From Acetivibrio alkalicellulosi (lineage in GTDB: Bacteria; Bacillota; Clostridia; Acetivibrionales; Acetivibrionaceae), in the NCBI GenBank assembly GCA_008125075.1, contig VLTH01000003.1, forward strand, positions 458,718 through 522,717: 64,000 nucleotides of DNA, read 5' to 3'. This document shows positions 1 to 64,000 of this stretch, piece after piece; the stretch's first letter is position 1; every line of letters starts with the position of its first letter. The notes under the pieces are model-generated. The model had not been told where the DNA came from, searched no databases, and worked only from the letters and a program-made list of their open reading frames with translations. The translations under genes and the position numbers were made by a program.

Positions 1-214
1 CTACAACAATCAGGAACTTGTCTTTTGATTTTATTTATCTTTTTATTGTTTTTATTTAATTCTTTTGCTTTCCAAGTACTTAAAGTACTTGTGGGTATAC
101 CTGTTTCATTTGCAACTTCTGATAATGGCATGTTATTAGGTGGTAATATTTTAGCCAAAATCGCTTCTCTTTGCTCTTTAGAATATGTTTTGTTATTTTT
201 GTTATTTTAGGCAT
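1..214 (-). pseudogene. Transposase N-terminal HTH fragment (IS OrfA-like), frameshifted
   Basis: Read on the minus strand, an ATG at 214 follows a good AAAGGAG ribosome site but runs only a few codons in its own frame. The following frame encodes a transposase-like helix-turn-helix, with YSKEQREAILAKIL, then LSEVANETGIPTSTLSTWK and a lysine-rich tail. The start codon and this frame are joined if one A is restored in the run of four A after the third codon, so I read it as a single-base deletion. The element runs off the left edge. The family is inferred from the HTH only; the exact IS family is not identified. Confidence 0.55.
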
Positions 215-292
215 AGTCGTCGTCTCCTTTTTATCTCTTTATTGAGCTTAACACATTTTTGACCTTACGACAACTATTTTAACACAGGGGGT

Positions 293-946
293 ACTGACAA
301 AAAAATTATTGATATTGCATTGAAATATGGTTATGACTCACCAGATAGTTTTACAAAAGCCTTCACTCGTTTCCATGGTGTCACACCTACTGCTGTTCGA
401 AAAGATGGAGCGATGATTAAATCTTACGCCCCACTAAAAATCAAATTTTCATTGGAAGGTGGTTATATTATGGATTACAAAATTATTGAGAAAGAAGCAT
501 TTACAGTGATAGCTGTATCAAAGATGTTCAAATATGATAGTGCAAAAGAAGAAATTCCAACCTTTTGGACAGATCATTATCAAGCAGGAAAAGGTGAAAC
601 AGTATGTGGAATGTACGGAATATGTATAGATGAGAGCAAGGAGTCAAATGAATTTGAATATTTAATTGCTGATGATTATGAGTCTTCTAAAGAAATTCCA
701 GATGGATTTATTATAAGAACTATTCCAAAACATACGTGGGCTGTTTTTGTCTGCAAGGGTCCAATGCCAAAAACTTTGCAAGAAGTGAACGAAAAAATCT
801 TTTCAGAATGGCTGCCTAACTGTAAAGAGTATGAAATTGCAGCCAGTTATAATGTTGAAATGTATACCAATATAGCGGATTATCCAAAAGGCAATCAAGA
901 TGAAAACTATTACAGCGAGATTTGGATTCCTGTTAAGAAAAAATAA
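293..946 (+). pseudogene. 3' fragment of AraC-type regulator with GyrI-like effector domain
   Basis: The frame is open from about 293 and opens inside the second AraC helix-turn-helix (IIDIALKYGYDSPDSF, then FTRFHGVTP). This is followed by a complete GyrI-like small-molecule binding domain of about 160 residues that ends at the stop at 946. The first AraC helix-turn-helix and the start are missing, and the homology begins just beside the transposase remnant. I therefore read the gene as decapitated by an insertion. A TTG at 320 could start a stand-alone GyrI-domain protein of 208 residues, but no convincing ribosome site precedes it. Related full proteins are drug- or stress-responsive regulators that bind hydrophobic effectors. 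Confidence 0.7.
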
Positions 947-990
947 TTTTTTCTATACTTTAACCTTGCTAAGAGGGTGCATTTAATAAA

Positions 991-1158
991 AGTGTTCAAA
1001 AATATTCTAGAAACTTAAGTTTTCAAGTTTAGAGCCTGTAAATACTCCTGGGAGATTTTGCAAAACTCCCTTCGCGTAGAAGGTTGCTCTCCCTTACTCG
1101 TCGCATTAACAGGCTCTATAACTTGCTTTAAAATGTTTCTTCCATATATTTAAACACT
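991..1158. repeat. Large imperfect inverted repeat (palindromic element)
   Basis: The arms 991-1040 and 1109-1158 are imperfect inverted repeats of about 50 bp. The best part is TAGAGCCTGT at about 1030-1039 against ACAGGCTCTA at 1109-1118. The outer parts also pair (AGTGTT near 991 against AACACT near 1153). The 68-bp centre carries a further small inverted repeat around CTCC/GGAG. It lies in the 400-bp gap between the AraC fragment and the ATPase gene. No coding potential is visible. Confidence 0.6.
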
Positions 1159-1282
1159 AAAATTGTATGTAGAACTGTTAAGAGATATGGTTGTAAGTTA
1201 TAAGGAGAAAAAATGAAAAGTCAGTGGGTGGTTAGAGGATATTAAATAAGCTAATAATTCCTATAATTTTTAGCAATAACCG

Positions 1283-1339
1283 TTTACAAAATTATTATAT
1301 TATGATATTATCAACTCGTAAGTTTGCAACTTGTAAGTT
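1283..1339 (+). promoter_or_regulatory. Promoter and twin palindromic operator of the DUF234-type ATPase gene
   Basis: A -35 TTTACA (1283-1288), a 17-bp spacer and a -10 TATTAT (1306-1311) are followed at once by two 12-bp near-palindromes, AACTCGTAAGTT (1313-1324) and AACTTGTAAGTT (1328-1339). They are separated by TGC. The same arrangement occurs in reverse at 3799-3825. The location over the transcription start suggests a repressor site; the binding protein is unknown. Confidence 0.5.
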
Positions 1340-1359
1340 TATAATATGAGGTGATTGTA

Positions 1360-2754
1360 ATGTTTATAGGCAGGAAAAAGGAATTAAAAAAGCTAAATGA
1401 AATGTATTCTACTAATTCTTTTGAATTTGCTGTTATATATGGCCGTAGACGTGTTGGAAAGACTACTTTAATTAAGGAGTTTTGTAAGGATAAAAAGGCT
1501 GTTTATTTTATTGCACGTGAAGCAAATGATATAATTAATATAGAAAACTTTAGTAAAGATCTGTTTAATGTTACATCTCCTGAAACAGCTGGAACCGCAA
1601 AGTTCGTAAATTGGGAAAATGCTTTTGAATATGTTTATAGTATTGCAAAAAATGAAAGGATAATTCTTGTTATTGATGAATATCCATACCTTGCCCAAGC
1701 TAATAGGTCTATTTCTTCTATTCTTCAGGCTCATATTGATATGAAGTTTAAGGATAGTAAATTATTCTTAATTTTGTGTGGCTCTTCAATGAGTTTTATG
1801 GAGTATCAAGTACTTGGATATAAGAGTCCCCTATATGGAAGGCGAACTGCTCAGTTTAAGATAAAACCTTTTACTTTTTTTGAATCAGTAAAGTATCATA
1901 AGGAGTTTACCAATGAAGAGAAGGCTATTATTTACGGGATCACTAGTGGTATTCCAGAATACCTTTCTAAGATAAAAGATGGCAAATCTCTTAAGAACAA
2001 TATAGTTGATATGTTTTTAAATGAGAATGGTCATTTGTATGAAGAACCTGCAAGTTTATTAAAACAGGAGTTAAGAGAACCGAGTATTTATAATAGTATC
2101 ATTACTGCTATTGCAAAAGGAGCTTCTAGATTGAATGAAATATCTACTAAATGTGGGATGGAGAGTAACAAGTGTGCAAAGTATCTCACTTCTCTTATAA
2201 CACTTGGTATAGTAAGAAAAGATAAACCTGTAAATGACGAAAACGGAAGAAAAAGTATTTATGTTATTGAAGATAACATGTTTAAGTTTTGGTATAAATT
2301 TGTACCTGATAATATGACCCATATTGTAAGTGGTAACCCTGATATACTTTATAAAAAGGTTATTGAGCCACAGATGTCAAATTATATGGGCGCAATTTTT
2401 GAAGAAATATGTATTCAGTATCTCATGATAGAAAACTATAAAGATACTCTACCTATTATGTTTGGGCAAATCGGCAGGTGGTGGGGAGGTAATCCTACTC
2501 TTAAAAAACAGGAAGAAATTGATATTATGGCTATTGATAATAATGAAAGTGTAATATTTGGAGAATGTAAATGGACCAAAGATTATGTGGATGTAAGTAT
2601 TTTAGATAATCTTATTAGGCGAGGTGATCTTTTTAAATATACGAACAAATATTATTATATTTTTTCTAAAAATGGATTTAATGATAATTGTATCAAAAAA
2701 GCTAGTGGGAATAAAAATGTTGTGTTAGTAGAGTTTAAAGATATGATGGAATAA
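1360..2754 (+). CDS. DUF234-type P-loop ATPase with C-terminal nuclease-like domain
   Basis: This is a 464-residue protein. The Walker A motif GRRRVGKTTLI lies at about 28-38 and the Walker B motif ILVIDEYPYL at about 105. A winged-helix-like middle follows, then a C-terminal domain with EEIDIMAIDNNESVIFGECKW. The Asp...Glu-X-Lys pattern there is what DUF234/PD-(D/E)XK-like domains of this family show. I chose the ATG at 1360 because GAGGTG lies 5 bases upstream; an in-frame GTG at 1351 is less likely. Members of this family are common, often on mobile DNA, and their substrate is not known. The gene stands alone with its own promoter and twin operator. It appears complete, with no obvious disruption. 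Confidence 0.8.
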   Translation: MFIGRKKELKKLNEMYSTNSFEFAVIYGRRRVGKTTLIKEFCKDKKAVYFIAREANDIINIENFSKDLFNVTSPETAGTAKFVNWENAFEYVYSIAKNERIILVIDEYPYLAQANRSISSILQAHIDMKFKDSKLFLILCGSSMSFMEYQVLGYKSPLYGRRTAQFKIKPFTFFESVKYHKEFTNEEKAIIYGITSGIPEYLSKIKDGKSLKNNIVDMFLNENGHLYEEPASLLKQELREPSIYNSIITAIAKGASRLNEISTKCGMESNKCAKYLTSLITLGIVRKDKPVNDENGRKSIYVIEDNMFKFWYKFVPDNMTHIVSGNPDILYKKVIEPQMSNYMGAIFEEICIQYLMIENYKDTLPIMFGQIGRWWGGNPTLKKQEEIDIMAIDNNESVIFGECKWTKDYVDVSILDNLIRRGDLFKYTNKYYYIFSKNGFNDNCIKKASGNKNVVLVEFKDMME

Positions 2755-2893
2755 AGTGAATCATCATAGCTAAGAGCCTATATAGTGGCAATTGCTTTAA
2801 TCAAAAGTACATACCCATTTTCTAAGTAAGATTAACCTACAATAAAGGCACAAAAAATTTAAATTATAAAATACAAAAACTAAAACCGTAAAT

Positions 2894-3235
2894 CTAGCAT
2901 GCTGTTCCTTGACTCATACCTGTTTCCCATTCAATATCACATTTGTCACAATAATAATTTATGGGGGCATTTTCTGTACCATATTCTATCACAGGCTTAG
3001 GGATTTGTTTTTTGCACACTGGACATCTGAAATTGGTCATATAAATTTTATTAAATATTAATCCTGATGCTGTAGAGATAATAAAAACAATAATACTTAT
3101 ATAAAAAAACATGTCAGTTTGTTGATTCCACCAGCGAATAAACCCTACAATGAATGAAACTGCAGCAACAATTATAAGAGGCATATTTTTAAAAAAATAT
3201 TTTTTTGAAAATTCACTACATTTACGTTTTTCCAT
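2894..3235 (-). CDS. Small membrane protein with C-terminal zinc ribbon
   Basis: This 113-residue protein begins at an ATG preceded by AAGGAGGG. Two hydrophobic helices lie at about residues 19-36 and 43-62. They are followed by a zinc-ribbon-like domain with CPVCKK at about 82 and CDKCDIEWETG at about 106. It is probably anchored in the membrane with the ribbon in the cytoplasm. No family was recognised. It lies alone between the ATPase gene and a remnant-rich stretch. The clean ribosome site and intact frame argue for a real gene. Confidence 0.6.
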   Translation of the reverse strand: MEKRKCSEFSKKYFFKNMPLIIVAAVSFIVGFIRWWNQQTDMFFYISIIVFIISTASGLIFNKIYMTNFRCPVCKKQIPKPVIEYGTENAPINYYCDKCDIEWETGMSQGTAC

Positions 3236-3405
3236 TTATACCCTCCTTGTCAATTTAATTATAACTTGCTTCGGTATGTTTCTTTCACATTTTCAAAAAC
3301 TACTTGTCTGTTTGCAGATATCATTGAAATATATAATTCATATAATATTCACTTTATTCTATAATAAGTATGTTTCCATCTTTTGAGGGTTTTACATAAA
3401 CTGAT

Positions 3406-3705
3406 TTAAGATGACTTCTTATAACGATTTCCCCAACCTGTGTAATTATCCGATTCAGGATAATACTCATCTGAACTTTTACTTAGATAACCACCTTCTA
3501 TCCTTCCATCAACAAGTATTCCATCACAAAGGTAAGTAAGTAATTCCTCAACAGTTGGAATATCATCAGTACCAAACTTGAGATCAATGTCTCCAGTATC
3601 CAGCATATATGCAATAATAGCTCTCTCTATTTGTGATGATTTATATCTATCTTGGCCTGCTGGAGTTGATTTATGTCCAACATCTGTATATATTGTAACT
3701 AGCAC
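3406..3705 (-). CDS. Hypothetical protein, possibly a 5'-truncated remnant
   Basis: The frame is open for about 100 residues from a GTG at 3705, and upstream it stays open to a TGA with no ATG. No ribosome site fits the GTG. A promoter/operator and an AGGAG-ATG pair do exist upstream (3779-3835), but that ATG reaches a stop after four codons. The original start may therefore have been lost by frameshift. The product is acidic, without membrane segments, and no family was recognised. It has GQDRYKSSQIERAI near its start and a Tyr/Asp-rich tail. Treat it as a possible pseudogene. Confidence 0.35.
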   Translation of the reverse strand: MLVTIYTDVGHKSTPAGQDRYKSSQIERAIIAYMLDTGDIDLKFGTDDIPTVEELLTYLCDGILVDGRIEGGYLSKSSDEYYPESDNYTGWGNRYKKSS

Positions 3706-3798
3706 ATTATATCTTGATTTATCTAAATTATAACAATTGTACTTTGTATGTCAAAGAAATATTTATTTTTGAAACATGTATCAACACTCCTAAAATAA

Positions 3799-3845
3799 AA
3801 TTCATAAGTTTGCAACTCATGAGTTGATATTATCATATTTTGATA
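3799..3845 (-). promoter_or_regulatory. Second copy of twin palindromic operator with promoter
   Basis: On the minus strand a -35-like TTGATT and a -10-like TAATAT are followed by the perfect palindrome AACTCATGAGTT (3814-3825), a 3-base GCA spacer and AACTTATGAATT (3799-3810). Spacing and order match the site upstream of the ATPase gene at 1283-1339. AGGAG and an ATG follow, but that reading frame is broken. Confidence 0.45.
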
Positions 3846-3867
3846 TTAAAAATCAAAGGATTCTTAT

Positions 3868-3959
3868 TTATTCTGCTTTTTCAACAACAGACTCCGATTC
3901 ATTACCTATAACATCCATAAAGGATATTTCATTACCATCTCTGTCAACACCTATTGGAT
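3868..3959 (-). pseudogene. sigK 3'-half fragment, part 1 (copy 1)
   Basis: This fragment is nearly identical to the middle of intact sigK (16455-17162). It encodes NPIGVDRDGNEIS and then NESESVVE before leaving homology near 3868. It ends at 3959 in a 25-bp segment (3935-3959) that recurs with one mismatch at 5532-5556, where sigK homology resumes. The copy is therefore split by about 1.6 kb carrying an HTH fragment and a helicase fragment. Confidence 0.75.
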
Positions 3960-3960
3960 T

Positions 3961-4191
3961 TTGGAAGTGTTGAAATCTATTGCTGAACTTAAGGTTGATT
4001 CAATTGAGCTTTATGATGATTATTATAGCTTTTTGGATTATCCGTACTTTACAATGGTAAAAGAAGTTAGCCATAGGATGAGATTGACACAAAAGAAGTT
4101 TGGAGCATACTTTGGTGTTGGTAGACGATCAGTTAAGAGGTGGGAGTCAGGAAGGAATCGGGTTAGCAGGGGTAAAAACTCAATTAATTGA
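3961..4191 (+). pseudogene. HTH regulator fragment (HigA/XRE-like)
   Basis: The open frame carries an acidic N-terminal stretch and then MRLTQKKFGAYFGVGRRSVKRWESGR, which has the spacing of an XRE/HigA-like helix-turn-helix. It begins exactly where the sigK fragment ends, has no ribosome site, and stops soon after the recognition helix. I read it as the middle of an antitoxin-like regulator carried in with the inserted segment. Function cannot be assigned. Confidence 0.45.
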
Positions 4192-4299
4192 AGGAATTTC
4201 TTCATTTATGCAGAATTATTTCATAGTACTGGTTGAATTAGTTGTAAATTAAATATAATAAGTAAATTATTCAAGCCTGACCCTTAGGAGGATTAATAC

Positions 4300-5607
4300 T
4301 TGGATATAGAAAAACACCTTATTCTTGTGAAAAATGAAGATAAAACAGGGCAAATTAAATACTGTGAGTATACAAACAGCAAATGGACAGTTATTTTTAA
4401 TAACAATAGTAAACCTTATACATACAGCTACCTTAGCATTGAATGGTACAAAAACCCTAAAATAATAAGTCATGAGAATTGTGTAGTATATGAAAACTTT
4501 CAACCACTTTCGGGAGTTGTTAAAATAATTACCTTTGGAAAATATGTGAGAATTTTTTTTAAGACAGGATGTATAAAAACATATAATTCATCTAGTATTG
4601 TTATTGAAGAGTCTTGTCTTAAAAATAAAAAGGCACATATATGTTTTGAATACTTGAAAGAGCTAGTTGGTTTTGTAAGTGTGAAAGGGGAAGATGATGT
4701 AAGCCTTTTGAGCAAACAGTATAATAGAATTACTTACATTAGCCCAAAAAGTGTTTTGGCAGCATATTTAGAAAAGAAACTACTTAAAAAAGAAAATGAA
4801 GAAATACAACAGCCGATATTTCCTTTTGGATTTAATATAAGTCAAAAAGAAGCAACAAAGAAAGCTATCTCTGAGAAACTTAGTGTCATTGAAGGTCCTC
4901 CAGGAACAGGCAAAACTCAAACAATATTAAATATTATAGCAAATGCAGTGATAAATAATAAAACTGTTGCAGTGGTATCTAATAATAATTCTGCAACTTC
5001 CAATGTTTTTGAAAAATTGCAGAAGTATGGTATGGATTTTATTGCTGCACCTTTAGGGAATAGAGATAATAAAGAAAAATTTTTTAAGGATCAAAAAAAT
5101 GAGTATCCTGATATGAAATCATGGAATTTACCTTCTTCTGAAATTCATTCATTAAAAGAAAAATTGGTTCATAGGGGTAAAAAGTTAGATGAAATGCTTG
5201 AATATAAAAATGAAGAGGCTAAGCTTAAAGAAGAACTATCAGTATTAGATGTAGAATATAACTATTTTGAGAAATATTACAAAAATCTAGATGCAAGTCA
5301 TTCAATATTTAAATCATTTTTTTCAATTAGGGCAGACGAAATAATGGAAATAATAATTAATTACAAAAGAAAGGCTAGAAAAGGGGCTATTCCATTTAGA
5401 ACAAAATTATATAATTTAATTGTTTATGGTATATATAGCTTTAAAATTTATAAAGATAATCCTGAAAAGATAATACCTTTTTTACAAAATAGATACTATG
5501 AAGAAAAAATAGATGAATTAAAAGCTCAAATCCATCTCTTTCAACACCTATTGGATCCTAGAGAGAAACCTCACTTTGTATTTTTTTGCTGGATCTTATG
5601 TGCATAA
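4300..5607 (+). pseudogene. Superfamily I helicase-like ATPase, 3' truncated
   Basis: The frame starts at a TTG preceded by TAGGAGG. The N-terminal 170 residues form an unassigned beta-rich region. A helicase core then opens with the Q-motif-like FNISQKEATKKAI and the Walker A motif VIEGPPGTGKTQT (about residue 198-210), followed by motif Ia-like VAVVSNNNSATSNV and a coiled helical segment. Motifs II to VI, which should fill several hundred more residues, are absent. From residue about 411 the frame reads antisense through a sigK fragment and stops at 435. The protein cannot be a working helicase. Full-length relatives are DNA/RNA helicases often found with mobile or defence genes. Confidence 0.75.
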
Positions 5608-5624
5608 GAATTTTGTTTTCTATG
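5532..5624 (-). pseudogene. sigK 3'-half fragment, part 2 (copy 1, junction end)
   Basis: On the minus strand this matches sigK codons from the CIENEILMHIR region through the DPIGVDRDG region. At 5624 homology to intact sigK stops at the Ile-Glu-Asn-Glu codons. The next 25 or so bases instead match those beside sigK copy 2 (7335-7360). This junction resembles an attachment-site arm of a skin-type element. Confidence 0.7.
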
Positions 5625-5773
5625 ATATACTGATATCCTTGTTAACATAGATTTTCAATGAATAGTATAATAAAATAATACGAGAGTGGATTCATCTGTA
5701 AATCTTGATGGAAGAGAAATTGAAGAAAATTGAAAAGTATTTATATAAATTACAAATTACAAACTTATAAAAT

Positions 5774-5803
5774 TTGCAGCTAATAAACTGAATATGATAT
5801 AAT
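5774..5803 (+). promoter_or_regulatory. Probable promoter of Rpn copy A
   Basis: TTGCAG (5774-5779) and TATAAT (5798-5803) are 18 bp apart. The Rpn start codon lies 23 bp downstream behind AAAGGAG. Confidence 0.5.
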
Positions 5804-5825
5804 ATAAGCAGTAAAGGAGTTTTAT

Positions 5826-6785
5826 ATGAGTAGTAAAAATAAAGAAAAAATAAAGCTTGACCAGCTAATGAAGATAATGTTTAAATTATCAAAAAAGGTT
5901 ACAGTTTATTTGTTAAATGCTTTATTTGATGAAAATTATGACTATAATAAAGTAAAGATATACTATGGTAATGGTGAGTTTTTGTTGGATAATTTAAAGA
6001 AAGTACATGGAGACATGTTTATAACAGTAGAATGTAAAGAACGTTCGGTAAATTACCATATAGAATTTCAAACACTAAATGATAAAACAATGGCAATAAG
6101 GATGTTTACTTATGGATTTGAAAAAGCATTAGAATTAGCATGTAATCATGAAGGAGAAGAAATAGTACTGGATTTTCCAAAGCAGCTGGTAATATATTTA
6201 GAGAAAAATCAAAACATAAAAGATTCTATTTCGCTAATAATAAGAAAGCCAAATGAAAGCATGGAAAGATATGAATTTCCAACAATGAAGTACTGGGAAT
6301 ATACACAAGAGGATTTGATTAATAAAAAAATGTATGCATTACTGCCATTTCAAGTGTTTAATACACGAAAGGCAGTAGAGAGTATTTCAAATAGCAGAAA
6401 AACACATGAAGAAAAAGCACAGCTTATAAATATTGAGTTTAATAAATTGATAAAAGTAATTGAAAGTGTAGGAAAAAGCTCGGCAGATTTATATGAAAAA
6501 GAAGAAATAAATTTAAGTGATTTTGAGAGGATATTGTTAGTGCTTAAAAACATATCAGATTACATATATAATAAATATGGAGAATACGAGAAATTGGAGA
6601 AGGAGGTTGAAAATATGTTAACATCGTTATATAATCCAGCTATTGCAAAAGATAGCGAAAAGAAAAAAGCTTTTGAGATAGCGAGGGAAGCTATAAAAGA
6701 GGGAGCAGATATAGAGTTTGTTGCAAAAATAACAAAATTAGACAAAGAGGTAATAATAAATATAAAAGAAGAATTAAACAAATAA
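5826..6785 (+). CDS. Rpn family PD-(D/E)XK nuclease / putative transposase, copy A
   Basis: This 319-residue protein starts at an ATG behind AAAGGAG. The N-terminal nuclease domain shows LDQLMKIMFKLS, then LLNALFDENYDYNKVKI, LLDNLKKVHGDMFITVEC and HIEFQT, the usual layout of the Rpn/PD-(D/E)XK transposase-like family. The C-terminal part has the helical DLINKKMYALLPFQVF region and a closing repeat ending in INIKEELNK. Family members cut DNA and promote RecA-independent recombination. From 6001 onward it is almost identical to copy B (15351-16286), although B has a different N-terminus. A strong terminator follows and a convergent sigK 3' half lies beyond it. Confidence 0.8.
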   Translation: MSSKNKEKIKLDQLMKIMFKLSKKVTVYLLNALFDENYDYNKVKIYYGNGEFLLDNLKKVHGDMFITVECKERSVNYHIEFQTLNDKTMAIRMFTYGFEKALELACNHEGEEIVLDFPKQLVIYLEKNQNIKDSISLIIRKPNESMERYEFPTMKYWEYTQEDLINKKMYALLPFQVFNTRKAVESISNSRKTHEEKAQLINIEFNKLIKVIESVGKSSADLYEKEEINLSDFERILLVLKNISDYIYNKYGEYEKLEKEVENMLTSLYNPAIAKDSEKKKAFEIAREAIKEGADIEFVAKITKLDKEVIINIKEELNK

Positions 6786-6826
6786 ACACAAATAGTTACT
6801 TTTGAAAGATTAAAATTAAATAATTA

Positions 6827-6877
6827 GGGAGTGCAAAAAATTCAAATATACGGAATTATTTACACTCCCGTTTATTA
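6827..6877. terminator. Terminator between Rpn copy A and convergent sigK fragment
   Basis: The stem GGGAGTGCAAAAAATTC (from 6827) pairs with the arm ending CACTCCC at 6869, about 17 bp with few mismatches, with A/T runs on both sides. It is probably bidirectional. The same hairpin occurs at 16331. Confidence 0.7.
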
Positions 6878-6951
6878 ATAAACAGATAGTCGCAGTAAAG
6901 ATAATAATTCTTTTACGGGATGAATAAAAATCCGTTACACTAGGCTATCTT

Positions 6952-7334
6952 TTAAAAGCCATCAGGGCGTAATTCTCTCCCAAGTTTTTTTATAGCCTTT
7001 TTCTCAATTCTAGACACATATGACCTTGATATTCCAAGCATTTTAGCAAATTCTCTTTGAGTTTTACTTGTACCATTTAAAAGTCCATATCTAAGCTCTA
7101 AAACCTAAAACAAGTTTTTCTCTATTTTTTAATACATCTTTCATTTTCATATAAAAGCGCTTAATTTGCATTTTTAACTCTACTTCTTCAACAACAGACT
7201 CGGATTCATTACCTATAACATCCATCAAGGAAATTTCATTACCATCTCTGTCAACACCTATTGGATCATGGAGAGAAACCTCACTTTGTATTTTTTTGCT
7301 GAATCTTATGTACATAAGAATTTCGCTTTCTATG
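6952..7334 (-). pseudogene. sigK 3'-half copy 2 (spoIIIC-like), frameshifted
   Basis: This encodes the C-terminal half of sigma-K, from ESEILMYIRFSKK through the region 4 helix-turn-helix to LRPDGF. It is closely similar to the intact gene at 16455-17162. A 7-bp tandem duplication (CTAAAAC) near 7097-7110 breaks the frame before the region 4 helix. At 7334 homology to sigK ends at the CIENE codons and is replaced by a sequence shared with copy 1. In Bacillus the skin element splits sigK at this spot into spoIVCB and spoIIIC. No recombinase gene is present next to it. Confidence 0.75.
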
Positions 7335-7390
7335 ATATCCTTGTTAACATAGATTTTCTCATTCAAAAAGCCCTTAGATCCCTGATTCAC

Positions 7391-7585
7391 ATGGTTTTTC
7401 CATTATGCGTATTAGCAGATAATGCAACAGTAGGTCAAAAAATTCGTTTTTATAGGTTAAAAAGGAACGTAAATAGCAACATAATTTCAAAGAAAATTGG
7501 GGTAAGTCGGTATGCTTTTATGGATTGTGAGAGTGATAAAAAGGGACGCTCCTCAACAGATCCACTAAAAAGTGAAAAAGGTTGA
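7391..7585 (+). pseudogene. XRE-type HTH fragment
   Basis: The frame carries DNATVGQKIRFYRLKRN followed by ISKKIGVSRYAFMDCES, typical of the first half of an XRE helix-turn-helix regulator. It ends inside a hairpin at 7543-7596 and lacks the rest of the domain. No ribosome site is visible before the ATG at 7391. I read it as a 5' fragment of a regulator truncated by the xylanase-side insertion. Confidence 0.4.
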
Positions 7586-7596
7586 AAAGCGTCCCC
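7543..7596. repeat. Inverted repeat with GGGACGCT ends
   Basis: GGGACGCTCCTCAAC (7543-7557) pairs with GTTGAAAAGCGTCCCC (7581-7596). GGGACGNT-type hairpins of this sort are frequent at the ends of short transposable elements in Clostridia. Here it marks the edge of the xylanase gene and could also serve as its terminator. Confidence 0.5.
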
Positions 7597-7601
7597 GTTA
7601 C

Positions 7602-10600
7602 TTAGTCAATTAATTCAGCTAAATACAAAGCGTTATAAATGACTTGTAGACTTTCTTCATGGGTAATGTTTTGTTTTGGTCTCAAAGTACCATCACCATA
7701 TCCATTGTATACACCTAAAGCAACGATATCAATCATCTCGTTGGCCCATGTGGATATGGTATCTAGATCTTCAAAATCATTAACATCATTAACAATGGTT
7801 TCTAGAACTAAGAATATTCTAGTCCTTGCAATCATCACAGCCATTTCTTCTCTCGAAATGAAACGATCGCCTTTAAAAGTACCATCTGGATAACCCATAA
7901 TGATGCCTTTTTCTACCAATGTTGCAATAGCTCGATTGACTGTGGTATCCTCAGTCACATCTGTTAAAACAGCACTTGGCTTTTGACCTTCTAAACCCAA
8001 TGCACGGACTAAGTATACGGCAAAATCGGTACGTGTTAAATCTGCTGTTGGATTAAATGCATCCACATTCGGTATTACCATCCTAGATGCCATGTTATTC
8101 ACCATAGCTTCTGACCATCGTCCTTGCACCGATGCAACACGCACACTGTTATAAACAACGGCATAAATTGAATTGGACAGAGAACTTACAACCGCATAGT
8201 ATTGGTCATCGACTAAAACAACACGAGTGGGTACGGATCTAAAAGTGCCATCTGGATTTAAAGCAATCCCTGTTGTTACATCTTCAGGATCAACACCATC
8301 TGGTAATGCAAACATTATTGTTACAAATGAATCAAACGCGTTATACTGAGTGATCACAACATCTTTTACCACTTCCATGGTCACTCCAACAGGTTCAATC
8401 ACAAGATCAACACCCATTGTCTCAGCAGCAGCTTGCATCAATTCCATTTCTTCATCACTTGGTTTGGATACTCGAATCACAAGTTCATCCATTTCACCAA
8501 TAGCTTCTAATACATCTGCTGGAATATGATAACTAAACCCGTCTGCTTGTATTTCTAATCCAGCTGCCTTATCTTTTAACCCTGCAACCAATGCTTGATC
8601 TAAAGTTATTCTGGAATCTTCCAACTCAACATTCAACACAAGTGGCACTTGATCAGAAAGTGTTTCCATGACTGCTTCTAATTTCTCAAGATCCACAGTC
8701 ACCTCATTACCCTCTTGAATGGTTACAATGATTTGGGGTTCTCTATCATCTGGTCCAGCTTGCGGTATATCTGGTGTTTCAATTATTATGGTAGGTGGTG
8801 TTGTTGGTCTTACTGATGGCGTACGTGTTACTGGTGGTGTTATTGGTGGTGTAACAACTTCACCAACTTTTAATGTAAGAATTTGGGTTGTCTCTCCACC
8901 ATAATTCTTAGCAGCTACAGTAAAGGTATACTGACCATCTTCAGCTGGTTTACCTTCTAAAACACCTGTTCTAGAATGAAGCGTCACACCTTCTGGTAAT
9001 GCACCATCTATAATATTAAACCATACAGGCGCATTGGAACCTCTTTCCACATCTAGCATGGTAAAGATCCGTTCACCACTTTCTAAAGATTCTAGTGCTG
9101 TCGTTTGAATGATTGGTGCTGCAACCTCTGGTGTTGCCCAACCTTCTACTAAATCTACAATCGCATCAAATGCTGGTTTTGCAGATAAACTGCCATCAAA
9201 TAGTAATGGGAAGCCAGAACTTCTCCAACTGCTATTATCTGCCATACCCCAAATGGATACACGACTTAACTTGTCTGCACGTTCTAAGTATAACTCAAAA
9301 ATTTGCGCATACCGTTCTGCTTGTATCGCTAATTGTTCTGGTGAAAGCGCTGTGTAGGCATCGCTGCCATGACCACCATAAGTGATATCAAGCTCAGTCA
9401 CACTCACCCGTGCCCCTGTTTCAATATAACGATCTAACGCATCTCTCACATTGTCTACGCTGGTTGTCCAACCTTCGATGTGATAATGACTTTGCATACC
9501 AATAGACTCAATGAGCAATCTGCCATCATACTCATCATGGGCTTCCCAGATGGCATTGATTTCTTCTACCATTTGAGCAATTGCATCACGTTTAGCTGGA
9601 ATTTCATCATTGTAATCGTTATAGTATAGGATGGATGTTGGGAAATATTTTCTTGCATAATAGAACGCATAGAAAATATAATCGCTTGGATCTTCACCAG
9701 CTTCTGTATCTAAACCATTATTAAAAGCTTGATACCATGGTGACGCTGTTCGCATTTGTGTACGCCAGCTTCCTGGTTGATCTAACCATGTGCCACCACC
9801 ACTTGCAATAGCTTCGTTCACAACATCCCAACCATAAAAAGCCCCTAACGTACCTTGTGCTTCAAAATGCTCTGAAACAGTTTTTATGTAATACTCCATA
9901 CGATCTTTGGCTTCTGCTCTTGTTAGCGGTGTGTTAGCCGCACTTCTAAAGAGCCAGTTTGGACTTTGCGAATGCCATACAAGGGCATGCCCAACTAATT
10001 GTATGTCATTTTTAATAGCAAAGTTTACAATTCGGTCTGCATCCGTAAAGTTAAATTGCTCAGGCGTTGGTACTGTATAGCTATTTTCTGGCCCTGCAAT
10101 ACTGGATGGTTTATGACCGTTTTCTGCTGTAATTACATTAAAGTGATGTAAAAATGCTTCACTTGTTTGATTGGAGTTCATTAAAGTTTCTGTGGAATAA
10201 ATGTTACCAAGACCAAAGTATGGCTCAAATAATTCCGCTAACCTAGGCTCATCAAAATTCCATTTTGGTGTTGATGGTAAGCCTTCGGTATCAAGATCAC
10301 CAATCTGATACACAAACACATCATCAATGGTAATGGTTACTGTTGCTGCATTACCTGTTTGAATTCGAAGACCTCTTTGTCCACTACTGATCAACGTATT
10401 AATCTGTAAACGACTTAAGGTCACATCAATGGTCCATTCTGTCGCAGAAGGAGCTACACTTGTCGTAGATCCAATAAGATTCCATGGTGAATCGGTTTGA
10501 TTCCATTGAATGGTTCGATTACCTGTACCAGCCCCTACCGCCATACGACCGTTAGCCACAAAACGATAGCTACCGCCACGTTCCACACCAATGGCTGGGA

Positions 10601-13547
10601 ACATAAAGTCTAGAGCATGCCAGTTTTCTGAACGATTGCTAAGCTCTATACTGATCTGTCCTGCTTCTTCTGGATGTGCTACAACAGTCACCACTGGTGA
10701 ACCAGAAACCAACATGGCTTCACTCACATCATCAAAGTCGCCAGCAGTACCTGTTGCCCCAATTTCTAAACCTTGAAGGGCTGCATCATCTGCCATTGAA
10801 TAGACTAACACAGCTGGTGGGTCTACCGACGGATCATCTGATGGATCACCTGGTGTGACATCTGCTACTGCAATCAAGGTGACTTTAACCGAATCTAAGT
10901 AAAATTCTACATTTACATCTTGATGTTCGAAGTTCAGGTTAAAGGATGTCATGTCTTCTGGCATGGTTAATTCAGTCTTAAACTCAACAAATCCATCTTC
11001 TACGGTTAATGTGCGATTGGATAACCAAGGCCATTGATTGCCAGTAGAAATCCCTTCATTGTACTCACCACTCATTACATAGTTGTTGTCCACATCGGCT
11101 TTTGCGGCCATATAGCCAACAAACTCATAGGTGTTTCCTGGTTGAACGATGCCTGTCAACGGCAAAGATGCACCATGCCAATTTTGAGCACGATCGCTCA
11201 CAAGAACAGAATAATCGCCTTCGTGACTCACTTCATCTGTCCGAGTTAATGTGGCACTGCCACGACTGTTGAAACCATCTAAGTCTGTTTCAAAACTTGT
11301 ATCAACTAGTACAACTGGTAAAGCTGGTGCACTATCACCATCTAGTACCAGCCAGCCCCAAAATTCGGTAGACTGCCAGCCATTATCAGTATGATCATTC
11401 CATTTAGAAAATGCTTGTCTGCCAGATGTTTCACCAACTGTCCAGGCATCATTGACTTGTAAGTCAAATCCAAGCCTTCTACCAGCATAGACTTCACCCT
11501 CTAATGGAATACGCACTTCCACTTGATAACCATTTGAACTGTCTTGTACCTCAAAAGTCATGCCTTCTATAGTCCCTGTAGAACCATAAGAATGTATACC
11601 TGCTCGGTTAAATCGAAGTTGATAGTCGCCAGGCATATAGTTAGAAATTCTTGAGTCTGTATTGGATATAAATACCTCAAGAGAATCCTGTTCATGGGCT
11701 TCCGATGCCGCTACATTAGGTGTATGGTCGGTGACATTGGCTAAGATATAAATCGCATCTTCGTGCCATACAACCCTTGCAACCGCTGTAGCACCATTAT
11801 GGGCTGTCATTTGATTAGCCACTGGTATCACTTCTGAATCTTGATACGCCTCCAGATTAAAATCACCTACGACAGGTTGTCCTTTAGATGCCAATGCTGT
11901 TTGAGCATCTGGTGTTTCTGGCAGGGGATATGCTATAAGGAAAGCATCTGGATCCGCAATGGCATGGAAGACATGCTTTGGTCCATATTGAGGATCTAGT
12001 AAATTTGGATGACGATCTGCTCGCCATGATTCACGATCAGACATCCCCCAGAAAGTGACTCGATGAATCACATCGCTATGATCTCTTAAAATTTGCATCA
12101 ATTGGGCATAAAATTGAGCTTGACGAATTTCAACTTCTTCTGGTAAACGTGCTGCGTCTTCAAAACCAGGTACCGTAACGTCAATTTCTGTCAAACTAAT
12201 GCCGATGGGTGGTAAATCTTCGTGTCCAGTAATTTCACTAAAACGCTCAATACTTGTTCGAATGGAATTTAAGGGTGTCTGTAAATTATAATGACCTTGC
12301 ATCCCAATGCGATGAATGGGTACACCTGCGTCACGCAACTCTTGCACCATTGCTTTTATAATGGTGGCTTTAAAATAATCATTGTCATTATAATCGTTAT
12401 AATAGAGGATAGCATCTGGGTCCATTTCATGGGCGATGTTAAAGGCTATCGCAATATAATCCTCACCAATGGCACGTAACCATTTGGTATCACGCAAATG
12501 TAAGCGCCAATCTTCTGGGTCAAGGCCTTGTCTTGGTTGAATGGCTTCATTTAAAACATCCCAGCCTGTTATGACACCTGGATAGGTATCATTAAAATGG
12601 CCCATAACAGTTTCAATATGATCTCTCATAATTTCGATGGCTTCATCACGGGTTGGCTCTAACGCTTCAAACCATGGGAAGGATTGAGAGTGCCATATCA
12701 AAGTATGTCCAATGACTTCTTGATTAGTATCCTTAGCAAAATTCATCATATCATTGGCTGCATTAAAGGTAAACACACCTTGTACATTTTGCAAATGATC
12801 GGGCTTCATAATATTTTCAGCTGTGATCACATTAAAATGATGGGCTAATACTTCACCACGTATATCTGTGCGAAAACCTGGTGTATAAATATTACCCATG
12901 GTAAAGTGATCTGCCCAAATCTTATGTAGCGGAGTTGCTTCTAATGTAATTGGTGCCCTTCTAACGTTTAAAGGCAAATCACTTTCGTCTGCTTCTTCAA
13001 GTAAAGTCACACGAACTGAATCTAAATAAAATTCAATGTTAGCATTTTGATGTTCAAAGTTCAGATTAAAGTTTGTCATGTCTTCTGGCATGGTTAATAC
13101 TGCCCTAAACTCAACAAATCCATCTTCAACGGTTAATAATCGATTGGATAACCAAGGCCATTGATTGCCAGTAGAAATCCCTGCATTGTACTCGCCACTC
13201 ATTATGTAGTTGTTGTCCACATCGGCTTTTGCGGCCATATAACCCACAAACTCGTAAGTATTACCTGGTTGAACAATCCCTGTTAGTGGCAACGACGCAC
13301 CATGCCAATTTTCATTTCGGTTACTCACAAGAACCGCATACTCACCTTCATATTTAACATCTGTGATGCGTTCTAAAGTAGAATCACCACGACCTACGAA
13401 ACCACCTAAATCGGTTTCAAAACTTGTTTCCACTAACACCCTTGGTACTGTGCTAGGCTCATCCGCTGCAAAAGACGTTATGACCATGGTCATCATTAGT
13501 ACACTACTCATGATCCATGCTAATACACGTTTACTTCTTACCATCAT
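7602..13547 (-). CDS. S-layer-anchored endo-1,4-beta-xylanase with two GH10 domains
   Basis: This 1981-residue secreted enzyme starts at an ATG behind GGGGAGGAG; an upstream frame extension is ignored. In order it has a signal peptide (1 to about 28), a CBM22-like module (35-185), GH10-1 (200-535), a CBM9 module (550-740), a second CBM22-like module nearly copying the first (745-890), a third CBM-like module (about 910-1080), GH10-2 (1090-1470), an Ig-like module (1477-1566), a Pro/Thr linker, an unassigned 200-residue region, and three SLH repeats (about 1810-1981). Both GH10 domains keep their acid/base (WDVLNEA, WDVVNEA) and nucleophile (TEID, TELD) glutamates. It should bind the cell envelope and cut xylan outside the cell. 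The gene is visibly richer in G+C than its neighbours and lies between direct repeats, which suggests acquisition by transfer. Confidence 0.93.
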   Translation of the reverse strand: MMVRSKRVLAWIMSSVLMMTMVITSFAADEPSTVPRVLVETSFETDLGGFVGRGDSTLERITDVKYEGEYAVLVSNRNENWHGASLPLTGIVQPGNTYEFVGYMAAKADVDNNYIMSGEYNAGISTGNQWPWLSNRLLTVEDGFVEFRAVLTMPEDMTNFNLNFEHQNANIEFYLDSVRVTLLEEADESDLPLNVRRAPITLEATPLHKIWADHFTMGNIYTPGFRTDIRGEVLAHHFNVITAENIMKPDHLQNVQGVFTFNAANDMMNFAKDTNQEVIGHTLIWHSQSFPWFEALEPTRDEAIEIMRDHIETVMGHFNDTYPGVITGWDVLNEAIQPRQGLDPEDWRLHLRDTKWLRAIGEDYIAIAFNIAHEMDPDAILYYNDYNDNDYFKATIIKAMVQELRDAGVPIHRIGMQGHYNLQTPLNSIRTSIERFSEITGHEDLPPIGISLTEIDVTVPGFEDAARLPEEVEIRQAQFYAQLMQILRDHSDVIHRVTFWGMSDRESWRADRHPNLLDPQYGPKHVFHAIADPDAFLIAYPLPETPDAQTALASKGQPVVGDFNLEAYQDSEVIPVANQMTAHNGATAVARVVWHEDAIYILANVTDHTPNVAASEAHEQDSLEVFISNTDSRISNYMPGDYQLRFNRAGIHSYGSTGTIEGMTFEVQDSSNGYQVEVRIPLEGEVYAGRRLGFDLQVNDAWTVGETSGRQAFSKWNDHTDNGWQSTEFWGWLVLDGDSAPALPVVLVDTSFETDLDGFNSRGSATLTRTDEVSHEGDYSVLVSDRAQNWHGASLPLTGIVQPGNTYEFVGYMAAKADVDNNYVMSGEYNEGISTGNQWPWLSNRTLTVEDGFVEFKTELTMPEDMTSFNLNFEHQDVNVEFYLDSVKVTLIAVADVTPGDPSDDPSVDPPAVLVYSMADDAALQGLEIGATGTAGDFDDVSEAMLVSGSPVVTVVAHPEEAGQISIELSNRSENWHALDFMFPAIGVERGGSYRFVANGRMAVGAGTGNRTIQWNQTDSPWNLIGSTTSVAPSATEWTIDVTLSRLQINTLISSGQRGLRIQTGNAATVTITIDDVFVYQIGDLDTEGLPSTPKWNFDEPRLAELFEPYFGLGNIYSTETLMNSNQTSEAFLHHFNVITAENGHKPSSIAGPENSYTVPTPEQFNFTDADRIVNFAIKNDIQLVGHALVWHSQSPNWLFRSAANTPLTRAEAKDRMEYYIKTVSEHFEAQGTLGAFYGWDVVNEAIASGGGTWLDQPGSWRTQMRTASPWYQAFNNGLDTEAGEDPSDYIFYAFYYARKYFPTSILYYNDYNDEIPAKRDAIAQMVEEINAIWEAHDEYDGRLLIESIGMQSHYHIEGWTTSVDNVRDALDRYIETGARVSVTELDITYGGHGSDAYTALSPEQLAIQAERYAQIFELYLERADKLSRVSIWGMADNSSWRSSGFPLLFDGSLSAKPAFDAIVDLVEGWATPEVAAPIIQTTALESLESGERIFTMLDVERGSNAPVWFNIIDGALPEGVTLHSRTGVLEGKPAEDGQYTFTVAAKNYGGETTQILTLKVGEVVTPPITPPVTRTPSVRPTTPPTIIIETPDIPQAGPDDREPQIIVTIQEGNEVTVDLEKLEAVMETLSDQVPLVLNVELEDSRITLDQALVAGLKDKAAGLEIQADGFSYHIPADVLEAIGEMDELVIRVSKPSDEEMELMQAAAETMGVDLVIEPVGVTMEVVKDVVITQYNAFDSFVTIMFALPDGVDPEDVTTGIALNPDGTFRSVPTRVVLVDDQYYAVVSSLSNSIYAVVYNSVRVASVQGRWSEAMVNNMASRMVIPNVDAFNPTADLTRTDFAVYLVRALGLEGQKPSAVLTDVTEDTTVNRAIATLVEKGIIMGYPDGTFKGDRFISREEMAVMIARTRIFLVLETIVNDVNDFEDLDTISTWANEMIDIVALGVYNGYGDGTLRPKQNITHEESLQVIYNALYLAELID

Positions 13548-13633
13548 ATGTTCTCCTCCCCAAATAATGAAATGTAGCAAATTGACGGGAAATTTTTATA
13601 GATTGATCAGTTCAAGATATTAATAGATAGGCA

Positions 13634-13674
13634 TTTGCTATTTTTATAATATCATAGCAAACCCTGTTTTTCAA
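13634..13674 (-). promoter_or_regulatory. Probable xylanase promoter with overlapping palindrome
   Basis: On the minus strand TTGAAA (13674-13669), a 17-bp spacer and TATTAT (13651-13646) lie about 100 bp before the start codon. An inverted repeat TTTGCTAT (13634-13641) and ATAGCAAA (13654-13661) straddles the -10 and is a candidate repressor site. Confidence 0.5.
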
Positions 13675-13818
13675 TACTAACTATTGATTTACAATGAAAA
13701 CTGACCACTGTTTTACACTAAAAGTTGTAAATTATTTTCAATTAACCAGACGATTTATTGACTGAATTCATCAAATATGATTAAATATATATAATTAATT
13801 AATTTAGGAAGTGATTTG

Positions 13819-15222
13819 ATGGACAGATTCATAACCTTACAAAAGATAAATCGTTGGTGGTCTACAGGCAAAGTCGATACTCCTTTTCTTTTCAAAGTGC
13901 TCCGAGACGAGTTTAATGAAATAACAGCACGTTTAGAAGATAGGAGAATTTTATCGCTTATTGGGCCAAGGCGAGTAGGTAAATCAACCCTAATATATCA
14001 AACGATTGACTTCTTACTTAAATCCGATATAGATCCCAAACGTATTTTACTATTCAGTGGGGATGAACCAGGACTTTTTAGCAACAACGAAACAATCAAC
14101 GATATTCTAAATGACTATTCAAGAGAAATCTTGAACCAAAGCCTAGAAACCTTAGAGAATAAAATATATATCTTTATTGATGAAATTCATTTTATCAAGG
14201 ATTGGCAGCTATACTTAAAAAGTTTTTATGACAGGAGATACAAAGTTAAGCTTATCATAAGTGGCTCATCTTCGACTCATTTATTTAAGGATTCAAGAGA
14301 ATCCCTCATGGGTAGATTAGATGATATATACATCCTGCCACTTGGAATGGGACAATTTACAAAGTTTTATTCAGCTTATAAGGAAGAAATGAATCTGGAC
14401 AATTTAAGTCAGTTACTTCCTGCCCAATCCTTATTTGATGATCCAGAAGAATATTATCGTACAATAAACGAAAACAAGTATAAAATAGCTGAGTATGAAG
14501 GTGTCATGAACAAGATTATCAAATCTTACCTTTTAGTTGGCGGATATCCTGAATACTTTGACACTAACAGTATTTTACTATGGCAAAAACGATTAGTCGA
14601 TGACATTATTTCAAGAGGACTTTACCGAGATATTGTTAGTATTTACAATATTAAAAATCCTGAAATATTAGAAAGACTCATGTACTACATTGCGGCTAAT
14701 AGTGGTGGCGAGTTCTCATATTCGAGTATTGCACAAACTCTGGGAGTAGATACAGTCACGATTTCATCCTATATTAACTATTTATCACAGGCATTTTTTA
14801 TTAGTGTATGCGACAACTATTCTGCCAATATAGGTAAAGTGATTAGAAAGAATAAAAAAGTATTTATTGCAGATAGTGGTATTCGGAATGCCATGCTAAG
14901 AAACAATGAATTATCAGCTGAGGACGAAGGCTTTCAAGTTGAAAATTGTTCTATTCAAATAGCGAGAAGTTATTGTGAACCAGAAAATTACTCTGTATAT
15001 TTCTGGCGTGATAATCAAAAAGAAACAGATATTGTTATTGATAAGAAGATAGAACTATTACCAATAGAAGTGAAATATCGAAATACCATTCTTGATAAAG
15101 ATATAAAAGGATTATTGGCATTCAAAGAAAAGTATAAAACCAAAACAGGAGTTGTTATTACAAAGACTTATTTAGATAAAAAAGATGACATTATTTATAT
15201 TCCTTTTTGGATGATTCGATAG
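13819..15222 (+). CDS. AAA_14 / DUF4143 ATP-binding protein
   Basis: This is a 467-residue protein. The Walker A motif LIGPRRVGKSTLI lies at about residue 49-61 and the Walker B motif IYIFIDEIHFIKDW at about 117. The sensor stretch LIISGSSSTHL follows, then the C-terminal DUF4143 region with a helix-turn-helix-like segment (IAQTLGVDTVTISSYINYL) and a nuclease-like end (KETDIVID ... LPIEVKY). I chose the ATG at 13819 because AGGAAGTG lies just upstream. The family is widespread and its cellular role is unknown. Base composition is closer to the host than that of the xylanase. It sits divergent from the xylanase, inside the segment bracketed by the repeat blocks. Confidence 0.85.
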   Translation: MDRFITLQKINRWWSTGKVDTPFLFKVLRDEFNEITARLEDRRILSLIGPRRVGKSTLIYQTIDFLLKSDIDPKRILLFSGDEPGLFSNNETINDILNDYSREILNQSLETLENKIYIFIDEIHFIKDWQLYLKSFYDRRYKVKLIISGSSSTHLFKDSRESLMGRLDDIYILPLGMGQFTKFYSAYKEEMNLDNLSQLLPAQSLFDDPEEYYRTINENKYKIAEYEGVMNKIIKSYLLVGGYPEYFDTNSILLWQKRLVDDIISRGLYRDIVSIYNIKNPEILERLMYYIAANSGGEFSYSSIAQTLGVDTVTISSYINYLSQAFFISVCDNYSANIGKVIRKNKKVFIADSGIRNAMLRNNELSAEDEGFQVENCSIQIARSYCEPENYSVYFWRDNQKETDIVIDKKIELLPIEVKYRNTILDKDIKGLLAFKEKYKTKTGVVITKTYLDKKDDIIYIPFWMIR

Positions 15223-15350
15223 CAAACTTAGATAAAACAAAGAAAAAATAAAGCTTGACCAGCTAATGCTTTATTTGATGCATTACCAAGTGACAGTAAG
15301 AAAAAGTTTACAATATAGGCTTTTGTAATCAAAAATTTTATAACAATCAA

Positions 15351-16286
15351 TTGATTATTTTAACTGAGGAAAAGGATAAAGATAAACCATTGCTTGTATA
15401 CAAAACAGCGAAGGGTAATCATGCAAGGGGAATTTATAATCAACGTCAAATAGATGTAATATTTGAAGAAGTAATACCAGAACAAAAGAAAGTACATGGA
15501 GACATGTTTATAACAGTAGAATGTAAAGAACGTTCGGTAAATTACCATATAGAATTTCAAACACTAAATGATAAAACAATGGCAATAAGGATGTTTACTT
15601 ATGGATTTGAAAAAGCATTAGAATTAGCATGTAATCATGAAGGAGAAGAAATAGTACTGGATTTTCCAAAGCAGCTGGTAATATATTTAGAGAAAAATCA
15701 AAACATAAAAGATTCTATTTCGCTAATAATAAGAAAGCCAAATGAAAGCATGGAAAGATATGAATTTCCAACAATGAAGTACTGGGAATATACACAAGAG
15801 GATTTGATTAATAAAAAAATGTATGCATTACTGCCATTTCAAGTGTTTAATACACGAAAGGCAGTAGAGAGTATTTCAAATAGCAGAAAAACACATGAAG
15901 AAAAAGCACAGCTTATAAATATTGAGTTTAATAAATTGATAAAAGTAATTGAAAGTGTAGGAAAAAGCTCAGCAGATTTATACGAAAAAGAAGAAATAAA
16001 TTTAAGGGATTTTGAGAGGATATTGTTAGTGCTTAAAAACATATCAGATTACATATATAATAAATATGGAGAATACGAGAAATTGGAGAAGGAGGTTGAA
16101 AATATGTTAACATCGTTATATAATCCAGCTATTGCAGAAGAAAACAGAAAAATAGGAGAAAAGAAAAAAGCTTTTGAGATAGCGAGGGAAGCTATAAAAG
16201 AGGGAGCAGATATAGAGTTTGTTGCAAAAATAACAAAATTAGACAAAGAGGAAATAATAAATATAAAAGAAGAATTAAACAAATAA
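15351..16286 (+). CDS. Rpn family nuclease, copy B with replaced N-terminus
   Basis: Residues from about 48 to the end are nearly identical to copy A, including GDMFITVECKERS and HIEFQT. A six-codon insertion (ENRKIG) lies near the C-terminus. The first 47 residues (EEKDKDKPLLVYKTAKGN...) are unrelated to copy A and replace the conserved LDQLMKIMFKL and LLNALFDENYD segments. A short scrap of that lost sequence survives upstream at 15239-15285. The first codon is not a strong start and no ribosome site is visible. It is therefore probably a non-functional mosaic, possibly formed by joining two Rpn-like genes. Confidence 0.55.
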   Translation: MIILTEEKDKDKPLLVYKTAKGNHARGIYNQRQIDVIFEEVIPEQKKVHGDMFITVECKERSVNYHIEFQTLNDKTMAIRMFTYGFEKALELACNHEGEEIVLDFPKQLVIYLEKNQNIKDSISLIIRKPNESMERYEFPTMKYWEYTQEDLINKKMYALLPFQVFNTRKAVESISNSRKTHEEKAQLINIEFNKLIKVIESVGKSSADLYEKEEINLRDFERILLVLKNISDYIYNKYGEYEKLEKEVENMLTSLYNPAIAEENRKIGEKKKAFEIAREAIKEGADIEFVAKITKLDKEEIINIKEELNK

Positions 16287-16330
16287 ACACAAAGAAATAG
16301 TTACTTTTGAAAGATTAAAATTAAATAAAC

Positions 16331-16380
16331 GGGAGTGTAAAAAATTCGAATATACAGAATTATTTACACTCCCATTTATT
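16331..16380. terminator. Terminator between Rpn copy B and convergent sigK
   Basis: The inverted repeat GGGAGTGTAAAAAATTC (from 16331) pairs with the arm ending CACTCCC at 16373, with flanking A/T runs. It matches the terminator at 6827 and probably serves both converging genes. Confidence 0.7.
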
Positions 16381-16454
16381 AACAAACAGATAGGCGAAGT
16401 AAAGCTAATAATTCTTTTACGGGTGAATAAAAATCCATTACACTAGGCTATCTT

Positions 16455-17162
16455 TTAAAAGCCATCAGGACGTAATTCTCTACCAAGTTTCTTTATAGCC
16501 TTTTTCTCGATTCTAGACACATATGACCTTGATATTCCAAGCATTTTAGCAATTTCTCTTTGAGTTTTGCTTGTGCCGTTTAAAAGTCCATATCTAAGCT
16601 CTAAAACAAGTTTTTCTCTATTTTTTAATACATCTTTCATTTTCATATACAAGCGTTTAATTTGCATTTTTAACTCTACTTCTTCAACAACAGATTCAGA
16701 TTCATGACATATAACATCAATTAAAGATATTTCATTTCCATCTCTGTCAACACCTATTGGATCCTGGAGAGAAACCTCACTTTGTATTTTTTTACTTGAT
16801 CTTATGTGCATAAGAATTTCGTTTTCTATGCACCTTGCTGCATATGTTGCAAGTCTAGTGCCTTTGTCGTGGTTAAATGTAGCAATAGCTTTTATAAGTC
16901 CTATTGTACCAATTGAAATAAGGTCATCACAGTCACTAGAAATAGAATTATATTTTTTTACAATATGAGCAACAAGACGTAAATTTCTTTCAATCAAAAC
17001 ATTTCGTGCATCTTCATTGCCGGCTCCCAATTGCTTAATAAAGTGCTGTTCTTCTTCCGGATTTAATGGCTGAGGGAATGAATTGACATTTGAGACATAT
17101 CCAAAAAGAAAGAATACATTTTTTACAATATCAAATAATGGTATAAGCAGAATGTTATACAA
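16455..17162 (-). CDS. sigK: RNA polymerase sporulation sigma factor sigma-K
   Basis: This 235-residue protein directs late mother-cell transcription during sporulation. The N-terminal hydrophobic pro-sequence (about residues 1-20, NILLIPLFDIVKNVFFLFGY) is present, so activity should await cleavage by a SpoIVFB-type protease. Then come FPQPL, the region 2 core RNLRLVAHIVKKY and DDLISIGTIGLIKAI, ATYAARCIENEILMHIR, and the region 4 helix-turn-helix [23 protein letters not shown]. It starts at a TTG behind TGGAGG. The gene is uninterrupted here, unlike the skin-split Bacillus gene, but two truncated 3' copies lie 9.5 and 11-13 kb away. It follows a PBP gene on the same strand. Confidence 0.93.
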   Translation of the reverse strand: MYNILLIPLFDIVKNVFFLFGYVSNVNSFPQPLNPEEEQHFIKQLGAGNEDARNVLIERNLRLVAHIVKKYNSISSDCDDLISIGTIGLIKAIATFNHDKGTRLATYAARCIENEILMHIRSSKKIQSEVSLQDPIGVDRDGNEISLIDVICHESESVVEEVELKMQIKRLYMKMKDVLKNREKLVLELRYGLLNGTSKTQREIAKMLGISRSYVSRIEKKAIKKLGRELRPDGF

Positions 17163-17232
17163 GATTAAGTACCTCCAATAAATAGGCTACTTTATAAGTA
17201 TATGTGAGTAGAGTATGATAGGTGCAAGTCTA

Positions 17233-18888
17233 TCAAAAACCTTTTATCATAATATTTTTTGCTATTTCTTCAAATACAGGAGCTGCAATTTTTCCACCGC
17301 TTTTACCATTTTCAATAAATACAGACATTGAGTATCTAGGGTTCTTTTTTGGAAAATATCCTGCAAACCATGCATGTACAACTTTTTCACCGCCAATAAA
17401 TTGTCCTGTTTCGGCACTGCCTGTTTTTCCACCAGCACCTCCGTATAGGTCTAAATTTGCTTTTGTTCCTGTTCCACTGACTGTAACTTCTTCCATAAGT
17501 TTTTTTATATTATCACATATATCTTTAGGAAGTACTCTTACTCCTTTCTCTTCTTTAATTATTTTTACAGTGTTTCCGTCACAGTCAATTATAGAGTCCA
17601 CAATATTTACTTTGTTTTTTATTCCTCCATTTGCAATTGTTGCAACCATGTTCGCTACTTGAAGGGGAGTGGCAAGTATATCTCCCTGGCCTATTGATAT
17701 GTTGGCTGTATCTCCATGAGTATAAAATTGGTTTATGGGGGGAAGATGGCCTGAAGATTCTTCAACTCCCTGCGTATTTATCCCTGTAAAATCACCAAGT
17801 CCAAATTTTTGAGCTGTTTTAAGTATATTTTCAGGACCTATTTTAATGCCCAGTTCAATAAAATATGAATTACATGAAGAGGCAAAGGCTTCAGTAAGAT
17901 TGATCAAACCATGACCACCACTTTCGTATGAAGTGCATCTAAATTCCTTGTCTCCAAGTACTATATAACCAGGACAGAAGTAATTTAAATTTGGGTTGAT
18001 ATCTTCGGTATTTGAACTTGCAAGATTGACAATTTTAAATATTGATCCAAGATTATATGAGGCAACTGCTCTGTTAAATAGTTCTTTATCAGAGCTTTTT
18101 AAATATTTGTCAATTTCACCAGGATTAAAGTCTGGTTTGCTTACCATTGCCAATATATCTCCGGTAAGAACATCTTCTATAACAACTGCACCTTTTAAAC
18201 CACTGTTTTCTAATACATCTTCTGCTATTTTTTGAATATGATAATTAAGGGTTAATTTAACATGTAGTTTTCTTGTGTCATCAGGTTGAATGAATCGGTA
18301 TCCAAGACCTGGTACAAGGTTTTCTTTGGCATCTGTTATTACTCCAACAGAGCTTTTTTTGTTAAGTCCTAGTATGTGTTCGTAAGACTTTTCTATTCCT
18401 GTTTCACCAACATGATCAACTTTATTAAGGTAACCTAAAATGTGTTTTGCATAAGAAGTGTCAGTGTGTCTATGTAATGAGTGTATAAAGGAGATACCTG
18501 CAATTTCTTCTTTGATAAATATTTCTTTAATGTATTCATCACAGGGGTATATTATAGGATCTTTTTTTAGATCTATTAATCTTTTGATTTCAATATAATT
18601 AACACCTAGTATATCAGCTATTTTTTGTATTTCTCTTTCATTTCCTCGCAAATATAAAGGTTTTATTGCAACTTCAACTTTTGTATCTCTAGACGTAAAG
18701 GGTATAGAATTTCTGTCAAGTATACTGCCTCTATGATTTATTATATCAAGATTTGATACTCTTTGACCAGTTGCAGATATTGAAAGCCTTTCACCCATAT
18801 AGACCTGTATATACAGTATCCTTATTGCAAGTAGAATAATTGAAATAGTGAAAAAAGCTAAAAGAAGCTTTAATCTTTTATTATACAT
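17233..18888 (-). CDS. Class B penicillin-binding protein (peptidoglycan D,D-transpeptidase)
   Basis: This 551-residue protein has one N-terminal membrane helix (about residues 7-27) and a PBP dimerisation domain (NHRGSILDRN). The transpeptidase domain carries SIFK (active-site SxxK), SSCN (SxN) and KTGS (KTG). It would crosslink peptidoglycan outside the membrane. It starts at an ATG behind AAGGGGG. Its place immediately before sigK, and its shortness compared with FtsI/SpoVD, suggest a sporulation or cortex role; that is inference. A hairpin covering its ribosome site lies just upstream. All catalytic motifs are intact. Confidence 0.88.
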   Translation of the reverse strand: MYNKRLKLLLAFFTISIILLAIRILYIQVYMGERLSISATGQRVSNLDIINHRGSILDRNSIPFTSRDTKVEVAIKPLYLRGNEREIQKIADILGVNYIEIKRLIDLKKDPIIYPCDEYIKEIFIKEEIAGISFIHSLHRHTDTSYAKHILGYLNKVDHVGETGIEKSYEHILGLNKKSSVGVITDAKENLVPGLGYRFIQPDDTRKLHVKLTLNYHIQKIAEDVLENSGLKGAVVIEDVLTGDILAMVSKPDFNPGEIDKYLKSSDKELFNRAVASYNLGSIFKIVNLASSNTEDINPNLNYFCPGYIVLGDKEFRCTSYESGGHGLINLTEAFASSCNSYFIELGIKIGPENILKTAQKFGLGDFTGINTQGVEESSGHLPPINQFYTHGDTANISIGQGDILATPLQVANMVATIANGGIKNKVNIVDSIIDCDGNTVKIIKEEKGVRVLPKDICDNIKKLMEEVTVSGTGTKANLDLYGGAGGKTGSAETGQFIGGEKVVHAWFAGYFPKKNPRYSMSVFIENGKSGGKIAAPVFEEIAKNIMIKGF

Positions 18889-18957
18889 AAAAAGTTCCCC
18901 CTTAAGAAATACAAATTAACTTTATTCCTTAATTTTTTCACAGTGTGGGAACTTTTA
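18889..18957 (-). terminator. Hairpin between U32 gene and PBP, overlapping the PBP ribosome site
   Basis: On the minus strand an arm AAAAGTTCCC (18956-18947) pairs with GGGAACTTTTT (18899-18889), just before the PBP ATG. It may end U32 transcription. It also buries the AAGGGGG ribosome site, so it could reduce PBP translation on read-through messages. Confidence 0.45.
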
Positions 18958-18968
18958 TACTTAAAAAA

Positions 18969-20195
18969 TTAAACTTTTTTTCTTAGCATAGCAAATTTTT
19001 CTGTTTTTTGCTTCATAGGCATATAGACAATCATTTGAGGATGAGGAGCTACATTAATTTCTTCATTATCAAAGTTTTTCATCCATTCAATATTTTGTTC
19101 ATAGAAATCACCAATAGGATTTACAACCTCTATTTGGTCTCCTAAAAACATTCTGTTTCTTTGCTCAATTGTGGCAATTCCAGTTTTTTCGTCGTATTCT
19201 AAAACAACTCCTAAAAAATCATATTCTCGTATATATGAGCTTGTGTTATAAATTTGATCGTTAGAAGAAGTTTTATTATAATAAAATCCTGTTGTATATT
19301 CTCGGTGACTTGCTTTTGATAATTCTTCAAGCCACTTATTATTAAACACATAATTTCCCTCATAAAAAGCATCAATTGCTTCTCTATATGCTTTTACCAC
19401 AGTTGCAACATAAAAAGAACTTTTCATACGCCCTTCTATTTTAAGGCTTGTTACACCTGATGAAATAATATCAGGAATATATTCGATCATACATAAGTCC
19501 TTTGAATTGAAGATAAAAGTGCCTTTATCACTTTCTATAACAGGATAATACTCTCCAGGTCTTTTTTCTTCAACTAGATTATAGTTCCAGCGGCAGGGAT
19601 GTGCACAAAGTCCTCTATTAGAATCACGTCCTGCCATATAGTTGCTAAGGAGGCATCTTCCTGAGTAAGAGATACACATTGCACCATGAATAAATATTTC
19701 CAGTTCAAGGTCATCAGGTAGATTATTTTTTATCTCCTTGATTTCTTTAAAGGATAGTTCTCTTGCAAGAACAATTCTTTTTACACCATGATTATACCAA
19801 AATTTAGCGCTTAACCAGTTTGTGTTATTAGCCTGTGTACTTAAATGAATTTCCATTTCAGGTGCTATTTCTTTTACCAGTGAAAATACACCTGGATCTG
19901 ATAGTATTATTGCATCTATCCCCATTTTATGTACCTTTTCCACGTAGTCAGGCATGCTTTTAAGGTCTTCATTATGAGGGAAGATATTCATAGTAAGATA
20001 AACCTTTTTTCCTCTTGTGTGAGCAAATTCTATGCCTTTTTCCAAATCATCGTGAGTAAAATTATCAGCAAAGGCACGAAGTCCAAATTCTTCTCCTCCT
20101 AGGTATACTGCATCGGCTCCATAAAGAATAGACATTTTAAGTTTTTCAAGGTTTCCGGCAGGTGCCAGTAGTTCTACTTTTTTGTTTTTATCCAT
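18969..20195 (-). CDS. trhP: U32 family tRNA hydroxylation protein (TrhP type)
   Basis: This 408-residue member of the peptidase U32 group starts ELLAPAGN and has the family block IHGAMCISYSGRCLLS followed by GLCAHPCRW. These cysteines are the expected iron-sulfur ligands. In Bacillus and E. coli such proteins make 5-hydroxyuridine at tRNA position 34 using prephenate-derived chemistry rather than acting as proteases. The gene follows trmR on the same strand, and TrmR methylates that hydroxyuridine, so the pair forms a wobble-base pathway. Bacillus has two U32 genes here; only one is seen in this window. The start has a clear TGGAG site. Confidence 0.85.
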   Translation of the reverse strand: MDKNKKVELLAPAGNLEKLKMSILYGADAVYLGGEEFGLRAFADNFTHDDLEKGIEFAHTRGKKVYLTMNIFPHNEDLKSMPDYVEKVHKMGIDAIILSDPGVFSLVKEIAPEMEIHLSTQANNTNWLSAKFWYNHGVKRIVLARELSFKEIKEIKNNLPDDLELEIFIHGAMCISYSGRCLLSNYMAGRDSNRGLCAHPCRWNYNLVEEKRPGEYYPVIESDKGTFIFNSKDLCMIEYIPDIISSGVTSLKIEGRMKSSFYVATVVKAYREAIDAFYEGNYVFNNKWLEELSKASHREYTTGFYYNKTSSNDQIYNTSSYIREYDFLGVVLEYDEKTGIATIEQRNRMFLGDQIEVVNPIGDFYEQNIEWMKNFDNEEINVAPHPQMIVYMPMKQKTEKFAMLRKKV

Positions 20196-20230
20196 AACAA
20201 CTCCAAATCAATTAATATACATTAAAATCT

Positions 20231-20869
20231 TTACTTTTTGTAGCTTATTGCTACACCATCACCTATAGGTATTATGCTTGTTTCTAGTTCATCAGTGCTG
20301 CAAATCTCATCTAGGTAGATTCTTAGCCTGTTTACAATGGTTCTCTTTCTTCTTACTACTAGTGTATCATTGGCAATCATTCCTTTATATAATACATTAT
20401 CTGAGATTAAAAGACCACCATTTTTAAGAAGACGCAAACATTCTGGTAGAAATTCTGGATATTGGCCTTTGGCTGCATCAAGAAAAATCATATCATATTG
20501 CTTGTTAATACACTTTATTACTTCAAGAGCATCTCCTTGTATTATGTTTATAGTATGCTCAACATTTGCTTTTTTAATATTTTCTTTTGCCCTTTCAAGC
20601 ATTAATTCATATCTATCTATAGTATCAATTTTTCCTCCTGGCTCTAAAAAAGAAGATAATAAAATTGATGAATAGCCAATTGCAGTACCTATTTCTAATA
20701 CATTACTTGGTTTATGAGAAAGAGTAATAACTTTTAATAGTGCTGCCACCTCAGGGTGTATAATTGGAACATGGTTTTCTTTGGCAAAATCCTCTAGTTC
20801 AAGTAGTATACCAGTATTTTTTTTTATTGTATTTCGAATATATTCATTTATATAATCAATGGAAACCAT
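20231..20869 (-). CDS. trmR: tRNA 5-hydroxyuridine methyltransferase
   Basis: This 212-residue class I SAM-dependent O-methyltransferase has EIGTAIGYSS (SAM-binding motif I), the acidic DTID strand, IIQGDALE, and the metal-binding region IFLDAAKGQY followed by SDNVL. It belongs to the YrrM/TrmR group, which makes 5-methoxyuridine in tRNA. It lies between mltG and the U32 gene, as in Bacillus. I chose the ATG at 20869; an in-frame TTG 21 bp upstream lies within the AAGGAAGG ribosome site region. Confidence 0.87.
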   Translation of the reverse strand: MVSIDYINEYIRNTIKKNTGILLELEDFAKENHVPIIHPEVAALLKVITLSHKPSNVLEIGTAIGYSSILLSSFLEPGGKIDTIDRYELMLERAKENIKKANVEHTINIIQGDALEVIKCINKQYDMIFLDAAKGQYPEFLPECLRLLKNGGLLISDNVLYKGMIANDTLVVRRKRTIVNRLRIYLDEICSTDELETSIIPIGDGVAISYKK

Positions 20870-20928
20870 TTTCCTTTTACCTTCCTTCAATATAAAGTTA
20901 AACTTCTCTAACTATTCTAATTCTAAAA

Positions 20929-20990
20929 CTCCACCTTCTTTAGGGTGGAGCTCTTTTTATAATCTATAGGTGGAGTTTATACTCCACCTA
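20929..20990 (-). terminator. Double hairpin after mltG
   Basis: There are two stems. TAGGTGGAGT (20967-20976) pairs perfectly with ACTCCACCTA (20981-20990), and CTCCACC (20929-20935) pairs with GGTGGAG (20944-20950). A T-run follows the second stem on the plus strand. All four arms share the same CTCCACC sequence, so alternative pairings are possible. Confidence 0.65.
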
Positions 20991-21036
20991 TACAAAAGAT
21001 ATTAACTAAATAAACAAAATAAGTAGCCTTGTTTTA

Positions 21037-22164
21037 CTAATATGATACCCCATATTTTTCTTTTGCAGCCTCATGTTCTGCGCTAGTTCTTGAAAAATGA
21101 TGGCTTCCATCTCCTTTTGCCACGAAAAAGTAATAATCAGACTCTTCATTAGGATACAAGGCTGCTATTATTGATTCAAGACTAGGAGAGCAAATTGGCC
21201 CTGGAGGTAAACCCTCGTGAAGATACGTATTATAAGGATGATCAATTCTAGTATCTTCATATGACAGAACTTCTTTGATTTTTCCATCTCTATTAAGTAG
21301 TATATACTGGACTGTAGCACATGACTGTAATTTTTTTAAAGACTCCTCATTACTTTTTAATCTGTTGTGGAAAACACTAGAAACAATTTCTCTTTCATCT
21401 GGTATCCTAGTTTCTTTTTCAATAACTGATGCTAGAGTAATTACTTCATCAATTGTCATGTTTAACTCCTTAGCTCTTACATAAAAATCAGGAGTAAATT
21501 TCATATCAAAGTTCTCAAGAAATCTTCTTATTACAGTTCTTGGCCCTGACTTAGGATCAAAAAAATAGGTGTCAGGGAAGAGGTAACCCTCTAAACGGTT
21601 CTCACGCATAGGTAGATCCTCTAAAAACTTATAATTAAACTCTCCATTATTTGCTTCTTCTATAAAGCTTTCTCTGTCAATAAGATTATTTTTGGCCAGA
21701 ATATCCATAGTTTCTATAAAATTCTTACCTTCTGGTATTGTAACATTTGTACTTATTGGGTTTTGGCTTAGTAACCTCATTATTTCATCATAAGTTAAAT
21801 TATCACTTAATAGATGCTGACCCGATCTGTATTTTCCCTCATGTCCGTTAATAATTGACAGGTACTTAAAAACAACAGGATATTTAATTAATCCATTTTT
21901 CTCTAATATCTCAGCTATTGCATTGGTATTTGAATTGAAAGGAATTTCAATAGTAATAGCAGTTTCAGGATTAATTTTATTAGTTATTTCAGCATCTGAC
22001 AGTACTTTAACACCGGATAAATAATTATGAGAAATAATACTGCTTACTATAAACACAGCAAGAAAAAATAATAAGTATAAAAACATAGATAAAAAAATAT
22101 TCCTACGTTTTTTTGTTGTTTTCTTTTTTGTTCTAGAAATCTCCCCGCTCAATGCATTCACCAC
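21037..22164 (-). CDS. mltG: Endolytic murein transglycosylase MltG
   Basis: This 375-residue protein has a short basic cytoplasmic tail (KKTTKKRR), one membrane helix (about 27-46) and an external YceG domain. The catalytic glutamate lies in LASVIEKET, with the conserved VFHNRL and YNTYLHEGLPPGPI blocks nearby. It cleaves nascent glycan strands and sets their length. It starts at GTG, with a second GTG next to it and a weak ribosome site, so the exact start is uncertain. It heads the mltG-trmR-trhP series known from Firmicutes. Confidence 0.9.
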   Translation of the reverse strand: MVNALSGEISRTKKKTTKKRRNIFLSMFLYLLFFLAVFIVSSIISHNYLSGVKVLSDAEITNKINPETAITIEIPFNSNTNAIAEILEKNGLIKYPVVFKYLSIINGHEGKYRSGQHLLSDNLTYDEIMRLLSQNPISTNVTIPEGKNFIETMDILAKNNLIDRESFIEEANNGEFNYKFLEDLPMRENRLEGYLFPDTYFFDPKSGPRTVIRRFLENFDMKFTPDFYVRAKELNMTIDEVITLASVIEKETRIPDEREIVSSVFHNRLKSNEESLKKLQSCATVQYILLNRDGKIKEVLSYEDTRIDHPYNTYLHEGLPPGPICSPSLESIIAALYPNEESDYYFFVAKGDGSHHFSRTSAEHEAAKEKYGVSY

Positions 22165-22201
22165 TTTATATCATATTTTACACCATGTTCTAAGAAATGT
22201 C

Positions 22202-22305
22202 TGAAATATTACTTTTACTTTTCACTGAGCCTATTTAGCAATCAAGAAAAAGCTCTGGGCCTGTAGTGAAATAGTAGTGAAGCTATAGTTTCAGCTTTCC
22301 TAAGC
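22202..22305. repeat. Family A palindromic repeat, copy R1
   Basis: The unit has terminal inverted segments (GAAATATTACTTTTACTTTTCAC and GTGAAATAGTAGTGAAG...) around a CCTATTTAGCA core. On the minus strand it starts at the typA stop codon (TTAGGAAAG). Other copies lie at 24186, 36413, 36528, 51891, 54064 and 56056. Confidence 0.7.
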
Positions 22306-24117
22306 TCTATTAGCTTTTGACCTTAGCTCAGACTTTAAGATTTTTTTCCTAAGCCTTGTGTTCTTTGGTGTAATTTCAACTAGTTCGTCATCAGAAATAA
22401 ACTCTAAAGCTTGTTCAAGACTGAGATCTATTGGAGTAGTCAGTCTTAAGGCCTCATCTGCTCCTGATGCACGTATATTGGTTACGTGTTTCTTTTTACA
22501 CACATTTACCATTATATCTTCTTGTCTAGAATTCTCCCCAACTATCATACCTTCATACACTCTTGTTCCAGGACTGATAAATAAAGATCCTCTTTCTTGA
22601 GCATTGTAAAGGCCGTAAGTAACAGCTTCGCCATTTTCCCATGCAATCATAGAACCTCTACGTCTACCTGATATGGAACCCTTTAACTTCTCAAATCCAT
22701 AGAACATATGATTCATTATACCATTTCCTTTTGTGTCAGTCAAAAATTCTGATCTGTAACCTATAAGTCCTCTTGCTGGGATTTTAAACTCCAATCGCAT
22801 ATAACCTTGTTGAGCAGAAGTCATGTTTACTAACTCTGACTTACGAGTACCTAGTTTTTCCATAACAACTCCCATGTATTCTTCAGGTACATCGATAGTA
22901 AGTTGTTCTATTGGCTCGTGTGTCTCGCCATCAATTTCTTTATAAATAACGGTTGGTTTTGACACTTGAAATTCATAGCCTTGCCTTCTCATTGTTTCAA
23001 TTAGTATAGATAAATGCAATTCTCCTCTTCCAGATACTTTTAATGAATCTGGAGAATCGGTTTCGTCAACCCTAAGGCTTACATTTGTTTCAAGCTCTTT
23101 AAAAAGTCTATCACGTATGTGCCTTGAAGTGACAAAAGTGCCTTCTTGTCCTGCAAAAGGGCTGTTGTTTACACTAAAAGTCATTGATATTGTAGGCTCA
23201 TCAATTTCTACAAAAGGAAGAGGGTCAGGAGCGTTGGTATCGCAGAGAGTTTCACCAATAGTAATACTTCCTATACCTGACACTGATATTATGTCTCCGA
23301 GTGAGGCAGAGGTTGCTTCTACTCTTTTTAAACCTTCAAAAGTAAAGAGTTTACTTACTTTTACGTTTTCTAAAGAGCCATCTTTTTTACATAAGAGGGC
23401 GCTTTGCCCAGTTTTAATTGAACCTCGTTCAACTCTTCCAATAGCAATCCTTCCAACATATTCATCATAGTCAATGTTGGATACTAAAAATTGAAGGCTT
23501 TCGTCTAAGTAACCTGAGGGAGCTGGTACATTACTCAAAATAGCTTCGAATAGAGGTTCTAAGGTGAGAGGTTTATCATTTAAATGTCTTATAGCATAGC
23601 CTTCTTTAGAAGAAGCATATACAACAGGAAACTCCAGTTGATTATCGTCTGCACCAAGTTCAATAAAAAGCTCTAATACTTCATCAATAACTTCTTCGGC
23701 TCTTGCCTCAGGTCTGTCAATTTTGTTAATTACCACTATGGGTTTTAAATTAAGCTGCAATGCCTTTTTTAGAACAAAACGAGTTTGAGGCATTGTTCCT
23801 TCAAATGCATCTACTAATAGTAATACACCATCAACCATTTTTAGAACACGTTCAACTTCTCCGCCAAAGTCAGCATGTCCAGGTGTATCAACAATATTTA
23901 TTTTGACATCTTTATAAATGACAGCTGTGTTTTTTGATAGAATTGTAATTCCCCGTTCTCTTTCTAAATCATTTGAATCCATAACTCGCTCAGTAAGTTG
24001 CTCATTTTCTCTAAAAATTCCACTTTGTCTTAATAAGCCATCTACCAGAGTTGTTTTTCCATGGTCTACATGAGCAATAATTGCTACATTTCTTAAATTT
24101 TCTCTAATTTGTTTCAC
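22300..24117 (-). CDS. typA: Translational GTPase TypA/BipA
   Basis: This 605-residue ribosome-binding GTPase is full length. The G-domain motifs are AHVDHGKTT (G1), RGITI (G2), DTPGHADF (G3) and NKIDRPEA (G4). They are followed by the EF-G-like domains and the BipA-specific C-terminal part ([32 protein letters not shown]). It assists 50S assembly and stress or cold adaptation. It starts at GTG behind AAGGAG. The stop codon lies inside a family A repeat. Confidence 0.95.
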
Positions 24118-24185
24118 AAAAATCTCCTTAATATTTTTTTTACAATAATAATTCTAAGATATGATAATAATAGTTGTCAACAAAA

Positions 24186-24335
24186 ATTCGACTTTTCGAC
24201 TTTTTACGGGGCTTATTTGGCATCAAAAATGAGCTGGGAGGCATCCAACTCATTCGTTTTAAGTTTTTCACTTTGTTCTAAGACTTCTAATATGAAAAAT
24301 ATAGTGGAAGATATATTTTCATCGTTCCTAAGTTT
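24186..24335. repeat. Family A palindromic repeat, copy R2
   Basis: This longer copy contains GGGGCTTATTTGGCATCAAA and ATAGTGGAAGATATATTTTC. It also has an internal stretch, CACTTTGTTCTAAGACTTC, that is the reverse complement of part of the 64-bp unit in copy R5. It fills the gap between typA and pdxS. Confidence 0.65.
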
Positions 24336-24479
24336 TTGAAATATATTTCTTCATGTTTATAAAAAGTAACCTATGAGTATAGTATAATTAATTATTGACT
24401 TTTGTATAAATTTATGCAAAAATGCCTAAAAGGCATATGTAATTTTAAAATTGTATCGATACAGATGGAGGGATTTTTA

Positions 24480-25358
24480 GTGAGTGAAAGATCAAAATTA
24501 AACGAAAATTTAGCACAGATGTTAAAGGGTGGAGTAATAATGGATGTTACAAACCCGATGGAAGCAGAAATTGCTCAGAGAGCTGGGGCTGTTGCGGTAA
24601 TGGCATTAGAGAGGGTACCAGCGGATATTAGAAAACAGGGTGGAGTAGCAAGAATGTCAGATCCTAAAATGATTAAGGGTATAAAGAGTGCAGTATCTAT
24701 TCCTGTTATGGCAAAAGTAAGAATTGGGCATATTGTAGAGGCGCAAGTTTTAGAAGCATTAGGAATTGATTATATTGATGAAAGTGAAGTCTTGACTCCG
24801 GCTGATGATATGTTTCATGTAGACAAGAAAAAATTTAAAATACCTTTTGTATGTGGAGCTAAAAACTTAGGAGAAGCACTAAGAAGAATTGGTGAGGGAG
24901 CTTCAATGATAAGGACAAAAGGTGAAGCAGGTACAGGAAATGTTGTTGAGGCAGTAAGACATATGAGAACAATTATGTCAGAGATAAGAAGACTTGTTAA
25001 TCTTCCAAAAGAAGAATTAATGACTTTTGCAAAAGAAATAGGAGCTCCTTATGAATTAGTTGTAAAAGTTGCACAGGAAGGAAAACTACCGGTGGTAAAC
25101 TTTGCTGCAGGAGGTATAGCTACACCTTCTGATGCAGCTCTAATGATGCAATTAGGAAGTGAAGGAGTTTTTGTAGGCTCAGGAATCTTTAAGTCATCTA
25201 ATCCTGAAAAGATGGCAAAGGCAATTGTTAAGGCTACTACTTTTTATGATAAGCCAGATATAATTGCAGAAGTTTCAGAAGATTTAGGAGAGGCAATGTA
25301 TGGAATAGAAATGTCTGAGATAGAAAGTGGAAGTATTTTGTCAGACAGAGGGTGGTAA
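24480..25358 (+). CDS. pdxS: Pyridoxal 5'-phosphate synthase subunit PdxS
   Basis: This 292-residue TIM-barrel subunit joins ribose 5-phosphate, glyceraldehyde 3-phosphate and ammonia into PLP. It shows [25 protein letters not shown] (with the catalytic lysine), [20 protein letters not shown] and [13 protein letters not shown]. The GTG at 24480 follows GGAGGG at good spacing and gives the usual N-terminus; an open extension to 24402 is not family-like. It overlaps pdxT by one base, and PdxT supplies the ammonia. Small hairpins (ATGCCTAAAAGGCAT near 24422) lie in the leader. Confidence 0.95.
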
Positions 25359-25969
25359 TGTTGGTGAATATAGGAGTGCTGGCTTTTCAGGGCTCTGTGA
25401 TAGAGCATATGAATTCATTATCCCGTTTAAAAGACGTTAATCCATTAGAAGTAAAGACTTTAAGTGAATTAAACACAGTTGATGGATTAATACTTCCAGG
25501 TGGAGAGAGTACTACTATCGGAAAACTATTGAGGGACTTTGAACTTGCACCTTATATAATAGAAAGGATCAATATGGGGATGCCAGTTTGGGGTACATGT
25601 GCAGGTATGATTCTTTTAGCTAGGAAGATAGCAGGAGGAGAGAATCCTCATTTAGACGTAATGGATATTGTTGTAAGAAGGAATGCTTATGGTGGACAGT
25701 TAGATAGTTTTTCAACTAATGTCTCTATTCCAGAAATAGCAGAAAGCCAATTACCATTGGTTTTTATAAGAGCTCCATGGATAGAAGAGGTTAGTGAAAA
25801 AGTCAAAGTATTGTGTAAAATAAATGATAAGATTGTTGCAGCAAGGCAGGATAATATGTTTGTTACATCTTTTCATCCAGAATTGACTGAAAACCTGGAG
25901 TTTCATAAGTATTTTGCAGGTATAGTAGCACATAATATGTTGGAGAAAAAAACTTCTTGCAAAAAATAG
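25358..25969 (+). CDS. pdxT: Pyridoxal 5'-phosphate synthase glutaminase subunit PdxT
   Basis: This 203-residue class I glutaminase feeds ammonia to PdxS. It has VLAFQGSVIEH, LPGGESTTIG, the nucleophile cysteine in WGTCAGMI and the His-Glu pair in SFHPELT. The ATG overlaps the pdxS stop as TAATG, which implies translational coupling. The ribosome site GAGGGTGG lies within the end of pdxS. Confidence 0.94.
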   Translation: MLVNIGVLAFQGSVIEHMNSLSRLKDVNPLEVKTLSELNTVDGLILPGGESTTIGKLLRDFELAPYIIERINMGMPVWGTCAGMILLARKIAGGENPHLDVMDIVVRRNAYGGQLDSFSTNVSIPEIAESQLPLVFIRAPWIEEVSEKVKVLCKINDKIVAARQDNMFVTSFHPELTENLEFHKYFAGIVAHNMLEKKTSCKK

Positions 25970-25980
25970 TATATAAGGCA

Positions 25981-26009
25981 TTGATAAAAGTAAAACTATA
26001 TGTTATACT
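25981..26009 (+). promoter_or_regulatory. rpsB operon promoter
   Basis: TTGATA (25981-25986), a 17-bp spacer and TATACT (26004-26009) form a near-consensus housekeeping promoter. It lies about 105 bp before the rpsB start. Confidence 0.75.
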
Positions 26010-26028
26010 ACTTAACGGAAAATACACA

Positions 26029-26084
26029 CGGAATTTGATTTGTAAGAAAGTGCCGAAAGGTTTTTTACAAAGATGAAGATTCCG
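26029..26084 (+). ncRNA. Structured 5' leader of rpsB (candidate S2 autoregulatory element)
   Basis: Nested stems are visible: CGGAAT (26029-26034) with ATTCCG (26079-26084), TTTGTAA (26039-26045) with TTACAAA (26065-26071), and an inner CC-GAAA-GG tetraloop near 26053-26060. It sits between a strong promoter and the rpsB ribosome site, as expected of an r-protein leader. Regulation by S2 is inference. Confidence 0.5.
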
Positions 26085-26113
26085 GAGGTATAAACTAATG
26101 GAGGTGTTTTAAT

Positions 26114-26869
26114 ATGTCAGTTATATCAATGAAGCAATTATTAGAAGCGGGGGTTCACTTCGGTCACCAAACTAGAAGATGGAATCCTAAAATGGCTGAG
26201 TACATTTTTACAGAGAGAAACGGGATCTATATCATTGATCTTCAAAAAACTGTAAAAAAAGTAGAAGAAGCATATTATTTTATTAGAGAAGTTGCCATGA
26301 GTGGGCAAGGTATTCTCTTTGTAGGAACAAAAAAACAGGCTCAAGATTCAATTAAGGAAGAGGCTATAAGATCAGAACAGTTCTTTGTTAATGCAAGATG
26401 GCTTGGTGGAATGTTAACAAACTTCAAAACTATACGTAAAAGAATAGACAGATTAAAAGAACTAGCTAGAATGGAAAATGAAGGTATGTTTGATGTTCTT
26501 CCTAAGAAAGAAGTTATAAAACTAAGAGCTGAAATGGAAAAATTAGAAAAATATCTTGGCGGAATAAAGGATATGAAAAACATTCCTGGTGCATTATTTA
26601 TAGTTGATCCTAGAAAAGAAAGAAATGCTATCTTAGAAGCAAGAAAGATAGGTATACCTGTTGTAGCAATTGTTGATACAAATTGTGATCCTGATGAAGT
26701 TGATTATGTTATTCCAGGAAACGATGATGCAATAAGAGCTGTTAAGCTAATAGCTGCAAAAATGGCAGACGCAATAATTGAAGGAAGACAGGGAGAGCAA
26801 ATGGCAGCAGAGCAACAGGTGGAAGTTAAAGAAGAAGCACAGCAGGAAGAAGCTGTAGTTGAGGCTTAG
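26114..26869 (+). CDS. rpsB: 30S ribosomal protein S2
   Basis: This 251-residue protein binds the 30S subunit near the neck. It has the S2 signatures [19 protein letters not shown] near the N-terminus and [21 protein letters not shown], followed by [20 protein letters not shown]. The last 25 residues are a low-complexity Glu/Gln/Val-rich tail. The ATG is preceded by GGAGGTG. It heads the rpsB-tsf-pyrH-frr series usual in bacteria. Confidence 0.97.
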
Positions 26870-26893
26870 TTTTCACATTTAGCATATTATATT

Positions 26894-26933
26894 CTTCTAA
26901 AAAGTTTGTATTATAGTACAAACTTTTTAGAAG
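26894..26933 (+). terminator. Perfect 17-bp hairpin between rpsB and tsf
   Basis: The arms 26894-26910 and 26917-26933 (CTTCTAAAAAGTTTGTA) are perfect complements with a 6-base loop. No long T-run follows, so it may act as an attenuator or an RNA-stabilising end rather than a full stop. Confidence 0.6.
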
Positions 26934-27047
26934 ATATTGTTATAGTATATAATACCTTAATTTTACAAGGATATTTGTTATAGATTACAAATAAATGCAA
27001 ACAATAATGTAGATTAAATTTAATAAATACGGTTTGGAGGAGTAGGA

Positions 27048-27695
27048 ATGATTACTGCGGAGATGGTTAAATCGCTTCGTGAAAGTACCGGAGCAGGAAT
27101 GATGGATTGTAAAAAAGCTCTTACTGAAGCTAATGGCAATATGGAAAAAGCTGTTGAGTTGTTAAGAGAAAAAGGTTTGGCAGCTGCTGCTAAAAAAGCA
27201 GGAAGGATTGCTGCTGAAGGATTAGTTGAATCATATATTCATGGAGATGGAAGAATTGGTGTATTAGTTGAAGTTAACATTGAAACTGATTTTGCAGCAA
27301 AAAATGAAGATTTTAAAGAATTTGTTAGAGATGTAGCTATGCAGATTGCAGCAAGCAAGCCAGAATACATAAAAAGAGAAGAAGTTCCTGCAGATGCTAT
27401 TGAAAAAGAAAAAGAAATTTTAAGAGCACAGGCATTAAATGAAGGTAAACCTGAAAAAATAGTTGATAAAATGGTTGAAGGAAGAATAGAAAAGTATTAT
27501 AAAGAGGTTTGCTTGTTAGAACAGGGTTGGATAAAAGATCCTGACAAAACAATTAAACAACTACTTGCAGAAAAGATCGCTGTTATTGGTGAGAACATAA
27601 ATATCAGAAGGTTTGTCAGATTTGAAAGAGGAGAAGGTATAGAAAAGAAAGAAGAGAATTTTGCTGATGAAGTTATGAAGCAAATAAACGGTTAA
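27048..27695 (+). CDS. tsf: Elongation factor Ts
   Basis: This 215-residue protein recharges EF-Tu by GDP release. It has the N-terminal UBA-like domain with [19 protein letters not shown] and the core block [20 protein letters not shown]. It is of the shorter type found in Clostridia. The ATG follows GGAGGAG. Confidence 0.97.
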
Positions 27696-27709
27696 AGAAA
27701 AAGAAATTA

Positions 27710-27747
27710 AAGGGAGCATATAGTGAAGATTATATGTTCCCTTTTTA
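27710..27747 (+). terminator. Terminator after tsf
   Basis: AAGGGAGCATATA pairs with TATATGTTCCCTT, followed by TTTTA. Transcription of pyrH may continue by read-through or from its own promoter. Confidence 0.75.
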
Positions 27748-27779
27748 GAAATATTACAAAGAATGGGTGAATATTACTA

Positions 27780-28487
27780 ATGCATAAAGTTCAATATAAA
27801 AGAGTTATTTTAAAAATTAGTGGTGAGGCACTAGCAGGTGATCATAAACAGGGAATAAATACTGATATAATAAATGAAATATCAGGCAAAATTAAAGAAA
27901 TATACGATATGGGTGTTGAAGTTGCTATAGTTGTAGGGGGTGGCAATTTTTGGAGAGGAAGAAGCGGAAAGGGAATGGATCGCTCAACAGCAGATCATAT
28001 GGGTATGCTTGCTACAGTTATTAATGCGTTGGGATTACAGGATTCTCTTGAAGCAAGAGGAATTCCTACAAGAGTTCAAACAGCAATAGAAATGAGACAG
28101 ATGGCAGAACCTTACATAAGGAGAAAAGCGGTAAGACACCTAGAAAAGAAACGGATTGTAATATTTGCCTGTGGGACAGGGAATCCATATTTTTCAACTG
28201 ATACTACGGCAGCACTTAGAGCTGCAGAAATTGATGCAGAGGTTATTTTATTGGCAAAGAAAGTTGATGGAGTATATGACAGTGATCCAAACATAAATCC
28301 AAATGCTAAGAAATTTGAAAAACTTTCCTTTCTTGATGTACTAAACAAGGAACTTGGTGTAATGGATTCAACAGCGGCTTCTCTTTGTAAGGACAACAAT
28401 ATTCCTATTGTAGTTTTTGGATTGGACAATCCTGAAAATATTGTTAAAGTAATTTTAGGTGAAAGTATTGGTACAATAATAATGTAA
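27780..28487 (+). CDS. pyrH: Uridylate kinase
   Basis: This 235-residue kinase phosphorylates UMP to UDP, feeding pyrimidine nucleotide and cell-wall precursor synthesis. It belongs to the amino-acid kinase fold, with [21 protein letters not shown], the [15 protein letters not shown] helix, [18 protein letters not shown] and [10 protein letters not shown]. It is the usual bacterial hexameric type and is full length. Confidence 0.96.
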
Positions 28488-28505
28488 AAAGGAGAGGTGG
28501 AGAGT

Positions 28506-29063
28506 ATGTCTAAAGAGGAGTACAAAAATATTGAGGAAAAAATGGATAAGACAATTCAGGTTTTAAAAAATGAGCTCAATGGTGTAAGAGCTGGAAGGGC
28601 AAATCCAACAGTGTTAGACAGAGTTTCTATAGACTATTATGGAACACCTACACCAATTAATCAATTGGCAAATGTATCTGTTCCTGAAGCTAGGGTTATA
28701 ATTATTCAGCCTTGGGAAACTAAACTATTAAAAGATATTGAAAAAGAAATTCAAAAATCAGATATTGGTATTAATCCCAACAATGATGGTAAGGTTATAA
28801 GGCTTGTTTTTCCGGCTCTTACTGAGGAGAGAAGAAAAGAGCTTACTAAAGTTGTGAAAAAGTTTGGAGAAGAAGCTAAGGTTGCAATAAGATCAATAAG
28901 GCGCGACGGTATAGAAAAAATGAAGTCGATGAAGAAAAAAGCAGAGATAACAGAAGATGATTTGAAGATAGCTGAAAAGGACATTCAAAACATGACCGAC
29001 AAATATATAGAGGATATTGATACTATTGTACAGCTTAAAGATGAAGAGATTTTAGAGGTTTAA
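28506..29063 (+). CDS. frr: Ribosome recycling factor
   Basis: This 185-residue tRNA-shaped protein splits post-termination ribosomes together with EF-G. Recognised blocks are LNGVRAGRANP, DYYGTPTPINQLANVSVPEAR and IRLVFPALTEERRKEL. The ATG at 28506 follows AAGGAGAGG; an in-frame GTG at 28497 lies within the ribosome site and is not chosen. Confidence 0.96.
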   Translation: MSKEEYKNIEEKMDKTIQVLKNELNGVRAGRANPTVLDRVSIDYYGTPTPINQLANVSVPEARVIIIQPWETKLLKDIEKEIQKSDIGINPNNDGKVIRLVFPALTEERRKELTKVVKKFGEEAKVAIRSIRRDGIEKMKSMKKKAEITEDDLKIAEKDIQNMTDKYIEDIDTIVQLKDEEILEV

Positions 29064-29064
29064 T

Positions 29065-29265
29065 ATGTTAATTGATAAAATTCTAGGTTTGACTCTTAGA
29101 GAAGCAAAGGAGATAATTGAACATGAAGGTAAATACATATATTCTGTTCATGTGACCAGTCCACCTAGGGAAAGAACCAATGAATATGAAGATTATTATA
29201 GAGTATTGAATGTAAAAGAATTGGATGAATCTAATATTAAACTTATTGTTTGTAAACCCCTCTGA
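29065..29265 (+). CDS. Small conserved protein after frr (66 aa)
   Basis: This short acidic/basic protein starts one base after the frr stop codon and uses the AGAGGTT at the end of frr as its ribosome site, so it should be translationally coupled. The sequence (LTLREAKEIIEHEGKYIYSV ... DYYRVLNVKELDE) has no membrane segment or known motif. The intrinsic terminator begins inside its last codons, making it the last gene of the unit. No function is known to me. Confidence 0.65.
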   Translation: MLIDKILGLTLREAKEIIEHEGKYIYSVHVTSPPRERTNEYEDYYRVLNVKELDESNIKLIVCKPL

Positions 29266-29288
29266 TAAAAAGAGGGGTTAATTTTTTT
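29255..29288 (+). terminator. Terminator of the rpsB-frr unit
   Basis: AACCCCTCT (29255-29263) pairs with AGAGGGGTT (29271-29279), followed by AATTTTTTT. It overlaps the last codons of the 66-aa gene. Confidence 0.85.
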
Positions 29289-29717
29289 CAAAGTCAAATT
29301 AGAAAGTCAAATTAGGGACGGTTCTTGAATTGAATATTGTAGTAAATTAAAGTGTGTACAAGGAATGGAGAATTATAACTGTCAAGTAAATTACGCCCCC
29401 CCTAAAAAGTCAGAGAGTATTCGAAATATATATTAAATAGATTTTAAATATAACATATCGCAGCGGAAGCTGCAATCATAGTAGTTAAGTTCCGCTGCGA
29501 TAAACAGAGGAACTATATCTTCAAAAAGTTTGCTAAAAAAGCAAACTTTTTGAGAAGAATAGTATATCATCAAAGCAAGCTAATTTGCCAATAGATGCCA
29601 GATTGTGGCATCTATGCACTTATAAGGTTCGATTAAATGTATATATTTTTATGAGGTGATAATGTTTTTTATTTTTTAATAAAAGAGATTAATAAATATT
29701 TTAAGGAGGAATTAAGT
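29289..29717. other. Hairpin-rich non-coding stretch before the dockerin gene
   Basis: No gene is seen. It holds a GGGACGGTTCT motif at about 29313 (typical of short mobile-element ends), a perfect 13-bp inverted repeat TATCGCAGCGGAA (29456-29468) and TTCCGCTGCGATA (29490-29502), and a second 13-bp hairpin (29522-29534 with 29540-29552). A third hairpin, AGATGCCA/TGGCATCT, lies near 29591-29612. The dockerin gene ribosome site AAGGAGG lies at the right end. Confidence 0.6.
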
Positions 29718-31421
29718 ATGACTAAGAAAAGTTTGTTTTTAGTGTTTGTTATTGTGATTGGTTTTGTCTTTTATGGAGGAACCATGTCTTTTGCTGCAAA
29801 CTACAAAATGTATTACAGTATCAATGAAGCTACCAATATTACTTCATCTAGTGCTGTTATTTCAGGCAGTATAATAAGAGGGGAACAGATTGATAATAAC
29901 ATTACTGTACCTGGATATGTTTTTAGCTTAAAAGTTTTTGAAACAAAAAATCCTGACAATGAACAACAAGTTCCAGTGGGAGGAGGTACTCGTGGTGGTG
30001 ATTTTGAAGAAAAGATTGAAAATCTTAAACCTGATACAGAATATACTTTTCTTGTCATAGGTCATTCTGTAAACATAAATCCTCTTACTGATAGTCCAAT
30101 TGAGTTAACTTTCAGTACTAGTTCAGAAACTACACAGGAATTTTTATATGGGGATGTTAACGGAGATGGAAGAATAAACTCAATTGATTATATCCTTGTG
30201 AAAAGATACATATTAGGAATTATAACGGAATTTGCAACAGAAGATGGTTTAAAGGCGGCAGATGTTGATAATAATGGGAGCATAAACAGTATTGATTTGT
30301 CTTATATCCGTCGATATATTTTGGGTATCATAAATGCTTTTCCAGCGGAACAAAAGTGGATTCCTTATGTGATCAATGAAGAGCATGTGTCCTTTGATTT
30401 AGAACGAAAAACTGATGGTAATTATATTGCCAAAATAAAATTGACATTTCCAACAAATGGGTATAGAGTGTCTTATGTTGATAGAGTAAATATGGCAGTT
30501 CCTGCTCGTTATGATCCTGATGGTATTCGTAAAATGTTTTTGAGTGAACTTGCTAGTATAGAGGCTTATACTGGTTTGGCACAAGACGTTATAACTACAT
30601 TAGAATTAAATTATACTTTGGGTATACTTTATCCTGGTAAATATGAGTTTGTGTTTGTTTCAAATGGCCATAGGAGAATATTTCAATTTGCAATAGAAAA
30701 TGATGATTTGTGGCATATATATTCGTACGGACAGTTCCTTGATCCCTTTAGCCTAGAACAGAATGAAGACGGAAGTTATATTGCAAATGTTAAGCTTACA
30801 TTTCCTACATCAGGATATATTGTTGATTACAATGATGAAGTAACTATGACAGTTCCTACAATCCCTGATCCAGATGGCGCAAATATAGTACTTTTAGGTG
30901 ACACAGCCTATATAAGCAGGTCAAGTGGTCCTTATTTGAATGCAGTGCATTATAAAGATGTAAAATATACACTAGGAAAGCTTGAACCAGGGATATATAA
31001 GTTTATATTTAATTCAAATAATAATACAAATGATAATAGCAGGTCTTATTTATTTGAAATTCCTGAAGAGGAAGAGTTGGTACCTTATGAGCTTAATGAT
31101 AGACAGGTTTATTTTAATATTATTAAAAATCAAGATGGAGAATATGATGCTAGAATAACAATAAGATTTCCAACTGCAGGGTACAGTGTAACTTACAACG
31201 AAGATGTAACAAGGGAATTTACGGGAGTACAGCATCCGGATAAAACACTTATGGTATTTAGAAATGATAGTTTTAAAGTTGAAGCTAACACAAATCCATT
31301 AATACCTGTTCCGACTATAGTACAAATAGATTATAAACTAGGCAAACTAACTCCAGCAAAATATGAGTTTGTTTTTTGTTCAAATGATTTTAGTAAAACC
31401 TTTCCATTTGAAATCAGATAG
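29718..31421 (+). CDS. Secreted dockerin protein with three repeated C-terminal modules
   Basis: This 567-residue protein has a signal peptide (1 to about 26) and a fibronectin-like domain (about 27-135). A type I dockerin follows (about 145-207), with two calcium loops, DVNGDGRINSID and DVDNNGSINSID, each followed by a KRYILGI/RRYILGI helix. Three copies of a module of about 115 residues end the protein (starting near 212, 335 and 455). Each has F(P)T-GY-V-Y and a closing LGKL-PGKYEFVF-S. No catalytic domain is visible. The dockerin would plug it into a cohesin-bearing scaffold. The dockerin is internal rather than terminal, which is unusual. The module family was not recognised. Confidence 0.88.
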   Translation: MTKKSLFLVFVIVIGFVFYGGTMSFAANYKMYYSINEATNITSSSAVISGSIIRGEQIDNNITVPGYVFSLKVFETKNPDNEQQVPVGGGTRGGDFEEKIENLKPDTEYTFLVIGHSVNINPLTDSPIELTFSTSSETTQEFLYGDVNGDGRINSIDYILVKRYILGIITEFATEDGLKAADVDNNGSINSIDLSYIRRYILGIINAFPAEQKWIPYVINEEHVSFDLERKTDGNYIAKIKLTFPTNGYRVSYVDRVNMAVPARYDPDGIRKMFLSELASIEAYTGLAQDVITTLELNYTLGILYPGKYEFVFVSNGHRRIFQFAIENDDLWHIYSYGQFLDPFSLEQNEDGSYIANVKLTFPTSGYIVDYNDEVTMTVPTIPDPDGANIVLLGDTAYISRSSGPYLNAVHYKDVKYTLGKLEPGIYKFIFNSNNNTNDNSRSYLFEIPEEEELVPYELNDRQVYFNIIKNQDGEYDARITIRFPTAGYSVTYNEDVTREFTGVQHPDKTLMVFRNDSFKVEANTNPLIPVPTIVQIDYKLGKLTPAKYEFVFCSNDFSKTFPFEIR

Positions 31422-31480
31422 GTTTTACAGTAGTATAGCAGGATGTTAAGTTTTAGCTAAATGAGTTAAGAGACTTAAAC

Positions 31481-31524
31481 AAAAGGGCTTTAAGTAGAGA
31501 ATTTATTCTATGGGAAGCCCTTTT
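31481..31524 (+). terminator. Terminator of the dockerin gene
   Basis: AAAAGGGCTT pairs with AAGCCCTTTT around a long loop, followed by ATTA. Confidence 0.65.
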
Positions 31525-31715
31525 ATTATGTGTGAGTTTAAAAAAAGTAAAAAAAAGTCTATTATTAAATTTTATACATAATTCTACAAGTAATTTATTT
31601 CAAGGTTAACAGCATTTTTCAATATATCTAAGGAGATATTTTTATATAAATTATTGGAACTTATATTTTGGACTTAACATAATATGTATTAGATTGATTA
31701 ATAAAAGGTGATATT

Positions 31716-32282
31716 ATGGAAAAAACTCGAGTGTCTCCTCCTTGGTATACTTTTGCAAACCAAATAAATTACACTTATGGAAGAAGTCCGTATGTTAAGG
31801 TAAGAGAACTGAAAGAACTAAAAAATGGCAACTATGTTTTAAATATCTACGTAAAAAATAAAGTTATTGCTTATGCGGTTAGACAAGTGCTACCGTTAAA
31901 AGAAGCATATGGAAATATCGAGGTTTATATTAAGGTTTATGACCCTAGTCGCAAAGAAGTAAAAATAGCAAAGCAAGTTGTTTATACAGATAAAAAGTTA
32001 GCTAAACTTTTCTGTGTGGCTTTATATAAAAATCCTCTATTTGTAGGAGCAGTTCTTACAGGGGGAAAAGTGCCTCAATTTATTGACTTTCCACAGGTTG
32101 CTATTGTTATAAAAAAAGCTGTAGTGCAGTTTTTTAATGATGATATTTCAGATTTATGTTCAAACTATAATGAGGTAGCTGCTAAAGTATTTGAGGAGGT
32201 TACAACTCTTCGTTACCCAGTAAGGAAAGAAGTTACCTTTACAACACAAGATAAAAAATGCGGTTTACAAAAGAATTTATAA
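31716..32282 (+). CDS. Hypothetical conserved-looking protein (188 aa)
   Basis: This soluble 188-residue protein starts with MEKTRVSPPWYTFANQINYT. It has a mixed alpha/beta pattern, with strands such as NYVLNIYVKNKVIAYAV and IEVYIKVYDPS and a helical end. No signal peptide, membrane segment or known motif is visible. It stands as a single gene between terminators, behind AAAGGTG. The function is unknown to me; the composition and codon use match the core genome. Confidence 0.6.
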   Translation: MEKTRVSPPWYTFANQINYTYGRSPYVKVRELKELKNGNYVLNIYVKNKVIAYAVRQVLPLKEAYGNIEVYIKVYDPSRKEVKIAKQVVYTDKKLAKLFCVALYKNPLFVGAVLTGGKVPQFIDFPQVAIVIKKAVVQFFNDDISDLCSNYNEVAAKVFEEVTTLRYPVRKEVTFTTQDKKCGLQKNL

Positions 32283-32515
32283 TGTGGGAGGGGTTGTTAG
32301 TTGAGTATTCACAACTTTTCTACCACATTTTTAAGTACTAATAATTTATGCACCCCTTTTAATTATTTTATTTTAGTTGGAAAGTAGTAATTGAATAATA
32401 TATAATAGATGGTACATGTGAATTTTTCCTATGTGCCACTTTTTTATTAGGGAGGTTAATTTAAAGCATTTATTTAAGTAGTTGAAAAATTGGTAAAAAA
32501 ACATATTCTAGAATA

Positions 32516-32544
32516 TTGACACAATTATTGAACTGGAATATAAT
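32516..32544 (+). promoter_or_regulatory. Consensus promoter of the rtcB-prfH leader
   Basis: TTGACA (32516-32521), an exact 17-bp spacer and TATAAT (32539-32544) form a perfect housekeeping promoter, more than 400 bp upstream of rtcB. Confidence 0.8.
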
Positions 32545-32550
32545 AATAGA

Positions 32551-32872
32551 GTAAGATTTACAAATTTATCTATTCTGAAAACAAGTATGAAGAATAGAAG
32601 AGTTTAATGTAATTAATTTTTCTATGCCTTGTGCTCATTAAAGCCTATGGCATATGTAGCTGTAGTTGATTTAATCAATTGCTAGTCTTTGCAACTTAGA
32701 AAGGAGTGTTGAAAATGACAACAATAATTTATGAGGTGTTTAGTCTATAATTTAATAAATGACCAAAAAGCATAGTATTTTTTGTTGTGTTTTTATGGTC
32801 ATGTTTTGAATGTAACCGTCACTAGAAAAGAAAACAAAGTTTGGGCTCACGATAGGTTATCGTGTTTTTTAT
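32551..32872 (+). ncRNA. Long leader or small RNA ending in a terminator, upstream of rtcB-prfH
   Basis: The transcript from the promoter at 32516 would carry a stem CTATTCTGAAAA/GAAGAATAG near 32570, TATGCC/GGCATA near 32625-32655 and an 11-codon mini-gene behind AAAGGAG (ATG at 32715). An ATGACCA/TGGTCAT stem follows near 32759-32805. It ends at an intrinsic terminator, CACGATA/TATCGTG with TTTTTT (32848-32872). Either it is an attenuated 5' leader or a separate small RNA. No known riboswitch class was recognised. The rest of the 600-bp gap shows no gene. Confidence 0.45.
32848..32872 (+). terminator. Intrinsic terminator upstream of rtcB
   Basis: A perfect 7-bp stem CACGATA/TATCGTG with a GGT loop is followed by six T. 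It lies about 90 bp before the rtcB start, so it would block most transcription into the operon unless bypassed. Confidence 0.75.
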
Positions 32873-32959
32873 TGCCAAAAATAAACCGTGGTTACTGTAT
32901 CACGGTATTTTCATGCCTTTTTTAAGTATCAGAGATATGAAAGGAGAAACAAAATTTTT

Positions 32960-34063
32960 ATGAATAAAGTTACTATTATTTCATCTACAAATAATTGGAT
33001 GGAACAAAATGCAATTGATCAAATCAATCAAATTAGTAAATTACCTGGCGTAGTTAGAGCAGTGGGGTTACCTGATCTTCATCCAGGGAAAACACCTGTA
33101 GGAGCTGCTATTATTACTGAAAATGTAATTTATCCACATTTAGTTGGCAACGATATAGGTTGTGGTATGAGTATGTTTATGACAGACATAAAAAAAAGAA
33201 AAATTAAAATTGATAGAATGATAAAAAAATTAGAAGTAATAGAAAACTTACGAGAAATCCCACTACCAAAAGAAAATGATTTAAATAAGTATTTTTCTTT
33301 ATTGGGATCAAACCTTGGTACTATAGGTGGAGGTAATCATTTTGCAGAGCTTCAGGAAGTTGATACTGTATTTGATGAAGAACTATTTATAAATCTGGGG
33401 TTTGACAAAAATAACATTATGCTTCTGATTCATAGTGGTTCAAGAGGGTATGGACAAAGTATTCTAGATGAAAGTATTAAAGTATATAGTGCACAAAATG
33501 GTTTATTGCATTCATCAGAAGCTGCAATTAATTATCTATCATCTCATGATAATGCAGTCAATTTGGCATCTGTGAACAGGGATTTAATTGCATATAAAAT
33601 TTTAAAATCTCTAGGAGTAGAGGCGAGCGTACCTAAGCTTCTAGATTGCTCTCATAACTTTGTAAGCATAAAAGAATGGGATAATAAATTATTTTACATT
33701 CATAGAAAGGGTGCTGCACCAGCTGATAAAGGCCCTGTTATTATTCCAGGCTCAAGAGGCTCACTTTCATATTTAGTAATGCCAACAGATAACGTAGAAG
33801 TAGCTGGATTTTCCTTAGCTCATGGCTCAGGTAGAAAGTGGGAACGAAGCATGTGTAGGGCAAGGCTTGAAAGTAAATATACAAAAGAAAGTATCAAATC
33901 TACTAAACTTAAAGGAAGAGTTATCTGTAATGATACCAAACTTCTTTTTGAAGAAGCTTCCGAGGCATACAAAAATATTGATACAGTAATACGAAGTTTA
34001 GTGGATTTTGAATTGGTAAAAGTAATTTCAACCTTTAAACCAATATTAACCTATAAAAATTAG
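32960..34063 (+). CDS. rtcB: RNA ligase RtcB family protein (RtcB2 type, paired with PrfH)
   Basis: This 367-residue enzyme joins RNA ends carrying 3'-phosphate (or 2',3'-cyclic phosphate) and 5'-OH, using GTP and Mn2+. It keeps VGNDIGCGMS (metal-binding Asp and Cys), GTIGGGNHFAE, LLIHSGSRGYG, DCSHNF, HRKGAAPADKG and LAHGSGR, whose His288 is the expected GMP-accepting residue. It is shorter than the classical tRNA-repair RtcB, in line with the type linked to PrfH. The ATG at 32960 is chosen as the natural N-terminus (MNKVTIISS). A short frame (ATG at 32938) overlaps it as ATGA and may couple translation. prfH follows after 8 bp. Confidence 0.9.
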   Translation: MNKVTIISSTNNWMEQNAIDQINQISKLPGVVRAVGLPDLHPGKTPVGAAIITENVIYPHLVGNDIGCGMSMFMTDIKKRKIKIDRMIKKLEVIENLREIPLPKENDLNKYFSLLGSNLGTIGGGNHFAELQEVDTVFDEELFINLGFDKNNIMLLIHSGSRGYGQSILDESIKVYSAQNGLLHSSEAAINYLSSHDNAVNLASVNRDLIAYKILKSLGVEASVPKLLDCSHNFVSIKEWDNKLFYIHRKGAAPADKGPVIIPGSRGSLSYLVMPTDNVEVAGFSLAHGSGRKWERSMCRARLESKYTKESIKSTKLKGRVICNDTKLLFEEASEAYKNIDTVIRSLVDFELVKVISTFKPILTYKN

Positions 34064-34071
34064 GAGGGTAT

Positions 34072-34707
34072 ATGTGGATACAGATTAGCTCTGGAAAAGG
34101 ACCAGATGAGTGCGAACTTGCAGTAAGCCTTTTCGTAAAAACATATCAGGAGGAATGCTGCAAAAAAGGAATAAAAGTAAATTTAACAGATTTAGTACCT
34201 GGAAACATATCAAATAATTTAAAATCTGCACTTTTATCTTTAGATTTAGAATCCCAATGGGATAAAGAAATTGAGTTGATGAGTGGGAGTATTTTGTGGA
34301 TTTGTAAAAGTCCATATAGGCCAAATCATAAAAGAAAAAACTGGTTTATAAATATTGAAGTTTTTAGCTTATCAGAAAAACTTAGTTTTTCTGATAAGGA
34401 TGTACACTTTGAATCAATGAGGAGCTCGGGACCTGGGGGACAAAACGTTAATAAGGTTGAAACTGGAGTAAGGGCTTTTCATATTCCCACTGGTTTGACT
34501 GTAACAGCCATTGAGGAAAGATCACAATACATGAATAAAAAGCTGGCGCTTGCAAGGTTGTCAAGCCTTATAAAAGCAAAAAATCAGGAGAGTTTTTTAA
34601 ATGATAAGAAAACACTTTGGATGCAGCACAATACTCTTGAAAGAGGCAATGCTATTAGAATCTACGAAGGTATGGAATTTAAGTTGAAAAAGTCCCATAC
34701 CTGCTGA
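34072..34707 (+). CDS. prfH: Peptide chain release factor H
   Basis: This 211-residue class I release-factor homologue lacks the codon-recognition domain. It keeps the GGQ loop (SSGPGGQNVNKVETGVRAF, GGQ at about 122-124) that hydrolyses peptidyl-tRNA. In known systems PrfH acts with the RtcB-like ligase to clear and repair ribosomes whose 16S decoding centre has been cut. The N-terminal 80 residues are PrfH-specific. The ATG lies behind AGGAGGG, 8 bp after rtcB, so the two form an operon. Confidence 0.92.
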   Translation: MWIQISSGKGPDECELAVSLFVKTYQEECCKKGIKVNLTDLVPGNISNNLKSALLSLDLESQWDKEIELMSGSILWICKSPYRPNHKRKNWFINIEVFSLSEKLSFSDKDVHFESMRSSGPGGQNVNKVETGVRAFHIPTGLTVTAIEERSQYMNKKLALARLSSLIKAKNQESFLNDKKTLWMQHNTLERGNAIRIYEGMEFKLKKSHTC

Positions 34708-34806
34708 AATCTATGCCTTTACATTATCACTAGGTTTTGTTAAAATGAGTTTTAGGTAATATCAAGAATTTTACTTGATTGGTTTTTGCAAATTTTGGAG
34801 GTTTAA

Positions 34807-35562
34807 ATGAATTTCATAAAGAATATGTTTAAAAAGAATACTATTAGTACAAAAGTGGACACTAAAAATATACCTGTTCATATTGCTATAATTATGGATG
34901 GTAACGGGCGATGGGCAAAAAAAAGAGGCCTTCCACGATCAATAGGCCACAATGAAGGGGCTAAAACACTAAAAACCATTTCAACCTTTTGTGGCGAGTT
35001 TGGAATCAAATATCTTACTGTTTACGCTTTTTCTACTGAAAATTGGAAGAGACCTAAATCAGAAGTTGATGCTCTTATGGATTTGCTGCTAGATTTTTTA
35101 AAAAATGCGGAAACACATATAGGAGGCAAGGATGTAAGAATACAAACAATCGGTGATGTAAGTGTTTTAAGCGAGGAGATTAAAAAAGAGATTGTTAGAG
35201 TTACAAATATAACAAAGGAAAACAAAGGGTTGATTTTAAATATTGCATTAAATTATGGGGGTAGGAGTGAAATTCTTCATGCAGTTAAGGAAATAGCGGG
35301 TAATATAGAAAAGAAAAAAATAACGGTAAATGATATTGATGAAGAAATGATATCAAATAATCTTTATACAAAAGGTATTCCTGATCCGGATATATTAATA
35401 AGGCCAGGAAAAGAGAGTAGGCTAAGTAATTTTTTATTGTGGCAGACAGCTTATACAGAGATATGGTACACAGATGTTTTATGGCCTGATTTTAGAAAAG
35501 AGCATATTATTGAGGCCGTATTAGACTATCAGAACAGAAACAGAAGATATGGAGGACTTTAG
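34807..35562 (+). CDS. uppS: Isoprenyl transferase (undecaprenyl diphosphate synthase)
   Basis: This 251-residue cis-prenyltransferase builds the C55 lipid carrier for cell-wall synthesis from farnesyl and isopentenyl diphosphates. It shows HIAIIMDGNGRWAKKRGLPR (catalytic Asp in MDGNGRWA), YAFSTENWKRP, LNIALNYGGRSEI and PDILIRPGKESRLSNFLLWQ. It starts at ATG behind GGAGG. It leads the uppS-cdsA-dxr-rseP-ispG row. Confidence 0.96.
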   Translation: MNFIKNMFKKNTISTKVDTKNIPVHIAIIMDGNGRWAKKRGLPRSIGHNEGAKTLKTISTFCGEFGIKYLTVYAFSTENWKRPKSEVDALMDLLLDFLKNAETHIGGKDVRIQTIGDVSVLSEEIKKEIVRVTNITKENKGLILNIALNYGGRSEILHAVKEIAGNIEKKKITVNDIDEEMISNNLYTKGIPDPDILIRPGKESRLSNFLLWQTAYTEIWYTDVLWPDFRKEHIIEAVLDYQNRNRRYGGL

Positions 35563-35566
35563 TTTT

Positions 35567-36415
35567 ATGAAGATCAGAATAACAAGTGCTATAGTAGGTT
35601 TAGCAGCACTTATATTGGTAGTATTAGCTGGAAAAGTTGTTTTGAGCCTTGCAGTTTCTTTGATATGTATTGTTGCACTAAATGAATTTTATAAATCAAT
35701 TTCAGATGCACAATATAGACCTGTAAAATCAATAGGGTATCTTTCATGCTTAGGGTTATTTTTACTGGGTTTTGAATACTCCTTATCAGAACTAAAAACA
35801 TATTTGGAACCTTTGCTATCTATACAATATCTACTGTTTTTAATATTTATAGTCACGGTTTTTTTACTGGCTTTTATTGTGTTTTTTAAAGGTAAATACA
35901 ATATTGTAGATATATCGTTAACTTTTTTTAGCATATTTTATATTACATTTATGTTCTCCTTTATTATCTTGACAAGAAATCTTAATAACGGAAGCTTTTA
36001 TATTGTATTTATTTTTATTGGTGCATGGGCAACTGATACATTTGCTTATTTTTCAGGGCGTTTATTTGGGAAGCGAAAGCTTATTCCATCTGTAAGCCCT
36101 AAAAAAACTGTAGAAGGTGCAATTGGAGGAGCTGTTGGATGTGCATTAATGACAGTTTTATATGGGATATATCTTACAAATAACAACATTATAAATGGTA
36201 CCCCAATATATTATTTTGCCATCTTAGGTCTGTTATGTGGTGTAATGTCACAACTAGGGGACTTAGCTGCATCATCTATAAAAAGATTTGTTAATGTAAA
36301 AGATTTTGGCAGTATAATGCCAGGCCATGGAGGGGCTCTTGACAGATTTGATAGCATATTATTTTGTGCGCCTACCGTGTATTTTTACTTATACTTTTTA
36401 ATATTAAGAAGCTAA
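35567..36415 (+). CDS. cdsA: Phosphatidate cytidylyltransferase
   Basis: This 282-residue multi-span membrane enzyme makes CDP-diacylglycerol for phospholipid synthesis. Most of the first 150 residues are hydrophobic helices. The family signature region is SVSPKKTVEGAIGGAVG and PGHGGALDRFDS near the C-terminus, with GAWATDTFAYFSGRLFGKRK before it. I chose the ATG at 35567 because GGAGGA, at the end of uppS, lies 10 bases upstream. The stop codon is the first base triplet of a family A repeat. Confidence 0.93.
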   Translation: MKIRITSAIVGLAALILVVLAGKVVLSLAVSLICIVALNEFYKSISDAQYRPVKSIGYLSCLGLFLLGFEYSLSELKTYLEPLLSIQYLLFLIFIVTVFLLAFIVFFKGKYNIVDISLTFFSIFYITFMFSFIILTRNLNNGSFYIVFIFIGAWATDTFAYFSGRLFGKRKLIPSVSPKKTVEGAIGGAVGCALMTVLYGIYLTNNNIINGTPIYYFAILGLLCGVMSQLGDLAASSIKRFVNVKDFGSIMPGHGGALDRFDSILFCAPTVYFYLYFLILRS

Positions 36416-36519
36416 GGATTAGCCCAAATATTACTTTTGTTTTTCACGGGGGCTATTTGGCATCAAATAAGGCCTATGGTGAAAATAGTAGTTATATTTT
36501 CGGCAATGCTAATTAAGGA
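36413..36519. repeat. Family A palindromic repeat, copy R3
   Basis: It begins TAAGGATTAG at the cdsA stop codon, continues AAATATTACTTTTG..., has the core GGGCTATTTGGCATCAAATAAGGCC and ends TTATATTTTCGGCAATGCTAA. It stands in tandem with copy R4. Confidence 0.75.
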
Positions 36520-36527
36520 ATGGTCTA

Positions 36528-36625
36528 AAGTATCACTTCCACTTTTCAAAAGGACTATTTAGCATCAAATAAGACCTGTAGTGAAATAGTAGTGGAAGTT
36601 ATATTTTCAGCATTTCAAAGAAGGG
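36528..36625. repeat. Family A palindromic repeat, copy R4
   Basis: It has the same order as R3: TATCACTTCCACTTTTC, ACTATTTAGCATCAAATAAG, CCTGTAGTGAAATAGTAGTGG and AAGTTATATTTTCAGCATTTC. It ends just before the dxr ribosome site. Confidence 0.75.
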
Positions 36626-36634
36626 GATTAATAA

Positions 36635-37780
36635 ATGATAAATAGCATTTCAGTACTAGGTTCAACAGGATCAATTGGAACTCAAACACTAGATGTAGCA
36701 AGAAATTTAAACATTAAAGTGGAGGCTTTGACAGGCAATACAAATATAGACTTACTTGAAAGTCAGGCCAGAGAATTTCTGCCTAAAATGGTTGCAGTGA
36801 AAGATGAGAAAATAGCCAATATATTAAAAGAAAGGCTTTTAGATGTCAATATAGAGGTAATAGGTGGAATAGAAGGATTGAAAAGAGCAGCAACTCTAGA
36901 ATGTGTAGATGTAGTTGTTGTTTCAATTGTTGGAATAGCTGGACTTATTCCAACCCTTGAAGCTATAAAAAGCAAAAAAAACATTGCATTGGCAAATAAA
37001 GAGACATTAGTTACTGCAGGATCAATTGTAATGGAAAAGGCAATTGAGATGGGTGTAAATGTAATCCCTATAGATAGTGAACACTCTGCAATTTTACAAT
37101 GTTTAATGGGCAATAATATAAAAGATGTATCAAAAATTATACTAACTGCATCAGGAGGACCATTTAGAGAAAAGACAATGGAAGAACTCAATAATGTTTC
37201 TTTAAAAGAGGCATTAAAGCATCCAAATTGGAACATGGGAAGCAAAATAACAATAGATTCTGCAACATTAATGAATAAAGGACTAGAGGTCATAGAAGCA
37301 AAATGGCTTTTTGGTTTGTCTCAAAGTCAGATAGATGTGTTAGTACATCCACAGAGTATCGTTCATTCAATGGTTGAGTATAAGGATGGATGTGTTATGG
37401 CCCAAATGGGATCACCTGACATGAGAATACCTATACAATTTGCTCTTACATATCCCGAAAGGAAAGGTAATGATTTTTCAAAATTAAACCTATTAAAGAG
37501 TGGTAGCTTGACATTTGAAATACCTGATACAAAAAGATTTCCATGTTTAAGACTTGCATACCAGGCTTTAGAAGAGGGAGGCACTATGCCTGTTGTATTA
37601 AATGCTGCAAATGAAGAAGCTGTGAGTTTGTTTATGAGAGAAAAAATAAAATTTATCCAGATACCAAATATTATTGAAGAAGCTATGGGTATGCATACAC
37701 TTATAGATAAGCCATGCTTAGAAGATATTATTAATGTTGATATTTGGGCAAGAGAATTTGTAAAAAAATCTATCAATTAA
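36635..37780 (+). CDS. dxr: 1-deoxy-D-xylulose 5-phosphate reductoisomerase
   Basis: This 381-residue enzyme makes methylerythritol 4-phosphate, the committed step of non-mevalonate isoprenoid synthesis. It has the NADPH site VLGSTGSIGTQTLDV, ALANKETLVTAGS, the metal/substrate site PIDSEHSAI and the lid region ASGGPFRE, followed by KHPNWNMGSKITIDSATLMNKG. It works upstream of ispG and uppS, which are nearby. Confidence 0.96.
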   Translation: MINSISVLGSTGSIGTQTLDVARNLNIKVEALTGNTNIDLLESQAREFLPKMVAVKDEKIANILKERLLDVNIEVIGGIEGLKRAATLECVDVVVVSIVGIAGLIPTLEAIKSKKNIALANKETLVTAGSIVMEKAIEMGVNVIPIDSEHSAILQCLMGNNIKDVSKIILTASGGPFREKTMEELNNVSLKEALKHPNWNMGSKITIDSATLMNKGLEVIEAKWLFGLSQSQIDVLVHPQSIVHSMVEYKDGCVMAQMGSPDMRIPIQFALTYPERKGNDFSKLNLLKSGSLTFEIPDTKRFPCLRLAYQALEEGGTMPVVLNAANEEAVSLFMREKIKFIQIPNIIEEAMGMHTLIDKPCLEDIINVDIWAREFVKKSIN

Positions 37781-37817
37781 TACATAAGGTGGTATAATAG
37801 AGTAAGGAGGTATATAT

Positions 37818-39098
37818 ATGAGATTATTAATGGTTATTTTAGCATTTAATTGTATTATTATTATTCATGAATTAGGACATTTTATTGTTGCAAAATTATC
37901 GGGTATAAAAGTTGAAGAATTTTCTCTTTTTATTGGACCTAAGATTTTTAGCTTTAAAAAGGGTGAAACAGTATATACTTTGAGAACTTTGCCATTACTT
38001 GCCTACGTAAAAATGGAAGGTGAGGAAGAGGCTTCAGACAGTGATAGGGCATTTCATAAAAAGCCTTTGCCAATAAGAGCAGCAGTTATTGCTGCCGGTC
38101 CTTTAGCAAATATGTTTTCAGCACTTATTATTATAATGATTTTGTATAGTATATCAGGTTATGGTACTACAATAGTTAGAAGTGTTGATGAGGATTCTCC
38201 GGCATATGCGGCAGGTATAAGAGAAGGCGATAAAATTATCCGTTATGACAACAAAAGAATATTTCAACAATTTGAGATATTTAATTATATGTTTGTATCA
38301 GAGGGTCAACCTACTCAAATAGAGTATATTAGAGGGCAAGAAAGAATTGTGAGAGAAATTCAACCAGAAATAAGGTCAGCTGAGCAATATTTGATTGGAT
38401 TTTACTCACCACAGGGACAGGATTCTAACATTGTTGATAGCCTTGCAGAAGAGGGTGCAGGAATTAAAGCGGGTCTTTTGCCAGGTGACAGAATAGTAAA
38501 ATTAAATGAAACTGAAGTTTTTAATGTAAGAGAAATTAGAGAATTTCTTCAGGAACATAAAGATAATCCTTTGATAGTTACAGTAGAAAGAGAAGGTGAA
38601 TTTGTTGAAATAGGACTTACACCTGAAAAATTTATTGGAGAAGAAAGCTATAATATTGGATTAAGTTTTTTAAGAGAAAAGGGTGGGTTCTTTGATATTG
38701 CCAAGAATTCGGCGGTATTTATTTACTCTAATGCTCGTATGGTTCCAGTTTCATTGGGATGGCTCATACAAGGGAAAGTGTCATTTGGACATATGGCAGG
38801 TCCTGTTGGGATAGGATCTATGATGAACGAAGCTGTACAGGATGTTCCTATGAGAGATGCCCTATTAAGACTATTAGAATTAACTGCTTTAATTAGTGTT
38901 GTTATTGGTGCTACAAATTTAGTACCTTTTCCAGCACTTGATGGAAGTAAGCTGCTTCTTTTAGGTGTTGAGGCCGTTAGAAGAAAGCCTATTCCGATTG
39001 AAAAGGAAGCCATTGTAATGACGGTAGGTTTCTTTATTTTAATAGGCCTTGCAATATTTATAACATCAAATGATATAATCCGTATAGTCAGAGGTTAA
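37818..39098 (+). CDS. rseP: RIP metalloprotease (site-2 protease, RseP type)
   Basis: This 426-residue intramembrane zinc protease carries HELGH in its first helix (IIIHELGHFIVAKLSG). It has two PDZ domains (about 105-185 and 190-270) and the C-terminal NLVPFPALDG motif, whose Asp is a zinc ligand. Relatives cut anti-sigma factors or leftover signal peptides. The ATG follows AAGGAGG. Confidence 0.93.
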   Translation: MRLLMVILAFNCIIIIHELGHFIVAKLSGIKVEEFSLFIGPKIFSFKKGETVYTLRTLPLLAYVKMEGEEEASDSDRAFHKKPLPIRAAVIAAGPLANMFSALIIIMILYSISGYGTTIVRSVDEDSPAYAAGIREGDKIIRYDNKRIFQQFEIFNYMFVSEGQPTQIEYIRGQERIVREIQPEIRSAEQYLIGFYSPQGQDSNIVDSLAEEGAGIKAGLLPGDRIVKLNETEVFNVREIREFLQEHKDNPLIVTVEREGEFVEIGLTPEKFIGEESYNIGLSFLREKGGFFDIAKNSAVFIYSNARMVPVSLGWLIQGKVSFGHMAGPVGIGSMMNEAVQDVPMRDALLRLLELTALISVVIGATNLVPFPALDGSKLLLLGVEAVRRKPIPIEKEAIVMTVGFFILIGLAIFITSNDIIRIVRG

Positions 39099-39099
39099 T

Positions 39100-40164
39100 A
39101 TGGAAAATGTTTTTTTTAATAGAAATAAAACAAAAAAGATTAGAGTTGGAAAAATCTTTGTTGGTGGAGGAGAACCTATTACAGTTCAGTCTATGACTAA
39201 TACTGATACTAGAGATGTTGTATCTACAATAAATCAAATTAAGGGATTAGAAGAAGAAGGATGTAGTATTGTCAGAGTAGCTGTTTTAGATGCTCAGGCT
39301 GCTCAGGCAATAAAGGAAATTAAAAAGTCTGTGTCAATACCTGTTGTAGCTGATATTCATTTTGATTACAGGCTTGCCATAATGTCCATGGAAAATGGTG
39401 CAGACAAAATAAGGCTAAATCCTGGCAATATTGGTGATCGGGAAAGAGTCAGAAAAGTTGTGGAAGTTGCAAAAGAAAGACAAATACCTATTAGAATAGG
39501 TGTCAACTCAGGATCAATAGAAAAGGCAATATTAAAAAAATATAATGGCGTTTCACCCGAAGCAATGGTTGAAAGTGCTCTAGAACATGCTAGGATATTA
39601 GAAGAAGAAGGTTTTTTTGACATAGTTTTTTCTTTGAAAGCATCAAGTGTGCCTATGACTATAGCTGCTTATAGATTGATGTCAAAAAAAACTAACTACC
39701 CTTTACATCTAGGAGTAACGGAGGCAGGTACTGTAAATGGAGGAACAATAAAGTCGTCTATTGGCATAGGATGCCTTTTAGCTGAAGGAATAGGTGATAC
39801 AATTAGGGTATCCTTAACTGGTGAGCCTAAAAATGAGGTAAGGGTAGGAAACGCAATACTTAAATCACTGGGTTTAAAAAAAGGAGGCATTGACTTTGTA
39901 TCATGTCCTACCTGTGGAAGATGCAGAATAAATCTTATTGACATTGCAAATGAAGTTGAAAATAAGTTAAGCAGCATCAACAAAGATATTAAGGTAGCTA
40001 TAATGGGGTGTGAAGTAAATGGCCCTGGTGAAGCAAAAGAAGCAGATATTGGTATTGCAGGAGGGATAAACGAAGCACTCCTATTTAAAAAGGGGCAGAT
40101 TGTAAGAAAGATTGCCCAAGAAAATGTTGTAAATGAGCTGCTTGAAGAAATACGCAAGCTTTAA
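39100..40164 (+). CDS. ispG: 4-hydroxy-3-methylbut-2-en-1-yl diphosphate synthase
   Basis: This 354-residue iron-sulfur enzyme of the MEP pathway has a TIM-barrel half with VQSMTNTDTRD and VADIHFDYRLA. The cluster half carries SCPTCGRCRI and AIMGCEVNGPGEA, whose three cysteines hold the 4Fe-4S cluster. The ATG lies one base after the rseP stop, so translation is probably coupled. Confidence 0.96.
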   Translation: MENVFFNRNKTKKIRVGKIFVGGGEPITVQSMTNTDTRDVVSTINQIKGLEEEGCSIVRVAVLDAQAAQAIKEIKKSVSIPVVADIHFDYRLAIMSMENGADKIRLNPGNIGDRERVRKVVEVAKERQIPIRIGVNSGSIEKAILKKYNGVSPEAMVESALEHARILEEEGFFDIVFSLKASSVPMTIAAYRLMSKKTNYPLHLGVTEAGTVNGGTIKSSIGIGCLLAEGIGDTIRVSLTGEPKNEVRVGNAILKSLGLKKGGIDFVSCPTCGRCRINLIDIANEVENKLSSINKDIKVAIMGCEVNGPGEAKEADIGIAGGINEALLFKKGQIVRKIAQENVVNELLEEIRKL

Positions 40165-40208
40165 AATATATGTATATGACTTTTAATACAAGGCATACTA
40201 ATCCTAAA

Positions 40209-40410
40209 TAGAAATTCATGAGCAAAAGCTTAGCAACATAGGTTGAAAAGAATAATGCGAATGAATTTCTATGCACATGTGCATGTTTGCGAAGCAAACA
40301 AATTGCACGTGCATAAAATCAAAGGTTCTATTCTGAAAAGTATTTTCAGAATAGAAATTCATGAGCAAAAAGCTTAGCAACATAGGTTGAAAAGTATAAT
40401 GCGAAATTTA
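40209..40410. repeat. Family B/C palindromic repeat cluster
   Basis: Two direct copies of about 55 bp (AGAAATTCATGAGCAAAA..., GCTTAGCAACATAGGTTG) start at 40209 and 40353. Between them lie a GTGCATGTTTGC/GCAAACAAATTGCAC hairpin (about 40272-40317) and a perfect 13-bp inverted repeat, TCTATTCTGAAAA (40327-40339) with TTTTCAGAATAGA (40343-40355). No gene is seen here. Confidence 0.7.
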
Positions 40411-40424
40411 GGAGTTGGTATGTT

Positions 40425-41060
40425 TTGATTGTAAGTGCTATTATTCCAGCTTATAACGAAGAAAGTACAATTGGAAATGTGATTAGCACATTAAGGAGAA
40501 TTCCTGTTATTGGTGAAATAATTGTTGTAAGTGATGGTTCTACTGATAATACATCTGATGTTGCAAGAAATCTTGGAGCTAAAGTTATTGAATTTCATGA
40601 AAATAGAGGAAAAGGAGCTGCAATAAAAACTGCTCTTGATGTTTGTAAAGGAAGTAGTATCCTTTTTCTTGATGCTGACCTTATTGGACTTAAAAAAGAA
40701 CATGTCTACATGTTGATTATGCCAGTAATTGACAATAAAGCTGATATGACTGTTGGCGTATTTACAAGTGGCAGGTTGTATACAAATCTTTCTCATAAAG
40801 TTTCACCTGGCTTATCAGGTCAAAGAGCAATAAAAAAACATATTTTAGACAGTATGGAGAATGTGGATTTAACTGGTTTTGGAATTGAAATGGCTCTTAA
40901 TCAACATGCTAAGGAAATGAATCTTCGGGTTGAAGAGATAGAGCTTGAAGGAATGACTCATGTTATGAAAGAAGAAAAGTTTGGCGTTTTTAGAGGTGTT
41001 GGACGCAGGATGAAGATGTATTGGCAAATAGTAAAAGGTGCACGGCTTGCAAAAAGATAA
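40425..41060 (+). CDS. Family 2 glycosyltransferase
   Basis: This 211-residue protein has a single GT-A domain: SAIIPAYNEESTIGNV, VVSDGSTDNTSDVA and ILFLDADLIGL (a DxD-type metal site). It lacks membrane segments, so it may act on a cytoplasmic or membrane-bound acceptor. The substrate is unknown. The start is a TTG behind GGAG; an out-of-frame ATG at 40420 stops at once. It is a single gene with its own terminator, placed between ispG and polC. Confidence 0.8.
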   Translation: MIVSAIIPAYNEESTIGNVISTLRRIPVIGEIIVVSDGSTDNTSDVARNLGAKVIEFHENRGKGAAIKTALDVCKGSSILFLDADLIGLKKEHVYMLIMPVIDNKADMTVGVFTSGRLYTNLSHKVSPGLSGQRAIKKHILDSMENVDLTGFGIEMALNQHAKEMNLRVEEIELEGMTHVMKEEKFGVFRGVGRRMKMYWQIVKGARLAKR

Positions 41061-41064
41061 AAAC

Positions 41065-41098
41065 GGACAGGTGCTATAAAGTACCTGTCCCCTCTTTA
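41065..41098 (+). terminator. Terminator of the glycosyltransferase gene
   Basis: GGACAGGTGC (41065-41074) pairs with GTACCTGTCC (41081-41090) with one wobble, followed by CCTCTTT. Confidence 0.75.
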
Positions 41099-41166
41099 AT
41101 AATTGGTATATTTGTGCTAGAATTATTTTATCTATCACAAGTAAAAGAAAGAGGAGTTTTTATTGA

Positions 41167-44100
41167 ATGCAAAAGCTTATCGAATTGTTTCCAGAAGTTT
41201 TTAATGATGAGAAATCAAATGGTCATTTTAAGAGTGTGCAAATACAAAATATAAATGCATATAAAAAATCCAGGAAGCTCGAAATATTTATAAAATCAGA
41301 TAAATTAATACCTGTTTTACATTTAGATAAACTAGAACAAAAGTTTAAAAACTGTTTTGCACTTGAAGAAGTTGCTATTAAACCTGTATTTACAGTTGAT
41401 TTATCTTTAAAGGAAGTTTTAGAAGCTTATTGGGATAGTATTGTTCATTTTCTGATCAAAAATATAGCTATTTGTAGAGGGTTGCTTGATGGATGTAAAT
41501 GGAACTTAAATGACAATATATTAAAAATAGGTTTAAAAACAAAAGGATCTGACATTTTAAAGTATAGAAATTGCAATAAGATATTGGAAAAACTATTTAA
41601 AGAATCGTTTAATGTAAATGTAAAGGTTGAATTTGAAGACTTTGAAATGGATGCAGACAAAAGAGAAAAATATATGGAATTAAAAGTAAGTGAAGAAAGC
41701 AAAGTTGTGAGTGCTACTGTTGTCAAAAATGATATAGTAAATTCAAAGAGTAATGAAAATGTTCTAAAAGTGAAAAAAGTTAAGACAACTCCTGGTTCCG
41801 ATGATGTTGTTATTGGAAAAAGCTTTAATGAAAGCATGGTAAATATATCAGAGGTAACTCAGGATTCCGGAAGAATTTCAGTATTAGGAGAGATTTTTAG
41901 AACAGAAATAAGAGAACTAAAAAGCGGAAAGTTTTTATACATATTTGATATGACGGATTATACAGGTTCTCTCACAGTGAAGCTTTTTGTAGATAAAGAA
42001 AAAATTGGTGGCATAAAAGAAGAGATTAGAGAAGGGCTATGTGTAAAAGTAAGAGGTGATGCTCAGTATGATAAATTCTCAAAAGAACTTACTGTACTTG
42101 CATCAGATATTTGTAAAGTTCCTAAGGAAATAAAACAGGATAATGCAAAGGAAAAAAGGGTTGAACTACATCTACATACTCAAATGAGTTCATTAGATGC
42201 TATCACTTCTGTTAAAGAATTAGTTAAAAGGGCAGCACAATGGGGACATAGAGCAATAGCAATTACTGATCATGGAGTTGTTCAGGCTTATCCTGATGCA
42301 TGTGATGCAGGAAAGAAGAATAATATAAAAATAATCTATGGAATAGAAGCTTATTTGCTTGATGATAAAGTACCTATAGTATATAATTCAGAAGGCCAAT
42401 TGGTTGACAGTGATTTTGTTGCTTTTGATATTGAGACAACAGGTTTAAATGCTGATAAAGATAAGATAACAGAAATTGGTGCTGTTAAAATTAGAAATGG
42501 AAAGGTAATTGATACCTTCAGTACTTTTGTAAACCCTGAGATTCCTATACCTTCTCATATTACAAAACTTACGGGAATAACTAATGAAATGGTACAAAGG
42601 GCTCCTGTTATTAATGAGGTGTTATCTGAATTCTTAGATTTTATTAAGGGAGCAGTATTGGTTGCCCACAATGCTTCTTTTGATATGGGTTTTATTAGAG
42701 TAAATTGTGGGAAAATTGGTAAAAATCATTGTTACACAGTACTTGATACATTGGAATTATCCCGCCAGATGTTTCCTCAGTTAAAAAAACATAAATTGAA
42801 TTTAGTAGCAAATCATTTGGGCGTTAAATTGGAAAATCATCACAGAGCCCTTGATGATGCCATGGCATGTGGAGAAATTCTTATAAAGTGTATTGAAATT
42901 CTAAAAGAAAAGAATGTAACAACAATTGATGATATTCAAAGTGCTCTTGGAAATAGTATTAATTATAAACAGGCAAATACTAACCATGCAATTATACTTG
43001 TAAAAAATTATACTGGACTTAAGAATCTTTATAAAATTGTTTCTAAATCACACCTTGAGTATTTTTATAAAAAGCCTCGTGTACCAAAAAAACTTTTTAT
43101 GGATCATAGAGAAGGTCTTATTATAGGAAGTGCATGTGAAGCAGGAGAGCTTTATAGAGCTATATTAGGAAAAAGAAGTGATGACGATATTTCTAAGATT
43201 GCTAGATTTTATGATTATTTAGAAATACAGCCATTGGGAAACAATCAATTTCTTATAAATAATGGAATGGTAGGTAGCCAGGAAGAACTTAAGAATATTA
43301 ATAGAAAAATAATTGAACTTGGTGAAAAGTACAATAAACCTGTCGTAGCTACATGTGATGTACATTTTATGGATCCTAAGGATGAGGTTTTTAGAAGAAT
43401 ACTTATGGCTGGACAGGGATTTAGTGATGCAGATAACCAGGCACCTATTTACTTTAGGACAACTGATGAAATGTTGGAAGAATTTGCTTACTTGGGGGAA
43501 GATAAGTCATATGAGGTAGTAGTTGAAAATACAAATAAAGTAGCTGACATGTGTGAGGATATACGTCCTATACCAGATGGTACATTTCCTCCTAGAATAG
43601 ATGGTGCAGAGGAAGAAATGAAAGACTTGTCAATTACAAAAGCTAAAGAAATCTATGGCGATGAAATACCTAAACTTGTAAAAGAACGTATGGATAGGGA
43701 ATTAAATTCTATTATAAAAAATGGTTTTTCAGTTATGTATATAATAGCACAAAAATTAGTACATAAATCATTAGAAGATGGTTACCTTGTTGGTTCAAGG
43801 GGTTCTGTAGGTTCTTCCTTTGTAGCATTTTTGACTGGAATTACTGAAGTAAATTCCTTGCCGCCACACTATATATGTGTAAAATGTAAGTATTCAGAGT
43901 TTATTGAAGATGGTAGTTGTGGATGTGGTTTTGACTTACCTGATAAGAACTGTCCTGTTTGTCATAGTCCATTAAAAAAAGATGGATATGATATTCCCTT
44001 TGAAACTTTTCTAGGATTTGATGGGGATAAGGAGCCGGATATAGATTTAAACTTTTCTGGAGACTATCAGCCTAATGCTCATAAGTACACTGAGGAGCTT

Positions 44101-45456
44101 TTTGGAGAAGGACATGTATATAGAGCAGGAACAATTGCAACTATTGCAGAAAAAACTGCATTTGGATTTGTGAAGAATTATTTAGATGATAGAGAGATAA
44201 TAACAACAAATGCAGAGATAACAAGACTTGTAAAGGGATGTACAGGTGTCAAGAGGACAACTGGTCAGCATCCAGGTGGTGTTATGATTGTACCGCAAGA
44301 TAAGGAGATATATGAGTTTTGTCCTATACAACGACCGGCAGATGACATTACATCAAACATAACAACAACACATTTTGATTATCATTCTATAAGTGGAAGG
44401 CTCTTAAAGCTTGATATTCTTGGGCACGATGACCCCACGGTAATTAAAATGCTTGAAGACTTAACTGGAATAGACGCAACAACAATAATAATTGGTGAAA
44501 AAAAGACTATGGGTATATTTAGCAGCACTGAGCCTTTAGGAATAAGTCCTAAAGATATAAATAGCCAGGTAGGAACTTTTGCTATTCCTGAGTTTGGAAC
44601 TAAGTTTGTAAGACAAATGCTGGTAGATACAAAACCAACTACTTTTTCAGAGCTTATAAGAATATCAGGATTGTCCCATGGGACAGATGTATGGCTAAAT
44701 AATGCTCAGGATTTAATAAAAAACAATATAACAACATTATCTGAAGTTATTTGTACTAGAGATGATATAATGCTTTATTTGATTTACTCAAAACTTCCTC
44801 CAAAAACTGCTTTTAAAATAATGGAAGATGTGAGAAAGGGAAAAGGATTAAAAGAGGAATATGAGGAAATTATGAAAGAACATAAAGTTCCCAGCTGGTA
44901 TATTGACTCATGTAAGAAAATAAAATATATGTTCCCTAAAGCCCATGCGGCAGCATATGTTATGATGGCATTTAGAATTGCATGGTTTAAAGTATATCAT
45001 CCAAAAGCTTTTTATGTTACATATTTTACAGTAAGGGCAGATGACTTTGATGCAGAGCTTATGTGCAACGGACAGGACAAGGTTAGAAATAAAATAAAAG
45101 AACTTGAACAAAGAGGAAATACTCTTACACAAAAAGAGAAAAATGTCCTAACTATTTTAGAGGTTGCAAATGAAATGTATGCAAGGGGTATAAATTTTCT
45201 TCCTATTAATTTATATAAATCTGATGCTACTAAGTTTCAGATAACCGATGAAGGCATAAGGCCTCCATTAAATGCCCTTCAAGGACTTGGAAGTGCTGCA
45301 GCACAGAATATTGTTGAAGCAAGGAAAGGTGGAGAGTTTATATCTATTGATGATTTAAGGGTAAAATCTAAAATTAGTAAGGCAGTGATAGAAATTCTTC
45401 AAAACAATGGTTGCCTAAAGGATTTACCCGAGAGCAATCAAATTAGTTTATTCTGA
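41167..45456 (+). CDS. polC: DNA polymerase III alpha subunit, Gram-positive PolC type
   Basis: This 1429-residue replicative polymerase has built-in proofreading. It has an OB-fold (about 230-330) and a PHP domain starting ELHLHTQMSSLDAIT (about 331). The PHP domain is split by the DEDDh exonuclease (FVAFDIETTGLNADKDKITEIG near 416, HNASFDMGF, HHRALDDA). The polymerase core follows, with LVGSRGSVGSSFVAF, a zinc-finger-like Cys cluster (YICVKCKYSEF ... CGCGFDLPDKNCPVC), EPDIDLNFSGDYQ and the helix-hairpin region. Such PolC marks Firmicutes. The ATG lies behind GAGGAG. Confidence 0.97.
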   Translation: MQKLIELFPEVFNDEKSNGHFKSVQIQNINAYKKSRKLEIFIKSDKLIPVLHLDKLEQKFKNCFALEEVAIKPVFTVDLSLKEVLEAYWDSIVHFLIKNIAICRGLLDGCKWNLNDNILKIGLKTKGSDILKYRNCNKILEKLFKESFNVNVKVEFEDFEMDADKREKYMELKVSEESKVVSATVVKNDIVNSKSNENVLKVKKVKTTPGSDDVVIGKSFNESMVNISEVTQDSGRISVLGEIFRTEIRELKSGKFLYIFDMTDYTGSLTVKLFVDKEKIGGIKEEIREGLCVKVRGDAQYDKFSKELTVLASDICKVPKEIKQDNAKEKRVELHLHTQMSSLDAITSVKELVKRAAQWGHRAIAITDHGVVQAYPDACDAGKKNNIKIIYGIEAYLLDDKVPIVYNSEGQLVDSDFVAFDIETTGLNADKDKITEIGAVKIRNGKVIDTFSTFVNPEIPIPSHITKLTGITNEMVQRAPVINEVLSEFLDFIKGAVLVAHNASFDMGFIRVNCGKIGKNHCYTVLDTLELSRQMFPQLKKHKLNLVANHLGVKLENHHRALDDAMACGEILIKCIEILKEKNVTTIDDIQSALGNSINYKQANTNHAIILVKNYTGLKNLYKIVSKSHLEYFYKKPRVPKKLFMDHREGLIIGSACEAGELYRAILGKRSDDDISKIARFYDYLEIQPLGNNQFLINNGMVGSQEELKNINRKIIELGEKYNKPVVATCDVHFMDPKDEVFRRILMAGQGFSDADNQAPIYFRTTDEMLEEFAYLGEDKSYEVVVENTNKVADMCEDIRPIPDGTFPPRIDGAEEEMKDLSITKAKEIYGDEIPKLVKERMDRELNSIIKNGFSVMYIIAQKLVHKSLEDGYLVGSRGSVGSSFVAFLTGITEVNSLPPHYICVKCKYSEFIEDGSCGCGFDLPDKNCPVCHSPLKKDGYDIPFETFLGFDGDKEPDIDLNFSGDYQPNAHKYTEELFGEGHVYRAGTIATIAEKTAFGFVKNYLDDREIITTNAEITRLVKGCTGVKRTTGQHPGGVMIVPQDKEIYEFCPIQRPADDITSNITTTHFDYHSISGRLLKLDILGHDDPTVIKMLEDLTGIDATTIIIGEKKTMGIFSSTEPLGISPKDINSQVGTFAIPEFGTKFVRQMLVDTKPTTFSELIRISGLSHGTDVWLNNAQDLIKNNITTLSEVICTRDDIMLYLIYSKLPPKTAFKIMEDVRKGKGLKEEYEEIMKEHKVPSWYIDSCKKIKYMFPKAHAAAYVMMAFRIAWFKVYHPKAFYVTYFTVRADDFDAELMCNGQDKVRNKIKELEQRGNTLTQKEKNVLTILEVANEMYARGINFLPINLYKSDATKFQITDEGIRPPLNALQGLGSAAAQNIVEARKGGEFISIDDLRVKSKISKAVIEILQNNGCLKDLPESNQISLF

Positions 45457-45482
45457 TAATAGAATCTATTAATTTAGTGAGC

Positions 45483-45512
45483 GTGCCATTTGTTTGGTAC
45501 GCAAACAGGCAC
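45483..45512. repeat. Family C hairpin (GTGCC...GGCAC) after polC
   Basis: GTGCC-ATTT-GTTTG pairs with CAAAC-A-GGCAC around a GTACG loop. It is nearly the same as hairpins at 40272, 59149 and 63003. It may also end polC transcription. Confidence 0.6.
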
Positions 45513-45594
45513 ATGTCCATATACAATTATCTCCATTAGACTTTTTATTCTATGTTTATTCTGAAAATAATTATTATAAATAATAATAAAAATA

Positions 45595-45623
45595 TTGATA
45601 ATTACAGATAATAATGATATAAT
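45595..45623 (+). promoter_or_regulatory. Promoter of the rimP-nusA-infB operon
   Basis: TTGATA (45595-45600), a 17-bp spacer and TATAAT (45618-45623). Confidence 0.8.
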
Positions 45624-45657
45624 ACTTTTGGATTAAAGCAAATAGGAAGCTGATGGC

Positions 45658-45690
45658 AAAGAGTGGGGGTTGATCCCACTCTTTCGTATT
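45658..45690 (+). ncRNA. rimP leader hairpin
   Basis: AAAGAGTGGG (45658-45667) pairs perfectly with CCCACTCTTT (45675-45684) in the 5' leader, about 115 bases before rimP. A hairpin of this form is commonly seen ahead of rimP (ylxS) in Firmicutes. The T-run is weak, so it may be a NusA-sensitive attenuator. Confidence 0.55.
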
Positions 45691-45799
45691 ATTTTAGATT
45701 TTAGAGAATAATCCAGACATAAAAGGTAAGGATATGATACTAAAACTTATTTAAAAGAATGGTAAATAAAAATACTAGTTTCCTTTTATGGAGGTAGAT

Positions 45800-46264
45800 A
45801 TGGCAAAAAAAAATATTGAAGAAATTGTAACTGGTTTGGCACAGCCCATTGTAGAAAAATATTTATTTGAATTAGTAGACGTTGAGTTTTTAAAGGAAGG
45901 ATCAAGTTGGTACTTAAGGATCTATATAGACAAACCAGGAGGTATAGCCATTGACGATTGCAAGGTTGTTAGTGAAGAAATAAGTGATTTGCTGGATAAA
46001 GAAGATCCAATTTCTCAGAGCTATTTTCTTGAGGTATCTTCACCTGGACTAGAAAGACCTCTTAAAAAGGATTCTGATTTTGAAAAGTTTAAAGGTGAGT
46101 TAGTTGAAGTTAAATTATTTAAGGCTTACGATGGCAAAAAAATATTTGAAGGCGAACTCGTGGGATTGATAGATAATAAAATAGTTATAAAATTTGATGA
46201 CAAGGAAACAATTGAATTTGAAAGAGAAAAGGTTTCATTGATAAGAAGGTCTATTAGATTTTGA
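45800..46264 (+). CDS. rimP: Ribosome maturation factor RimP
   Basis: This 154-residue 30S assembly factor has VDVEFLKEGSSWYLRIYIDK..., DCKVVSEEISDLLD, then YFLEVSSPGLERPLKKDSDFEKF, the family signature, and an SH3-like end. I chose the ATG at 45800 because GGAGGT lies 5 bases upstream and the protein then starts MAKKNIEE. It is first in the nusA-infB operon. Confidence 0.94.
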   Translation: MAKKNIEEIVTGLAQPIVEKYLFELVDVEFLKEGSSWYLRIYIDKPGGIAIDDCKVVSEEISDLLDKEDPISQSYFLEVSSPGLERPLKKDSDFEKFKGELVEVKLFKAYDGKKIFEGELVGLIDNKIVIKFDDKETIEFEREKVSLIRRSIRF

Positions 46265-46301
46265 ATGTTTACTTACTGAAATAAAACAAGGAGGTTCTAA
46301 A

Positions 46302-47432
46302 ATGAGTGCGGATTTGATTCATGCATTGGAACAATTAGAAAAAGAAAAGGGAATTGATAAAGAAGTATTAATAGAGGCTATAGAGGCAGCTTTAATATCT
46401 GCCTATAAAAGAAATTTTGGTTCTTCTCAAAACGTAAGAGTTGTGATTGATCGTCAAAGTGGAGATTTTAAGGTGTATGCCTTAAAAAGGGTAACTGTAG
46501 ATCCCCAAGATGAACATTCAGATATATCAATTGATAACGCAAAAAGAATAAATGCTGATTTTGAAGAAGATGATGTGGCTGAAATTGAGGTTACACCTAA
46601 AAAATTTGGTAGAATAGCTGCTCAGACAGCTAAACAGGTTGTAGTTCAGCGTATAAGGGAAGCTGAAAGGGGTATTATCTTTGATGAGTTTTCCAACAAA
46701 GAAGGTGAAATTGTAACTGGGATTGTACAAAGAATTGAAAGAAAGAATGTAATTATTGACCTTGGAAAAACTGAGGCTGTGCTTGCTCCTACAGAACAAG
46801 TACCTGGAGAAGAATACAAGTTTAATGATAGAATAAAAACATATATAATAGAGGTAAAAAAGACTACAAAAGGCCCACAAATTATGGTGTCGAGGACACA
46901 TCCAGGACTTATAAAAAGACTGTTTGAACTTGAAGTACCAGAAATTCACGAGGGTATTGTTGAACTTAAAAGTATTTCTAGAGAGCCTGGATCAAGAACA
47001 AAGATTGCTGTTTACTCAAGAGATGATAATGTTGATCCGGTTGGTGCATGTGTAGGACAAAAAGGAACAAGAGTTCAAGCAATTGTAGATGAACTTCGAG
47101 GTGAAAAAATAGATATAATAAAGTGGAGCAGCAATGCTAAAGACTATATTTCAAGTAGTTTAAGTCCTGCTAAAGTAGTTAGAGTAGACGCAAATGAAGA
47201 AGAAAAGACCGCTAAAGTAACAGTTCCTGATTTTCAATTATCATTAGCTATTGGTAAAGAAGGTCAAAATGCAAGACTGGCTGCAAAGTTAACTGGCTGG
47301 AAAATTGATATAAAGAGTGAATCACAGCTTAGAGCTACTATTGAGCAGCAGCTATTGAATTTTGATGGCGGATATGTTCATGAAGACAATTTTGAAGAAG
47401 ATGATTTATATAAGGTGAAATCAGAAGAGTAG
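46302..47432 (+). CDS. nusA: Transcription termination/antitermination factor NusA
   Basis: This 376-residue RNA polymerase partner has the N-terminal domain (ALEQLEKEKGIDKEVLIEAI), an S1 domain (EIVTGIVQRIERKNVIIDLG), and KH1 and KH2 domains (DPVGACVGQKGTRVQAIV, AIGKEGQNARLAAKLTGWKIDI). It lacks the extra C-terminal repeats of enterobacterial NusA, as is normal for Firmicutes. Confidence 0.96.
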   Translation: MSADLIHALEQLEKEKGIDKEVLIEAIEAALISAYKRNFGSSQNVRVVIDRQSGDFKVYALKRVTVDPQDEHSDISIDNAKRINADFEEDDVAEIEVTPKKFGRIAAQTAKQVVVQRIREAERGIIFDEFSNKEGEIVTGIVQRIERKNVIIDLGKTEAVLAPTEQVPGEEYKFNDRIKTYIIEVKKTTKGPQIMVSRTHPGLIKRLFELEVPEIHEGIVELKSISREPGSRTKIAVYSRDDNVDPVGACVGQKGTRVQAIVDELRGEKIDIIKWSSNAKDYISSSLSPAKVVRVDANEEEKTAKVTVPDFQLSLAIGKEGQNARLAAKLTGWKIDIKSESQLRATIEQQLLNFDGGYVHEDNFEEDDLYKVKSEE

Positions 47433-47483
47433 TTTTTAAGCTATTAATCAGAATAAACAAGTTCTTTTAGGAAGTGATAAATA

Positions 47484-47756
47484 GTGAAAATGAAAAAGAT
47501 TCCAATGAGAATGTGTATTGGATGTCAGGAAATGAAACCAAAAAAAGAACTAATTAGAATAGTAAAAAATAAAGAGAACGAAATCTCAATAGATTTCATG
47601 GGAAAGAAACCTGGTAGAGGGGCTTATGTCTGCAAAATAACTGACTGTTTTGAAAAAGCCAGAAGGGCAAAGAGGCTTGAAAGGGCATTTGAAACTTCTA
47701 TTGATGATGAGATATATGAAGCATTAAAGAGAGAATTGGAGGAGGATAATGACTGA
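47484..47756 (+). CDS. rnpM: YlxR/RnpM RNA-binding protein
   Basis: This 90-residue basic protein has the YlxR signature MRMCIGCQEMKPKKELIRIV and GRGAYVCKITDCFEKA. In Bacillus the protein binds RNase P RNA and modulates its activity. Its stop overlaps the start of ylxQ by 8 bp. The start codon is a GTG behind GGAAGTG. Confidence 0.88.
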   Translation: MKMKKIPMRMCIGCQEMKPKKELIRIVKNKENEISIDFMGKKPGRGAYVCKITDCFEKARRAKRLERAFETSIDDEIYEALKRELEEDND

Positions 47757-48099
47757 TAAAGTATACTCTTTTCTAGGGTTAGCCAGGAAGGCTAATAAGC
47801 TTGTTTCCGGTGATGAAACATGTGAAAGATTTCTAAATACAGGGAAGGTTAAATTAATTATTGTAGCAGAAGATGCTTCTGACAATACAAAAAAAAAGTT
47901 TAATGATGCATGTAAGTATAGAAATATTCACATAAGATTTTTCGGCACAAAAGAGTTGCTAGGTAAATACATCGGAAAAGGAATAAATTCGGTATTAGCT
48001 ATACTGGATAAAGGGTTTTCCATTCGTTTAATGGAAATGCTAGACAATGAGAATATCGTATGCGGGGGTGAATATATTGACAAAAAAAAGAGTTTATGA
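47749..48099 (+). CDS. ylxQ: L7Ae-like ribosomal protein YlxQ
   Basis: This 116-residue L7Ae/L30e-fold RNA-binding protein ([39 protein letters not shown]) probably binds kink-turns in ribosomal RNA. It overlaps rnpM at its start and infB at its end, which implies tight translational coupling across the operon. Confidence 0.85.
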
Positions 48100-51000
48100 G
48101 CTTGCGAAGGAATTAAATACTACTAGCAAAAGACTAATGGAGAAATTATCCGAAGTAAACGTAGTTGTCAAAAATCATATGAGTCTGCTTGAGGAAAATG
48201 AATTAAATAGATTATATGATCACATTGGAATCATTAGACATGATGAAGAAGATAAAGGTCTAGGTAATGAGGATAAAAAAATAGCTCCTATAATAAAGCA
48301 AAATGAAGAGTTAAAAAGAGAGACAAAAAAAGAAACAAAAAATGCACCAAGGATAATAAGAAAAACAGAGATTAATTTAGATTCTGTAAGTGATATGAAT
48401 CAGTCCAATGAAAAAAAAGCTGATAGTTTTAAAAATCAGCGAAGGGATGGAAAGGGAGCTAACAATCGTAGAAAAAATGAATATGTTAAAGTCGCCCCTG
48501 CAACATCAGGATTAAGACCAGGCTTTGTAAGAGAAACAAAACCAGAATTTAAAAAGGTTGATAACATGGAGAAAGAAGTTAAAGCTGTTAACAAGGAACT
48601 TGAAAAAGTAATTCTTGAACCAAAAGCTGAAGAAGTTGTGAAAACTGAAAAAGGCATTGGAAATTCAGATATTTTAAAAGATGAAAGGAAGAATGAAGCT
48701 ATTAAAACAAAATATGATGAAAATAATACAATTGCAATTGATGAGACTATTAAAACTAAATCATCGGATGTTTCTAGTCAGGATTTAACAAATCAAAACA
48801 AGCAATCAAGTGAAATAAAACTTGAACAAAAAATTAATGAAAATCAAGAAACATCTAAGGGTAATGAAGAGATAAAGAAGTTTGTAACCGATAACGAAAA
48901 ACCTCAGGAAAAGAAACAAGGTTTTAATAACAATAGTTATGATAATAGGCAGAATTCTTCGGGGCAAAATATAAACAACAGACAAACTTCTTCGAGGCCA
49001 AATACAAATAACAGACAAACTTATTCAGGGCAAAATGCAAATAACAGACAAACTTATTCAGGGCCAAATACAAATAACAGACAAACGTCTTCAGGGCAAA
49101 ATACAAATAATAGACAAACGTCTTCAGGTCCAAATTCAAACAATAGGCAGAATTATTCAGGGCCAAATACAAATAACAGGCAGAATTATTCAGGGCCAAA
49201 TGCAAATAACAGGCAGACTTCTCCAGGACAAAATGCAAATAATAGACAGACTTCTCCTGGGCAAAATGCAAACAACAATAAAAGGCCTGACCATAAAAAT
49301 AAGGACTTTGTAAAGAGAGATTCTTCAGGCTCACAAGGAGGCAAATTTGGTAATAGACCTATGGGAGATAAGGATAAGCGAACACCTAATAAACCATTAG
49401 AAATTCCAAAACCTGAGTTAACTCCTTTACAAAAAGAAGAATTAAACAATCAACGTGGTGAAAGACGAAGTTTTAAAGACACCACTAAAGAAGTGAAAAG
49501 AGATACTAATAGACCATTAAAAGGTTTTAATACAGGTAAAAATAAAAATAAGCCTGTAAAAAATGCTTTTTCTGATAAAAAAGAAGTATCTGAAGTACTT
49601 TCGGAAGATTACATCTTAGAAGAATTCTATGACGATGGAGTAAAAAAAGTCAGAAGAGTTAGTAAGGGGAAAAAAGAAGAAAAGAATAAAAAGCATATTC
49701 CTCCAAGGGCTGTATTAACGTCAGTTACATTACCTGAGGTAATGACAGTTAAGGAATTGGCTGAATCACTTAAAAAAGCTGCCACAGAAGTAATTAAAAA
49801 GTTAATTGGATTAGGGATTATGGCAACACTTAACCAAGAAATTGATTTTGATACGGCATCAGTTATAGCTGATGAATATGGTATTAAAACTGAAAAAGAA
49901 ATAGTGGTTAATGAAGAGGATATTCTCTTTGATGATTCAGAAGAAGAAAATGAAGAGGATCTTTTGCCTAGACCTCCTGTTGTAGTAGTTATGGGGCATG
50001 TTGACCATGGTAAAACTTCACTTTTAGATGCTATAAAAGAAACTAATGTTATTGACAGTGAAGCTGGTGGAATTACTCAACATATTGGAGCGTACATGGT
50101 AAAAGTTAACGATAGGAATATTACATTCCTTGATACACCTGGACATGAAGCTTTTACAGCTATGAGAGCCAGAGGTGCTCAGGTAACTGATGTTGCAATA
50201 TTAGTAGTTGCAGCCGATGATGGAGTAATGCCTCAAACGGTAGAGGCTATAAACCATGCAAAGGCAGCAAATGTAACTATAATTGTAGCAATTAATAAGA
50301 TGGATAAGCCAGGGGCTAATCCTGACAGGGTAAAACAGGAGTTAACTGAACACGGGCTGGTTTCAGAGGAATGGGGCGGAGAAACTATTTGTGTAGAAGT
50401 CTCAGCTAAGAACAAAACTAATATTGATCATCTGCTGGAAATGGTACTTTTAGCAGCTGATATGCTTGAACTAAAAGCAAATCCAAATAAGCAGGCTAAG
50501 GGTACTGTAATAGAGGCAAAACTTGATAAGGACAGGGGACCTATAGCTACTATGTTGGTTCAGAGAGGAACATTAAATCAGGGAGATTCTATTGTTACTG
50601 GTATGTTAGTTGGTAGAATAAGGGCAATGGTAGATGATAAGGGACATAAGATTATTAATGCAGGCCCATCAACTCCAGTTGAGATACTTGGACTTCCTGA
50701 AGTACCTGAAGCAGGAGAGATATTTTATGCTATTACTGATGAAAAAATTGCTAAACAACTTGCGGAAAAAAGAAAATTGAAGCAAAGAGAGCAACATTTA
50801 AATTCTACAGCGAGAGTTTCATTAGATGATTTGTTTAATCAGATAAAATCAGGAAATGTAAAAGAATTGAATATTATTGTAAAAGCAGATGTTCAAGGTT
50901 CTGTTGAAGCAGTAAAACAGTCATTGGGAAAACTCACCAACGATGAAGTTAGAGTAAGAATAGTACATGGAGGAGTTGGTGCTATTACTGAGTCAGACGT

Positions 51001-51466
51001 GACTTTAGCTCTGGTTTCAAACGCAATAATAATTGGTTTTAATGTTAGACCTGCTGGAAATGTTGCAGATATTGCAAAAGAATCTGGAGTAGACTTAAGG
51101 CTTTATAGAATTATTTATAATGCAATTGAAGATATTGAAGCAGCCATGAAAGGAATGCTTGATCCTACATTTAAAGAAGTGGTGCTTGGACATGTTGAAA
51201 TTCGCCAGATATTTAAAGTTTCAGGTATTGGAACAATTGGTGGTGGATATGTGATTGATGGAAAAGTAGTAAGAAATGCCGATATTAGGCTTGTAAGAGA
51301 TGACATTGTTGTTCATGAAGGAAAACTTGCATCACTTAAGAGATTTAAGGATGATGTCAAAGAAGTTGCTCAAGGATACGAATGTGGTTTTTCATTAGAG
51401 AGATATAACGATATTAAAGAAGGCGACATTGTTGAAGCCTTTACTATGGAAGAGGTTAAAAAATAG
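48077..51466 (+). CDS. infB: Translation initiation factor IF-2 with Asn-rich repeat tract
   Basis: This 1129-residue IF-2 places initiator tRNA on the ribosome. A short N-terminal IF2_N motif ([22 protein letters not shown]) is followed by about 450 charged residues. These include roughly ten 12-residue NNRQ(T/N)xSGPN(T/A) repeats (about 290-405). A second IF2_N motif and the GTPase ([18 protein letters not shown] near 640, [14 protein letters not shown]) follow, then domains II to IV. The TTG at 48077 is chosen because GGGGGTG lies just upstream and the product starts as in other IF-2s. It overlaps ylxQ by 23 bp. The repeat tract is unusual in length and regularity. Confidence 0.95.
48943..49278 (+). 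repeat. 36-bp tandem repeat inside infB
   Basis: About nine to ten in-frame units of AATAACAGACAAACTTATTC-like sequence followed by AGGGCCAAATACA encode NNRQ-T-x-SGPNT. Units differ by a few bases. The period is a multiple of three, so gains or losses keep the frame. Confidence 0.85.
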
Positions 51467-51481
51467 AAAAACATTTTAAGA

Positions 51482-51535
51482 TTAAACATTCATAAGCAAA
51501 AAGCTTATGGACACAGGATAAAAAAGTATTATTTA
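51482..51535. repeat. Family B repeat fragment before rbfA
   Basis: AACATTCATAAGCAAAAAGCTTATG followed by ACACAGGATAAAAAAGTATTAT resembles the 55-bp units at 40209 and 40353. It lies between infB and the rbfA ribosome site. Confidence 0.5.
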
Positions 51536-51550
51536 TTAGGAGTGTTTTAG

Positions 51551-51889
51551 ATGGACAGAATTATGCGTATTTCGTTAGAAATAAAAAGAGAAATTAGCAA
51601 TATCATTCAAAACGAACTAAAAGATCCAAGGCTTTCGAAGCTTATAAGCGTGACGCATGTAAATGTTACAAAGGACTTGCGTTATGCTAAGGTTTATGTA
51701 AGTATTATGGGAAGTGATCAGGAGAAGAAGGAGTCTTTAGACGGACTAAAGAGCGCTGCCAGCTTTATAAGACGAGAGATTGCACAAAGGATTGAAATAC
51801 GTTATACTCCAGAAGTTCAATTTGAACTGGATAATTCTATTGAGCATGGAGCATATATAACAAAGCTAATAAATGATATAAATGAATAA
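51551..51889 (+). CDS. rbfA: Ribosome-binding factor A
   Basis: This 112-residue KH-like protein is needed for late 30S maturation. It has MRISLEIKREISNIIQNELKDPRL, SVTHVNVTKDLRYAKVYVSIMG and FIRREIAQRIEIRYTPEVQFELDNSIEHG. It continues the operon after infB. Its stop lies 1-2 bases before a family A repeat. Confidence 0.95.
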   Translation: MDRIMRISLEIKREISNIIQNELKDPRLSKLISVTHVNVTKDLRYAKVYVSIMGSDQEKKESLDGLKSAASFIRREIAQRIEIRYTPEVQFELDNSIEHGAYITKLINDINE

Positions 51890-51890
51890 G

Positions 51891-52155
51891 TAAAATATTA
51901 CTTCCGCTTTTTATTAGAAGTCTTGGAACAAAGTGAAAGACTTAAAAGCGAAAGGGCTCAATGCCCTGAGCTTTTCATTAGAAGTCTTGGAACAAAGTGA
52001 AAGACTTAAAAGCGAAAGGGCTCGATGCCCTGAGCTTTTCATTAGAAGTCTTGGAACAAAGTGAAAGACTTAAAAGCGAAAGGGCTCAATGCCCTGAGCT
52101 TTTCATTAGAAGTGTTAGCTTGACATAAGCTAACACTTAGTGGAAGTTTTGTTTT
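51891..52155. repeat. Family A repeat R5 expanded by 64-bp tandem units
   Basis: The outer parts match family A (AAAATATTACTTCCGCTTTT on the left, AGTGGAAGTTTTG on the right). The centre holds three nearly identical 64-bp units starting at ATTAGAAG at 51913, 51977 and 52041, with a partial fourth at 52105. Each unit can form two hairpins, AAGTCTT/AAGACTT and AGGGC/GCCCT. The last partial unit ends in a GTTAGCTTGACATAAGCTAAC hairpin. Confidence 0.85.
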
Positions 52156-52216
52156 ACTAGTGATAAAGACACTAGTTGGTGCTAGCTAGAGGAATAAATG
52201 TTTAGGAGTTTTATAC

Positions 52217-53173
52217 ATGGTTGAAAATAATATTATTTGTGTTATAAACAAGGCGGAAAGTATTGCTGTTTTACCCCATATATCAATTGATGGAGATGCA
52301 CTTGGTTCAAGTCTGGCAATTGCCTATGCAATTAAAAAACTAGGTAAAAAAGTTAAGGTGTATACTGAAGAGAATATTCCATTAAGTTATAGTTTTCTGC
52401 CCGGAAAAGATTTTGTAACAGTATATGACGGTAATGCTGATAAATTTGATTTAGTGTTGGCTTTAGACACAGGAGATATTGATAGGCTGGGTAAAAGAGT
52501 AGAAATTTTTAATGGTGGAAGTACCACGGTAAATATAGATCACCATGCAACTAATACAGAGTTTGCAGAAATTAACTTTGTAAAAACTGGTTCCTCTGCT
52601 ACAGGTGAAATAATTTATCAGCTAATAAAGATGATGGGACTATCCTTGTGTAAAGAAATGGCTACTTGTATTTATGTTGCAATAACAACTGATACAGGTG
52701 GCTTTAGATATAGTAATACAACATCTATTACTCATCAGATAGTGGCAGACCTTATAAACAACGGAGTTGATGTTGCAGCAATTTCACAGTTGTTGTTTGA
52801 AACCATATCTTTGTCTAAAGTAAAGCTTATGGGGATGGCAATAGATACTTTGGAGATGCTAGAAAGTGGAAGAGTAGCGTTTATTACTATAACAGATACT
52901 ATGTTAATAAATGCAGGTGCTAAAGAAGAAGAATGTGACGGAATAGTAAATATAGGAAGAAATATACGAGATGTTGAAGTTGCCGTTGTTGTTAGGCAAA
53001 ATGATGAAAACCAATTTAAAATTAATTTAAGATCTAAAAAGTATGTAGATGTCTCAATTATAGCAAACAAGCTTGGTGGCGGTGGGCATAAAAAAGCTGC
53101 TGGGTGTATTGTAAAGGGAGACATGGATGGCGTTAAAGAAATGATTATAAGGGAGATTAGAGAAGTTTTATAG
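52217..53173 (+). CDS. nrnA: Bifunctional oligoribonuclease / pAp phosphatase NrnA
   Basis: This 318-residue DHH/DHHA1 phosphoesterase degrades nano-RNAs and 3',5'-pAp. It has HISIDGDALGSSLAI, LALDTGDIDRLG, VNIDHHATNTEFA (the DHH motif) and the DHHA1 motif GGGGHKKAAGC. It follows rbfA as in Bacillus-like clusters. The ribosome site is TAGGAG. Confidence 0.9.
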   Translation: MVENNIICVINKAESIAVLPHISIDGDALGSSLAIAYAIKKLGKKVKVYTEENIPLSYSFLPGKDFVTVYDGNADKFDLVLALDTGDIDRLGKRVEIFNGGSTTVNIDHHATNTEFAEINFVKTGSSATGEIIYQLIKMMGLSLCKEMATCIYVAITTDTGGFRYSNTTSITHQIVADLINNGVDVAAISQLLFETISLSKVKLMGMAIDTLEMLESGRVAFITITDTMLINAGAKEEECDGIVNIGRNIRDVEVAVVVRQNDENQFKINLRSKKYVDVSIIANKLGGGGHKKAAGCIVKGDMDGVKEMIIREIREVL

Positions 53174-53175
53174 AT

Positions 53176-54066
53176 ATGAATGGTGTAATTAATGTGTTAA
53201 AGCCTTCAGGGATGACATCCTTTGACGTAGTTGGATATTTAAGAAGCGTATTGAAGATAAAAAAAATAGGACATACTGGAACTTTAGATCCAGCTGCAGT
53301 AGGTGTGCTTCCAATTTGCATAGGCAAGGCTACAAAGGCGATAGAGTATTTAATTGATAAGAATAAGGTATATAGAACAGAAATGATACTAGGTGTTTCT
53401 ACTGATACTCAAGATGCTACAGGAAATGTAATTAAAAGAAGTGTGGTGAATGTTTCCTGTGAAGATATTGAAAAGGCTCTTGAATCGTTTATTGGTAAAT
53501 ATGATCAGATTCCACCTATGTATTCTGCTGTAAAAGTGAATGGTAAAAAGCTTTACCAACTGGCTAGAAAAGGAATATCAGTAGAAAGACAGTCAAGACA
53601 GGTTGAGGTTTTTTTTATTGATGTTTTACATATAAAAGGAAATACTGTGATATTTGATGTTGGATGTTCTAAGGGAACATATATCAGAACCCTATGTTCA
53701 GATGTAGGAGACATTCTTGGATGTGGTGGACATATGTCATTTCTTTTAAGAAAAGAGTCAGGGGTGTTTGGACTTGACACAGCATTAACTTTAGAAGAGA
53801 TAGACATGCTTGCTTCTAAAGGATGTCTGCATGAAAAAATAATTCCAATTGAGGAATTATTTAAAGACTATAATAAAATAACATTGAATAAATTAGATAC
53901 TAAAAGATTTATGAATGGAGTTAAAATAGTTATTGATAGTAAATATATAGGTATATGCCAAAGTTTAAAAGTTTATGGAGATGACGGAGCTTTTATTGCT
54001 TTAGGAGAAACTTATGAAAATAAAGACAATGATGTAGTGTTAAAACTAAAGAAATTTTTTAGTTAA
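53176..54066 (+). CDS. truB: tRNA pseudouridine(55) synthase
   Basis: This 296-residue enzyme makes pseudouridine 55 in the T-loop. It has INVLKPSGMTSFDVV, KKIGHTGTLDPAAVGVLPIC (catalytic Asp in GTLDP), PPMYSAVKVNGKKLYQLAR and CSKGTYIRTLCSDVG. It starts two bases after the nrnA stop. Its TAA stop opens a family A repeat. Confidence 0.95.
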   Translation: MNGVINVLKPSGMTSFDVVGYLRSVLKIKKIGHTGTLDPAAVGVLPICIGKATKAIEYLIDKNKVYRTEMILGVSTDTQDATGNVIKRSVVNVSCEDIEKALESFIGKYDQIPPMYSAVKVNGKKLYQLARKGISVERQSRQVEVFFIDVLHIKGNTVIFDVGCSKGTYIRTLCSDVGDILGCGGHMSFLLRKESGVFGLDTALTLEEIDMLASKGCLHEKIIPIEELFKDYNKITLNKLDTKRFMNGVKIVIDSKYIGICQSLKVYGDDGAFIALGETYENKDNDVVLKLKKFFS

Positions 54067-54170
54067 GGATTAGGTGAAATATTACTTCTACTTTTCACGT
54101 GGCCTATTTGGCATCAAATAAGGCATGTGGTGAAATAGTACTGGAAGTTATATTTTCAACAATCCTAAGT
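54064..54170. repeat. Family A palindromic repeat, copy R6
   Basis: This copy shows the family best. It has terminal inverted ends (TTAAGGATT on the left, AATCCTAA on the right), AAATATTACTTCTACTTTTC, the core GGCCTATTTGGCATCAAATA, then GTGAAATAGTACTGGAAG and TTATATTTTC. The truB stop is its first bases. Confidence 0.8.
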
Positions 54171-54205
54171 TTATTGCAAGTGATTGTATAGAAAAAGGGA
54201 AAAAT

Positions 54206-55147
54206 ATGAAGATAATTAGCGGTTCAAATTTACAATGTAAAAGCATGAAACAAACAGGTGTAGGACTAGGCAATTTTGATGGTTTGCATATTGGTCATAT
54301 GACATTAATTAATATGCTGATAAATGAATGTACTTTAAATTCATTAGAATCATTAATATATACTTTTACCAAACATCCTGAAAATATAATTAGAAAGAAA
54401 TTATTTACGCCTTTGATTACCACCGTTAATCAAAAAGTCGAGCTTTTGTCTCAAACTTCATTGGATTATATATGCTTTGAAGAATTTGACGAGAATTACT
54501 CAAGAATTAAGCCAGAGGTTTTTGTTAAAGAGATTCTTGTGGAAAGGCTTAAAATGAAGGTGGCAGTAGCAGGCTATAACTATAGATTTGGCTATAAGGG
54601 CGAGGGAAATGTTGAGATGCTTAAAGAACTTGGCAAAAGACTTGATTTTAGGGTAGTGGTTGTTCCTCAAGTTAAGATAGAGGATGAGATTGTTAGTAGT
54701 ACAATCATTAGAAAATATATAAAAAAAGGTAATATGGATAATGTTTTAGCTCTTTTGGGAAGATACTATTGTATTGAAGGGAAAGTTAAAGAGGGTAAAA
54801 AAATAGGAAGAAAACTAGGATTTCCAACAGCAAATATTTATCCTGAGGGTCATATTATTATACCTGGAGATGGTGTTTATATCACAAAAACAACAGTTGC
54901 AGATCAATCCTATGTTAGCGTGACAAATGTTGGAAACAATCCTACTTTTCCAGGAGAAAACAAAAAAAGTATTGAAACATATATATTGGATTTTGAAAAT
55001 GATTTTTATGGTGTAGATATAAAAGTTTTTTTTATTAAAAAGATAAGAGGAGAAAAAACATTTAAGAATTCTGAACAATTAGTTGCTCAAATACAAAAAG
55101 ATGTTATAACAGTAAGAGAATACTTTGGGAGTGATTTATGTAGATGA
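54206..55147 (+). CDS. ribF: Bifunctional riboflavin kinase / FAD synthetase
   Basis: This 313-residue enzyme makes FMN and then FAD. The adenylyltransferase half has LGNFDGLHIGHM and AGYNYRFGYKGEG. The kinase half has KIGRKLGFPTANI, then PGDGVYITKT and the YILDFENDFYG segment. It is normal in length. Its stop overlaps the next start as ATGA. Confidence 0.93.
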   Translation: MKIISGSNLQCKSMKQTGVGLGNFDGLHIGHMTLINMLINECTLNSLESLIYTFTKHPENIIRKKLFTPLITTVNQKVELLSQTSLDYICFEEFDENYSRIKPEVFVKEILVERLKMKVAVAGYNYRFGYKGEGNVEMLKELGKRLDFRVVVVPQVKIEDEIVSSTIIRKYIKKGNMDNVLALLGRYYCIEGKVKEGKKIGRKLGFPTANIYPEGHIIIPGDGVYITKTTVADQSYVSVTNVGNNPTFPGENKKSIETYILDFENDFYGVDIKVFFIKKIRGEKTFKNSEQLVAQIQKDVITVREYFGSDLCR

Positions 55148-56058
55148 GAAAGATTGTTAGTGTAAGCATAGGTTCTTCCCTCCGGAATAAATGCGTTGAA
55201 GTTGATATATCAGGACAGAAGTACCGTATTGAGAGAATAGGAACAGACGGCGATATAAAAAAGGCTATTTCAATTATAAAAGAATTGGACGGTAAGGTTG
55301 ATGCTTTTGGTTTAGGAGGCATAGATATATATTTAACTGGAGCAGGGAGTACGAAGTATATTCTAAAGGATGCATTACCTATTATTAATGCTGCTGCTAT
55401 AACACCTATTGTTGATGGAAGTGGAGTTAAAAATACACTTGAATATATAGTAATTAATTATTTAAATGAAAACAAAATTATTAATTTTAATGACAAAAAA
55501 GTATTGGTCACATGTGCCACAGATAGATTTAAGCTGACACAAGCCTTTTTAGATAACAATTGTAAAGTTATTATGGGAGACTTGATTTTTGCATTAGGCA
55601 TTCCAATAGGGATAAGAAACATTAACGTATTAAAGGTAATTATTAAAATTTTAATGCCTGTTATTTCAAGACTGCCATTTAAAATATTATATCCGACAGG
55701 AACCAAACAGACTAAGATAAATAGCAAGAAGTATAGAAAATTTTATTATAATGCAGATATTATTGCAGGAGATTTTCATTATATAAAGAAGTTCATGCCA
55801 GAGGATCTTTCAGGGAAAACAATTATAACAAATACTGTAACAAGTGATGATGTTGAGTTAATGAAGCAAAGAGGAGTAGAATTGCTAGTAACAACAACAC
55901 CAGAATGGGAAGGAAGGTCTTTTGGGACAAATGTCATTGAGGCAATTATTGTTAGTAATTTTGATAAAAAACAGGATGAGTTAAGTGAAAATGATTATAT
56001 AAAAATGATAGATAAACTGGGCATAAAACCTAGTGTTCAACACCTAAATAATGTCTAA
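55144..56058 (+). CDS. Quinate 5-dehydrogenase-like protein
   Basis: This 304-residue protein belongs to a group often annotated as quinate 5-dehydrogenase in Firmicutes. It starts RKIVSVSIGSS and contains RIGTDGDIKKAISIIKELDG, DAFGLGGIDIYL and the C-terminal TTTPEWEGRSFGTNVIEA. No catalytic role is evident from the sequence, and the annotation name is probably not experimentally based. It overlaps ribF by 4 bp. Its stop lies within a partial family A repeat and a terminator follows. Confidence 0.7.
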   Translation: MRKIVSVSIGSSLRNKCVEVDISGQKYRIERIGTDGDIKKAISIIKELDGKVDAFGLGGIDIYLTGAGSTKYILKDALPIINAAAITPIVDGSGVKNTLEYIVINYLNENKIINFNDKKVLVTCATDRFKLTQAFLDNNCKVIMGDLIFALGIPIGIRNINVLKVIIKILMPVISRLPFKILYPTGTKQTKINSKKYRKFYYNADIIAGDFHYIKKFMPEDLSGKTIITNTVTSDDVELMKQRGVELLVTTTPEWEGRSFGTNVIEAIIVSNFDKKQDELSENDYIKMIDKLGIKPSVQHLNNV

Positions 56059-56099
56059 AATAGTAGAGGAAGTTATATTTTCAGCGTTCATAAGGAATA
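56056..56099. repeat. Family A half-repeat R7
   Basis: TAAAATAGTAGAGGAAG and TTATATTTTCAGCG match the right half of the family A unit. The left half is missing. It starts at the stop codon of the preceding gene. Confidence 0.6.
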
Positions 56100-56167
56100 G
56101 TGGGGCAGATTTCTTGTCACATGAGTTAATAAATGTGATAAGATACATGTCCCACTATCCTTTTTTA
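56093..56167. terminator. Bidirectional terminator
   Basis: AGGAATAGTGGGGCA (56093-56107) pairs with TGTCCCACTATCCT (56148-56161), with TTTTTT to the right. An inner CACAT/ATGTG stem supports it. It separates the plus-strand ribF unit from a convergent small gene. Confidence 0.75.
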
Positions 56168-56335
56168 GCTAAGTTTCTTTTTAATGACGTATCCCCAAAA
56201 CATGCCTTTTACAAATGCAAGTGCAAGTATTCCTAATGCAGATGATGCACTTAAATTAATGGTACGTTCCTCAGTATCTGTATTAATTTTTTCATGTGTT
56301 CTAGGATATTTTCTATAATACCTTACCTGATTCAT
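56165..56335 (-). CDS. Small single-span membrane protein (56 aa)
   Basis: An ATG at 56335 follows GGAGGG at ideal spacing. The frame encodes 56 residues: a polar, basic N-terminus (MNQVRYYRKYPRTHEK), then one hydrophobic segment (about residues 30-50, SSALGILALAFVKGMFWGYV) and a KKK end. It ends at a bidirectional terminator. It stands between two plus-strand gene groups with about 200 bp of AT-rich sequence upstream. No family was recognised, but the ribosome site and terminator indicate a real gene. Confidence 0.65.
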   Translation of the reverse strand: MNQVRYYRKYPRTHEKINTDTEERTINLSASSALGILALAFVKGMFWGYVIKKKLS

Positions 56336-56539
56336 AAAATCCCTCCATAAATTTATTATTTCAATTATAGTGATATTTTATTTATAAATAAAATATTGTA
56401 ATTGAATGTATAGGGAATATGTTATAATTTTCTTAAAAAAAGATTGTTATAAAACAAAGTTTTTGAGACAATAGTATTATGAAAGTAAAAGTTAATATGA
56501 ATTAAAAAATAATATTCATCTTTAGAAAGGATTGATACA

Positions 56540-57841
56540 ATGAATAATGAAATATTTTCTGATAGTCATTTAGAGGAAGTAGCATCCTTTAAAGGAATAA
56601 AATTATTTTGGATTAAAACACAAAAATTTAAAACAAACTCAATTAATATTTTTTTTCATGATAATTTAAGTAGAGATAGGGCATCAAAAAATGCGTTACT
56701 TCCTGCTGTTTTAAGAAGAGGTTCTAAAGAATTTCCATCTATTCGAGACATATCTAATTACTTAGAAGAACTTTATGGAACGTCATTTGATTGCGGTGTA
56801 ACAAAAAAAGGTGAAAATCAAATAATTCAATTCTATATTGAATACATTTCAGACAAGTATGCAAATTCAGATGTAGATCTCACTAAAAAAGCCTTCGACT
56901 TTCTTATAAAAATAATTACAGAACCATTATTAGAAAATGGAGCATTTATAGATGAATATGTAAAGCAGGAAATAAAAAAACTTAGTGAGTTAATATCTAG
57001 CAGAGTTAATGATAAAATGCATTATGCTGTAGAAAGATGCTTAGAAGAAATGTGTAGTGAGGAGCCCTTTGGTATATATGATTACGGAAATCTGGAAGAT
57101 TTGAAGTCAATAAACAAGGACAATTTGTTTGAGCACTACATAGAATTTATTGAGACTCTTCCTATGTATGTATTTATATCTGGTGATTTAAAACCTAATC
57201 AAATAGAATATATAAAGGATAGCTTAATTAAACTAAAACGGGGTAAAGAAATAGAGATACTAAAAAATGAAAAAGAGACTGTTGTCAATAACGTAAAAGA
57301 TATTATTGAAAGGTTTGATGTAAGTCAAGGAAAGCTATCTTTAGGTTTTAGAACAAATATATATCCTAAACAAGAGGATTATTATAAATTATTAGTATAC
57401 AACAGTGTCTTAGGTGGTGGCATACATTCAAAACTCTTTCAGAATGTACGTGAAAAGGAAGGATTAGCATACTATGCTTTTTCCCGTCTTGAAAAATTTA
57501 AAGGCTTAATGGTTATAAGCAGTGGAATTGAGATTTTAAACAGAGACAGGGCAATTGATGTAATAAAAAATCAATTAGATGAAATAAAAAGAGGAAATAT
57601 AACTGATTATGAGTATGATGCTGCAATAAAGAGTATTGAAACAGGAATAAAATCATTAAAAGACAGCCAGCTCCAATTAGTTGATTTTTATTTGAGTCAG
57701 TTTATTGCAACAACAAATGATAAGCCAGATGCCATTATTGAAAAGGTAAAAAGTGTTTCAAAAGAAGATATAATAGAAATTGCTTCAAAAATAATACTTG
57801 ATACAGTTTACTTTATTACAAACAAAGAGAAAGGAGAATAG
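56540..57841 (+). CDS. ymfF: M16 peptidase-like protein without zinc motif (YmfF type)
   Basis: This 433-residue protein has the M16 fold pattern (RRGSKEFPSIRDISNYLEELYG, GGIHSKLFQNVREKEGLAYYA). It lacks the HxxEH zinc site, so it is the non-catalytic partner of a pair. It starts two bases before its partner's ribosome site region ends and lies directly ahead of the active-type partner, as in Bacillus ymfF-ymfH. The pair probably forms a heterodimer that handles peptides. Confidence 0.85.
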   Translation: MNNEIFSDSHLEEVASFKGIKLFWIKTQKFKTNSINIFFHDNLSRDRASKNALLPAVLRRGSKEFPSIRDISNYLEELYGTSFDCGVTKKGENQIIQFYIEYISDKYANSDVDLTKKAFDFLIKIITEPLLENGAFIDEYVKQEIKKLSELISSRVNDKMHYAVERCLEEMCSEEPFGIYDYGNLEDLKSINKDNLFEHYIEFIETLPMYVFISGDLKPNQIEYIKDSLIKLKRGKEIEILKNEKETVVNNVKDIIERFDVSQGKLSLGFRTNIYPKQEDYYKLLVYNSVLGGGIHSKLFQNVREKEGLAYYAFSRLEKFKGLMVISSGIEILNRDRAIDVIKNQLDEIKRGNITDYEYDAAIKSIETGIKSLKDSQLQLVDFYLSQFIATTNDKPDAIIEKVKSVSKEDIIEIASKIILDTVYFITNKEKGE

Positions 57842-57843
57842 AC

Positions 57844-59121
57844 ATGGATATAAAAACAATTAATTATAGCAAAATAGATGAAGTTGTACATTGTTATGAA
57901 CATAAAAGTGGTTTGAAAGCTTTTGTTATACCTAAAAAAGGGTATTCTAAAAAATATGCAACTTTTGCAACTCATTATGGTTCTATAAATAATGAATTTA
58001 CCATCGATGGAGAAAACACGAGAGTTCCTGATGGTATTGCTCATTTTTTAGAACACAAGCTATTTGAACAAAAAGATGGGAGTGTAATGGATAAATTTTC
58101 AAAGCTTGGATCTAGTCCTAATGCATACACAAGCTTTTCTCAAACTGTTTACCTTTTCTCTTGTACAGATAGATTTGATGAGAACTTTGATCTTTTGTTG
58201 GACTACGTACAAAATCCCTATATTACCGAAGAAAGTGTAGAAAAGGAAAAGGGTATAATTGGTCAGGAAATAAGAATGTATGATGATAATGCAAACTGGA
58301 AAGTTTTCTTTAATTTACTAGATGCTTTTTATGAAAAAAATCCAGTAAAAATTGATATTGCAGGTAGCATTGAAAGTATATCAAAAATAAATAAAGATTT
58401 TTTGTATAAGTGTTATAATACTTTTTATCATCCTTCTAATATGGTTATTTTGGTGGTAGGAGATGTAGATCATAAAGAAGTATTCTCAAAAGTTGAAAAA
58501 GCCATTAACGTTACAGATAAGCAACCTGATATTAAGAGAGTTTTCCCAGATGAGCCACTTAGTATTAACAAGGATTATGTTGAATACAAGCTTGCTATTG
58601 CAATGCCAGTATTTCAAATGGGATTTAAAGATAGTGGATTTACAACAAAGGGAATTGAGTGCTTAAATAGAGAAATAGCTGTCAAGATTCTTCTTGAAAT
58701 GATTTTAGGGAGAAGTTCAAATCTATATACAAAACTTTATAATGAAGGACTTATTAATAATACTTTTGATTTTGACTATAGTATTGAAGAAAATTATGCT
58801 TTTTCAGCCTTTGGAGGTGAATCAAAAGATCCTTTAAAAGTTAAAGAATTTATTGTAGATGAAATTAAGGATTTATATAATAGAGGGATAAGTAAGGATG
58901 ACTTTGAACGAATAAAAAAATCAATGAGAGGAAGGTTTATTAAGCAGTTGAATTCGGTTGAAAGGGTATCCCATATGTTTATGTCAGTATATTTTAAACA
59001 TGTAAACTTATTTGATTATATTGAAGTATATGATAATATATCTTTTGAATATCTAGAAAATGTTTTTAATGAGCATTTCGTTGTGGATAACTTAGCTCTA
59101 TCTGTAGTTAAACCTATCTAA
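57844..59121 (+). CDS. ymfH: M16 zinc peptidase (YmfH type)
   Basis: This 425-residue insulinase-family peptidase has the inverted zinc motif in GIAHFLEHKLFE and a downstream glutamate in the VEKEKGIIGQEIRMY region. The GSSPNAYTSFSQTVY block follows the motif. The ATG lies behind AAAGGAG, two bases after its partner ends. It is not placed with a substrate or bacteriocin gene, so its target is unknown. Confidence 0.87.
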   Translation: MDIKTINYSKIDEVVHCYEHKSGLKAFVIPKKGYSKKYATFATHYGSINNEFTIDGENTRVPDGIAHFLEHKLFEQKDGSVMDKFSKLGSSPNAYTSFSQTVYLFSCTDRFDENFDLLLDYVQNPYITEESVEKEKGIIGQEIRMYDDNANWKVFFNLLDAFYEKNPVKIDIAGSIESISKINKDFLYKCYNTFYHPSNMVILVVGDVDHKEVFSKVEKAINVTDKQPDIKRVFPDEPLSINKDYVEYKLAIAMPVFQMGFKDSGFTTKGIECLNREIAVKILLEMILGRSSNLYTKLYNEGLINNTFDFDYSIEENYAFSAFGGESKDPLKVKEFIVDEIKDLYNRGISKDDFERIKKSMRGRFIKQLNSVERVSHMFMSVYFKHVNLFDYIEVYDNISFEYLENVFNEHFVVDNLALSVVKPI

Positions 59122-59148
59122 AAATTAGTAGCTTATGATAAAATGCGT

Positions 59149-59178
59149 GTGCCATATGTTTGCTTAGCAAACAGGCAC
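59149..59178. repeat. Family C hairpin before lgt
   Basis: GTGCC-ATAT-GTTTGC pairs with GCAAAC-A-GGCAC around TTA. It is nearly identical to the hairpin after polC. Confidence 0.6.
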
Positions 59179-59263
59179 ATGTGTAGAGCCGTTCATTGGA
59201 ATACAACGTTTTTATTCTATGTTGGGGTACTTTAAGATGTTTATTAAGACAAAGGAGGAAAAT

Positions 59264-60097
59264 ATGGATTATGTTAGATTTCCTAATTTAGGAGATTTTA
59301 AAATACCAGTTACAGATGTTGCTTTTCATATATTTGGAAGGCCGATTCTCTGGTACGGAATAATAATTTCAACAGGATTTATTATTGCTGTATTATTGGG
59401 AATGAAAAACAGTAAAAGATTTGGTTTAGAACAAGATCATGTTTTAGATATTGTTCTTTGGGGAACTCCGGCTGGCATAATTGGAGCAAGGCTTTATTAT
59501 GTAATATTTAATTGGGGCGAATTTGGAGGAGATTTATTAAAGATAATTAATATAAGAACAGGTGGTTTAGCTATCTATGGAGGTCTTATTGGTGCAGTTG
59601 TGGCTTCCTATATATATTGTAAAGTTAAAAAAATTGATTTTCTTAATCTTTTAGATTTTGGTGGGCCATACTTTGTGCTAGCTCAGGCTATAGGGCGTTG
59701 GGGTAATTTCACTAATCAGGAGGCCTTTGGCGTAAACACTACTTTGCCATGGGGAATGACCAGTGATAAGATAAGAGGAACATTAGAAAAACTTGAAGGT
59801 GTAGGAGTAAACCCAGATTTACCTGTTCATCCAACTTTTTTATATGAATCACTATGGAATTTTGCAGTGTTTTTCTTTCTTATGTGGTACAGAAAAAAAT
59901 ACAAAATTTCGGGAGAATTATTTTTTATGTATATGATTTTGTATGGTGTAGGTAGGTTTTTTATTGAGGGATTGAGAATAGATAGTCTTTATATTGGACC
60001 ATTTAGAATCTCACAATTGCTTGCAGCTTCTTTTGTTATAGTATTTAGTGTGATATTTATAATAAGGCGTAAAAAAAGTCGAATAATGGAAACTTAA
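59264..60097 (+). CDS. lgt: Prolipoprotein diacylglyceryl transferase
   Basis: This 277-residue polytopic enzyme adds diacylglycerol to the lipobox cysteine of prolipoproteins. It has the Lgt signature GRWGNFTNQEAFG, GGLAIYGGLIGA and FIEGLRIDSL with several hydrophobic helices. I chose the ATG at 59264 because AAAGGAGG lies just upstream and the protein starts MDYVRFPNLG. Upstream codons are not family-like. Confidence 0.94.
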   Translation: MDYVRFPNLGDFKIPVTDVAFHIFGRPILWYGIIISTGFIIAVLLGMKNSKRFGLEQDHVLDIVLWGTPAGIIGARLYYVIFNWGEFGGDLLKIINIRTGGLAIYGGLIGAVVASYIYCKVKKIDFLNLLDFGGPYFVLAQAIGRWGNFTNQEAFGVNTTLPWGMTSDKIRGTLEKLEGVGVNPDLPVHPTFLYESLWNFAVFFFLMWYRKKYKISGELFFMYMILYGVGRFFIEGLRIDSLYIGPFRISQLLAASFVIVFSVIFIIRRKKSRIMET

Positions 60098-60129
60098 TGT
60101 TACGATATTATTACATTTTTTTAACATTA

Positions 60130-60158
60130 TTGACACACCATTAGTATTTTCTTATAAT
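60130..60158 (+). promoter_or_regulatory. Consensus promoter of the Spo0E-like gene
   Basis: TTGACA (60130-60135), a 17-bp spacer and TATAAT (60153-60158) form an exact consensus. Confidence 0.8.
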
Positions 60159-60266
60159 TAAGAAACATAAACAAATGAGACTTTAGATATATTGGCATAT
60201 TAAGTCAAAATTTGTTGAAAACTAGAATTGTATTATTTTTACAAAAGAAAAAATGGTGGTGTTAAA

Positions 60267-60422
60267 ATGAATCAAACTATAATCCGGGTCATGCAGGACA
60301 AGTTGAACAATATGATTGACAGCGGAGATGATTATACTAAGATCTATGAAATGAGTGTCAAACTAGATTCTCTTATTGTTCAATATTATAATGAAATATT
60401 AAAAGAAAATGACTCAAAATAA
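60267..60422 (+). CDS. Spo0E-like aspartyl-phosphate phosphatase
   Basis: This 51-residue two-helix protein has the Spo0E-family signature SVKLDSLIVQYYN, whose SxxLDxLI core strips phosphate from Spo0A~P or similar response regulators. The ATG lies behind GGTGGTG. It has its own consensus promoter and terminator, so it is an independently controlled brake, probably on sporulation entry. Confidence 0.85.
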   Translation: MNQTIIRVMQDKLNNMIDSGDDYTKIYEMSVKLDSLIVQYYNEILKENDSK

Positions 60423-60439
60423 ATTACATACCAAAAAAT

Positions 60440-60475
60440 AAGATAGGACTTATGTCCTATCTTTTATTTTTTTTA
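60440..60475 (+). terminator. Terminator of the Spo0E-like gene
   Basis: AAGATAGGAC (60440-60449) pairs with GTCCTATCTT (60454-60463), followed by a long T-rich run. Confidence 0.9.
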
Positions 60476-60489
60476 CAGGAAATTTTAAA

Positions 60490-60566
60490 TTTACACTTGA
60501 TTATTAAGCAATTATAGAATAAAATTAAATATAAGTGGTGGAAAGTGGAGCGAAGTGGTGGTTGGT
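60490..60566 (+). promoter_or_regulatory. mraZ promoter and MraZ operator repeats
   Basis: TTTACA (60490-60495), a 17-bp spacer and TATAGA (60513-60518) precede GTGG repeats at 60535, 60545 and 60555, exactly 10 bp apart, with a weaker fourth near 60562. Such 10-bp-spaced repeats are the known MraZ binding pattern, so the operon probably represses itself. Confidence 0.75.
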
Positions 60567-60588
60567 ACCAAAATGTGAGGTGAATTAG

Positions 60589-61026
60589 TTGTTTTATGGT
60601 GAATACCAGCATTCAGTTGATGTAAAAGGCCGTGTTATCATTCCATCTAAGTTCAGGGATGGACTTGGGGAAAAGTTTATTTTAACTAAGGGTCTTGATA
60701 ACTGTTTATTTGTGTATTCATCCCAAGAGTGGGCCAACATTGAGTCAAAGCTTAGAGCACTACCATTTACTGATAAAGATGTAAGAGCATTTGTAAGATT
60801 CTTTTTTGCCGGAGCCACTGAATGTGAGCTGGACAAGCAGGGAAGAATACTGATTCCACAGAACTTGAGAGAATATGCAGCTTTAGAAAAAGATATTTTA
60901 ATCACTGGAATTTCAAATAGAGTTGAAATTTGGAATAAAGATAAGTGGGAAAAATACATGCAAGGTGAAGACATCAGCATGGATAAGATTACAGAAAAGC
61001 TAAATAATTTAGAAATTAAAATATAA
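60589..61026 (+). CDS. mraZ: Transcriptional regulator MraZ
   Basis: This 145-residue protein has two AbrB-like half domains: [19 protein letters not shown] and [19 protein letters not shown]. It binds repeats in its own promoter and controls the division/cell-wall cluster. It starts at TTG behind GTGAGGTG; the next in-frame ATG would remove the first half-domain. Confidence 0.95.
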
Positions 61027-61088
61027 TTTAAAGGCTAGTTGTCAAGAATATAAGAAGTAGCTAATAAAAAATGGAGTGTATAAGTTAA

Positions 61089-62042
61089 ATGGATTTTGAT
61101 CACAGTCCTGTAATGCTAGAAGAAGTAATTGATAGATTGGATATAAAACCACAAGGTGTTTATTTAGATGGAACGTTAGGTGGAGCAGGGCATTCACTAG
61201 AAATATACAGACGCCTAAATAAAGATGGAATACTCATTGGATTGGATCAGGATATATTTGCTTTAGAGACATCCACAAAAAGACTTAAGGATGCAAATGG
61301 ACAGGCTAAAACAATACTTGTCAACACTAACTTTAAAAATATTAAGGAAGTTTGTGAAAAAAACAATATTGAAGGTTTAGATGGAATACTACTGGATCTT
61401 GGAGTTTCATCTCATCAATTAGACCAGGCAGAGAGAGGATTTAGTTACCAAAAAGACGCACAACTGGACATGAGAATGGACAGAAGAGAAGAACTTACAG
61501 CACAAATTATTGTAAATGAATATAGCATGGAAGAAATAAAAAATATAATACAAAGCTTTGGTGAAGAAAGATGGGCATCTAGGATTGCAGAGTTTATAGT
61601 TGACAGAAGAAAAGAAAAGAAAATTGAGACTACATCACAGCTTGTAGACATAATTAAGGCAGCAATACCAAGTGGAGCAAGAAGGGATGGACCCCATCCT
61701 GCAAAAAGGACATTTCAAGCATTGCGCATAGCAGTTAATAATGAGCTGGGCATACTTGAAAAGGTAATTAAAGATGGAATAACACTTTTAAAACCAGGAG
61801 GAAGATTTTGTGTAATATCATTTCATTCTCTTGAGGACAGAATTGTTAAGAATGTTTTTAATAATAGTGTAAATCCATGTACATGTCCTCCGGAATTTCC
61901 CGTATGTATTTGTGGGAAGAAACCAGAGGTGGTGTTAATAGGAAGAAAACCTGTAACTGCCTCTAATGATGAACTTGAAAGAAATCCTAGGTCTAGAAGT
62001 GCAAAGCTCAGAGTTGCTGAAAAAATGATTATCCAATCTTAG
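61089..62042 (+). CDS. rsmH: 16S rRNA (cytosine-1402-N4) methyltransferase
   Basis: This 317-residue SAM enzyme has HSPVMLEEVIDRL, the SAM-binding LDGTLGGAGHSLEI, LLDLGVSSHQLD, HPAKRTFQALRIAVN and VISFHSLEDRIVK. A CxC-rich stretch near the end (CTCPPEFPVCICGKKP) is normal for the family. It is the second gene of the mra cluster. Confidence 0.96.
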   Translation: MDFDHSPVMLEEVIDRLDIKPQGVYLDGTLGGAGHSLEIYRRLNKDGILIGLDQDIFALETSTKRLKDANGQAKTILVNTNFKNIKEVCEKNNIEGLDGILLDLGVSSHQLDQAERGFSYQKDAQLDMRMDRREELTAQIIVNEYSMEEIKNIIQSFGEERWASRIAEFIVDRRKEKKIETTSQLVDIIKAAIPSGARRDGPHPAKRTFQALRIAVNNELGILEKVIKDGITLLKPGGRFCVISFHSLEDRIVKNVFNNSVNPCTCPPEFPVCICGKKPEVVLIGRKPVTASNDELERNPRSRSAKLRVAEKMIIQS

Positions 62043-62070
62043 AAAACTTTTTCTAAGGGGTATAAATAAA

Positions 62071-62240
62071 ACAAAAGAAAAAGTATTAATAAACAAAAGA
62101 AAAAAGAGATTTAATTACAAAAGAAAAAGAATTAAATTACAAAAGAAAAAGATTTTTAATTACAAAAGAAAAAAGTATAAAAAACAAAAGATGAAGTTTT
62201 AATTACAAAAGAAAAGAAGAAAAATACTTTACAAAAGACA
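62071..62240 (+). repeat. Degenerate ACAAAAGAAAAA tandem repeat between rsmH and ftsL
   Basis: About seven or eight units of ACAAAAGAAAAAG plus ATTAATT-like spacers (period about 20-27 bp) are lined up on one strand. The stretch is purine-rich on the plus strand. No reading frame crosses it. Confidence 0.65.
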
Positions 62241-62253
62241 AAATTTACTTGTC

Positions 62254-62349
62254 AAACAGACAAGAGCCAAACTCTAGTAAGCTTTAAGTTTTTTTATTCC
62301 GGGGGGTGATGCTTGTTGCATAGCTAGCCCCCGGATTTGTTGTCTGTTT
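62254..62349 (+). ncRNA. Stem-loop structure upstream of ftsL
   Basis: An outer stem AAACAGACAA (62254-62263) with TTGTCTGTTT (62340-62349) encloses a strong GC stem. CCGGGGG (62299-62305) pairs with CCCCCGG (62328-62334), holding an inner ATGC/GCAT hairpin. GC content is unusually high for the region. It could terminate or process the rsmH message, or be a regulatory leader for ftsL. Confidence 0.5.
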
Positions 62350-62451
62350 ATAAGGTTTGCACTTGATTTGATTCTTATATGAAACTATAAATGTAGCTAA
62401 AAAAGATTTATGAATCATGATAGTAATATAATCTTAGGAAGGTGAATACAA

Positions 62452-62934
62452 ATGATAAAAGATAAGAGTTACATACATGGAACGGCAGCTAGAAAACTTG
62501 AATATGATGTATACAAAGAAAATAAGGTTTTAAGTGCAAAAAGAAAGCAGAGAAACAATAACAAGATCAAAGTAAAATACGTTTTTGCACTTTTGTTAGT
62601 ATTTTGTTTAGGTTGTTTTGTTATGTACAGATATGTACAAATTACTGAACAAAATTATAAGATAGATAAACAAATTATTCAATACAATGAAATAAAAAAT
62701 GAAAATGTAAGTATAAAAGTTGATATAGAAAGCAGCATGGATTTGCGAAGTATTGAGAAAAAAGCTCAAGAACTTGGATTACAAAGACCTGATAGACATC
62801 AAATTGTATATGTGAGCGTTCCGAGAAATAATTCTGCTCTTGTTTTAGATGATGTAAAGTTACAAGAAGAGAATGAAGGAATATTTAGGAGTTTATTGAG
62901 TAATATTAAGAAGGTAGGAAGTTTTTTATACTAG
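62452..62934 (+). CDS. ftsL: Cell division protein FtsL-like
   Basis: This 160-residue single-span protein has a basic cytoplasmic N-terminus, a membrane helix at about 43-62 and an external coiled coil (EQNYKIDKQIIQYNEIKNEN). The FtsL/DivIC-like helix SIEKKAQELGLQRPDRHQIVYV follows. Sequence identity in this family is low, so the call rests on topology and place between rsmH and a class B PBP. The ribosome site is AGGAAGG. Confidence 0.8.
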   Translation: MIKDKSYIHGTAARKLEYDVYKENKVLSAKRKQRNNNKIKVKYVFALLLVFCLGCFVMYRYVQITEQNYKIDKQIIQYNEIKNENVSIKVDIESSMDLRSIEKKAQELGLQRPDRHQIVYVSVPRNNSALVLDDVKLQEENEGIFRSLLSNIKKVGSFLY

Positions 62935-62936
62935 AC

Positions 62937-63070
62937 ATTCATGAGAATAAATCTCACAACATGATATCAAAAGTATGGTTGGAATAAATGTCTTAGAGCA
63001 TGTGTCTGTTTGAGTAAGCAAACAAATGGCACGCGTATAAAATAAAAGTTTCTGTTTTGAAAAGTATTTT
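62937..63070. repeat. Family B/C repeat between ftsL and the PBP gene
   Basis: ACATTCATGAGAATAAATC (family B-like) is followed by a GTGTCTGTTTG/CAAACAAATGGCAC hairpin (about 63003-63033) and TTTTGAAAAGTATTTTGAGA, the order seen at 40209-40410. Confidence 0.55.
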
Positions 63071-63132
63071 GAGAATAAGGAATAAAGTTTTATTTATAGG
63101 GGGGGCTTTGTTTGGCGGGAGCTACATTAATT

Positions 63133-64000
63133 ATGAAAAAAAGGCTTTTGTTTTTATTAGTAGCTTTTTCCCTTTTTATATTTGGATTAGCTGGCAGAGT
63201 TGGATGGATTCAGTTAATCAGAGGCCCAGAACTTCAGGAAATGGCTTTTAGACAGCAAAATCGAGATAGGGAAATTACACCTAGAAGGGGCACTATATAT
63301 GATAGAAATGGAGAAATTCTTGCTATTAGTTCTAATGTTGAAAGAATAGTGGTAAATCCTCAAGAAGTACCTAAATCTCAGCAGGAAAGAGAAGATATGG
63401 CTTATGATCTTGCTCGCATTTTAGATATGAAAGAGGATGATGTTTTAAACAGAATAAACAGAAACAGCCGGTATGAGGTAATAAAAAGACAGGTAAGTAA
63501 AGAAGTTGGAAATAAGGTAAGGCAGTGGAGAAGTGAAAAAAATATAAAAGGTATTTATATTGATGAAGATACAAAGAGGCATTATCCTAATAACAATATT
63601 GCAGCTCATGTTTTAGGATTTGTCGGAGATGATAATCAGGGCCTTGATGGGATAGAAAGTACGATGGAAAGATATCTTAAAGGTATACCTGGAAAAATAT
63701 TAAGTGAAGTAGATGCATGGGGGAGACAAACTCCTTTTTTTGAAGAAAAAAGAATTGATCCTCAGGATGGTTTGAATGTAGTGCTTACTATTGATGCTGA
63801 TATTCAATATATTGCTACAAAGGAATTAAAGAAGGCAATTGATGACAATAAAGCTTTAAATGGTGGAGTAGTTGTGGTGATGGATCCAAGGAATGGAGAT
63901 GTTCTTGCAATGGTTTCAATGCCCGATTTTAATCCTAACGATCCAAGAGCTTGTCCGCCGGGACAAAATCCAGAAGAGTGGAGTGGAAGAACAACAGATG
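63133..64000 (+). CDS. Class B penicillin-binding protein (FtsI/SpoVD type), 3' end outside the window
   Basis: The frame is open from an ATG at 63133 to the window end (289 residues). It has an N-terminal membrane helix (LLFLLVAFSLFIFGLAGRVG) and the PBP dimerisation block REITPRRGTIYDRNGEILA. The hinge NNNIAAHVLGFVG and VVVVMDPRNGDVLAMVSMPDFNP follow. The SxxK, SxN and KTG motifs lie beyond the edge. Its place after ftsL indicates a septal or spore-specific transpeptidase; SpoVD or FtsI cannot be told apart without the C-terminal PASTA region. Confidence 0.88.
   Translation, partial: MKKRLLFLLVAFSLFIFGLAGRVGWIQLIRGPELQEMAFRQQNRDREITPRRGTIYDRNGEILAISSNVERIVVNPQEVPKSQQEREDMAYDLARILDMKEDDVLNRINRNSRYEVIKRQVSKEVGNKVRQWRSEKNIKGIYIDEDTKRHYPNNNIAAHVLGFVGDDNQGLDGIESTMERYLKGIPGKILSEVDAWGRQTPFFEEKRIDPQDGLNVVLTIDADIQYIATKELKKAIDDNKALNGGVVVVMDPRNGDVLAMVSMPDFNPNDPRACPPGQNPEEWSGRTTD

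What the first reader, a model, noticed from the sequence alone, without database searches (positions are those of the whole stretch)
3868..17162. Three copies of sigK 3' half, two ending at a skin-type junction
Intact sigK (16455-17162) is accompanied by two 3'-half-only copies (6952-7334, and 3868-3959 plus 5532-5624). Both partial copies leave sigK homology at the Cys-Ile-Glu-Asn-Glu codons and then share about 25 bp of non-sigK sequence (near 5625-5655 and 7335-7360). In Bacillus this codon region is where the skin element splits sigK (spoIVCB/spoIIIC). I infer that a skin-like element, or repeated recombination at its attachment site, left footprints here. No recombinase gene lies in the window.
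Basis: partly seen in the sequence, partly recalled or inferred. Interest (0 to 1): 0.75.

Follow-up and report, generated by a model that had tools for sequence, protein, structure and literature searches.

The report
Fossil half-copies of sporulation gene sigK
Next to a working copy of the spore-forming switch gene sigK, this bacterium carries broken copies of its second half that still end in sequence like the landing site of a mobile element that splits this gene in a relative, so they look like scars of such an element that has since gone.

Summary
One intact sigK (16455-17162) is followed by two same-orientation copies of its 3' half. Both leave sigK homology at the Ile-Glu-Asn-Glu codons, and both carry the same 25 bp of non-sigK sequence (7334-7358, 5632-5656). 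A further 3'-half fragment on another contig lies between uvrB and uvrA and starts at the same codons.

Eight of 39 relatives have sigK in halves, and the elements read inside hold serine-recombinase-like genes. Copy 1's arm matches the element side of the 3' junction (attR) of one of them, G030, at 21 of 27 positions in fixed register; in 282,762 scanned positions only that site reached this. Copy 2 has the same arm, shifted by an 8-bp insert. So both are most likely attR junctions of a lost G030-type sigK-intervening element.

How they came to be repeated is not settled. Most likely the attR/3'-half/Rpn-like segment was duplicated in tandem before the element was excised. No second 5' half or G030-like recombinase was found in this genome. 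The off-window fragment's upstream sequence is no better than chance. New variant of a known kind; moderate interest.

The parts
16455..17162 (-). intact sigK (235 aa), uninterrupted (attB state)
   Evidence: NCBIfam TIGR02846 and NF004471 over cut-off; only full-length SigK-level match in the genome
16819..16823 (-). AACGA at the Asn-Glu codons of intact sigK, the attB core position
   Evidence: sequence; same codons where the G030, G039, G023 and G017 elements split sigK
6952..7331 (-). copy 1: sigK 3' half, pseudogene with 7-bp duplication; AGCGA at the core position 7323-7327
   Evidence: 93.3% of 373 columns to intact 3' half
7334..7358 (-). element-side (attR) arm of copy 1
   Evidence: 27 bases upstream of the core match G030's attR arm at 21 positions in fixed register
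5532..5624 (-). copy 2, first part: sigK 3' half from the core; core position altered to AACAA (5613-5617)
   Evidence: 94.4% of 90 columns to intact
5632..5656 (-). arm of copy 2, identical to that of copy 1 but 8 bp further from the core (13 of 27 to G030 if the insert is not taken out)
   Evidence: exact match; register counts
3864..3959 (-). copy 2, second part: continuation of the interrupted 3' half, cut off near aa 168
   Evidence: 85.3% to intact, 90.2% to copy 1 over 102 columns
3960..5531 (+). 1.57-kb insert in copy 2 (HTH-like fragment and 5' part of a helicase-like gene), 25-bp direct repeat at its edges (3935-3959 / 5532-5556)
4061..4171 (+). HTH-like fragment whose only other match in the genome is in the uvrB-uvrA insert that also holds a sigK 3'-half fragment
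   Evidence: 85% over 111 bp to C2:2101683-2101793, 2 matches at E 0.01; HTH_3 20.9 bits, under its cut-off of 23
5826..6785 (+). Rpn-like gene, copy in the second unit
   Evidence: TIGR01784 E 0.002, under its cut-off; PF04754 E 0.0027, under its cut-off
15351..16286 (+). Rpn-like gene next to intact sigK, 5' end rearranged
   Evidence: TIGR01784 E 5.9e-6, under its cut-off; 100% identical to the other copy over four consecutive 100-column windows
7602..15222 (.). genes between the two units: GH10 xylanase with CBM and SLH domains (7602-13580, -) and AAA_14/DUF4143 ATPase (13816-15222, +)
   Evidence: Pfam

Best explanation
Copies 1 and 2 are attR junctions (element half-site plus sigK 3' half) of a skin-type, sigK-intervening element of the G030 kind that once split sigK in this lineage. 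Most likely history: the segment attR-3' half-Rpn-like gene was duplicated in tandem downstream of the element; the element was then excised (attL x first attR) or replaced by an uninterrupted allele, which restored sigK; the extra attR/3'-half copies stayed as decaying fossils, later broken by insertions. They need have no present function. Shown: the repeats, the common junction, the similar arm, split sigK genes with recombinase-like genes in relatives. Inferred: that this lineage itself carried the element, the duplication, the order of events.
For: Junction at the same codons as in relatives' split genes, G022 excepted. Copy 1's upstream 27 bases match G030's attR arm at 21 positions without gaps, and at 16 of the 20 furthest from the core; against intact sigK the latter is 1 of 20. 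In 282,762 positions of nine relatives' loci one position reached the score, and G030's own site is necessarily it. A 16-base version reached 14 of 16 at 22 of 4,502,090 positions of other loci, 15 of them perfect matches, which I take to be the window's own sites in overlapping loci. A pattern made from the two sites hit only copy 1 and G030 at 0-1 mismatch in 58 order genomes, with four further genomes at 3 mismatches and the reversed control in two; a longer one hit only these two at up to 3 mismatches in 391 class genomes, control none. This shows rarity, not independent confirmation. By eye, G030's two element arms read as imperfect inverted repeats (printout). A viral contig (L246) with a 43%-identical recombinase ends against a piece of the sigK 5' half (aa 86-120) cut at the same codons. 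Eight of 39 relatives have sigK in halves. Intact sigK and the copies form one group in the trees (support 100 with copy 1, 92 with copies 1 and 2). In this genome about 19 kb separate sigK from two genes that follow it directly in G009.
Against: All 14 held genomes of the family, this one included, have intact sigK, and none of the other 13 has a second 3'-half match beyond short or weak ones (best E 9e-9, 69 bp). No second 5' half, hence no attL, and no G030-like recombinase in this genome. Beyond the arm the two copies' flanks differ, although one tandem duplication should have copied them. Core positions of both copies are not canonical attR (GA instead of GC before it; AGCGA, AACAA). Copy 2 matches G030 at only 13 of 27 in fixed register because of its insert. 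sigK parts are about 93% and Rpn-like parts up to 100% identical, so a single event with uniform divergence does not fit. The off-window fragment's arm is no better than chance.
Confidence: 0.6

Rival explanations
1. Site-specific accretion: integrative elements whose attachment site is half-site plus a sigK 3' half inserted one after another at the sigK core. Each restored sigK with its own 3' half and pushed the previous 3' half downstream.
For: Topology (intact gene, then cargo, then displaced 3' halves, all in one orientation) and the identical 25-bp arm followed by different flanks fit. Within the 4-8.5 kb fetched, what lies downstream of sigK differs in the genus: G002 and G003 each have their own genes, G001 and G004 share theirs. 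An island separates sigK from its G009 neighbours.
Against: By established knowledge (recalled; the attP x attB and attL x attR rule is also in the passages), large serine recombinases do not join attR to attB. No large serine recombinase in the window. No displaced 3' half in G001-G004. The intact gene's 5' and 3' halves place this genome alike, outside G001-G004, so the 3' half does not look imported.
Confidence: 0.15
2. Ordinary illegitimate or nuclease-linked duplication of the sigK 3' half and the Rpn-like gene, with no mobile element; the match to G030 is chance.
For: The duplicated block includes the Rpn-like gene. Other patchwork insertions occur (3960-5531, and the uvrB-uvrA insert). 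The off-window fragment's arm shows no element signal.
Against: The breakpoint coincides with the codons where relatives' genes are split, and no position but G030's own reached copy 1's score in 282,762, with six attR arms compared.
Confidence: 0.13
3. The attR/3'-half segment came in from a related strain that carried the element; this genome's own sigK was never interrupted.
For: sigK is intact in all 14 held family genomes. The off-window fragment is nearer G002 (86.6%) than the resident gene (82.6%) over 201 columns.
Against: Copy 1 and the first part of copy 2 are nearer the resident sigK (93-94%) than any other sigK in the comparison, so the donor would have to be a very close relative.
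Confidence: 0.12

Closest known systems
skin (sigK-intervening) elements, e.g. skin of Bacillus subtilis, skinCd of Clostridioides difficile
   Same: sigK divided at a short core, large serine recombinase, attL/attR half-sites with imperfect inverted repeats (C. difficile: passages of PMC5025042)
   Different: here sigK is whole, the element is absent, and only 3'-side junctions remain, in more than one copy; B. subtilis and C. difficile sites themselves were not fetched or aligned
sigK-split elements of relatives: G030 (L054), G039 (L053), G017 (L057), G023 (L055), Ruminiclostridium hungatei (L109)
   Same: same split codons; G030's element arm is the counterpart of the window's arm
   Different: they have both halves and a recombinase-like gene, the window has neither attL nor recombinase; G030's recombinase lies next to the 5' half, in G039 and G017 it lies next to the 3' half
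sigK-integrated prophages (Alicyclobacillus phage MMB025, PMC13141910, passages; C. tetani site A, PMC5553647, passages)
   Same: integration into sigK with a serine-type (SpoIVCA-like) integrase
   Different: prophages; displaced 3' halves were not mentioned in the passages read

Membership tests
skin-type sigK-intervening element | sigK divided into 5' and 3' parts at a common core | tested here: not met
   resident sigK is whole and no second 5' half was found; only 3'-half copies cut at the core position
skin-type sigK-intervening element | serine recombinase within the element | tested here: not met
   none in the window; of the genome's seven PF07508 matches the loci of four align to the G030 recombinase at 24-28% identity, the other three not at E 1e-5
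skin-type sigK-intervening element | attR: element half-site joined to the sigK 3' part at the core | tested here: met
   copy 1, 21 of 27 positions to G030 attR in fixed register; copy 2 has the same arm but an 8-bp insert, 13 of 27 in register
skin-type sigK-intervening element | attL: sigK 5' part joined to the other element half-site | tested here: not met
   no second 5' half in the genome; the attL arm itself was not searched as a pattern
skin-type sigK-intervening element | excision during sporulation | not testable with these tools
   needs sporulating cells
Rpn recombination-promoting nuclease family | score over the NCBIfam/Pfam cut-off | tested here: inconclusive
   TIGR01784 26.3 and 18 bits against 52.1; PF04754 17.8 against 21 for the 5826-6785 copy, no PF04754 match listed for the other

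The most novel reading that the evidence does not exclude
Small elements that carry their own sigK 3' half use the skin attachment site to insert one after another behind sigK. They keep the gene whole while they stack cargo (xylanase, ATPase, Rpn-like genes) and displaced 3' halves downstream, which would make sigK an accretion hotspot and not only a developmental switch.
Probability: 0.12. Interest if true: 0.65.

Novelty: new variant of a known kind. Interest (0 to 1): 0.42.

Why it matters
Skin-type elements are present in some spore formers and absent in their relatives, but how they are lost is seldom visible. If this reading is right, a lineage with an intact sigK still holds mappable 3' junctions of the lost element, so gain, duplication and loss can be tested by strain comparison. 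It also points to a recombinase subgroup (G030, and viral contig L246) that lies next to the sigK 5' half.

Tried and rejected
Imported 3' half in the intact gene: 5' and 3' halves both place this genome outside G001-G004, so rejected.

Off-window fragment as a third proven attR: its upstream 27 bases match the six arms no better than chance (best 11 of 27, reached at 20,620 of 282,762 positions). Only its boundary and the HTH-like fragment shared by the two loci connect it to the window.

C1:586324 45-bp hit: A+T-rich, no junction seen, taken as chance. Arm pattern in viral contigs: 18 contigs matched, none with a sigK match at E 1e-3. Recombinase homologue in G082 (37%): no sigK match in the fetched 4.7 kb. 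Relatives' aldo/keto-reductase-like downstream gene (L051): only 35-36% matches here, no help with synteny.

Genus-specific downstream genes as proof of accretion: they differ between species, but no displaced 3' halves were found there. Naming the duplicated gene Rpn: under the cut-offs, so kept as 'Rpn-like'.

Names not tested by a family search, given from reading the sequence: uvrB, uvrA, MCP-like, AI-2E-like, mutS2. Recombinase status was tested with Pfam for G030 only; the others are by similarity or reading.

Papers: the searches listed 20, 7, 0, 1, 5 and 8 (of 19) papers; none, by title or abstract start, reports repeated sigK 3' halves. Passages only were read of PMC13141910, PMC5025042, PMC5553647 and PMC6957869. 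Not a claim beyond this library.
Full report
WHAT IS THERE. The window is part of contig C3 (458718-522717) of a 5.3-Mb, 3-contig genome. sigK at 16455-17162 is intact and scores over the SigK cut-offs. Towards lower coordinates, in the same orientation, lie copy 1 of its 3' half (6952-7334) and copy 2 (5532-5624 continued at 3864-3959). Copy 1 is 93.3% identical to the intact 3' half over 373 columns and has a 7-bp tandem duplication. Copy 2 is interrupted by 1.57 kb with a 25-bp direct repeat (96%) at its edges and is cut off near codon 168. The repeated block is larger than sigK: 5996-7334 matches 15485-16830 at 95% and includes a neighbouring Rpn-like gene. In 100-column windows identity is 90-96% in sigK and 100% in four consecutive windows of that gene, so the Rpn-like parts were exchanged or duplicated more recently than the sigK parts.

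THE JUNCTION. Both copies lose sigK homology at the Ile-Glu-Asn-Glu codons. They share 25 bp, GAAAATCTATGTTAACAAGGATATC, at 7334-7358 and 5632-5656, for which a search of the genome with 281 bases around copy 1's arm found no other match. In copy 2 an 8-bp insert separates the arm from the core. Beyond the arm the two flanks differ.

RELATIVES. A SigK search of 40 genomes, this one and 39 relatives, found 30 with a full-length match (this genome included), 8 with sigK in halves and 2 without a SigK-level match (G014, G026). Of the 8, both halves lie on one contig in G017, G022, G023, G030 and G039; in G038 they lie on two contigs; in G031 only a 5' half was listed (the list was cut short); in G028 both halves end at contig ends, so an assembly break cannot be excluded. 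All 14 held genomes of the family are intact. The break lies at the same codons in G017, G023, G030 and G039, in the 5' halves of G031 and G038 and in R. hungatei; in G022 the 5' part runs on past them. Serine-recombinase-like genes lie in the elements read: L053, L054, L057, L055 and, weaker, L056, L109 and L112; Pfam was run on that of L054 only. Six attR arms could be used (G030, G039, G023, G017, R. hungatei, MnB_11). G022 was left out because its junction differs; G028 and G038 because contigs end or homology starts late; G031 because only its 5' half was found.

THE MATCH. Anchored at the Asn codon, copy 1's upstream 27 bases match G030's attR arm at 21 positions (the other five arms: 10 to 14); over the 20 bases furthest from the core it is 16, against 1 of 20 for the intact gene. 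Copy 2 in the same register gives 13 of 27, because of its insert. Scanning 282,762 positions of nine relatives' loci, one position reached copy 1's scores; the pool contains G030's site, which must be it. A 16-base version reached 14 of 16 at 22 of 4,502,090 positions of other loci, 15 of which were perfect matches, taken to be the window's own sites in overlapping loci. The pattern searches are not independent, since the pattern came from the two sites, but they show rarity: in 58 order genomes six had a match, copy 1 and G030 at one mismatch and four others at three, while the reversed control matched in two; with a longer pattern and up to three mismatches, only copy 1 and G030 in 391 class genomes, control none. 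By eye, G030's attR arm and the reverse complement of its attL arm read as an imperfect inverted repeat (GTGT...AACA.GG...ATAGC; printout), as expected for the two half-sites of one recombinase. In a viral contig (L246) a recombinase 43% identical to G030's ends against a short piece of the sigK 5' half (aa 86-120) cut at the same codons. The window arm is therefore best read as the element half-site of attR.

THE OFF-WINDOW FRAGMENT. A 201-bp piece of the 3' half, again starting at the Asn-Glu codons, lies at C2:2103941-2104141. In the five relatives where uvrB was found (G002, G003, G004, G007, G009, of six searched) a uvrA frame begins about 0.1-0.8 kb after it, in G009 with a small open frame between; here about 3.4 kb separate the two. 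That stretch also holds an HTH-like fragment whose only other match in the genome is at window 4061-4171, inside copy 2's insert. The sigK fragment is nearer G002 (86.6%) than the resident gene (82.6%) over 201 columns; the tree places it with the other genus members at 71% support, with G002 at 56%. It shares with the resident gene the bases at the Cys-His codons that copy 1 lacks. Its upstream bases do not resemble known arms beyond chance. I leave its origin open.

SETTING. Upstream of sigK the gene order is shared in the genus. Downstream, within the 4-8.5 kb fetched, G002 and G003 each have different genes, while G001 and G004 share theirs. In G009 two genes (AI-2E-like and mutS2 by my reading) follow sigK directly; in this genome their counterparts (47% and 72%) lie about 19 kb away at C3:452803-456288, so an island separates them from sigK.

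MECHANISM. Best reading: an element of the G030 kind split sigK; the segment attR-3' half-Rpn-like gene was duplicated in tandem; excision through attL and the first attR, or replacement by a whole allele, restored sigK; the remaining attR/3'-half copies decayed and were broken by insertions. The att reading rests; the order of events is inference. Against it: no second 5' half or matching recombinase was found, differing flanks beyond the arm, non-canonical core bases, and uneven divergence. The chief rival, accretion of elements that carry their own 3' half, explains the flanks better but needs a reaction (attR x attB) not known to me for this recombinase class, and no displaced 3' halves were found in the other 13 family genomes (only short or weak further matches, best E 9e-9).

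KNOWN KINDS. C. difficile's skin has half-sites with a 5-bp and a 22-bp imperfect inverted repeat and needs a directionality factor to excise (passages of PMC5025042). B. subtilis and C. difficile elements use different places in sigK (passage of PMC6957869). As an element this locus fails the membership test (no split gene, recombinase or attL); as a footprint copy 1 meets the attR test.

Noticed in passing
L191, L193, L195-L203, L205-L208 (IMG/VR contigs): In 15 of 23 viral contigs with a sigK match, sigK runs to about codon 144-152 (Gly-Asn-Glu codons) and then leaves homology: a second apparent integration point about 32 codons after the classical one, in the ones read also at AATGA or AACGA. 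L191 has both halves.
   Followed up: partly
L109, about 7882-10005 (Ruminiclostridium hungatei): A sigK-intervening stretch of only about 2.1 kb whose one long frame is a recombinase-like gene (547-aa open frame): a near-minimal element.
   Followed up: partly
L054 2613-4457 and L246: Recombinase subgroup next to the sigK 5' half; in G030 the frame overlaps the antisense of the 5' half. Only 2 of 291 class genomes have a match at E 1e-120, G030 and G082.
   Followed up: partly
L009 2722-6154: About 3.4 kb between uvrB and uvrA, which lie within 0.1-0.8 kb in the five relatives where uvrB was found.
   Followed up: partly
16704-16709: Intact SigK reads Cys-His here; the six relatives aligned have Gly or Ser and then Ser, Asn or Asp, copy 1 has Gly-Asn, and the off-window fragment shares the resident gene's bases.
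   Followed up: no
7602-13580: 1,992-aa open frame with two GH10 stretches, CBM and SLH domains between the two units.
   Followed up: no
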